From the NCBI GenBank assembly GCA_016840125.1, contig JAEOSY010000191.1, forward strand, positions 1 through 35,746: DNA of 35,746 bases. Direction: 5' to 3'. Position numbers and translations under genes: made by a program. The notes under the pieces are model-generated. The model ran no database searches. It was not told the DNA's origin and saw only the letters and a list, made by a program, of their open reading frames with translations. This DNA is from Candidatus Helarchaeota archaeon. GTDB taxonomy: Archaea; Asgardarchaeota; Lokiarchaeia; Helarchaeales; HEL-GB-A. The first letter of the stretch is position 1. Every line of letters starts with the position of its first letter. This document shows, piece after piece, positions 1 to 35,746 of this stretch.

Positions 1-175
1 AGAAATTGTGTGAGAAGGTGCGATCCATATGAAAAATGTATTGTCCGTCTCGGATGTGGCGACGGCTGACAACTTCTTCACCAGCGAAAGCAGGTGTCCA
101 AGTTTGTCCAGTTTATAGCTATCTGTATATTATCACATTTTAAGATGTATTCAAATCAATATTTCTTTCTTCAGT
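1..175. other. Left-edge non-coding stretch
   Basis: I see no convincing gene here. A minus-strand frame is open from about position 131 to the left edge (about 43 codons), but it has no ATG and no ribosome binding site, so it may be chance. The part from about 120 to 175 is AT-rich and lies just downstream of the GH5 gene stop, so it probably holds the 3' end of that transcript. Confidence 0.3.
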
Positions 176-2194
176 CTATTGTCTTCTTGTTATCCTTAAA
201 GTAATTTCTTTACCTTTAGGATTGTTTATAAAAAGAAGAGGTTCCTCGGATGCGACCCACCAATCAGCACCATTGCAATGAACTTCAAAGCCCTTTGGAT
301 ATTGGATAGGTGGGACGTAAACTTCCGTTGGTGCGGTAATTGCATCATCTGCTTCAAATTCAAATAGGAATTTGCCTTTTTTCCGCTGGAATCTCATTTT
401 CCGGGGAGTACCTGCGATACGACGTGCATAAGGGCGACAAAATCCTTCAAGAGCTCGCCCGCCTGAATTAATATCATCTCTCCAATCACTCATTCTATGA
501 GATTGTGAGAAGATGGAACGATCAACAAGGTTCCACTTATCCCCATATTCATGAGTATTATCGGGACAGTAGTTCCAGAGGCAAGAACTCAAAAAAAGTT
601 CATCAAAGGCATTATAAAGCAGATCGAAACGAATTATTTGCCACTTGAAGGCTTCCATCCCTCTCTTTCCTTTCTTCCATAATTTAAAACTTTTTGCGTT
701 ATGAATATCCATATGACAGCCAAACTCGCCCAGTAAGCACGGGGTATTGCCATTATTAACATTTTGGGTTAAGTCAACTTGGTTCTTTAAAATCTGGAGA
801 TACATTTTCTGCATCCCACGGAGACCAAAAACGAGACGTAACTTTCCGCCAAAAATGTTGGCGTGGAGTCTGAGAGGCTTGAAGAGAAACACCTTTTTAA
901 GCAAAGAATGTATTGGATCGTAAAAATGGTAAGCATTGACCATGTTTTTAGGTGTATCGTCAGGCCATTCTCGCGGTAGGAAAACCCGTTCCGGCTCATC
1001 CTCCGCAAGGATCATCCAATCATGGTTATATTCCCGAATAATCTCTGCCACCCGCTTTGTGAAAGGCAGCAGATAATCTCGTAGAAAATCTACCTCTTTT
1101 CCATTAACCACTCTGAAATAATCATCATTAGGGGCAATTGGTTTCCCATCACTATCAAGATCCCAAACTCCATGCTCCCTCCAGAAATCCTTTGCCCCAT
1201 CTTTCCAAATTGAGATCTTTTTAGGATTGACTATTTCTGAACCTACAACCCCAATTTTGAGCTTTAAAATTTGTATTCCCAACTTCTCGATCTCAAGGGT
1301 ATTCCCAGCTGCTGTATACATTCCATCGACGGGAGTCCATGCGAGTCCTGGAAGCGGAGGGTCCTCTTTGCTGCCTTTCTGCATCTTTAAATTACGAGTA
1401 ATTGCTTTATGCCCTATAAAACCATGAAATGGTTCATTCAATACATCAAAACCGAATACATTAGGCAAATTCTTCACTCGTTTAGCTATCTCCTTCAGAC
1501 AGCCGCTATAATGCCCAAACATGTAGTCTTGAATATTCAATTTCTTTCCAGATCGCTCATCTTTTATTATAAGATTTGGAGCAAAGTCTTTCCCTGCAAA
1601 AAAGAGTGTCCACATCGTCCCATTAGGAAACATTCGATAATTTTTTCCCCACACCATCCTAGGATAGCTCTTTTCATCAGTGGGATCGTATAGATATTGC
1701 ATATTGAGAGCTAATCCGGATTCATCGAATTTAGTATAATCAAACCCTATCTTTTCAAATAACCAGAGAGGAGCACCATCTCCACCAGTAACCCTGCTCC
1801 AAACATCTTGATGCGGATCCACAAAAACATACAAGCCATAATCGCCTGCCAGTGTCAGCATCTCAGCGTAATAATCAAGGTACTCCTCGTCATATTGATA
1901 GGGTCCCGCATGTTCAATGGCTTCCCATGTGGTCAAGTAACGGATACAATTAAACCCCCATGCTTTTAATCTAGTATAATGCTCTTCAGCATCTTTGCGA
2001 GGGAAGGGGCGTCCTACAAAAGAGACATTTTCCAAATCAGTGGGTGGCCAATTATCAGTAAAATATGGATTCCCATCAGGTTTAAAGGGAACTTTGGTGC
2101 TATGAGAAAGATTAACACCCCGCAAGATCACTTTCCGCCCTTTTCCGTCGATAAACCACTGTCCTGAAATTTTTAAGGGGCTTAACTCGGTCAA
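176..2194 (-). CDS. GH5-family glycosidase, EGCrP/steryl-glucosidase-like (GH5_12 type)
   Basis: 672 residues, a TIM-barrel glycoside hydrolase of family 5. Visible family landmarks are VDPHQDVWSR at 125-134 followed by TGGDGAPLW, the acid/base Glu in VLNEP (E254), AYHFYDP near 421-427, and the nucleophile Glu in LLGEFG (E490); a beta-rich C-terminal domain follows from about 600. The DPHQDVWSR-TGG-GAPLW block is characteristic of the subfamily with fungal EGCrP1/EGCrP2, cytosolic enzymes that remove glucose from glucosylceramide or sterol glucoside. No signal peptide is visible, so a cytosolic role on a glucolipid is inferred, but the archaeal substrate is unknown. The start is TTG, chosen because GGTGA lies 4 nt upstream. 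The next gene upstream, a sugar kinase, is co-oriented with a 43-nt gap, which suggests one transcription unit. Confidence 0.85.
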   Translation of the reverse strand: MTELSPLKISGQWFIDGKGRKVILRGVNLSHSTKVPFKPDGNPYFTDNWPPTDLENVSFVGRPFPRKDAEEHYTRLKAWGFNCIRYLTTWEAIEHAGPYQYDEEYLDYYAEMLTLAGDYGLYVFVDPHQDVWSRVTGGDGAPLWLFEKIGFDYTKFDESGLALNMQYLYDPTDEKSYPRMVWGKNYRMFPNGTMWTLFFAGKDFAPNLIIKDERSGKKLNIQDYMFGHYSGCLKEIAKRVKNLPNVFGFDVLNEPFHGFIGHKAITRNLKMQKGSKEDPPLPGLAWTPVDGMYTAAGNTLEIEKLGIQILKLKIGVVGSEIVNPKKISIWKDGAKDFWREHGVWDLDSDGKPIAPNDDYFRVVNGKEVDFLRDYLLPFTKRVAEIIREYNHDWMILAEDEPERVFLPREWPDDTPKNMVNAYHFYDPIHSLLKKVFLFKPLRLHANIFGGKLRLVFGLRGMQKMYLQILKNQVDLTQNVNNGNTPCLLGEFGCHMDIHNAKSFKLWKKGKRGMEAFKWQIIRFDLLYNAFDELFLSSCLWNYCPDNTHEYGDKWNLVDRSIFSQSHRMSDWRDDINSGGRALEGFCRPYARRIAGTPRKMRFQRKKGKFLFEFEADDAITAPTEVYVPPIQYPKGFEVHCNGADWWVASEEPLLFINNPKGKEITLRITRRQ

Positions 2195-2237
2195 TTCATC
2201 ACCATCAAGTAATAAATTTCATTGTTAAATGATCATA

Positions 2238-3407
2238 TCAATAAATATTTTCTAAATATTTTGAATAATTTATTAGAAATTGCTGAACATCTTGAGGTAT
2301 AGGGCTGATTCCTTCACGTACAAAAATGGATGCCACACAGTTCCCTATTAGCGGAAGGACTTCAGCAGAAATATTTGCAAGAAGGCCGTAACTAATTCCA
2401 GCACTGAAATGATCCCCCGCAGCCGTGGTAAAGCGCGGTGTGGAAGTATACGCATTCAAAATTGTAATTAACTTGTTTTTAGAAGCAAGATGTGCCATTT
2501 TCGGAGTATGAGAAATTACATATGAGAGATTCAATATGTGTTGAAGAGATTCAGTTAAGTTTAGGTGGGATTGGGAAGATTTTCCAACTAATTCCTCTGA
2601 TAAAACTTTGAGTTCAAGGTCATTTAAGAGCAACACAACTTGAACGTAATCCTCAAATCCTGGTAATAGGGTTGCCAATTCCTTCCACTGTTCACGTGAC
2701 TTTCTTGATAAATCAGATAAATCCAAAATTAAAAACTTTTTACGACTACTTTCAGAGAGCGAGGGTAAAATTGAGCTTTGTAATTCGGAGAAAATTTGAG
2801 ACATATTCGGATTTGAAGCCCAATAGCCGATACCCCATAAGCTACTTTTCTCATATTCGTTTATTATGAATTCTTGTCCTAAGATCGATATAATTTGATT
2901 CCAATTAAGGTGATTGATATTATCATTATCTACAATCATTATTTTCCCATCTTGGAATTCGTAGCATACCGTGGTACCAGGATTTGAAACTGGGAAGGTA
3001 ATGCAATGATGTTGGTCAACTAATTGCTCCTGAAAAATATTTTGAAGTTTAGGTAATCCGAAAGCGCCAATAAGATGGGTATTCTCAGTAAACCCGCATA
3101 ATTTGGATATAGCTTTTCCCACATTACATGTGAAACCTCCTGCTGAAATCTTCTTGATGACCGTTTCGATAGATGCACTTGAGCCTGCTGCTTGAGCGAT
3201 TCGGTCAGCCCACTCTGATATATTCTCCATAAGTTCTAAATCAGTGGGCGAACTCCGGAATCTAACAACAGAAACTATATCATCTTTATAGCCATCAAAG
3301 CCCAAGACGACTTGCTCTGTAATTTTTGTGGGAAGATCTGCTTTTTGCGCTTTATTGAGCGCAGTCGTGGTGTGTTCTTGGGCTTGTTCTAGGTCGCTTT
3401 TGTTCAT
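2238..3407 (-). CDS. PfkB-family carbohydrate kinase
   Basis: 389 residues. The ribokinase/PfkB fold is indicated by GFDGYKDD at 36-43 (substrate-binding start of the fold), SAGGFTCNVG at 88-97 (the GG-N motif) and the ATP-site signature TAAGDHFSAG at 328-337 with the catalytic base Asp332. The first 30 residues are polar, helical and unlike the usual family start. Likely reaction: ATP-dependent phosphorylation of a sugar or nucleoside; the substrate cannot be told from sequence. It lies just upstream of, and in the same direction as, the GH5 glycosidase, so it might phosphorylate a released sugar (inference). It is divergent from the ThDP enzyme; the 112-nt gap between them must carry both promoters. 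Start ATG follows a weak AGGA. Confidence 0.85.
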   Translation of the reverse strand: MNKSDLEQAQEHTTTALNKAQKADLPTKITEQVVLGFDGYKDDIVSVVRFRSSPTDLELMENISEWADRIAQAAGSSASIETVIKKISAGGFTCNVGKAISKLCGFTENTHLIGAFGLPKLQNIFQEQLVDQHHCITFPVSNPGTTVCYEFQDGKIMIVDNDNINHLNWNQIISILGQEFIINEYEKSSLWGIGYWASNPNMSQIFSELQSSILPSLSESSRKKFLILDLSDLSRKSREQWKELATLLPGFEDYVQVVLLLNDLELKVLSEELVGKSSQSHLNLTESLQHILNLSYVISHTPKMAHLASKNKLITILNAYTSTPRFTTAAGDHFSAGISYGLLANISAEVLPLIGNCVASIFVREGISPIPQDVQQFLINYSKYLENIY

Positions 3408-3519
3408 ATCCTTTAATTAAAACCTTCACCCAAATTATAATTTCTATGAAAAAGAAGAAATAAACATCTTTGAAAGTAATTTATGAACTGCGTTCTGCTA
3501 AAATAGATCGGTGATTGTA

Positions 3520-5319
3520 ATGCAATTAACGGGTAGCGAGATTATTGTTGAATATTTGCTAAAGGAGAAAATACCTTATGTTTTTGGAATTCCTGGACAC
3601 GGATGTCTAGGCTTGACGGACGCCCTCCGGAAACATAAAGAAATTAAAGTGATCCAAATGAAGCAAGAGATGTGTGGGGTTCATATGGCTGATGCATATT
3701 ATCGTGTCACTGGAAAACCTTTAGTGGTTTTTACCTCTATTGGACCTGGGGCAGTTAATACCGCAATCGGTCTGGCAAGTGCCTATGTTGATTCTATTCC
3801 TGTATTAGTCATAACAGGGGATACACATGTCCATATGCGTGGTAAAGGCGTTCTGCAAGAAGTTGAACGGAGTCGTGACTCAGATGTCCCCCGCGTTTTT
3901 GAACCGATTGTGAAACGCTCGTGGCAAGTCGCGAAAGTAGAGCAACTTCCGAGTGTAATGCGACGTGCATTCAATCTTATGATGACTGGAAGACGTGGGC
4001 CAGTTCATATTGATCTTCCCATGGATGTCCAATGTGACTCTATTGATATAGAAATTCCCGAACCTAAAAATCATACTCCCATTGGACGAATGACTGGCGA
4101 CACTCAAAAAATCAAGGAAGCCATTGAAGTAATCACCAAAGCAAAACGCCCCGTAATTCTTGTGGGTGGCGGAGTTATGGCATCCGAGGCATTTGAAGAA
4201 TTGAAAGAACTAGCTGAACTCATTGGTGCCGCGGTAATAACCACCATGATGGGGAAAAGTGCCTTTCCCGAAGATCATCCCCTTTATGCTTGGCATGCAG
4301 GATCCAAAGGAACAACTTGTGGATTGAAACTAAGTTCCTCTGCAGATGTGCTCATTGCTATTGGGTGTCGTTTCGCTGATGAAACAACCTCCTCATATAA
4401 GGATGGTGTAAGCTTTTCCATTCCTCCCACGAAATTGATTCAGATTGATATCGATCCGACTGAAATCGGAAAGAATTATCCAGTAGAAGTGGGAATTATT
4501 GGAGATGCTAAAGGAACATTACAGCTATGCGTTGAAGAGTTACGAAGTAGAGGGATCAAAAAGGATTATGAAGGGACCGAATATTTTAAAGAAATTCAGA
4601 AGTTGAAGACGAAGTGGTCCGAATTTATATATAAATGGAAGGATGATTCAAAGGTTCCTGTTATGATTTCAACGGTTTTACAAGAGGTGAGAAAGGCAAT
4701 TGCACGGGATGCAATAGTAATTACTTCCTCCGGTAATATTCAAGCTCAAATGTTACAAGAATTCCCCTTCTTTGAGCCGAAAACATGTATTACTTCCGGT
4801 GGATTTTCAACCATGGGATATACCGTTCCCGCTGCAATTGGTGCCAAGCTAGCTGCACCAAACCGTCAAGTAGTAGGTATGGTGGGTGATGGCGATTTTC
4901 TAATGACCATGCAAGAATTAGCTACTGCGGTTCAATTTAATGTTCCAATTCTCATCATACTTGTAAATAATATGGGCTGGATTGCGATTTCCGATCTCCA
5001 ACGTGCTGTTTATGGTGAAAAATCAGCATATGCAACAGAGTTCTATGATCCTTCTGGAAGCATTTACAGCCCTGACTTTAAAATCATTGCAGAAGGATTT
5101 GGCTGTTATGCTGAGAAAATATCGAAAAGTGAGGAGATTCAGCCGGCTATCAAGCGGGCTATAGACTCTGGCAAACCCGCCGTGATTGAAATAATTGTCA
5201 ACCGTGATTTTCCGTATTCTGGGAGTCCTGCGCATGGATGGTGGGATGTTCCTATTCCAACGTATATGAAAGAAAAACGAAAAAAGTATGAGATGGATAT
5301 TAAAGGAGAAAAATTGTAA
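3520..5319 (+). CDS. ThDP-dependent enzyme, acetolactate-synthase-like
   Basis: 599 residues from the chosen ATG. Three domains of the ThDP family are readable: the N-terminal Pyr domain with the cofactor-activating Glu in MKQEMCG (E50), the central domain ending in the VLIAIGCRFADETT stretch, and the C-terminal PP domain with GDGD at 456-459 and NN at 483-484, the Mg-ThDP motif. Related enzymes are acetolactate synthase, glyoxylate carboligase, sulfoacetaldehyde acetyltransferase and IolD; I cannot choose among them. No regulatory subunit is adjacent, which argues against a plain biosynthetic IlvB. The GGTGA at 3510-3514 fits the ATG at 3520 (5-nt spacing) better than the GTG at 3511 that overlaps it. 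The gene ends 3 nt before the convergent ABC permease. Confidence 0.9.
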   Translation: MQLTGSEIIVEYLLKEKIPYVFGIPGHGCLGLTDALRKHKEIKVIQMKQEMCGVHMADAYYRVTGKPLVVFTSIGPGAVNTAIGLASAYVDSIPVLVITGDTHVHMRGKGVLQEVERSRDSDVPRVFEPIVKRSWQVAKVEQLPSVMRRAFNLMMTGRRGPVHIDLPMDVQCDSIDIEIPEPKNHTPIGRMTGDTQKIKEAIEVITKAKRPVILVGGGVMASEAFEELKELAELIGAAVITTMMGKSAFPEDHPLYAWHAGSKGTTCGLKLSSSADVLIAIGCRFADETTSSYKDGVSFSIPPTKLIQIDIDPTEIGKNYPVEVGIIGDAKGTLQLCVEELRSRGIKKDYEGTEYFKEIQKLKTKWSEFIYKWKDDSKVPVMISTVLQEVRKAIARDAIVITSSGNIQAQMLQEFPFFEPKTCITSGGFSTMGYTVPAAIGAKLAAPNRQVVGMVGDGDFLMTMQELATAVQFNVPILIILVNNMGWIAISDLQRAVYGEKSAYATEFYDPSGSIYSPDFKIIAEGFGCYAEKISKSEEIQPAIKRAIDSGKPAVIEIIVNRDFPYSGSPAHGWWDVPIPTYMKEKRKKYEMDIKGEKL

Positions 5320-5322
5320 TCT

Positions 5323-6912
5323 TCATTCTAGAGAGGACAATTTTCTAATTCCTAGTTTTAAGAGTATATATCCAGTGATGGCTAAGAAAGCTAGGGTAAT
5401 TAGGGATGTATCATATAGCTCAAAAGAGCCTATAACAAATATATCATAAAAGATGACGCCGGTCCAGATACTTGAAGTAAGCCCCCAGTAAGTCACCATT
5501 AAAACGGCGATTTTGGGTCCCCGCTCTTCAAAGGTTGGGAAAACGAAAGCAACTCCGATGGCAATGCCCATTAGAGATAGTGAAAATCCAATTGAGAGTC
5601 CTATGGAGAGCACAGTATCAAGTAAGGGAAACCCAAAAACTATCATACTGATAGTTGAAAATATGACACCAATTATGAGCGTAAAAATAATATGTACTAA
5701 ATACACTGATTTAACATAGTTCTTCACGCCATTTGGTGACTTTCGATAGATCCAAAGCGTTTCTTTACTTCCAATAATGACAAAGGTGCCCAACATCCCC
5801 GCAATTATCAGTGGATACATAAAAGTAGCAAACATTACTAACATGCCTCGATCCATAAGACCCCCACTTGTCCCTAAATTAAATACGATAACTATTGCAG
5901 AGATTCCAATGGATAACCCAATACGGGAGAAATTCTCTAACTTTCGTGAATATTGTTTTAATTCCGAAACCAATTGAACGCCTCCGAGACGCCTGAAGAT
6001 ACGATAAAATAGTTTCTCACTAGTAATCCGTTTAGTTCCCATTTCAATAGGTTCTAGCGAATAAAAACGACCAGCTCCATAGTAACCCACAACAAGAACC
6101 ACCACTGTTAATCCTAATAACAGAATTAAAAAAAATGCAACATCTACTGGAACTAGATATCCGAATCCAAAAATATCCATAATTATAAAGGATCCCCATG
6201 AACTAGGAATGAATTGAAGGACAGTGTACATTGGAGAGTTGGGATCACTAATGCCAGTCATCACGATCCAAATAACCCCGTACATTAGAGCAACAGTCAA
6301 AATCGTTGTAATAAACACCATTGCTTTCCCTAAGTCGCGAGAACGTTCACTTTTTCTTACCTTATTTTCCACGTAGGCTGCTAGAAGGGTTCCCAACCAC
6401 ATACTCAAGACAATTATAATGAAGATTGTCAAATAGATTAGAATTTGACTGATGATAGTAAGTGGTATAGCAATGAGAAAGAAATTTACTAGCCATGGTG
6501 CGATGATAAATAGTAAAATCAAATAGATTGGCAATCGCCCAACTAATTTTCCAAATAAAACATCTCGCATCTTGACAGGTGATGATAAAAGAACTTCTAA
6601 TTGACCCGAAAGATCACCGGTATCTTGCAGCATGGTTGATAAGGGATGGATAATGCTCCATAGAAACATGTATAATAGCGCGAAAGAAAAAACATAGAAA
6701 ATAAAAAACGGAAGTCCTTCTATTGGGATAAATCCCGTTAAGAAATCATAAATAGGCGCACTCAAGGCATTAAAAAGTAATGGGATTAATATAAAAGCAT
6801 AGGTTCCCATGATTACAACTAAAAGCCCAAAAAAGAGGAGTCGATTATTTCGAAAGCGGTTTGTCCAGAGCCGCATCTCATTTTTCGCAACATGAAGCCA
6901 TGAGGATGTCAT
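5323..6912 (-). CDS. ABC-2 type transporter permease
   Basis: 529 residues, strongly hydrophobic, with about 12 possible membrane helices, for example near 27-49, 66-88, 131-180 (two or three helices), 199-218, 240-280 and several in the last 180 residues. An N-terminal cytosolic helix with MRLW/RFRNNR precedes the first helix, as is common in ABC-2 permeases of the NatB/YhaP kind. Its ATG overlaps the stop of the ATPase gene by 4 nt (ATGA), which indicates translational coupling and a common complex. The substrate is unknown; ABC-2 systems mostly export ions, drugs, lipids or polysaccharides. It has twice the number of helices of a minimal ABC-2 subunit, which would let one chain form the whole channel (inference). 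Confidence 0.85.
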   Translation of the reverse strand: MTSSWLHVAKNEMRLWTNRFRNNRLLFFGLLVVIMGTYAFILIPLLFNALSAPIYDFLTGFIPIEGLPFFIFYVFSFALLYMFLWSIIHPLSTMLQDTGDLSGQLEVLLSSPVKMRDVLFGKLVGRLPIYLILLFIIAPWLVNFFLIAIPLTIISQILIYLTIFIIIVLSMWLGTLLAAYVENKVRKSERSRDLGKAMVFITTILTVALMYGVIWIVMTGISDPNSPMYTVLQFIPSSWGSFIIMDIFGFGYLVPVDVAFFLILLLGLTVVVLVVGYYGAGRFYSLEPIEMGTKRITSEKLFYRIFRRLGGVQLVSELKQYSRKLENFSRIGLSIGISAIVIVFNLGTSGGLMDRGMLVMFATFMYPLIIAGMLGTFVIIGSKETLWIYRKSPNGVKNYVKSVYLVHIIFTLIIGVIFSTISMIVFGFPLLDTVLSIGLSIGFSLSLMGIAIGVAFVFPTFEERGPKIAVLMVTYWGLTSSIWTGVIFYDIFVIGSFELYDTSLITLAFLAITGYILLKLGIRKLSSLE

Positions 6913-7718
6913 TTATCATTATCTCCAGCTACTAGTTCTTTCTCAGTCGCCTTTTCCCCAGCGATCTTGAGATACGCCTCTTCAAGAGTTTCAGAGCCCG
7001 TTTCAGCAAGAATTTCTGGGATGGTCCCTTCAAATAAAAGAGTACCTTTCACGAGAATTCCTATACGATCGCAAATCTCCTCAACGAGTGGCAACATGTG
7101 ACTACAGATGAATACGGTCTTTTCTAGCTTATTTGATAGTTCCTTAATTAAATCTTTTACCATTTTGGATGCTTCAGGGTCGAGATTTGAGGTTGGCTCA
7201 TCCAGAAATAGAATGCTGGGATCACTTACCAAGGCAGAAGCAAGGAAAACTTTTTGTTTCATTCCCCGACTGTATGTCTCAAGAAGGTCATTACGACGCT
7301 CCTCTAGATCAAACATCTCGATGAATTCTTCTATCCGACCATTCAGAATCGTAGAGCTAACACCATAAAGAGAGCCAATGAATTCCAAGAATTCGACAGG
7401 CGTTAATTTCCCAAAAACCCCTGGTTGTTCAGGCAGTAAACCAGTTATTGCCTTCACCATATTAGCATTTTTTATGCTAATCCCATCTACTTCGGCATGT
7501 CCAGAGGTCTGCTTAATAATACAATTCAATAGTCGTACGGTTGTGGTTTTACCCGCGCCGTTTGGGCCTAATAATCCAAAAGTTACCCCATGATCGACAT
7601 CTAAAGTTAAATTATCCAAAGCGGTTATCTCCCCAAATGTCTTGGAGAGATTATGAGTACTGATCGCACAATTATTTCTCAAATCAAGATCACCTTTTCT
7701 AACTATTTTCATACTCAA
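6909..7718 (-). CDS. ABC transporter ATP-binding protein
   Basis: 269 residues. All ATPase motifs are present: Walker A GPNGAGKT at 51-58, Q-loop region LLPEQPG at 94-100, a variant signature YSRGMKQK at 149-156, Walker B ILFLDEP at 169-175 and H-loop His207 in ICSHML. The YSRGMKQ signature and LLPEQPG belong to the NatA/CcmA-like exporters paired with ABC-2 permeases, matching the downstream gene, with which it overlaps by 4 nt. TTG at 7718 is preferred because GGTGA lies 5 nt upstream; an ATG six bases further in is the alternative. A TATA-like TTAAAATTTA near 7759-7770 (minus strand) and two palindromes just upstream suggest controlled expression. Confidence 0.92.
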   Translation of the reverse strand: MSMKIVRKGDLDLRNNCAISTHNLSKTFGEITALDNLTLDVDHGVTFGLLGPNGAGKTTTVRLLNCIIKQTSGHAEVDGISIKNANMVKAITGLLPEQPGVFGKLTPVEFLEFIGSLYGVSSTILNGRIEEFIEMFDLEERRNDLLETYSRGMKQKVFLASALVSDPSILFLDEPTSNLDPEASKMVKDLIKELSNKLEKTVFICSHMLPLVEEICDRIGILVKGTLLFEGTIPEILAETGSETLEEAYLKIAGEKATEKELVAGDNDK

Positions 7719-7791
7719 ACTTTTTCACCAAAATTGTTCTGAGATAGCTATAACTCTCATTAAATTTTAACTCAGCAGTGGAGGAATCTTT

Positions 7792-7841
7792 AGTCAAGGA
7801 TCCTTGACTCAAAAGGAATCTATAGTCAAGAAACCTTGATT
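7792..7841 (-). promoter_or_regulatory. Two palindromic operators upstream of the ABC exporter
   Basis: A perfect 18-bp palindrome, AGTCAAGGATCCTTGACT, spans 7792-7809. A second, imperfect copy, AGTCAAGAAACCTTGATT, spans 7824-7841. The copies start 32 bp apart, about three helical turns, and both follow AGGAATCT-TAGTCAAG, so a longer unit is directly repeated. They lie about 75-125 bp upstream of the ATPase start and upstream of its likely TATA element near 7759-7770, a place that suits an activator or co-operative binding. The winged-helix protein at 7954-8433 is the obvious candidate to bind them (inference). Confidence 0.6.
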
Positions 7842-7953
7842 AGATTCAAGAAATTTGGACTAACTCTATACTTCAATAAAAAAAAAGAATTTGTAGTCCA
7901 ACGTATTATTTAGCAAGGTTTTTCGTATTTGGATCAAAAATATTAAAAAGTTC

Positions 7954-8433
7954 TCAGTATTTGTGTCTTAAATAGCCAATAGCACTCATATTTATAGCTG
8001 AAACTATAGCTATAATGATATCAAGTAATATTATTGATAATATTATGTCTTCAGTGAAATGTATTATAATTGGTACTAAAGCGGATGTAATTCCCCAACA
8101 TATAATGGTTATAACATGTGCATACGTAAAATATTTTTTATACTTAGAGAATTTGACTGATTCATCGGTCTTAGTTAACAAATTAAATGCTGCAAGACCA
8201 ACTTCATTTAACATATAAGATCCCTTTCTTTGCTCTATTAATGGATGAAGAAACTTTAAATGATAGGAAAGAGCTGGGCTGTCAATTCCCCCCAGTGATT
8301 GTTTTATTTTAGAAAATGCTAACTTTTCTTCAGTCCCAATAATTTTTATTATCTCTCTTCGGATTTTATGACCTAATGTTTTGAATATCTCTTCTTCCTC
8401 ATCCTTGGGAACTGCATTCTTTTCTTGAGCCAT
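7954..8433 (-). CDS. Winged-helix transcriptional regulator with two C-terminal membrane helices
   Basis: 159 residues from the chosen start. Residues 12-85 form an ArsR-type winged helix: EEEIFKTLGHKIRREIIKII (helix 1), FSKIKQSLGG, the recognition region SPALSYHLKFLHPLIEQ, and the wing KGSYMLNEVG. Two hydrophobic helices follow, about 101-124 and 129-154, ending in LRHKY, so the DNA-binding domain would be held at the membrane. The ATG at 8433 is chosen because GGTG lies five bases upstream; a longer frame to 8478 has no such site. It is encoded just upstream of the ABC exporter in the same direction, and the palindromes in between are likely targets. A sensor of membrane state that controls the exporter is an inference. 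Confidence 0.8.
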   Translation of the reverse strand: MAQEKNAVPKDEEEEIFKTLGHKIRREIIKIIGTEEKLAFSKIKQSLGGIDSPALSYHLKFLHPLIEQRKGSYMLNEVGLAAFNLLTKTDESVKFSKYKKYFTYAHVITIICWGITSALVPIIIHFTEDIILSIILLDIIIAIVSAINMSAIGYLRHKY

Positions 8434-8591
8434 GAACACACCACACATAATTGATATGTCAGAATTACATATTTGCATTTATTTACATTTTTTAATGAAT
8501 AATCGCACTTTATTAGAAAGTAATTATTTCTGAAGTCTTTAAAAGATGTAATTTAGACTCTATCTATATCTTTGAATAGTGGGCTGAAAAC

Positions 8592-9323
8592 ATGACCGAA
8601 GAAATTCAGAAGCCTGACAAATTTCTTGTGGGACCCGGTTTTGGTTTATTCCTAATGGGGGCAATTTACCTTGTTTGGTGGATTTTCTTTTCTTTTGAAT
8701 ATATTTTTGGACCAATGGGTGACGTACGATGGGCGCATAATTGGGCTTATGCAATTATAATTTTGACAGTAGGTGCTGCATGGCATCAGAAAAGCGTTAT
8801 TACTAGATTCATCGCTACTGTGCAAGCTTTTATGCTACCTGTTACTGCTAGTGGGTCCTTTGATAGTTTCATCATGACATATATCACGATAGGGCTTGCA
8901 GCTGCGTGGGCCGTCACTGTTGCCATTGAAAGAATGCGTGGAAAGATGTTCTTGCAAGATAAACTCCAGAAACGTACTTGGCTTTGGATTTGTATGCACT
9001 CCGTTGTTATTTCTTGGATTCTTATTGCTCACATGGGATTAGTATTTTTCATTGGACGGGTACCTTTGGAAAACCAGTTATTAAGTTTTGGAACCTACGC
9101 GGGATTCCTTGCGAATATCCCCCCTGAATTCACAGAATTGGCAACGTGGGCATTTGATATCACTCTGATAATCTGGGCTTTAATTGTTCTCTATGATCAG
9201 TTCAAATTAGGGTATAATGTGCAAAACAAACCATGGCCCCGTCGGAGTTTCTATATGGTATTCATCTGTATGGGTGCCAGTTTAGTTGCACTGGGGATTC
9301 AAGCAGCAATTTTTGGAGTATAA
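8592..9323 (+). CDS. Polytopic membrane protein of unknown function
   Basis: 243 residues with six or seven hydrophobic helices, near 17-39, 50-65, 70-85, 91-112, 130-154, 186-204 and 219-240. I do not recognise the family. There are no cofactor motifs; two His (H49, H65) and several Trp lie near helix ends. The N-terminus (MTEEIQKPDKF) is cytosolic in type and has no cleavable signal. A TATA-like CTTTAAAAG lies about 55 bp upstream of the start, between this gene and the divergent regulator, so the two share a promoter region of about 160 bp. A functional link to the exporter is possible but only positional. Confidence 0.8.
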   Translation: MTEEIQKPDKFLVGPGFGLFLMGAIYLVWWIFFSFEYIFGPMGDVRWAHNWAYAIIILTVGAAWHQKSVITRFIATVQAFMLPVTASGSFDSFIMTYITIGLAAAWAVTVAIERMRGKMFLQDKLQKRTWLWICMHSVVISWILIAHMGLVFFIGRVPLENQLLSFGTYAGFLANIPPEFTELATWAFDITLIIWALIVLYDQFKLGYNVQNKPWPRRSFYMVFICMGASLVALGIQAAIFGV

Positions 9324-9449
9324 AAAGCATTTAAAATCCTTAAGATACGTAGTTGCTCTCAAATAGCAAATAAATTTTTAAGAATTAGCTATCAGATATT
9401 TGAGGGTATGATGAAATTCACGTAATTATATTATCTGAGGTTTTTTAAA

Positions 9450-10580
9450 ATGACAATAGAGGTCAAATTACTGAAAGAGCCTTATAATTATGCACAAATT
9501 GCTGAAGTTCTAAGAAATACCTATTTTCGGGAGTATGGCGATGCTGGGGCGCTTCAGTGGAATGAAACCTATGCTAAATTCTATTTTGATTGCATAGTTT
9601 TCAAAGAGACAACCCGAAATTTCATCTTTGGGGCTTTTGACGGAGAAAAACTAGTAGGAACGCTCTTTGGGCACCGTGATATTATAATATTTGAGAATGA
9701 ATTACGATTAGAAATGGTAAACCTGGGATTGACTGCCGTAGATCCCGAATATAAACGCCAGGGCATTGCGAAAAAACTGCTCCAAGCCGTAATTGAGCAG
9801 GCGAAAGTAAAAAACCTCGATTTAATCATCGCCTTTCCTGAGAAAGGTCGGTATGGAGACAAGTTACTGAAGCAATTTGAGTTTAAAAACTACGGAAAAA
9901 CCCAACATCTCATTAAATTAATGGAGGATCGCGGGCTTCAGGTTGTTCGAGAATATTTAGGCTATAATATCGTAATGGTGAAGCTTGCTTCCATGTTTTC
10001 CCATTTGCCTGAGGTGGTACCCCTTGAGGGTACATTGCGGGATGCAACTTTAGATGACTTTGAGGCGGTCAGAAATATTCTAAATTCGTATGGAAAGCGG
10101 GTGCCATTATTATCATTTTACTCGGGACCTGGCTATAAGCAATCAAACATAGGATTTAAAACAATGAATGCGCGCTTCGGGGATCCTTGGGGATTTCACT
10201 GGTTGGTTCTAGAACGAAACGGGCAAATCCTGGCTACAGTCTCCTACCGGGTTGAAGTAGTCACATTCGAGCCTAAACCTGATCAATTTGAAAGCGGACC
10301 TGTGGCATTGATGAGTTCTCTTGGCTTTCACGAAAGTATGGAACTGGAGGAGAAAGTGAAATTCTTGGGAAACGTGCTCCAGAAAATTCGGACTGAATTG
10401 CCAATGGTGTATGTCGTCCAAATCACCAGCCCCCAGCACGAACGAAAGGTCTTCGATAAACTAAAATTTGTTGATGATCGCAGCGCTTACTACCTCTATA
10501 TGCGCCCCTTGACTGAGAAAGCCGAAGCAGTTAATCAATATAAAAAATATAAAGAGTTCTTACTGCAATACTATAGGTAA
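9450..10580 (+). CDS. Tandem GNAT-family acetyltransferase
   Basis: 376 residues. The first GNAT domain (about 1-165) has the acetyl-CoA motif A at 97-111, VDPEYKRQGIAKKLL, in which RQGIAK is the pyrophosphate-binding R/Q-x-x-G-x-A loop. A second domain starts near 195 with RDATLDDFEAVRNIL, a typical GNAT beginning, but lacks a clean motif A; it is probably a degenerate structural or substrate-binding half. The acceptor substrate is unknown. A TATA-like AAATAAATTTTTAAG lies about 75 bp upstream and GAGG precedes the ATG. The gene is likely monocistronic: a stable hairpin follows at 10631. Confidence 0.85.
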   Translation: MTIEVKLLKEPYNYAQIAEVLRNTYFREYGDAGALQWNETYAKFYFDCIVFKETTRNFIFGAFDGEKLVGTLFGHRDIIIFENELRLEMVNLGLTAVDPEYKRQGIAKKLLQAVIEQAKVKNLDLIIAFPEKGRYGDKLLKQFEFKNYGKTQHLIKLMEDRGLQVVREYLGYNIVMVKLASMFSHLPEVVPLEGTLRDATLDDFEAVRNILNSYGKRVPLLSFYSGPGYKQSNIGFKTMNARFGDPWGFHWLVLERNGQILATVSYRVEVVTFEPKPDQFESGPVALMSSLGFHESMELEEKVKFLGNVLQKIRTELPMVYVVQITSPQHERKVFDKLKFVDDRSAYYLYMRPLTEKAEAVNQYKKYKEFLLQYYR

Positions 10581-10630
10581 AAAATAAACATCAGACTTAT
10601 ATCGAAAGAGTAATTATTCAAAAGCGAATT

Positions 10631-10650
10631 GGCTTCTTACTTAAGAAGCC
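10631..10650 (+). terminator. Hairpin downstream of the GNAT gene
   Basis: GGCTTCTTACTTAAGAAGCC folds into an 8-bp stem with an ACTT loop, about 50 nt after the GNAT stop. No T-run follows directly, so it may be a 3'-end stabiliser rather than a true terminator. A weaker stem, ATCATC paired with GATGAT, lies at about 10692-10715. Confidence 0.3.
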
Positions 10651-10754
10651 CGAGTGAAAACTTCCTTCGATTATTACGACCCAGAAACAAAATCATCATC
10701 TTTAGGTTGGATGATAATAAATAAATATTTGTAAATTTGTTGAATATTATTAGT

Positions 10755-11810
10755 ATGTACGCTCAAGTAAATTACCAAAAATTTCTCATAATTGGAATGA
10801 TAAGTATAATTCTTGTTGTCGGTATTACAATACCAATTATCTACAATTGGGGCAATAATAATGGTTCAAATGAATCGGCGGAAATTTCTGTCAAATACAA
10901 TGATATTGAAATAATTGATGGTGAAAATAATTTCAATTTGGGTACATTAAATAGAGGACAGAATAGTGACTATGTGTTTTCTATTTGTAATTTAGGGAAT
11001 ACAAATCTTACATTAAGTGGGACTCCTCGAGTTTCAGTTAGCGGAAATGGGTATAGTCTGTTTTCTGATGCAGACAAATCAACGATTGATAAAAATACAA
11101 CAACTAATTTTACGATTCGATTTTATGCATTCCGTCATGGATTCCATACTGCGCAAATAACAATTTTAAATAATGATCATGATGAGGGCGTATACAATTT
11201 TGTTATTCAACTTGGAGTTATCTTTAATGAAACCATTGTTATTGATGGACCAAATGACTTCAATATCACGACCTCTCGATTAGAGACATCATGGTTATAT
11301 TGGGCATATGTATCTTGGGATTCAATATATCTAAATCTGGGGTTTAGTGCAACAGAATTTCCTACTGATCCAACTTGGGATTATAGAGTCTTAATATATC
11401 TAAATGCACCAATATTTGTAGATTCGATGGTGATTGGGAAAAACTATTCTAATCAAATACCCTCACTTCCGTTCTCAGCAACAACTTTAATCGAGTACAG
11501 AACTACTAATCAGACTACATTCTATAACAATAATGGGACTGATTGGCAGGAGTATTATGGATTTAATAATACTGTGAAACGAGGAAATAAATACATGGAA
11601 ATGCGCATCCCTCTTACCGAATTGGGTATTATAACTCCAACTAATCTAAGCTACCATCTATCCTATATAATTGATGATCCTGGTTCCGAACTTACTTATT
11701 CATTATGTCCCAGTACTTCAGGATCTAATCAATTCAATCCACCTTATACTCAATATTACGATTTTAAAATAGGTGGTGTTAAAGCACCCAATGAACATGC
11801 AATTGTTTAA
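10755..11810 (+). CDS. Surface protein with ASH-type and CBM9/DOMON-like domains
   Basis: 351 residues. An N-terminal hydrophobic segment (about 9-31, FLIIGMISIILVVGITIPII) is a signal anchor. Residues about 40-155 resemble a choice-of-anchor D / ASH immunoglobulin-like domain (FNLGTLNRGQNSDYVFSICN, then a free-radical-like second sheet). From about 165 a second module starts with IDGPNDF, followed by WAYVSWDSIYLNLGF and MEMRIPLTELG, a pattern seen in CBM9/DOMON-like beta sandwiches. Asn-x-Ser/Thr sites are frequent. The ATG at 10755 is chosen: a TATA-like ATAAATAAATATTTG near 10715-10730 predicts a start point at the ATG (leaderless), and no ribosome binding site is present. TTG codons at 10737 and 10740 are alternatives. 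Convergent with the next gene. Confidence 0.7.
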   Translation: MYAQVNYQKFLIIGMISIILVVGITIPIIYNWGNNNGSNESAEISVKYNDIEIIDGENNFNLGTLNRGQNSDYVFSICNLGNTNLTLSGTPRVSVSGNGYSLFSDADKSTIDKNTTTNFTIRFYAFRHGFHTAQITILNNDHDEGVYNFVIQLGVIFNETIVIDGPNDFNITTSRLETSWLYWAYVSWDSIYLNLGFSATEFPTDPTWDYRVLIYLNAPIFVDSMVIGKNYSNQIPSLPFSATTLIEYRTTNQTTFYNNNGTDWQEYYGFNNTVKRGNKYMEMRIPLTELGIITPTNLSYHLSYIIDDPGSELTYSLCPSTSGSNQFNPPYTQYYDFKIGGVKAPNEHAIV

Positions 11811-11866
11811 TAAAATATGGTTAACCCAATTTCAAGCTCTTTCTTCTCCTTTACACCGAAGGATTG

Positions 11867-11886
11867 CAATACTATCGATAGTATTG
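11867..11886. repeat. Perfect 20-bp palindrome over a stop codon
   Basis: CAATACTATCGATAGTATTG is a perfect palindrome; as RNA it can form an 8-bp stem with a TCGA loop on either strand. It contains the TAG stop of the minus-strand surface protein and sits between two convergent genes, so a bidirectional 3'-end signal is possible. The 10-mer GCAATACTAT at its left half also occurs at 10565-10574, at the end of the GNAT gene. Confidence 0.6.
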
Positions 11887-12708
11887 AAAAGAGGGTTTTT
11901 CTAAATTTTTTGTTTTCGCCCTTCTATCTCTTTTGAATAATTTCTTCCTGAATACCACCACTATTACGGTCCCAGTTAGTATCAATCCAATAATCAGAAA
12001 GACATCTAATCCTGGTGGATCATTTGGGGGGTCATTATCACCATTGTCATCCGTTGAGTTGGTCGAAAAGCGTAGATACCACCCATTGGTGATATTATCC
12101 CGAAAGACATTCCCATCTGGAGCGCTGCAACTGGTATACACGTTAATCCAAAACTCATCGATCGCCTGGTTCAACGGGTCCGTATCGGCGATCCATGATC
12201 GATTAAAGGTCATTGAGAAGGTATGCGTTGCACTATTAAAACTCGCGCAGCTCGGGCAAACTTTATCCCCAAGAACCGGGTCATAAATCCAGAAGTAGGG
12301 CGCAGAGGATAGTTCATACCCATTTACATATGAAATAAAGGTCGTCCACGGATTAATGGCGGTCCAATTCCAATACAAATACACATTGTACCGAATATAG
12401 CTATCATATGAGAGGTTAAAATTGCCCTTGATATACAGCTTGATCGTGTAATTATCATCATTAGTCGTCACGGTGACATTAGTAATGTCGAAATCAGGCA
12501 TCGACAAGTTCGTTTGGAGGACCTCGCCCGTTGTACTGTTCAATTTCATGACGTCATCTTCTGGATCCGCAAGGGAAATGTCCAGCACTTGTGAACCGCT
12601 GCTATGGATGTTGACTGGCTTGATTTGGTATTCAACCACTTTGACTGGTGAAGAATGAAGGGTAAAAAGTAGAAGTATTCCTAAAATAGTTGGAATTCTC
12701 GTTCTCAT
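11872..12708 (-). CDS. Membrane-anchored surface protein, DOMON/CBM9-like
   Basis: 278 residues from the chosen ATG. A signal peptide (MRTRIPTILGILLLFTLHSS) precedes an extracellular part of about 200 residues with DISLADPEDDVMKLN near 45-60 and YIRYNVYLYWNW, a pattern of DOMON/CBM9-like beta sandwiches. A Cys-x-x-Cys (KVCPSCAS) and many N-glycosylation sites follow. An Asp/Pro-rich spacer leads to one membrane helix (FLIIGLILTGTVIVVVF) and a basic cytosolic tail, KKLFKRDRRAKTKN. ATG at 12708 is chosen because GGAG precedes it at useful distance, whereas the GTG at 12717 directly abuts that site. Ligand unknown; a sugar- or haem-binding role is only suggested by the fold. Confidence 0.75.
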   Translation of the reverse strand: MRTRIPTILGILLLFTLHSSPVKVVEYQIKPVNIHSSGSQVLDISLADPEDDVMKLNSTTGEVLQTNLSMPDFDITNVTVTTNDDNYTIKLYIKGNFNLSYDSYIRYNVYLYWNWTAINPWTTFISYVNGYELSSAPYFWIYDPVLGDKVCPSCASFNSATHTFSMTFNRSWIADTDPLNQAIDEFWINVYTSCSAPDGNVFRDNITNGWYLRFSTNSTDDNGDNDPPNDPPGLDVFLIIGLILTGTVIVVVFRKKLFKRDRRAKTKNLEKPSFQYYR

Positions 12709-12847
12709 CCTTTCCACACTCCATTTATATGTAATCCAATTAGTTACTTCTTAAAATATTTTTCTTTTAGAATTCATCCATCCATATTATTCGAACTGTT
12801 GGTTAAAATTCTGTAAAAAGTTATAAAAGAGGAATCTCTTGATTGCA

Positions 12848-12971
12848 ATCGATACTGTGCTGGATGGCTTGAACCCGGCGACGGGCGTACCGCCTAATCA
12901 CCTTAGGGCGGGTCTGGCTGCATCAACGTGCGGTTAGATGGATCAGAAGCATAGGAATTTTATAGATTTTT
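12848..12971 (+). ncRNA. GC-rich candidate structured RNA or 5' leader
   Basis: A GC-rich island in AT-rich surroundings lies 23-27 bp after a strong TATA box (TTATAAAAG, 12821-12829). It contains CCCG-GCGA-CGGG, a 4-bp stem with a GNRA tetraloop, then CCGCCTAA-TCACC-TTAGGGCGG, an 8-bp stem with one bulge; GATG and CATC can close a multibranch around both. A T6 run at 12966-12971 could end it. I do not match it to tRNA, 5S, SRP RNA, RNase P or a known riboswitch. A 32-codon frame (TTG 12839 to TAG 12937) crosses it, but its start would lie upstream of the predicted transcription start. It could also be the leader of the next gene. Confidence 0.4.
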
Positions 12972-13029
12972 TCTAGAAATTTATAAGATTTTTATAACTT
13001 TAGGGAGGTTATAAAATAGGTGATTAAAA

Positions 13030-13803
13030 CTGAGGAAAATTGTCCTAACTGAATCAAAGGATCGAGTTTTACGAATTCAACTGAACCGTCCTAAAAAGAA
13101 AAATGCCTTAAATTTGTCGATGTATGCTGAAATCGCAAAAGCAATTACCGAGGGCGAAGAGAGCCGTGATATTCGCGTTATTTTAGTCCATGGACAAAAA
13201 GATTTCTTTTCTGCGGGAAATGATATCAAAGATTTTCAAGGAACTGCTTTGACAGATGGGACAAATTCTATACGTGATTTTTCTAATGCATTAACCAACT
13301 CTAAGAAACCGCTGATCGCGGTTGTAAATGGATTCGCGATTGGTGTTGCCATGACCATGCTTCTTCATTTTGATTTAGTCTATGCGGGACAGAGCGCTAC
13401 ATTCCGGGCGCCTTTTGTTGATTTAGCTTTATGCCCGGATATGGGTTCTACCTATATACTACCCCGAACAATCGGTTACCATCGTGCTGTCGAAATATTT
13501 TTCTTTTGTGATTCTCTTACCGCTGAAGAAGCGTTAAATATTGGATATATCAATAAAGTGTTCCCCGATGACACTGTTCTCGAAGAATCGCTAGCAATAG
13601 CAAGACGATTAGCCGAAAAACCCCCTGCGTCAATTCGCATAACTAAAAAACTCTTGAAACAATACACTACTGAACCTATAAATCAAGCAAATATTGATGA
13701 ATTCATCAAGATGGTGAAACAAATGGGCTCGCGGGAAGCGCGGGAAGTGTTTAAAGCGTTTTTTGAACGGAGAAAGCCTAATTTCTCAAAATTTAAATTG
13801 TAA
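13030..13803 (+). CDS. Enoyl-CoA hydratase/isomerase family protein, 5' end uncertain
   Basis: Crotonase fold, about 257 residues. QLNRPKKKNAL near the N-terminus, the oxyanion-hole segment FFSAGNDIKDF and the second oxyanion block NGFAIGVAMTM are clear. The two catalytic Glu of true hydratases are missing: the region reads RAPFVDLALCPDMGST, with Asp where delta3-delta2 enoyl-CoA isomerases carry an acidic residue, so isomerase is more likely than hydratase. Coding sense begins well before the first in-frame TTG/ATG codons (13114/13120). In frame, only CTG at 13030 (6 nt after GGTGA) is available; alternatively GTG at 13020 is the start and one extra A in the run at 13035-13039 breaks the frame. 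Fits fatty-acid metabolism together with the dehydrogenase at 16.7 kb. Confidence 0.85.
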   Translation: MRKIVLTESKDRVLRIQLNRPKKKNALNLSMYAEIAKAITEGEESRDIRVILVHGQKDFFSAGNDIKDFQGTALTDGTNSIRDFSNALTNSKKPLIAVVNGFAIGVAMTMLLHFDLVYAGQSATFRAPFVDLALCPDMGSTYILPRTIGYHRAVEIFFFCDSLTAEEALNIGYINKVFPDDTVLEESLAIARRLAEKPPASIRITKKLLKQYTTEPINQANIDEFIKMVKQMGSREAREVFKAFFERRKPNFSKFKL

Positions 13804-13875
13804 GTTTGCTGAAATGAGTTAGGAGGAGCAAAAGAAATATATTTAAGAACTCAATTTGCGCATAGGATCCAATAA

Positions 13876-13886
13876 TTTTATATAAA
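13876..13886 (+). promoter_or_regulatory. TATA box of the LRR-peroxiredoxin operon
   Basis: TTTTATATAAA at 13876-13886 lies about 25-30 bp upstream of the ATG at 13910. This is the spacing expected for a leaderless archaeal mRNA, and it supports the ATG over the TTG at 13895. Confidence 0.5.
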
Positions 13887-13909
13887 TTGATTCGTTGATA
13901 TGCTGCGAG

Positions 13910-14917
13910 ATGACTGATAAAGATTTTCCCGCTAACATAAATCGATATGTTAAATTTACTGCTCTTTGTTATGCATGTAGCGGATTGGGCAAGGATTCAA
14001 ATTATAAAACTTGTAAGGATTGTGAGGGTGAGGGAAAAATTATAGAATGGAGACTCCGAGACGCAAAGTCGAATTCCTCTCAAAGTGCGATCCCGTTGGC
14101 AGAAAACAGACCATATGTAGAGGTAAGAGGGCGTAAGATTCATACTGAAACAGGATTTAGAGGGGGATTAGGACTCGACCTGAGAGGACAACAGATTTCA
14201 AAAATATCTGAGATTGAGGGGTTTGAAAAGATACCACATCTGACCAAACTTGATCTCTCTCGGAATAAGATTTCTACGATCTCAGATTTAGACTCCTTGA
14301 CCGATCTTAAAATTTTGAACTTAGAAAACAACCAGATCAGTAACACTCAGGGTATGGAGACCTTAGTGAATCTCACACAATTAGATCTAAATACTAACAA
14401 AATAAATAAGATTGCAGGACTTGAAAGCTTAGTTGACCTGAAATTTTTGAACTTATCATACAACAACCTATCCACAATTCATGGATTGCGTAATTTAATT
14501 CTTCTCGGAAGTCTCTCAATAGATCATAATCACATCCGAAAAATTGAGGGTTTGAGTACTCTGGCAAATCTGACAATACTCTCTCTTTCCCACAATAACA
14601 TCAGTTCGATGAGAGGGTTGGAGCAAGAATTAAATCTAGAAGATCTCCATCTAGGACACAATCAAATAAAAGAGATTCTGGATATCCGACATTTACTCAC
14701 AGGAGGTCTACTTAGACTTGACTTGGAACATAATCAGATTACTAGCATTGCTCCATGGGTAGAACAAATTCAATACCTTAGACAGGTCAGGGAACGGTGG
14801 GAGCGTTTAGGTGGATTCTACGTTTTTTGGCCAAGATTAGACGTAACAGGTAACCCCATCCCCGAGGACGAGATTTATTCCGCTCAGAGTAGATTCGGGT
14901 GCATATACTTTGAGTAG
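13910..14917 (+). CDS. Leucine-rich repeat protein with N-terminal DnaJ-type zinc ribbon
   Basis: 335 residues from ATG 13910. The N-terminus holds two CxxCxGxG knuckles, CYACSGLG (C20, C23) and CKDCEGEG (C35, C38), as in the zinc centre of DnaJ, here as a single pair. From about residue 90 to 300 there are about nine 22-residue repeats of the SDS22-like type, LxxLxxLxLxxNxIxxIxGL, for example LTKLDLSRNKISTISDLDSL. A capping region WPRLDVTGNPIPEDEIY closes the array. It has no signal peptide, so it is a cytosolic protein-binding scaffold. Such repeats are common in eukaryotes and in Asgard archaea. It appears to be the first gene of an operon: the next gene starts 17 nt after the stop. Confidence 0.85.
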   Translation: MTDKDFPANINRYVKFTALCYACSGLGKDSNYKTCKDCEGEGKIIEWRLRDAKSNSSQSAIPLAENRPYVEVRGRKIHTETGFRGGLGLDLRGQQISKISEIEGFEKIPHLTKLDLSRNKISTISDLDSLTDLKILNLENNQISNTQGMETLVNLTQLDLNTNKINKIAGLESLVDLKFLNLSYNNLSTIHGLRNLILLGSLSIDHNHIRKIEGLSTLANLTILSLSHNNISSMRGLEQELNLEDLHLGHNQIKEILDIRHLLTGGLLRLDLEHNQITSIAPWVEQIQYLRQVRERWERLGGFYVFWPRLDVTGNPIPEDEIYSAQSRFGCIYFE

Positions 14918-14934
14918 AGGGAGGGTTTTTTGAA

Positions 14935-15366
14935 GTGATAGGGTCAATAAATGATTTAGAGGTTTTAATTATTCGAATTCAAACAATACTCAGCGAAGTA
15001 GATCTTGATCCCATCACAATACCCTTTGATCTAGCTTTAGATATTCAAAGAACTCTTCACGAGCGAAAAGAGATAATAGAGGCGCAGCTCGCAGCTATCA
15101 GTATGACTTCTTGCATTACTGCAGAAGACTCATCTTCCAAGAACTATTTAGAGAAAATATGGCGGGAGGCGAAAGTAAAGAAGGCTCGAAAAGCTGTAGA
15201 TCTTTACGCGAGATCTTTATGCAATTTTGAAACATTATTAAAGACACCAAGAGAAATACTAGATATTCCTCAAGATCAACTCAAACAAATTTATACCACT
15301 CTTAAATTCTGGTTTATTATATGTCGTGAATTTAAAATTTTCTCAAGATCTGACAATAATTATTAA
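14935..15366 (+). CDS. Small helical protein of unknown function
   Basis: 143 residues, almost all predicted helical, with two halves (1-62 and 70-135) joined by a Ser-rich link (EDSSSKN). The second half is basic (KIWREAKVKKARKAVDLYARS). I do not recognise the family. Start GTG is supported by AGGGAGGG about nine bases upstream, within the 17-nt gap after the LRR gene. The selenoprotein gene starts 10 nt after its stop, so this gene is in the middle of an apparent three-gene unit. There are no Cys or metal motifs that would suggest a redox role; it has two Cys only. Confidence 0.7.
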   Translation: MIGSINDLEVLIIRIQTILSEVDLDPITIPFDLALDIQRTLHERKEIIEAQLAAISMTSCITAEDSSSKNYLEKIWREAKVKKARKAVDLYARSLCNFETLLKTPREILDIPQDQLKQIYTTLKFWFIICREFKIFSRSDNNY

Positions 15367-15376
15367 TTAAGTAAAC

Positions 15377-15949
15377 ATGACTATTTTGAAATCCAAGAAT
15401 TTAAAAGATTCAAGTTCCAAACTATCATTTATGACTGCTAGTGCTGAAAAATATGGACTCTCCGTAGGAGAGAAAGCGCCAGATTTTAGCACCGTTGATA
15501 CAGCGAAAAATGAGGTCAGCTTGGAAGCATTACTCAAAAATAATAAAGGTGTATTGATTAACTTTTTCCGGGGAAGTTGGTGAGCTTACTGTAAAAAGGA
15601 TTTAAAGTTGCTCATCGAAAAAAATCCTGAAATCGAGAGGTTGAATGTAAAAATGATTTCGATCGCTGCCGATAGCCCAAGAAATCTGCGAAAACTACAT
15701 GAACGGTATCAATCTTCAATCCCATTCATCGCAGACAAGGGAGGGCAAATCGCTACCACTTATAAGGTCTATTTCACTGCAGACCAACCCGATCCCGAGC
15801 ATACGCATGATGAATTCCAAGATAAGCATGCTATCCCCTCCAAATTCTTGATTAATCGAGAAGGAATAATTGTCTGGCGCTATATCGGAACTAAAGAAGA
15901 TCGCCCTGTAATGGACGCGATGGTTGAGGCAATTGAGAACGATTTGTAA
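15377..15949 (+). CDS. Selenocysteine-containing peroxiredoxin-like protein (in-frame TGA read as Sec)
   Basis: 190 residues if TGA at 15581-15583 is read as selenocysteine (U69). The upstream part has the thioredoxin-fold peroxiredoxin start GEKAPDFSTVD and ends FFRGSW; the TGA is followed in the same frame by AYCKKDLKLL and the rest of the fold, through SIAADSPRNLRKL and IPSKFLINREGIIVWRYIG. AhpC/TSA-like proteins of this kind have FxRGxWCPYC, so the TGA stands exactly at the peroxidatic Cys, giving a UxxC centre with C72. Role: reduction of peroxides or other thiol-type redox work in the cytosol. Third gene of the LRR operon. Without Sec insertion the product would be a useless 68-residue fragment. 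A pseudogene is unlikely, as the downstream frame is intact to a TAA and a SECIS-like fold follows. Confidence 0.9.
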
Positions 15950-15954
15950 CCTAG

Positions 15955-16026
15955 AACTCAGAAAAGAATGATTCAAGCATAAAAATCCGAGATGTTTGAG
16001 GACAATCCTGCCCGGAAAGCTGAGTT
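15955..16026 (+). promoter_or_regulatory. Candidate SECIS element in the 3' UTR, eukaryote-like
   Basis: Folded by hand. The core is ATGA at 15968-15971, then TTCAAGCAT (15972-15980) paired with ATGTTTGAG (15992-16000): nine continuous pairs with two G-U wobbles and an 11-nt loop that starts AAAAA. GA at 16001-16002 faces the ATGA, giving the tandem G-A/A-G pairs of a kink-turn quartet, as in the ATGA-AA-GA core of eukaryotic SECIS. AACTCA (15955-15960) and TGAGTT (16021-16026) can form a 6-bp basal stem. It begins 5 nt after the stop of the peroxiredoxin and ends 3 nt before a T7 run. The helix is shorter than in eukaryotes. Confidence 0.65.
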
Positions 16027-16029
16027 GTA

Positions 16030-16049
16030 TTTTTTTCTTTCAAAAAAAA
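16030..16049. terminator. Bidirectional T-run terminator
   Basis: T7 at 16030-16036 on the plus strand ends the selenoprotein transcript just after the SECIS-like fold; A8 at 16042-16049 reads as T8 on the minus strand and suits the surface protein that stops at 16064. Archaeal termination is driven by such T-runs. Confidence 0.55.
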
Positions 16050-16063
16050 GGGGATAAAGTTAA

Positions 16064-16561
16064 TTATAGGATTAGCACTGAGAGGACGTTTGAATCAACA
16101 GCTACACTCGAAAAACTTCCTGTAACCTGAACTTGTATAGTTACATTATGAGCACCTGGAGATAATCCCATACTAACGTATCGATAAGCAACGGCATATG
16201 TATATGGAATACCTAAGGTAGTATAATCATATATCCAGTAGTTATCGGATACTGGGACCCCATCTATTGCGAAAACAAATTGCGCCTGCTGTCCTGATGG
16301 AGGTGCTGATGGAGTCCAACCCAAATAACAGTTAAAGAAGAGCTCTAATGAATCACCCGTTTGTAATGAAAGATTTATCGTTAAACCAGGTATATCTGTT
16401 AGAGAACCAGATGGATCATAAGAAGACGTACGTGAAATTATGAAGTAAGTTTGCCGTTCATCTGCTGCTTGGATTGGAAAAACCATCGGTAGGAGGAAAT
16501 AGCCGACCGCGGCTCCTGCAACCAGTGCAATTAAAATTCCTGCTGCAATTCCTTTTCCCAT
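16064..16561 (-). CDS. Small membrane-anchored surface protein, paralogue A
   Basis: 165 residues. An N-terminal glycine-zipper-like membrane helix, GIAAGILIALVAGAAVGYFL, is followed by a beta-rich domain of about 135 residues ending in SPGAHNVTIQVQVTG and VLSVLIL, an immunoglobulin-like sandwich pattern. It is a clear paralogue of the gene at 18820-19335: same M-x-KG-AGI start, same LP-FP after the helix, same YRY and AGSHNVT/GAHNVT strand and same VLSV end. Function unknown; a surface-exposed or pseudoperiplasmic binding protein is likely. GGTGA lies six bases before the ATG. Confidence 0.75.
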   Translation of the reverse strand: MGKGIAAGILIALVAGAAVGYFLLPMVFPIQAADERQTYFIISRTSSYDPSGSLTDIPGLTINLSLQTGDSLELFFNCYLGWTPSAPPSGQQAQFVFAIDGVPVSDNYWIYDYTTLGIPYTYAVAYRYVSMGLSPGAHNVTIQVQVTGSFSSVAVDSNVLSVLIL

Positions 16562-16687
16562 TTCTATTCACCTAATCTTCAATATTCTCAAGAAGATTCT
16601 TATTCTACCTAAAAATTAAAATCGAATATTTATCTTTTGATTAGACTGTAATAAACCAAACAGATTAATTTGACGGAAGTAAAAAAG

Positions 16688-17869
16688 ATGGCAGAGAAAC
16701 CGATAAAAAATCTTGTTATTATTGGCGCAGGTTTGATGGGACATAATGCAGCACAAATTGCGCTAATGTCTGGTTATAAAGTTACCCTGGTGGATATCAA
16801 GCAGGAATTTATAGATAAAGGGATTTCGATGATTCAAAAGGGCTTAACTAAGCTTGAAAGTAAGGGAAAATTAGGAGAAGGGATTTCTGCAAATGATCTT
16901 CTAACTGGTCTAAAAGCAAGCTTAGAACTTTCTTCTGCTGTTCGAGAAGCTGACCTCGTAATTGAAGCAGTGGTGGAAGATATGACCATTAAAAAACAGG
17001 TTTTTAAAATATGTGATGAAAATACCCCTCCTCATTGCATTTTAGCAACTAACACCTCAACCATGTCTATTACTGAAATAGCTACAGCCACAAACAGACC
17101 TGAGAATGTGTGCGGTATGCATTTCTTCAATCCCCCTATTCTTATGCGCTTAATTGAAATCATTGCTGGAGAAAAGACGTCAAAAGAAACCATGGATATC
17201 GGTGTGGTAGTTGGAAAAAGTTTAGCATGCTTGCGAGGAAAGCGGTACGTCCCCCGAGTTTTAAAAGATCGCCCTGGCTTTATTGTGAATCGATTAAATT
17301 GCCCCGTGCAAATCTACTTAAATTATGTTTGGGATACTGCTGCAGCGAAAGAGATCCCTTGGGAACAAATTGATGGTGATGCTGGCAGCATGATGCCTAT
17401 GGGACCATGTGAGCTGACCGACTATGTGGGTATCGATACAACATTCCATGGAATGAATTACTACACCAAAACACTCTCCCCTGATTTCAAACCTGGGACG
17501 GTCTTATCACAGATGATGGAAGCGGGAAACTTAGGTCGAAAGACTGGGCGGGGATTCTTCGATTGGTCCAAGGGAAGACCAAAAATTGATAAGTCGAAGC
17601 AAGCTGGGTTATTTAACGTCACAACCTCGGTTGCGATCATGTTGAACGAGGGATGTCGCCTATTAGAGGAAGGCGTAGCGAGTGGATATAAAATCATTGA
17701 TGATGCGAATATGGCGGGGATGAATACACCCGGCCCCTTTGGTCCCGGAAAGAAGGAATACATGGCATGGGTTGATCTCCTTGAATCATTAGCTGATGAA
17801 ACAGGGAAGGACTACTTACGGCCATGTGAGATGATGAAATCTGGCGGATTCTTGAAGATGCGGAAATAA
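16688..17869 (+). CDS. 3-hydroxyacyl-CoA dehydrogenase
   Basis: 393 residues from ATG. Rossmann NAD motif GAGLMG at 13-18, then NTSTMSITEI (S124), HFFNPP (H145, N148), Glu157 in EIIAG and Asn201 in RPGFIVNRL: the Ser-His-Glu-Asn set of the family, with the usual H to E spacing of 12. A second C-terminal helical domain has GPCELTDYVGID and GRKTGRGFFDW. Oxidises 3-hydroxyacyl-CoA to 3-ketoacyl-CoA in beta-oxidation, or the reverse. Six residues (RGKRYVPR region) are inserted before the DRPGF motif. ATG at 16688 is preferred over TTG at 16670 because the likely TATA (TGTAATAAAC, 16647-16656) predicts a start point between them. Works logically with the hydratase/isomerase at 13.0 kb. Confidence 0.93.
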   Translation: MAEKPIKNLVIIGAGLMGHNAAQIALMSGYKVTLVDIKQEFIDKGISMIQKGLTKLESKGKLGEGISANDLLTGLKASLELSSAVREADLVIEAVVEDMTIKKQVFKICDENTPPHCILATNTSTMSITEIATATNRPENVCGMHFFNPPILMRLIEIIAGEKTSKETMDIGVVVGKSLACLRGKRYVPRVLKDRPGFIVNRLNCPVQIYLNYVWDTAAAKEIPWEQIDGDAGSMMPMGPCELTDYVGIDTTFHGMNYYTKTLSPDFKPGTVLSQMMEAGNLGRKTGRGFFDWSKGRPKIDKSKQAGLFNVTTSVAIMLNEGCRLLEEGVASGYKIIDDANMAGMNTPGPFGPGKKEYMAWVDLLESLADETGKDYLRPCEMMKSGGFLKMRK

Positions 17870-17920
17870 CTGAGTAAAAGAGTAAGCTATATGTTCTTTA
17901 GAATAGATCTATAAACGGGT

Positions 17921-18769
17921 ATGAGATCAATGGTGATTGAGGTTAAGAACTTCCCGGACTTACTACGGTTCATAAATTCAGATTTTGAATGCGCCTATGA
18001 ATTAGTAGTGCTCTTTACAGCAATTAAATTCAAAGATGATAAAGGCTGGTTCGATAGGGAGCGGCTTGTGGATTTCTTCATGGAACTTTTTTCTATTTTA
18101 GAAAATGAGGGCGTATTCCTGGGTAAATATTGCGACCACCTTCAAGGTGGAGATCGCGAGAACGTTTTGTCATTGTTAAATGCGAAACCAATCGATACCT
18201 TGCTTAAAAGCAAGATTTTTAAAACCGCTGAACGTTTCGATTTTGAGCTATTTAAAGAGATATTTAATAATGAAGAAGTTATTCTGGTAGCAATTAAACA
18301 ACAATTGATTCAATATTTTCTAGGCAGGGGGATTGATTCTCGCCAACAAGTAGAGATGCTCTTATTCAGTTGGGAAGGAATTATGAATGACATGATTAAA
18401 ACGAATTCGTTGATGAGAATCACTGAAGGATCGTATAATAAATTCACTCTTGAATTCCTATTAAAATTCCTCTATCATTCCTACAGCCTCGGATCGTTTG
18501 AAAAACTGATAGCAGATCATCACATAAATCAAAAAGAGCTAATCGATTACTTCAACAGCCGATTACAATTTCCGATTGAGCGGGTTGGCGAAATTTCAAT
18601 TGCTGCAAGTAGCAAGCTTGGGATTGCAGAAGAGCCTGAAGTGCTGGATGATAAGGGGGCGAAAATATCCGCAGAAGAACGAGTTAAAAGTCTCACCGAC
18701 TTCTTCCATCAGATGCGAGAAGAAGGATTTGAAGAAGAGGATAGGAAGAAGAAAAAGAAAAAAAAATAG
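17921..18769 (+). CDS. Unknown soluble helical protein with poly-lysine end
   Basis: 282 residues, mostly helical with many aromatic residues (FECAYELVVLF, WFDRERLVDFFMELF); no signal peptide or membrane helix. I do not recognise a family. The last 50 residues are charged: an acidic stretch EEGFEEEDR followed by a run of seven Lys encoded by AAG/AAA, in a tract with A9 before the stop, which is prone to slippage and sequencing error. It follows the dehydrogenase by 51 nt in the same direction and may be co-transcribed. ATG at 17930 is an alternative start; a TATA-like AGCTATATG near 17883 fits either. Confidence 0.7.
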   Translation: MRSMVIEVKNFPDLLRFINSDFECAYELVVLFTAIKFKDDKGWFDRERLVDFFMELFSILENEGVFLGKYCDHLQGGDRENVLSLLNAKPIDTLLKSKIFKTAERFDFELFKEIFNNEEVILVAIKQQLIQYFLGRGIDSRQQVEMLLFSWEGIMNDMIKTNSLMRITEGSYNKFTLEFLLKFLYHSYSLGSFEKLIADHHINQKELIDYFNSRLQFPIERVGEISIAASSKLGIAEEPEVLDDKGAKISAEERVKSLTDFFHQMREEGFEEEDRKKKKKKK

Positions 18770-18794
18770 TAAGTAGTTGAGTAGATTGTAGACG

Positions 18795-18802
18795 AAAAAA
18801 AA
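18795..18802 (-). terminator. T8 terminator of surface paralogue B
   Basis: A8 on the plus strand reads as T8 on the minus strand, 18 nt after the stop of the gene at 18820-19335, in the same position relative to the gene as the T8 after its paralogue at 16064. Confidence 0.45.
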
Positions 18803-18819
18803 GGGGCGGAGGGGTTATT

Positions 18820-19335
18820 TTAGAATATCTGGACCGAAAGGACATGCGTATCGGTGCTCGCCTGAGTTAAATTGACTCCCCCAACTTTTATCCGCATCGT
18901 CACATTATGGCTGCCGGCTGAGAGATCAGTTCTGAGATATCGATAAACCACGGATTGCGTAAGAGTTGCAGCATCAATTGTTGTTACTTGAACACTAGCT
19001 TCCTCTGCAAAAGGTACTTGTACATCATCTATCACGTAAGCAAAATCGGCATAGAACACCAGAGAATCGGGAGAAGAGGGATTAAACGAGAGCTCACACG
19101 TGAAAGTGAAAAGGACTGAATCTCCAGCTTGTGTTGGGAAAAGAAAACTCATGTTATTTATGGCTTCATAAGAACCAGTAACCGTGTATCCATGACTATC
19201 CATATCTTGAACAAAATAAAAAGTATCCCTATCGGTGTCCGCTTGTGATGGAAAAAAGTATGGCAATACGAGATAGCCCAATGCCGTTCCAGCGACCAAT
19301 CCAACAACAATTCCAGCTATAAGACCTTTGTTCAT
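18820..19335 (-). CDS. Small membrane-anchored surface protein, paralogue B
   Basis: 171 residues. N-terminal membrane helix GLIAGIVVGLVAGTALGYLV, then PYFFPSQ and a beta-rich domain with LVFYADFAYVIDDVQVP, VVYRYLRTDLSAGSHNVTM and the end VLSVQIF. Paralogous to 16064-16561 over the full length, though identity in the middle is low. GGTGAT lies five bases before the ATG. The two copies are separated by the dehydrogenase and the unknown gene on the opposite strand, so they are not a simple tandem pair. Function unknown. Confidence 0.75.
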   Translation of the reverse strand: MNKGLIAGIVVGLVAGTALGYLVLPYFFPSQADTDRDTFYFVQDMDSHGYTVTGSYEAINNMSFLFPTQAGDSVLFTFTCELSFNPSSPDSLVFYADFAYVIDDVQVPFAEEASVQVTTIDAATLTQSVVYRYLRTDLSAGSHNVTMRIKVGGVNLTQASTDTHVLSVQIF

Positions 19336-19573
19336 TCTTTATCACCATATTTATTATTTTATAAAAAATGAGGAAATGAATATAGTTAAATTTATCTGTA
19401 ATTTAAGAAAATAAAGCCTTAGATTTAATGATTGGATTCCATGGCACAAATAGTAATAGAAACTGAAATTCAAACTCTTGACTTCTAACTCTTTTTCATT
19501 TAAACCTACAACTGTTTGGTCCGTTTTGAATGAAATACACAAATTAATTAGGTTTAATTTTAAATGGTTTTTT

Positions 19574-20923
19574 ATGAATGAGCAAACTGAAATTCTTATT
19601 GTTGGGGCAGGTACTGCAGGAGTCTACTTTGGATGGCTCATGGCGAAACTGGGGTATTCGGTAATAATAATAGAAAAAGACACCCGAGAAAATGTTGGAA
19701 AGAGGCTCGATATCTTTCACTTTGATAGTATTAGATTTGAGCAATTTGGAATTCCTCCGCCCGAAGAGGGTTCACCTGAACTGATAGCTATTCATGATAT
19801 AGGTTTTGCACATGCCCCAAATGGGATGAATAGGAAAACGCTCAAATACGGCTTCCATGTGATGCGCCTTACGCCTTTTTTGCATCGCCTATTCAAGCTT
19901 ACGGAATCAGAAGGCGTAGAATTCAAGTTTTCCTGTAAATTTGTTGAGTTAATCTATGAGAACCAACAAATTAAAGGATTAAAAGCTGACCAAAACGGAA
20001 AAGAAATTGAAATTCGCTCGAAATTAGTGGTAGACGCCTCAGGAATTGCCTCGGTAGTACGAACAACCTTACCCACAAATTATGGGGTTGGAAACTTTAA
20101 ACTGGCCCCGGATGATGTGCTCTATGTTATTTTGAGTTATATTAAGTGGCTCAAACCTGAAGAACCTCATCCAAGAGGATTAAATCTATGGCCTCTCCAT
20201 AAAGTTTTCTGTAATCCCTCCTACACTGAAGAGGGGGCCATTTTAGGAGTGGGCCAACCCGAATCATATGACAATGCTGAGAAAAGATTAAAGGACTTTT
20301 TTGACATCACCGAATTTCCCCCCTTTGAGATAGAAAAAATCGAACGCGGCATTACCCCATATCGGCGACCACCTTACTCTGTTGTTGGAGATGGATTTCT
20401 CTGCATTGGTGATACAGCATGTATAACCAAACCGTTCTCTGGAGAAGGTATCTCCGCCACTTGGACTTTATGTAAACTAGCTTCAGAAGTTGTTGATTCA
20501 GCCCTCCAAACCGAAAATTATCTGTCCAAAGAATTGCTCTGGGACGTGAATGTGCAGTATTTTCGAGATCAGGGTGCGAAATTTGCCGAATTATTCGCCC
20601 AACTCCCCGGTGCCGCCAATACCACCGTTAAGGAAATGGATTATTTGTTTAAACAAAACATAATTTTTAATGATGAAGATCTGCTCGACGTTAATCGGGA
20701 CTTTGAAGTTAAGCTATCCACTGGAAAGACGTTGAAAATAGTGTTCAAAATGCTCTGGGGATTGCTCACAAGAAAATTTTCCCGGAAAAATCTCTTTCGG
20801 TTACTGGGTTCGCTTTCTACTGCTGGAAAAATCCGAAAGCATTATGAAGCTTTTCCAATTGATGCTGCACAATTTGCTTCATGGGTTCAGGACGCAGAGG
20901 AATTATGGCGTGCAGTAAAATAA
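19574..20923 (+). CDS. FAD-dependent oxidoreductase, geranylgeranyl-reductase-like
   Basis: 449 residues. Dinucleotide-binding motif ILIVGAGTAG at 8-16, with Glu34 at the end of the second strand (VIIIEKD); VDASG in the middle; the FAD pyrophosphate block GDGFLCIGDTACITKPFSGEGI; and a helical C-terminal part. This order is that of the GGR / aromatic-hydroxylase group of flavoproteins. In archaea such enzymes often saturate the isoprenoid chains of membrane lipids, but the usual PxxYxWxFP motif is not seen, so halogenase- or hydroxylase-like chemistry is also possible. ATG at 19574 begins directly before the motif; the in-frame extension to 19478 has no family sense. The gene is 20 nt from a convergent decayed gene. 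Confidence 0.85.
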   Translation: MNEQTEILIVGAGTAGVYFGWLMAKLGYSVIIIEKDTRENVGKRLDIFHFDSIRFEQFGIPPPEEGSPELIAIHDIGFAHAPNGMNRKTLKYGFHVMRLTPFLHRLFKLTESEGVEFKFSCKFVELIYENQQIKGLKADQNGKEIEIRSKLVVDASGIASVVRTTLPTNYGVGNFKLAPDDVLYVILSYIKWLKPEEPHPRGLNLWPLHKVFCNPSYTEEGAILGVGQPESYDNAEKRLKDFFDITEFPPFEIEKIERGITPYRRPPYSVVGDGFLCIGDTACITKPFSGEGISATWTLCKLASEVVDSALQTENYLSKELLWDVNVQYFRDQGAKFAELFAQLPGAANTTVKEMDYLFKQNIIFNDEDLLDVNRDFEVKLSTGKTLKIVFKMLWGLLTRKFSRKNLFRLLGSLSTAGKIRKHYEAFPIDAAQFASWVQDAEELWRAVK

Positions 20924-20942
20924 ATCATTATATTTAATCTAT

Positions 20943-21230
20943 TCAAGGAGTACCGTTCTCATCTTCCCATTCCACGCGTGGACATGGTAATTCTTCGGGT
21001 TCGACGGGTTCAGGGATAGGATCTCCTGGGAGGGGCATAGGCTGGCTGGGAGCTGCCATAACATCGCCATGAATGTTCTCTTCATTATCTTCAAAGATAA
21101 TTTGCTCCGTCACACAACTTTGCCAATCTTAATCCTCAGGTAATTGTTCGTAATAGAAACCCTTCATGTTCGAGAACACCTGACCGTACATCGCGGTTAG
21201 ATACGCGTCCCTTACGTATATACCTGCCAT
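20943..21230 (-). pseudogene. Small gene interrupted by an in-frame TAA
   Basis: A 96-codon frame from ATG 21230 to TGA 20943 holds one TAA at 21129-21131 (codon 34). Before it: MAGIYVRDAYLTAMYGQVF and KGFYYEQLPED; after it: DWQSCVTEQIIFED and an acidic Pro-rich end PGDPIPEPVEPEELPCP. Codon use reads as coding on both sides. One C to T change in a CAA codon would explain the stop. A TATA-like TTATAATATAAAAA lies on the minus strand upstream. Family unknown. It could instead be a real 33-residue protein. Confidence 0.45.
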
Positions 21231-21498
21231 GGTATTTGATGAATTCATATAAGTGAATTTTTATATTATAAAAAAGAAAGGAGTTAAAATCTGCTTTAGG
21301 GTTTCGCTGAAGCCCAGATAGGAGATCCTAGGTGTAAGAGAGTCGTCTTGCCATGAAGCTTGGATTTGAAGATTATGGATGGATGGATCCGTGATTGGAT
21401 TGCCCTCTATGGCAATCCTCGTCATTAAATTAGAATAGATAGGATATAAAAAATGATTAATAAGATTTTGAAGGATATGTAATTAGATTAATTTCATT
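21231..21498. other. Non-coding stretch with hairpins and a possible small RNA
   Basis: After a TATA-like TTATATTATAAAAAAG (about 21258-21273) comes a less AT-rich part with TAGG-AGAT-CCTA and a strong hairpin at 21397-21418: GGATTGCC and GGCAATCC pair perfectly over 8 bp with loop CTCTAT. No long frame exists; a 13-codon frame MKLGFEDYGWMDP begins at 21352. A small RNA of about 140 nt or a 5' leader of the next gene are both possible; there is no T-run. Confidence 0.3.
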
Positions 21499-21517
21499 TT
21501 GGATTTGAGGATTATGG
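21360..21517 (+). repeat. Imperfect 19-bp direct repeat at a gene start
   Basis: TTGGATTTGAAGATTATGG (21360-21378) and TTGGATTTGAGGATTATGG (21499-21517) differ at one base. The second copy contains the GAGG and ATG that start the 4Fe-4S protein gene, so the first looks like a duplicated translation-start segment. Confidence 0.5.
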
Positions 21518-22599
21518 CAACCAAGACCGTAACCGCTTTAAATAAGCAGATTGAAGAATTTTTGAAGAATCGAGGAGCTATACAAGTAGGGTTTGCCACG
21601 CTTGATACTCTAGCAGGTGGACCTCCTTCGACTGATATCACCTACTTACTCCCCGAAGCCCGTTCGGCAATTAGCTTTGCGCTTCCGCTCGATCGTGAAA
21701 TTATACGCAACTTTCTCGCAAAAAAGGAGTGGTTTAAAGCCGAAGTCGATGACCAAGCTGTGAATAAGAAATCTTCGGAACTCGGTCATGAATTAGCGAA
21801 ATGGCTGGAGGAGAAAGGCTATAAAGCAGCTGCTTCAAAAAAGAATAATGAAGTATATCGGACTGAAGTGAAAGGCTGGAAAAAATATATGTACCCAGAT
21901 CTTTCTCATCGGTATATAGCTATCCGAGCGGGCGTTGGATCCTTCGGCTGGAGTGGAAATGTAGGAATCAAAGATTGGGGAACCGCCATAATCTTAAACA
22001 CGGTAGTAACGAATGCTGAGCTATCTCCGACAGATCCAATCCCTGCAGAGGAAAGTTTCTGTAATTCATGCAAAAGATGCACCCTCAGTTGTACCGCACA
22101 ATTTTTTGATGCAAAAACGGTACAAGAGATTACGATGGGGGGTCAGACGTTCAGCTATAGCAAACGGCATAGTCTGTATCGCTGCCAGCTCGTCTGCGGA
22201 GGTTTCAGCGGAGTTCATAGGAGTAAAAAGTGGTCCACATGGAGTCCAGGGCGGTTTGAGATTCCAGAGGGAGATGACGAAAACGCTTTAATAAAGGTCC
22301 TTGCAGATGCTGTTTTAAAATATACTAAATGGCCGAAAAGGGAGCCAGCTGGCGGTTTCACTAACCCTGTATCACCTACAATAAAGTTAAGGATGACTTG
22401 TGGCATGTGTCAAAAGATCTGCTGGGGAAATGATGCGGAAACAAAGAAAAACTACGAATTATTAATCAATTCGGGTTGTGTGGTACAAAAACCTGACGGA
22501 GAAATTCTTGTCCTTCCCCCTGATGAAGCTCAACGAGTCTTCGATGAGTTCCCTCGAAAGCATAAGAAATTATATACGAAACTTAAGAAGCCAAATTAG
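21514..22599 (+). CDS. Double-cluster 4Fe-4S protein related to QueG / reductive-dehalogenase domain
   Basis: 361 residues from ATG. The N-terminal half (LPEARSAISFALPL, HRYIAIRAGVGSFGWSGNVGI) resembles epoxyqueuosine reductase and reductive dehalogenases. Two 4Fe-4S clusters are predicted from CNSCKRCTLSC (C183, C186, C189, C193) and CGMCQKIC (C296, C299, C303), with C224 and C228 able to complete the set. It lacks a Tat signal and the C-terminal HEAT part of QueG, and has an insert between the clusters (residues 195-290). A corrinoid-dependent reductase is possible, but I see no certain corrinoid contact. GAGG directly precedes the ATG. A diverged copy of its C-terminus lies 5 kb downstream at 27743-27904. 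Confidence 0.82.
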   Translation: MATKTVTALNKQIEEFLKNRGAIQVGFATLDTLAGGPPSTDITYLLPEARSAISFALPLDREIIRNFLAKKEWFKAEVDDQAVNKKSSELGHELAKWLEEKGYKAAASKKNNEVYRTEVKGWKKYMYPDLSHRYIAIRAGVGSFGWSGNVGIKDWGTAIILNTVVTNAELSPTDPIPAEESFCNSCKRCTLSCTAQFFDAKTVQEITMGGQTFSYSKRHSLYRCQLVCGGFSGVHRSKKWSTWSPGRFEIPEGDDENALIKVLADAVLKYTKWPKREPAGGFTNPVSPTIKLRMTCGMCQKICWGNDAETKKNYELLINSGCVVQKPDGEILVLPPDEAQRVFDEFPRKHKKLYTKLKKPN

Positions 22600-22662
22600 C
22601 ACACCATTTCTAAATTATAGCTTAATACTAGCTATATCTACTACCCAACATTCCCTCTTTAG

Positions 22663-22707
22663 TTTAAGATGTGACAAATCAGCTTACTTTAAGATGTAAA
22701 AAATCAG
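22663..22707 (+). repeat. Two 20-bp direct repeats upstream of the giant surface gene
   Basis: TTTAAGATGTGACAAATCAG (22663-22682) and TTTAAGATGTAAAAAATCAG (22688-22707) match at 18 of 20 bases and start 25 bp apart. They lie just upstream of a TATA-like TTTATAATTG near 22717 and about 75 bp before the start codon, where a regulator could bind. Confidence 0.5.
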
Positions 22708-22779
22708 TCCAGATTAATTTATAATTGAATTTTATGAGATCATCTATCAGACTAAGAATTCTTAGAAGGGTATTACAAT

Positions 22780-24516
22780 ATGAAATCTAAAACTAAACTA
22801 CTAGTATTCTTTTCAATTTCACTAATTCTAATATTACCAATGGTATGCTTAAGTACTCAAATCGATTTTAACAATAAGAATACCGCCTTTTTTACAGAGC
22901 ATCCAGTTATTAATAGTTTATTTTCAGCCAATGGAACGGCGATTTGCACGGAAAGCGGTCATCAGACATCCACGGGGATTTGTAGTGATGGATCTGGAGG
23001 GGCAATTATCGCGTGGGCGGATGATAGGGGCTCCTCACGAGATATTTATGCACAACGGATTGATTCTGCTGGCAATGTGCGGTGGACCGCAGGTGGAGTT
23101 GCGATCTGTACAGCTTCCAATGCGCAAGAATCGCCACAGATTGTGAGCGATGGGACGGGTGGTGCAATTATTACTTGGCAAGACAAACGTGTTGATCCTA
23201 TGGGTGATGCATACGCTCAACGGATCAACGCAACAGGAGTGCCTCAATGGACTTCCGATGGAGTTGTAGTTTGCACTGCAAGCTATAATCAACAAGATAT
23301 TCGGATCTGCAGTGATGGGGCAGGTGGCGCGATCATTACTTGGAGAGATCTGCGAACTATGGTTGATCTTTGGCTTTACGCCCAACGAATTAATAACCTG
23401 GGGGCACCCCAATGGACGGCAAATGGATTGCAGATATCTACGATAGATTTGGATTCTGGATCGTATAGGATAGAAAGTGATGGGAGTGGGGGCGCTATCA
23501 TAACTTTTATTCATTACACCGCCTTTGAAACCTGGAATGATATTTACGCGCAGCGGATTAATGCGGCGGGCGCACCCCAATGGACCGCAACTGGAGTCGC
23601 AGTCTGCACCGCCACTGGCAATCAAGCAGACCCCCACATCTGCAGCGACGGATCAGGCGGTGCGATTATTACATGGCAAGACCCGCGCAGTGGGACGGAC
23701 CTTTACGCCCAGCGGATTAATGCGGCAGGCACACCGCAATGGACAGGAAATGGGACTGCGATCTGTACGGCAGCTAACACTCAGCTAACCCCTCGAATCT
23801 GCAGTGACGATGCGGGGGGTGCCATTATTACCTGGCGGGATCAGCGCATCGGGAATGATATATATGCCCAACGGGTCACTGCAGCAGGCGCGCCTCAATG
23901 GACTATCGATGGAGTCGAAGTCTGTACGGCTGATGACGATCAAGTAGCCCCTCAAATCTGTAGCGACGATAATTCGGGTGCTTATATTGCTTGGACCGAT
24001 CATCGTAATGGTGCTAACAATGATGTATATGCCCAGTGGATCGATGCGGGAGGCAGTGCAAAATGGCGTGCCAACGGAAGCGCGGTCAGCACTGCGAATA
24101 GCAATCAGCAGAGTCCTGTACTTTGCTACGATGGGATAAATGGTGCCTTTATAGCATGGATCGATTATCGCGATGGTTCTTGGGACATCTATGCAACTGC
24201 TGCCAAAACTTGGTATGTTCAGGTCGATTCCATTGCTCACGGATCTCAGATTGGGTCTTTTTACCCGTACTCACTATACTTTTCCGATACTGGCTATCAT
24301 CAAATCAGTTCCGCTGATGTTGGAGGTCATGAGACGGTCACGGTTGTGTACCGCTATGAATTCCCGGAGCTAATCCCCTATTTCATTCAAAATATGACAA
24401 TAGATTATACATACAACACAACTGCTTCATCGGCTCTCCAAATACAATTAGAAATTTACAATGTAACCAGTGGATCTTGGGATCTTGTATTTAATGAGTC
24501 GAGAACGGGTCCATAA
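22780..24516 (+). CDS. Giant surface protein, N-terminal part (split by in-frame TAA)
   Basis: 578 residues up to the TAA at 24514. A signal peptide (LLVFFSISLILILPMVCLST) is followed by eight repeats of about 48 residues, roughly residues 48-475, with consensus CTA-x-NQ-x-PQICSDGSGGAIITW, then D-R, DIYAQRINAAGAPQWT. This suits an eight-bladed beta-propeller. From about 480 a jelly-roll-like domain begins (PYSLYFSDTGYHQISSADVG) that is cut by the stop in its middle: the same frame resumes after the TAA and completes it. If the TAA is real, a secreted propeller without membrane anchor would result. If it is an error, one protein of about 1640 residues runs from 22780 to 27711. Confidence 0.75.
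   Translation: MKSKTKLLVFFSISLILILPMVCLSTQIDFNNKNTAFFTEHPVINSLFSANGTAICTESGHQTSTGICSDGSGGAIIAWADDRGSSRDIYAQRIDSAGNVRWTAGGVAICTASNAQESPQIVSDGTGGAIITWQDKRVDPMGDAYAQRINATGVPQWTSDGVVVCTASYNQQDIRICSDGAGGAIITWRDLRTMVDLWLYAQRINNLGAPQWTANGLQISTIDLDSGSYRIESDGSGGAIITFIHYTAFETWNDIYAQRINAAGAPQWTATGVAVCTATGNQADPHICSDGSGGAIITWQDPRSGTDLYAQRINAAGTPQWTGNGTAICTAANTQLTPRICSDDAGGAIITWRDQRIGNDIYAQRVTAAGAPQWTIDGVEVCTADDDQVAPQICSDDNSGAYIAWTDHRNGANNDVYAQWIDAGGSAKWRANGSAVSTANSNQQSPVLCYDGINGAFIAWIDYRDGSWDIYATAAKTWYVQVDSIAHGSQIGSFYPYSLYFSDTGYHQISSADVGGHETVTVVYRYEFPELIPYFIQNMTIDYTYNTTASSALQIQLEIYNVTSGSWDLVFNESRTGP
22921..24205 (+). repeat. Eight tandem protein-coding repeats (propeller blades)
   Basis: About 145-155 bp per unit. 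Units 2, 3, 5 and 6 are most alike (AICTA...ICSDGSGGAIITW..DIYAQRI..AGAPQWT); units 1, 4, 7 and 8 are more diverged, as is usual for edge blades. Confidence 0.75.
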
Positions 24517-27500
24517 ATTATTCAAAAGAAAATTTTCACTGGGAATTACCATTATTTCAATGATTCGGTACTGCTATTACGAGTAAAAGCCGCAGATATA
24601 AGCGCACAGCCACCCTTTCAATTTTGGATTGATCAATTAGTTCTTCAATATAGAACAGCGATTCATATAGCAATCATCGAACATTTAGAAAATGGACTAG
24701 TTTCACCACCAGGTATGCCCCAATTGAGCGAGATTGGAGATTTGAATGTAACTTTGACAGCACAGAGCTGGGTTGGCGATTCCTATGAGTCATGGACGAA
24801 TATCACAATTTACTATCGGGTTAATTCAGAACCTTGGAACTCTTCACAAATCGGCTCAATCCAAGGACTTAGAACTGTCAGTTTTAACATTGATGAGGGT
24901 AATTACTCAAAAGGCGATGATTTATATTATTATTTTCACCTTATTCAGTTCCACGACTCAACCGTTCTTCAAAACTATTATTGGACTCAAGATGGCTTAA
25001 CAACCAATGAAACCGAAGCAAAAACAGATGCATTTCATAAGTCAGTAGGTCCTATGCTCTCAGGGCTTTCGTTGAATTATGGTATATGGTATTCGGCGCA
25101 ATTAGAAACGACTTTGCAATCTAGTCAAGGCGGCAATATATCTAAATTTCCTTGGATACGGATTAATACTGAAGATCTCTCGCTTAACTTTGCTAATACG
25201 ACAAGTACTCTCGAATATTTTAATATGACATGTATCAACCGGAGCCATTTGAATCATGACATCCATGAAGCCTCAAAAAATATCTCGAAAGTTGATGGTC
25301 CTATCTTCAATTATACTGATGGAATTAACAGTCCCTTTGTCTTGAATCTCAATCAGAGCTATATCATTAATGCAAGCATGCTTTCCATTCCAAAGATAAT
25401 CTACGATGCATACTATTCCAATAGTAGTCTGACATTTTCGGGTGAAATTCTGAATGTTACTTATGGAGGCTCAGAAAATTGGCCATTTCCTCATCGAACA
25501 GTTGAAATGTTCTATTCGGGTAATGAAACCGTCATTAAATTTGATAGTTATACTGGAATTATGGTTTATTTCAAACACGATTGGGGAACCGTGAATCATA
25601 GGAAGAGCATCATTCTTGCACTTATCGACAACAATCAAAACTACCCTATCAATCTCCAAGTCGAAAAACGAATTGAATTAGTTGATGTTAACTTTGCATT
25701 TATTGAAGATCATCCCCTCATGATTCTCTATGATCCACCTGGAGATCATAGTTTCAGTCAATATACGCAAGGACTTAAAATAACCCAAGGGGTAACAGTT
25801 GAATCAGGATTTGGAAGGGCAAATTGGACTGAAGGGTTCAGCTATGGAATGGATCCACAAACTCTTTACGATTGGGCGACTCCCCTAAAATCGGTTATTA
25901 ATGGTATAGAAAACTGGGGTCGCTGGAATGAATTTTTATTAGAATGTATGGCGAGTCTTCCACCCTCTGCAGAATCGTGGCATACAACTGCAAGTATTAC
26001 AGAAACTACCAGTTATGATGCCTCGCTTGAATTGTCATTTTCTGAAACATTTACGTCTTCACTTAATTCAGACAATCCCTTATTAATTGGACAAGGACGA
26101 GGTGATTTATATTACGGAGCTGCTCTGATTGTTGTTTGCTTCTTCTTTAGAGAAAATTTTTACATCGTAGTTAACACTTCAGATCAAGCAAATAACCCAA
26201 TTGATGATATATGTGTATGGAGTAATAAAACATGGATCGAGCAAGGACTTGCATTGGAGTCACAGTTTACAGTCTTAGGATCTTACCTTGATCAATACAA
26301 CATGACCCACCTAGAATCATATAATATCTTTGCAGATAATCAATTATCTGAAAACGAGACGTCATTTGTCGAAAAGGTTTATGGCCCTGCAACATTTTGG
26401 ACTCCTGGGTATTTGACTGAAATAGTTTCATCCTACACCTCGTCAGTAACAACTAAATATACTCTCGAATACAAAGTCAGTGAAGAAATACTTGAATATT
26501 GGAATAAGGAATCTAATGGGTTCGATGAGATACCAGTTGCTGGGGAATACATTAAAGCTATAGGAACAATTTTCGAGTTAGACGAATTTGTTCATTATGA
26601 AACAGAAGAAAAGATCGGTTATACGCTAGAATTTTCAACGGAAACGACAAATTACACATCTACAGAAGAAAGTAGGGAAATTATGTGTCATCTGGAAGAT
26701 GATGATGGAGCTCCAATAGGTGAACATGATCAATTTCTTATGGATATCTACAAAGATCTAAGGTATGGCACTTTTGGATACATTATTCATGAAAATTTTA
26801 CATATACATCTAGACCTTATGAAATTGGAACGAGAGATCGCCGCTCGCCTACTATTTCTGAATTAATGGATTTAAATGATTACCTTAGCGGATCAACAAA
26901 CCTCACTTGCATTGCCGTTGATGAAGAAACTGGGGTTGATTATGTACAATTCTTCTGGGATGATGACCCGATTTTTGATGCCAATTCCACTCAAATTGGC
27001 AATCAATCTACGCATTCTCAACTTGACGCTTCTCTTTATCAATTAAGTTGGGATACATCGAGCTACAATGGTTTGTTCTATCTATTTGCAGTGACATATG
27101 ATAATGCAGGTACATCACAGAATTGGAGGGTATCGAGTGCTTATTTAGTTCACATCGATAATGTGGACCCGATTAGTTGTCAAATTATAACGTACGGGCC
27201 TTATAGTGCAGCTATAGATCTCTATTCAAACTCACTCGACGCGGATTCAGGAATCGCGTATGTGGAGTATTGGGATGGGGATCCGGATCTTCCTGGAAGT
27301 GTATTATTGGGGATCAGCTCGAATTCCGCTGGAGCTTACCATTTTATCTGGGCCACGGATCCCAGTGGCACTGATGATGGAGTACATACAGTTTACACTC
27401 GTGCATATGATATGGCTGGCAATTACCTTACATCCACACCTGTTATAATAACAGTCGACAATAGTGATACTGGGGGTCCCACCGATACCGGTGACTGGCT

Positions 27501-27711
27501 ACCAATAGCTGTTCTTATTGCAGGTATTGCGGTTGCTTCCGCACTTGTGGTTATGGGTATTTTGGTACGTTCGCGCTCTGTACCCCCACCGCCTAAAAAA
27601 CATCTACCAGCTCCCAAAAAATCTATTTCTGGCAAAAAATTAGACTCTAAGAAACTAGATGACATCAATACGGACCTCAAAGCCATCCGCAAACTCTTAG
27701 AAAAGAATTAA
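24517..27711 (+). CDS. Giant surface protein, C-terminal part (same frame as the preceding segment)
   Basis: About 1064 codons follow the TAA in the same frame; the first ATG is at 24715. The segment completes the jelly roll (FQFWIDQLVLQY), then has beta-rich extracellular domains, a region CHLEDDDGAPIGEHDQF, two immunoglobulin/cadherin-like repeats near the end (VDEETGVDYVQFFWDDD and LDADSGIAYVEYWDGDPDLPG), one membrane helix (WLPIAVLIAGIAVASALVV, about 50-70 residues before the end) and a basic cytosolic tail ending in a helix, LKAIRKLLEKN. It is paralogous to the protein at 33293-35746. It has no ribosome binding site of its own near 24715, so independent expression is doubtful. Confidence 0.75.
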   Translation: MIQKKIFTGNYHYFNDSVLLLRVKAADISAQPPFQFWIDQLVLQYRTAIHIAIIEHLENGLVSPPGMPQLSEIGDLNVTLTAQSWVGDSYESWTNITIYYRVNSEPWNSSQIGSIQGLRTVSFNIDEGNYSKGDDLYYYFHLIQFHDSTVLQNYYWTQDGLTTNETEAKTDAFHKSVGPMLSGLSLNYGIWYSAQLETTLQSSQGGNISKFPWIRINTEDLSLNFANTTSTLEYFNMTCINRSHLNHDIHEASKNISKVDGPIFNYTDGINSPFVLNLNQSYIINASMLSIPKIIYDAYYSNSSLTFSGEILNVTYGGSENWPFPHRTVEMFYSGNETVIKFDSYTGIMVYFKHDWGTVNHRKSIILALIDNNQNYPINLQVEKRIELVDVNFAFIEDHPLMILYDPPGDHSFSQYTQGLKITQGVTVESGFGRANWTEGFSYGMDPQTLYDWATPLKSVINGIENWGRWNEFLLECMASLPPSAESWHTTASITETTSYDASLELSFSETFTSSLNSDNPLLIGQGRGDLYYGAALIVVCFFFRENFYIVVNTSDQANNPIDDICVWSNKTWIEQGLALESQFTVLGSYLDQYNMTHLESYNIFADNQLSENETSFVEKVYGPATFWTPGYLTEIVSSYTSSVTTKYTLEYKVSEEILEYWNKESNGFDEIPVAGEYIKAIGTIFELDEFVHYETEEKIGYTLEFSTETTNYTSTEESREIMCHLEDDDGAPIGEHDQFLMDIYKDLRYGTFGYIIHENFTYTSRPYEIGTRDRRSPTISELMDLNDYLSGSTNLTCIAVDEETGVDYVQFFWDDDPIFDANSTQIGNQSTHSQLDASLYQLSWDTSSYNGLFYLFAVTYDNAGTSQNWRVSSAYLVHIDNVDPISCQIITYGPYSAAIDLYSNSLDADSGIAYVEYWDGDPDLPGSVLLGISSNSAGAYHFIWATDPSGTDDGVHTVYTRAYDMAGNYLTSTPVIITVDNSDTGGPTDTGDWLPIAVLIAGIAVASALVVMGILVRSRSVPPPPKKHLPAPKKSISGKKLDSKKLDDINTDLKAIRKLLEKN

Positions 27712-27742
27712 TAATTTCCATCTTCTTTTTTATTAATACATC

Positions 27743-27904
27743 GTGAAAAGTTACGGATTATTAATTAATTCGGGCTGTGTGATTCAAAAACCTGATGGGG
27801 AATTCCTTATCCTTCCTTTCGATGAAGCACAAAAGGTTTTTGACGATTTTCGTCGTAAGCATAAAAAACCTATACTAAACTTCGGAAGCAGTATTAAACA
27901 ATAA
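27743..27904 (+). pseudogene. Remnant of a 4Fe-4S (QueG-like) gene, C-terminus only
   Basis: A 54-codon frame reads KSYGLLINSGCVIQKPDG, then FDEAQKVFDDFRRKHKKP. It matches the last 50 residues of the protein at 21514-22599 (NYELLINSGCVVQKPDG, PDEAQRVFDEFPRKHKK). The cluster-binding part is absent, so this is a truncated duplicate. It begins 31 nt after the giant surface gene. Confidence 0.75.
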
Positions 27905-27914
27905 AAAAGAGATT

Positions 27915-28058
27915 TTATAGTGTATGTTGTCGTTTTCTTATTAGGAAGATGATACCAACGCTTGCAATTAACCCAAACAAGATATTCAGCAGTGCAAAGC
28001 CGGGTATGCCGCCTCCAGTTACCCACGAATAATCAATCCAAGCGATATAACCATAAGT
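27915..28058 (-). pseudogene. Remnant of a surface-protein C-terminus (sorting signal/membrane anchor)
   Basis: An open frame of 47 codons without start reads WVTGGGIPGF, then ALLNILFGLIASVGIIFLI and RKRQHTL. A Gly/Pro-Gly-Phe motif, a membrane helix and a basic end form the tripartite C-terminal signal of archaeal surface proteins processed by archaeosortase-like enzymes. Everything upstream is missing, so it is a fragment next to the 4Fe-4S remnant. Confidence 0.6.
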
Positions 28059-28097
28059 TTAAGAAATTAGCTTTTAAAAAAAGGAAAATAAATTTGT

Positions 28098-29816
28098 TTA
28101 TCCTCTACGGACAACTTTTCTCAAGCCTTTCGTAACTCGTTTTCGAATACTTGGCTTCTTTTTCTTCTCAGTGGTTTCTTTATCTTTTTTCGGGGCGGGC
28201 TTTTTCGCTGGCTTCTTCTTTTTTGGCGCGTCTTTCTTGGTAACGGGCTTCTTTTTCTTAGCGGGTGGTTTTCTGGGCGGTTTCTTCGGTCTCTCGGAAA
28301 TTGCTCTCTTTCTACGATGGGGTTTCCTCCGTGGTTTATCTTTTGGGCGCGCTGGCTCTTTTAAGGGAGGTCGGGAGCGTTTTCGTCTGGGTTGGGGCGG
28401 TTGTGAGGTTTGGGCATCTTCCATCAGTTGTTGGATATTGCTACTTAAGGCGGGATCCTTCCTTTTAAGAGAACTCAAGTCCGGCATTTTCTTTTGCATT
28501 TTAGAATAATCCCGTCGGGCTTGCTGGCGAATTTGACGTTGTTCCATAATCTTCATCTTAATGAGAACTTGCTTCCAAGAATCCCAGAGATAATCCCCAT
28601 CATAGGTACCCGGCACCTTATCCGGTCCGCCATACGCTTTAATCTTTTCGTCCATGCGTTCCCAGAGTCTCGCTTCTTCCAACTCTTCTTCACTGATCAG
28701 CCACTTCCCGTAGGAATCTTTGAACATTTCCAAAACATTTGTCCTTCTATCGCTCTCGTAACCGTCCTTTATTCGTTTATCAAGCAGATTGATTGGCAGC
28801 CATTTAAGAGTTAACTGTCGGACATGAGAACCTATATGTGCAGAATTCTGGTTATCTCCATCATCTTCATCTTGGTCTGTAAACACGGAATCATAATCTG
28901 AATCAGACATCAAGAGATAAGATGACGGATAGCCTGCACTTCTCACGTTTCTATTGTAAGGGTCATCACCATGAGAAAGATGCATTTCAATTGTGGGAAG
29001 GTAAGGTATCGCATGATGCGCATACCGTTCATAAAGCACGGGAATATTCACGGTGCGTAACACACAGCGTAGGAATCCGTTCGTCCCATGGCAACCCGCG
29101 GTAAAGTGTCTTGTTTCAGTTTCATTCAAGTGCACGTTCAACTCGTCATTATCGTATACCCTTTTGGTCCCCAGTATTACTCGGCTTACTGGTGCATAGC
29201 CGCGGTAATGCCAATGACAGTCATGTGACGCGGTCGGATAGTCTCTACCCGAAGGAGCTCCTCCAAAATGGACCATGTTCTCCCGGCACCACTGCAACAG
29301 ATTCCCAACGGTTTCCTCGGGGGTATCCTCAATTTTTGTGGTATGTTTCAAGAGGATCCATGGCAGACTGGGAGTCCCTGGAGTTGCATTCCCGGTAGTC
29401 CAGTAGTTTATGGAATAATTTTTTCCCAGATCCCCATCTATTTTGCATGTAAAGAAGGCTCGGCTGTCAAATAAATGGTAAAGATCATCGTTGTCGTAGT
29501 CTAGGATTGACCATGATACCCATTGTTTTACCTCCACGGCAAGACTATGAGCGATATATGCAATATAAATGTCCCACGCATCTTGCGGTGAAATTCGGGT
29601 ATCATAGAAATCATCATCATCCAATAATTTGAGGTTTTCCGGAGGATCGGGGACAAATAGCCACGCATGTTGTTTTGCCAAGTTATAAGTCCTCAAGAGA
29701 TCATTCCGCATCTCCTCCGTCCAAGCCGCAAAGTCCAGAGTCTCTCTTGGTTCTCGCTCCCATTTGATTGCATTCCTAATTTTTGCATTCGCACTGATCC
29801 AATCTAATATCGTCAT
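28098..29816 (-). CDS. Transglutaminase-like protein with Lys/Pro-rich tail, copy 1
   Basis: 572 residues. The catalytic core (about 80-310) has the transglutaminase-like order: Cys242 in FTAGCHGTNGF, His268 in HHAIPYLPTIE and Asp284/285 in HLSHGDDPYN, the Cys-His-Asp set of papain/transglutaminase folds. N-terminal 80 residues are helical with a conserved W-I start. From about 450 to the end lies a tail very rich in Lys, Arg and Pro (PKKPPRKPPAKKKK and similar), like histone H1 C-termini, ending RKRVTKGLRKVVRRG. No signal peptide: cytosolic. Activity could be protein cross-linking or proteolysis; the tail could be amine donor, DNA binder or membrane binder. AGAGG precedes the ATG. Paralogue at 29966-31708. 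Confidence 0.75.
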   Translation of the reverse strand: MTILDWISANAKIRNAIKWEREPRETLDFAAWTEEMRNDLLRTYNLAKQHAWLFVPDPPENLKLLDDDDFYDTRISPQDAWDIYIAYIAHSLAVEVKQWVSWSILDYDNDDLYHLFDSRAFFTCKIDGDLGKNYSINYWTTGNATPGTPSLPWILLKHTTKIEDTPEETVGNLLQWCRENMVHFGGAPSGRDYPTASHDCHWHYRGYAPVSRVILGTKRVYDNDELNVHLNETETRHFTAGCHGTNGFLRCVLRTVNIPVLYERYAHHAIPYLPTIEMHLSHGDDPYNRNVRSAGYPSSYLLMSDSDYDSVFTDQDEDDGDNQNSAHIGSHVRQLTLKWLPINLLDKRIKDGYESDRRTNVLEMFKDSYGKWLISEEELEEARLWERMDEKIKAYGGPDKVPGTYDGDYLWDSWKQVLIKMKIMEQRQIRQQARRDYSKMQKKMPDLSSLKRKDPALSSNIQQLMEDAQTSQPPQPRRKRSRPPLKEPARPKDKPRRKPHRRKRAISERPKKPPRKPPAKKKKPVTKKDAPKKKKPAKKPAPKKDKETTEKKKKPSIRKRVTKGLRKVVRRG

Positions 29817-29907
29817 TTCTTTTTCCTCTGTTTATGATTTAGTTTATCTTTTTCAAATGTCATATTTATTGATAATTAGTAAGAAAAATTGAATTAAAAT
29901 TATTTTA

Positions 29908-29950
29908 TAGAGCACTATGTATGCGGATTCTATCATAATTAGGTAAGAAA
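29908..29950 (-). promoter_or_regulatory. Shared intergenic element, copy 1
   Basis: 43 bp beginning TAGAGCACTATGTATGCG and ending ATAATTAGGTAAGAAA (plus-strand reading). It matches the element at 31851-31892 at most positions. It lies upstream of transglutaminase-like copy 1 and just after the stop of copy 2, so it may act as a promoter-proximal regulatory site or a 3'-end signal. Confidence 0.5.
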
Positions 29951-29965
29951 TATAAGAATTTAAGA

Positions 29966-31708
29966 CTATCCACGACGGACAATCTTTCTTAGGCGTTTTG
30001 TGACTCGTTTTCGGAGACTATTTTTCGATTTTATGTCGGATGTGGATTTTTCCTTCTCAGAAGCAGCTTCCTTCTTTTTAATAGATGGTGGCTTCTTTTT
30101 TGTGGGTGGTTCTTTTGTAGTTTTCTTCTGTTTATCGGAGATAGGTTTCTTCAGCCGACGGAGTTTCTTTCGCGGTTCCTCCTTCGGTGGGATGGGTTCC
30201 TTGATCGGGGGACGGGCTCCTTTTCGACCGGGCTTACGGGATTTCGAGGGTTGAGTGCTAGGTTGCGGGATTCGGGCTTTGGCCGTACTCGGTTCGAGTT
30301 GACTGGTATCAATGGACGGTCTTTTCCTCTTCAGATTGGCAAAATCCTTCTTTGCCTTCTCAATCATGGGAAAGCGTTCACGTATTCTCTTTTGACCTAA
30401 CACTTGTTCCCATGACGACCACAAGTAATCATCGGTTTCAGGAACTTTATCAGGACCGCCGTAGGCTTCAATTTTCTCATCAAGACGAGGCGCCAGCCTT
30501 TTCACCTTCCACTCCTTAATGCGTTCAAACATTTCTGGAGTATTGTATTGGGACTTAGCGAAGAATAGATCTGTAATATTCGGCTTATACCTGATCTTAA
30601 AATCCTCGGGAGGATAATCTTTCCCAGTGACTTGTTTGTATTCCTCTGCCCACTCCCAGTCCTTTACCCGCGCATGGACTAGACGTAGGGGAAGATATTG
30701 GTACATTAAATATTCGGTATGGATTCCTACTTTTTCTACTTCACCCTTTACATAGAGTTTGTTGTATTTCGCCGAATCCATTAGGAAATATTCACCTGGA
30801 AAGCCTGCGGTTTGTATGATATAACCATACGGGTCATCCCCATGTCCTAACCACCGATCGACTGTTGGAAAATAAGCTTGGGTATGTCCTTCATACATGT
30901 TTAAAATGACTGGGATGTTAACCGTACGAAGGATGTAGTACAAGAGTCCGCCAGTTCCATGGCATCCAGCAGTCCAGTGCTGCTTTTCTTCGTCTTTTAC
31001 ACCCAATTCTTCGAACTCCTGGAAGGTTCCCTCTATTACCCGTTTGACAGGAGCATATCCTCGGTATTGCCAGAAGCCTTCGCGGACTCGTGTAAGTTTA
31101 ACTTTATAAGATTCCGTTGGAAGGCCATAATGCACCAGGTTACGACACCAGTCCAATAGATTCCCGATTGTTTTGAGTGGGGTATTATCAATTAGGCTCC
31201 CCTGTCGCATCAAGGCGAACGGAAGACTCGGGCTACCGGGCGTGATATGGGGGAGCGTGTATTGGTCAATCAGATAAACATCCTTACCACCCGCCCCCCT
31301 AGTCAACGTAAAGAATTTACGACTGTCAAATAGAAGTTCCAACTCAGATTTCTTATAGTTCAAAATTGACCAGTTAACCCAGTTTTGGGTTTCTACCGCA
31401 AGGCTCTGGGCAACATGGGCAAAATAAATATCCTTTGCGTCTTCGTGCGATAATTGTGTTACTGGCCAATCTGTATCTTCTAACGTTTTTTGATTCGGTG
31501 GAGGGTCCCGTACATTGATCCATTTTACCGAGACAATTCTGTTGTAATTATTCTCAAGCTTTTCTTTCATTTCGACAGGCCATTCTTCGTACTTATAATC
31601 CTTTGGATAAGCGCCTTTGTTCGGATCATCAGGATCCTCATACCAATATTCCTGCCACAATATGGTGTCCCTTACTTTCGGATGTGCGTTTATCCAGTTT
31701 TCAATCAT
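29966..31708 (-). CDS. Transglutaminase-like protein with Lys/Pro-rich tail, copy 2
   Basis: 580 residues from the ATG at 31708 (MIENWINAHPKVRD aligns with the start of copy 1); a GTG at 31720 is the alternative and GAGGTGG overlaps it. The core keeps WTAGCHGTGGLL (Cys), EGHTQAYFPTVD (His) and LGHGDDPYGY (Asp). Further shared blocks are YRGYAPV-RVI, LRTVNIPV and GGPDKVP, so the two proteins are homologous over their whole length. The tail also shares ordered motifs with copy 1, RPPIKEP-PK and ISD-KK, and ends RKRVTKRLRKIVRRG. This conservation shows that the tail is more than low-complexity filler. Cytosolic, probably co-regulated with copy 1 through the shared upstream element. Confidence 0.75.
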   Translation of the reverse strand: MIENWINAHPKVRDTILWQEYWYEDPDDPNKGAYPKDYKYEEWPVEMKEKLENNYNRIVSVKWINVRDPPPNQKTLEDTDWPVTQLSHEDAKDIYFAHVAQSLAVETQNWVNWSILNYKKSELELLFDSRKFFTLTRGAGGKDVYLIDQYTLPHITPGSPSLPFALMRQGSLIDNTPLKTIGNLLDWCRNLVHYGLPTESYKVKLTRVREGFWQYRGYAPVKRVIEGTFQEFEELGVKDEEKQHWTAGCHGTGGLLYYILRTVNIPVILNMYEGHTQAYFPTVDRWLGHGDDPYGYIIQTAGFPGEYFLMDSAKYNKLYVKGEVEKVGIHTEYLMYQYLPLRLVHARVKDWEWAEEYKQVTGKDYPPEDFKIRYKPNITDLFFAKSQYNTPEMFERIKEWKVKRLAPRLDEKIEAYGGPDKVPETDDYLWSSWEQVLGQKRIRERFPMIEKAKKDFANLKRKRPSIDTSQLEPSTAKARIPQPSTQPSKSRKPGRKGARPPIKEPIPPKEEPRKKLRRLKKPISDKQKKTTKEPPTKKKPPSIKKKEAASEKEKSTSDIKSKNSLRKRVTKRLRKIVRRG

Positions 31709-31850
31709 GTCCAAATCCACCTCATAAAAACCAGTAAAAATTCTATTTCCTATTGATTTTTTTTATTAAATGATTTCAAATATTAGATTTATAGTATTTC
31801 TTATAAAAATGCATAAGGATTGATATTTTAATATAATACAAATTGATTTT

Positions 31851-31892
31851 TAGAACGCTATGACTGCGTTAGTTGTATAATTAGACAAGAAA
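31851..31892 (-). promoter_or_regulatory. Shared intergenic element, copy 2
   Basis: 42 bp beginning TAGAACGCTATGACTGCG and ending ATAATTAGACAAGAAA (plus-strand reading). It lies upstream of transglutaminase-like copy 2 and just after the stop of the amphipathic-helix gene, the same position as copy 1 has relative to its neighbours. Confidence 0.5.
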
Positions 31893-31912
31893 AAAGAAAT
31901 AAAAGTAATGAA

Positions 31913-32389
31913 CTATTCTTCGGGGGTAAATTCTTCAGGGGGACTTTCTTCTTCGAGAGCTAATTCTTCTTCATCATCTTTTATCGCACCTTTTACGGTC
32001 CCAGCTGCCTTATCGACGACTTCCGATACGCCCGCCGCCGCGTCGGTGGCGACACCTGCAACCCCATCAACGGTTTCGGTTACTACGGATCTAACATCCT
32101 CCGTAACGTCTTGTACTGCCTCTTTTGCAGTCCGTACGGTAGTCACCGTTGTTTCCTTGAGCGATTGTGCAGTATCTACAACAGTCGTCTTGACGTCCTT
32201 AACAGTACCCACAATTGTACTCTTAACGGACCCTACAGCTTCCGTTGCCTCTGCCTTGAGCTCAGATTTTGTACTTGACGCGGTTTCTTTTAACTCATCA
32301 ACCATATCTGATCCGGTTTCCTTGATCTCATCCGCAATTTCTTTTCCGAATTTCTTGAATGCTTTTTTGATTTTACCAAATAATCCCAT
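31913..32389 (-). CDS. Amphipathic-helix repeat protein with acidic tail (LEA/apolipoprotein/synuclein-like)
   Basis: 158 residues from the ATG before GLFGKIKK; upstream in-frame codons to 32470 lack a ribosome site, while AGTGATG precedes this one. The first 23 residues, MGLFGKIKKAFKKFGKEI and on, form a strongly amphipathic basic helix of the membrane-binding kind. Residues 25-135 carry 11-residue-like repeats rich in Thr, Val, Ala, Lys and Asp (TIVGTVKDVKTTVVDT, TTVRTAKEAVQDVTED) that would make one long class-A amphipathic helix. The last 22 residues are acidic (DDEEELALEEE, PPEEFTPEE). It has no Cys and no Trp. It may coat membranes or lipid droplets or protect against stress; the acidic tail could pair with the basic tails of the neighbouring transglutaminase-like proteins (inference). 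Confidence 0.75.
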   Translation of the reverse strand: MGLFGKIKKAFKKFGKEIADEIKETGSDMVDELKETASSTKSELKAEATEAVGSVKSTIVGTVKDVKTTVVDTAQSLKETTVTTVRTAKEAVQDVTEDVRSVVTETVDGVAGVATDAAAGVSEVVDKAAGTVKGAIKDDEEELALEEESPPEEFTPEE

Positions 32390-32513
32390 AATCATCACTT
32401 TGAAAATTCTAAGCTTATTGCAATAGAGTATGACCCCTTGGTATATATATGTGTTCGCTGTTCCTTTCAAGGAAGTTTTACGGACTACATCAAAAACCTC
32501 TAGAAGATGGAAA

Positions 32514-32945
32514 TTAACGAAGGAGAAATAGATAGAGCAACCCCGCCCACCCTGATGGCAGGCGTCTTGGAGCCGATTCTAATTTTTCCCCATATTTTAT
32601 TGCCATTTCGAGAAAATATCTCATATGAAGGAATGCCTCGACCATTGGGCGAGTGTGGTTTAACCAGTCTTTATTATGTTCATAGTCAAATTGCTTTTCG
32701 GAAGCCCCCTCCTTTAGAATAACCTCCAGAAATGGATGAATCCGCCCCTCTTTTGGAGCTAACTTCTTGAACGCCTCGAGTATTTTTCGAGTATACTTTT
32801 GAATTTGATAGACCTTAAACGATTGGTGGTAAAACCTGTATATCAAATCCTCATAGCACCAATGGTCGTTAATTTCGTCTAACAATTGTCTGAGCTCAGG
32901 AAGGTATTGTTTAATATTATGGAGGAATTGCTCATGGGATTCCAT
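32514..32945 (-). CDS. Conserved protein of unknown function
   Basis: 143 residues, helical. The blocks YEDLIYRFYHQSFKVYQIQ, DWLNHTRPMVEAFLHMRYF and PSGWAGLLYLFLLR are of the strongly conserved type, and I recall similar uncharacterised proteins in bacteria with the ending PSGWAALLYLY-LR. No catalytic motif is certain; conserved His, Tyr, Glu and Arg residues could form a site. It is cytosolic and lies 124 nt upstream of the amphipathic-helix gene on the same strand. Horizontal origin from bacteria is possible. Confidence 0.75.
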   Translation of the reverse strand: MESHEQFLHNIKQYLPELRQLLDEINDHWCYEDLIYRFYHQSFKVYQIQKYTRKILEAFKKLAPKEGRIHPFLEVILKEGASEKQFDYEHNKDWLNHTRPMVEAFLHMRYFLEMAIKYGEKLESAPRRLPSGWAGLLYLFLLR

Positions 32946-33006
32946 ATCTACCCTCTACGAGTCTCTACGTCTATAAATAATGAGGATACTCTAACTCCGT
33001 CCCTAT

Positions 33007-33156
33007 TTAAAATGAAGATACTGCTTTCACTGTTTTAGTTCGTTCCCTAAGAGGTTTCTTTTGTTCTTCGGTTCTCATATTATTGAATTCATTGCTCAAC
33101 TTCTGTCTATCCTCATTCACCATCTTCACAATATCAAAATTTTTGTTAATCTTCAA
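33007..33156 (-). CDS. Small hypothetical protein, 49 residues
   Basis: The frame starts at TTG 33156, eight bases after GGAGGT, a good ribosome binding site, and ends at TAA 33007. The product is charged and helical (DIVKMVNEDRQKLSNEFN, RTEEQKKPLRERTK). The frame is open for another 12 codons upstream (PDSSGRSCI) without a start codon, so it might also be the end of a decayed longer gene. Family unknown. Confidence 0.4.
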   Translation of the reverse strand: MKINKNFDIVKMVNEDRQKLSNEFNNMRTEEQKKPLRERTKTVKAVSSF

Positions 33157-33255
33157 GATACAGGACCTCCCAGAACTATCTGGTTTTACGCTTTAAGAAT
33201 GAATTATTTGCATTAGTATATTTGTTTGATGAACCTTAAATCATTTCTGCATTCG

Positions 33256-33282
33256 AAAAAAAAAAAAAAACATACTAAAAAA
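33256..33282 (-). terminator. T-run terminator of the right-hand surface gene
   Basis: On the minus strand the 36 bases after the stop at 33293 contain T7 (33276-33282) and T14 (33256-33269), a strong archaeal-type terminator. The A14 tract on the plus strand is also a place where assembly length may be wrong. Confidence 0.6.
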
Positions 33283-33292
33283 AGAGGAAGCG

Positions 33293-35746
33293 TTATTCTT
33301 CCAGCAATTTTTTGCGTTTCAAGTAATCAGCTTGCGTAATCTCGCCCTGTGCCAAGCGATTTTTCAGAATATCGAGGGGTGCTTTCTCAGGGGGCTGCGC
33401 TTTAAGAGGTCCTTTCGGTTTGGGGGGTAAGGGCTGTGCTTGTGTTGGTTTTCGCGTCTTCCATATCATTACTGTGACCACGCTTGCCAACCCAACTAAG
33501 GCTCCCAATAGGAACAGCATAGTAATATCTTCGGGACTCATTGGTGCTTGGGACACCACATCAATTTCGAAAAGCGCGGAGTCTTGGTAATTGCCGGCTT
33601 GATCATAGGCACGAGCACAGATATAATGGACCCCATTATCGTTTCCATTAGGATTGGTGGCCCAAGTAAACTTGTAGGAATTGCCCGAATCGGCACTCAT
33701 CCCAAGGAAAGTGCTTCCGGGGTTATCAGGATCACCATCCCAATATTCGACGTATGCGATCCCAGAATCTGCATCGAATACATTTGCATAGAGTGAAATT
33801 GCACCTGTATATGGGCCGTAAGCGCGTGCTTGGCAGGTGCTCGGATCAACATTATCAACTTCAACCGTATATGCGGAAGAAATCCGATAATTCTTCAAGG
33901 GAAACGCTAGATCATAAGTGACGGCAAATAAGTAATAGGTCCCATGAAAGGTGCTCGTATTCCAGACAAAATCATACACGTTGGGAGTCATCGAAACATT
34001 ATCTTGGTAACCTAAGTCTGTACTGAAATCGAAATCAAGGAAGGGCACCGTATCATAGTAGAATTTCACGTAGGAAACGCCTGTCTCTTCGTCCACTGCT
34101 CCACAATTCAAAGTTACAGTTCCTTGAACATAATCATCTAAGTCATAGATATGGCTGACGGTTGGGGATCGATGATCCCGTGTGCCATATTCGTATGGAC
34201 GGGATGTAAAGGTAAAAGGTTCTTGAATGATATATCCAAAGGTGTTATACCGTAAATCATAATAGATATCAATGGCGAATTGGTCATGTTCTCCAATCGG
34301 GGTGCCATCATCATCTTCGAGATGGCACACAATTTGTCGATTCTCTTCAGTTGCAGAGGTAGCGGTTGTGGTAAACGTTAACGTGGTTCGGGTTCCTACC
34401 ATCCCGTTAGATTCCTGAATTGGATAGCTCGTTCCCGTAGAGACGGGACCAATTCCATAATTTATAGTTTGTGTCACCATTTCATTCCAACAAAAGAAGG
34501 AGCTAGTTGTCTGCTGGATAGTAAATTCATAGGTTATTGTGGTTCGGCTCGTCGTGGAGGATAAGAACTCAGTATACTGTGTAGGGGTCCAAAATACGGG
34601 AGATTGGGGAAGCTTCAGCACGTATTCTTCCTCTTCCGCGCTTATATAATTATCTGCGAAAATATTCTCCTGGGTGAGATTCTCCAAACCATATTGGTCG
34701 AGGTACGCACCTAATACGGAAAATGTCGCATTTAAAGTGAGACCATATTTCACCCAAGGGCTTGTATTCCAGAGGCGAACATCATCTGTATTCGCGTTTG
34801 GAGGATCAGGTGCGTTTCTGACAATATAATAATTATTTTGCATGATGAAGTACTGAATCAAAAGACCCGAACCGTAATAGAGATCACCACGCCCGGGGCC
34901 CATTAGAGACGCATTGTCGGTTTCTGTTGACGAGGACATCGTTGTTTCGAAGGTTATCGTAGTCTCAATATCAAACTCACCACTCTCTGTATTTGTAGTA
35001 TGATCCTCCTCGCCCCCTCCAAACCCCATACCTAGACACCTCCAATCATTGAAAGTTTCTTCCCCATATTCAACTCCAAGAGCAATACCTAGGCTAATAG
35101 AGGTGCCGGATTTCATCTCAGAATAACTATGGTCACCAGGGGGGTCGTACAGGATGTAAAGGAGGTGGTTCGGAATGATTAAGTTTCCTTCATAGATCAC
35201 TTCTGGGCGTTGCTCGATTTCAAGGTTTACGGGATAACTGGCGTTATTATCAGTAAGAGTAAAGACGATTTTTTGAGCGCCATTAGTGACCGAACGGTTG
35301 ATATATTCTAAGTGTACCATAATCCGCGTGTAGATATCATATCGAATGGTGTATGTGATTAGGGGTGTTTCATAACTAAATTTCTCCACCGCTCGCCACG
35401 TGTGGGGCCAGTCGTACTCAATTCCTCGATAGGTCAGATTAAACAACGTATCAGTGAAGGTCAAATTCCTAGAGGGGAGGATAGTATTAAAACAGACCTT
35501 CGGGAGGGTGATATTCGTATCGTGGGCGGTTAAACTCAGTGTGAGTGGTAAAATGAACGGACTCTTAACTCCCTGTGAGTAGGTAAATTGGGGCCCTGTC
35601 GAGGTAGAAATATTGCTAGTATCTGCTGCCAGAGTATGATCCAACTGCGATTCGTTGGTGCAAGACACATTATATTCGCTCATGGCACTCGTGAGATTGT
35701 AAAAGTCTAACGTGAAATTTTCATACGCAATATGCATCAAGGGGTA
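33293..35746 (-). CDS. Giant surface protein, second copy, partial at right edge
   Basis: 817 codons lie in the window and the frame is open at the edge, so the N-terminus is missing. It is paralogous to 24517-27711 over its whole visible length: VSCTNESQLDH / CINRSHLNH near the start, LYDPPGDHSYS, GPGRGDLYYGSGL, CHLEDDDGTPIGEHDQF, TSRPYEYGTRDHRSPT and DADSGIAYVEYWDGDPDNPG. One membrane helix (DITMLFLLGALVGLASVVTV) is followed by a Pro/Lys linker and a C-terminal SHOCT-type helix pair, ILKNRLAQGEITQADYLKR, which the other copy lacks. Extracellular part is rich in N-glycosylation sites. Probably an adhesin or surface-layer-associated protein. Confidence 0.85.
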   Translation of the reverse strand, partial: YPLMHIAYENFTLDFYNLTSAMSEYNVSCTNESQLDHTLAADTSNISTSTGPQFTYSQGVKSPFILPLTLSLTAHDTNITLPKVCFNTILPSRNLTFTDTLFNLTYRGIEYDWPHTWRAVEKFSYETPLITYTIRYDIYTRIMVHLEYINRSVTNGAQKIVFTLTDNNASYPVNLEIEQRPEVIYEGNLIIPNHLLYILYDPPGDHSYSEMKSGTSISLGIALGVEYGEETFNDWRCLGMGFGGGEEDHTTNTESGEFDIETTITFETTMSSSTETDNASLMGPGRGDLYYGSGLLIQYFIMQNNYYIVRNAPDPPNANTDDVRLWNTSPWVKYGLTLNATFSVLGAYLDQYGLENLTQENIFADNYISAEEEEYVLKLPQSPVFWTPTQYTEFLSSTTSRTTITYEFTIQQTTSSFFCWNEMVTQTINYGIGPVSTGTSYPIQESNGMVGTRTTLTFTTTATSATEENRQIVCHLEDDDGTPIGEHDQFAIDIYYDLRYNTFGYIIQEPFTFTSRPYEYGTRDHRSPTVSHIYDLDDYVQGTVTLNCGAVDEETGVSYVKFYYDTVPFLDFDFSTDLGYQDNVSMTPNVYDFVWNTSTFHGTYYLFAVTYDLAFPLKNYRISSAYTVEVDNVDPSTCQARAYGPYTGAISLYANVFDADSGIAYVEYWDGDPDNPGSTFLGMSADSGNSYKFTWATNPNGNDNGVHYICARAYDQAGNYQDSALFEIDVVSQAPMSPEDITMLFLLGALVGLASVVTVMIWKTRKPTQAQPLPPKPKGPLKAQPPEKAPLDILKNRLAQGEITQADYLKRKKLLEE

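Follow-up and report, generated by a model that had tools for sequence, protein, structure and literature searches.

The redoxin frame and the RNA element behind it

The window, that is, the whole stretch of 35,746 nucleotides that was analysed, carries on its forward strand a frame that runs from an ATG at 15377 to a TAA at 15947-15949, with a TGA in frame at 15581-15583. With the TGA read as U, the frame codes for 190 aa and contains the sequence FFRGSW-U-AYC, in which U69 and C72 form a UxxC centre. The Pfam domain AhpC-TSA (PF00578) spans the TGA (residues 30-167; 5.6e-27; 94.6 bits against a cut-off of 26), a Redoxin domain is also matched, and a homologue, P0002, matches 91% of the protein, at 81% identity both before and after the site, where it has W. 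Thus, the UxxC centre and the single fold on both sides of the TGA, as proposed by an earlier sequence-only reading, are confirmed, and the frame is one redoxin gene with its stop at TAA 15949. The ATG at 15431 is likely to be the true start, because P0002 begins there in the alignment; the product then has 172 aa, with U51 and C54. The earlier reading had drawn the feature as 15377..15949; the gene is real, but its likely start lies further downstream, and the SECIS core, beyond the stop codon, had been missed. Under translation table 11, with ORFs of at least 80 aa, the gene shows up as a 113-residue tail only, and the same tail, without the active site, makes up the protein database entry P0003. 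The features are:

15431..15949, + strand: probable Prx-like selenoprotein CDS, 172 aa with Sec at 51; start placed from homologue P0002
15581-15583, + strand: selenocysteine codon TGA (U69 in the 190-aa frame); TGA in 61/61 distinct genes
15590..15592, + strand: Cys72 codon TGT, second residue of UxxC; the column has a Cys codon in 41/61 and TGA in 20/61
15836..15838, + strand: Pro154 codon CCC, at the cis-Pro place of thioredoxin-type oxidoreductases; Pro in 57/57 rows, aligning with the ResA Pro
15968..16002, + strand: type I eukaryote-like SECIS core, from its fold, 52/59 flanks, shuffles and covariation
15955-15961 (AACUCAG) with 16020-16026 (CUGAGUU), + strand: lower stem around the SECIS core, 7 bp, from the minimum-energy fold of the window sequence alone

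The SECIS core begins eighteen bases past the stop codon and is formed by AUGA (15968-15971), a stem with nine of nine positions paired (15972-15980 with 15992-16000), a loop of 11 bases (15981-15991, AAAAAUCCGAG) and GA (16001-16002). A scan of both window strands for AUGA cores with no more than one mismatch returned only the site at 15968, and a perfect core was matched by 1 in 20,000 window shuffles. The element conforms to the general type I model published for Asgard archaea, with a GA_[G/A]A core, a stem of 7-15 bp and a loop of 8-20 nt; the form reported as Lokiarchaeal has AUGA_GA and a loop that begins with a run of A (PMC11227280). Neither Rfam, at its gathering threshold, nor ARAGORN gave a hit in the window, so the SECIS has no Rfam name. 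Elsewhere in the window, two adjacent ORFs on the reverse strand (28098-29816 and 29966-31720; 572 and 584 aa) look alike by eye and end in long tails that appear rich in Lys, Pro and Arg, and two small ORFs, also on the reverse strand (16064-16561 and 18820-19335), seem by eye to have a common N-terminal hydrophobic design.

The TGA and the SECIS element in related genes

Scanning genome contigs with the window protein alone found no relative, the single-protein patterns, one of the six of which overlay the TGA, reaching close relatives only. An alignment of six proteins, scanned against the contigs, gave ten loci, all from Lokiarchaeota or Lokiarchaeia by record title; among the neighbours of the window gene within 6 kb, none recurs in these ten named loci except an LRR protein (L009), the presence of which beside the gene was taken as chance. 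A profile was then run, at E 1e-20, on 227 genomes from the Lokiarchaeota/Lokiarchaeia phylum and yielded 60 matches in 41 genomes, all with at least one internal TGA. After removal of duplicates there were 62 distinct matches, one of which does not cover the site, leaving 61 to be counted, the window included. At the U69 column, TGA was found in 61/61 distinct Asgard genes, with Cys, TAA and TAG in none, whereas the codon at the C72 column was TGT or TGC in 41 and TGA in 20. The protein alignment took 55 of the 62 matches and leaves out those that contain TAA/TAG or a further TGA, do not cover the site, or have short or cut ends. Beyond these genomes, tblastn against plasmids returned 76 records, all below 60% identity, and a protein search found 42 proteins, the sequences of 11 new ones being inspected; the nearest Cys form among the inspected sequences is P0150, with RGNWCPLC and 30% identity. 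The protein search also gave P0145, the entry for the cultured Candidatus Lokiarchaeum ossiferum, which begins only past the active-site Sec.

The TGA at U69 is not due to chance, since all 61 distinct genes have it there. The result that would speak against selenocysteine had been named beforehand: relatives with a frameshift here, or with a stop codon other than TGA. The outcome favours the claim. The window gene comes from a single contig and its TGA is one base away from both TGT and TGC, as would suit a nonsense mutation or a sequencing error in a redoxin gene of the Cys type; we give this explanation next to no credence, as it is in effect refuted by the occurrence of TGA, and never of a Cys codon, in the same column of 61 genes from 41 genomes and the window, and the matched SECIS downstream also speaks against it.

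The downstream element was sought by a fixed rule in 59 flanks of at least 90 bases and was found in 52, that of the window among them, and not in the other seven. Flank shuffles scored as well as the flank's own sequence in 8/1180 cases, a figure that also counts any element that arose when an element-free flank was shuffled. RNAalifold, run on the unfiltered MAFFT alignment of all 59 flanks, gave a single helix of eight pairs, which is the upper stem; standard pairing is seen at its positions in 48 to 57 of the 57 to 59 sequences, and compensatory exchanges occur (e.g., A-U in 28 and G-C in 23; A-U in 24 and U-A in 21). This alignment was preferred to a count of 411/450 paired cells (at most 343 with mates shuffled), which is biased by the prior exclusion of elements with more than two mismatches. 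In folding energy, the window 3′ flank is ordinary (z -0.22), and the evidence for the SECIS is thus its motif and covariation, not its stability.

Several full-length database relatives (P0002, P0004, P0128 and P0129) have W at the site, and others (P0131, P0135, P0138 and P0141) have WxxW at the centre, as if the TGA were read as tryptophan in the host (code 4). We regard this as extremely improbable: W is what would be expected of gene callers that render TGA as Trp, and the database entries fit gene calling under code 4; TGA appears still to be a stop in the host, because four of the 27 ORFs listed for the window end in it; a CxxC-type centre begins at the site; and a SECIS is present.

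Selenocysteine machinery in related genomes

The best-scoring named relative of the redoxin (P0005; 70% over 53% of the query) and the best-scoring named protein for a neighbouring 3-hydroxyacyl-CoA dehydrogenase (P0012; 80%) are both from Candidatus Helarchaeota. An Asgard host is well supported, its nearest named relatives being Helarchaeota, and it probably lies near them. SepSecS (TIGR03531) was found in 132 of the 227 genomes of the phylum and, by our own count from the listings, in 38/41 genomes with the gene vs 94/186 without it (Fisher p 1.5e-7). In each of the three of the 41 without SepSecS (G100, G152 and G154), PSTK is matched at 5.4e-34 or better. PSTK matches at 1e-10 or better, all of them below the curated cut-off, occur in 38/41 genomes with the gene; none at that level was found in G095, G108 and G153, which have SepSecS. 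At least one of the two matches is thus present in each of the 41 genomes.

SelD was over the cut-off in nine of ten genomes tested, the best match in each carrying one TGA; G003, with the gene and SepSecS, gave no SelD match over the cut-off. In six genomes (G142, G143, G145, G148, G136 and G138), two close selD genes lie on one contig, with one internal TGA each, and two or more selD genes have been reported in Loki- and Thorarchaeia (PMC11227280). EFSec was sought in the same ten genomes with the SelB model TIGR00475, and all ten scored under the cut-off (226 to 237 bits in eight, weak matches only in G151 and G154); in 7/10, the top hit is a few kb from SepSecS, on the same contig. Since TIGR00475 also matched all 14 control genomes, two of them over the cut-off, EFSec is not claimed from the score alone.

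A tRNA-Sec over the Rfam cut-off was found in 70/227 genomes; of the 41 that have the gene, only 12 are among them by our own count. G007 and G010 fall just short of it (43.9 and 45.3 bits against 47), and the G007 candidate is called tRNA-SeC by ARAGORN. A loose search matched all 14 control genomes (five over the cut-off), and its sub-cut-off matches were for that reason left uncounted; a stricter search matched five controls. We inspected the region upstream of SepSecS in 11 more of the genomes that have the gene and saw in ten a tRNA-Sec-like gene with a TCA anticodon, apparently split by two insertions (loci L093-L101 and L103, in G148, G142, G143, G145, G146, G138, G136, G002, G006 and G008, respectively); no such split gene was seen in the eleventh (L102, G009). 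All ten have an insertion in the T-loop; the second lies in the D arm in L093, L094, L095, L100, L101 and L103 and in the anticodon loop in L096-L099. Six of the ten receive an Rfam score, none of which reaches the cut-off (E 5e-4 in one, 0.03 to 0.5 in five); the remaining four were recognised by shared sequence, and ARAGORN detects none of the ten. Splitting of tRNA-Sec by introns could explain the Rfam misses in 10 of the 11 genomes inspected. The published accounts, in the portions consulted, make no mention of two insertions in an archaeal tRNA-Sec. The tRNA-Sec adjoins SepSecS in G003 (C41) and G010 (C5), where a SelB-like match lies a few kb from it, and adjoins a PSTK-like match in G184 (C68) and G204 (C61).

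Judged from its relatives only, the host would have a complete Sec machinery. The pointer to an Asgard host with such machinery is right in kind and, for this family, already in print. Selenocysteine at the TGA is well supported, by TGA in all 61 genes and a SECIS core downstream. From the conserved TGA, the SECIS with its covariation, the predicted fold and the Sec genes of related genomes, we are nearly certain that the locus is a Prx-like selenoprotein gene of an Asgard archaeon, with Sec at UGA 15581-15583. The ribosome would read this UGA as selenocysteine upon a signal from the 3′ UTR, its type I eukaryote-like SECIS; EFSec would take part, as would a tRNA-Sec whose charging runs through PSTK and SepSecS.

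The active centre and comparison with known systems

The predicted structure of the window protein is a peroxiredoxin fold, with U69 at the start of a long helix, and the structural neighbours with the highest Z are the AhpE and Bcp peroxiredoxins. Together with the AhpC-TSA and Redoxin domains, this would suit a true peroxidase, in which U69 is peroxidatic and reduces hydrogen peroxide or alkyl hydroperoxides. Classical peroxiredoxins have a PxxxTxxC motif and a catalytic Arg, and thioredoxin-type thiol:disulfide oxidoreductases (ResA/TlpA) have a CxxC-type centre faced by a cis-Pro. The motif given for Sec-Prx is PxxxTxxU (PMC13188914). PxxxTxxC was found in none of the 57 aligned proteins: U-3 is Gly in 56 rows and Ala in one, never Thr or Ser, and U-7 is never Pro. 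Close to where the catalytic Arg would be expected, sequence alignments show Pro or a gap. Pro154, on the other side, is Pro in 57/57 rows and aligns in sequence with a ResA Pro, and the codons give a CxxC-type centre throughout, as UxxC in 41/61 and UxxU in 20/61 genes. The best PDB sequence match is a ResA (2.9e-20), as is the best NCBIfam match, at 64.5 bits and far below the cut-off of 170.

Because PxxxTxxC is absent in 57/57 and a Pro stands at the place of the ResA Pro, a thiol:disulfide oxidoreductase fits as well, and we lean towards it over a classical peroxidase. The missing Pro at U-7 and Thr/Ser at U-3, in all 57 rows, and the ResA matches count against a peroxidase, which we nevertheless keep as a serious candidate, if one we would not bet on. 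The earlier description of U69 as a peroxidatic position is accordingly borne out as to the fold, but not by the motif or by Pro154. The U69 selenol would probably attack the substrate, a disulfide or a peroxide, and the resulting U69-C72 selenenylsulfide would be reduced by a thioredoxin-like donor.

In a tree of 57 rows, 17 of them UxxU, six changes between Cys and TGA are needed at the second position, five of which are forced by supported branches; among the branches, however, are long ones that meet (L083, L087 and a third). In five contigs (G002:C3, G007:C73, G009:C10, G122:C188 and G127:C54; loci L063, L080, L077, L072 and L070, respectively), a UxxC gene of the Prx-like type adjoins another in which both positions are TGA; in L077, the second gene contains a TAA and one TGA more, and is perhaps decayed. 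The UxxU motif as such is known, because UxxC/UxxU is already listed for the prokaryotic Prx-like thiol:disulfide oxidoreductase in published tables (PMC13188914, PMC9312934); the term UxxU is absent from the main text of PMC11227280. An invariant TGA at the first position with repeated Cys/TGA switching at the second was not met in the published accounts, as far as their available parts go. We tentatively suggest, giving it somewhat less than an even chance, that the family is selenium-locked, its first residue being always Sec and its second switching between Cys and Sec, that UxxU could form a diselenide, and that the proteins are disulfide reductases, not peroxidases. A fixed TGA at one position vs Cys/TGA switching at the other offers a testable case for the need for selenium.

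Unlike AhpE of M. tuberculosis and Bcp4 of Sulfolobus, the window protein is without PxxxTxxC and has Sec first, with Cys or Sec at +3 in the family. With ResA it shares a CxxC-type centre and a later Pro, which align. ResA acts in cytochrome c maturation, a role that is not claimed for the window protein. With the prokaryotic Prx-like thiol:disulfide oxidoreductase, as described in tables (PMC13188914, PMC9312934), it has PF00578, UxxC and, among relatives, UxxU in common, and the Asgard protein would, by that description, belong with it.

Prx-like is one of five widespread Asgard selenoprotein families and is reported from 43.2% of Sec-using Asgard archaea, mainly with a type I SECIS, its first report being credited to Mariotti 2016 (Huang 2024, PMC11227280). 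Other accounts report three selenoproteins, one of them a peroxiredoxin, in Sifarchaeia and Jordarchaeia (Sun 2021, PMC9723677) and a Prx-like selenoprotein in Atabeyarchaeia and Freyarchaeia (2024, PMC11291895). Compared by published description, the window gene and Asgard prxL (PMC11227280) showed no difference: both are redoxins with a UGA-encoded Sec, from Loki- or Helarchaeal hosts, and have in the 3′ UTR a SECIS, in prxL mainly and in the window gene of type I and eukaryote-like, with an AUGA_GA core and an A-rich loop. It is strongly supported that the locus is a real selenoprotein gene, ordinary for its lineage and a divergent member of the already described Prx-like family. That family is used in arguing how selenocysteine coding passed from archaea to eukaryotes, and with the window gene it gains a clean and divergent example that is Helarchaeota-like and has a eukaryote-like SECIS of textbook form.
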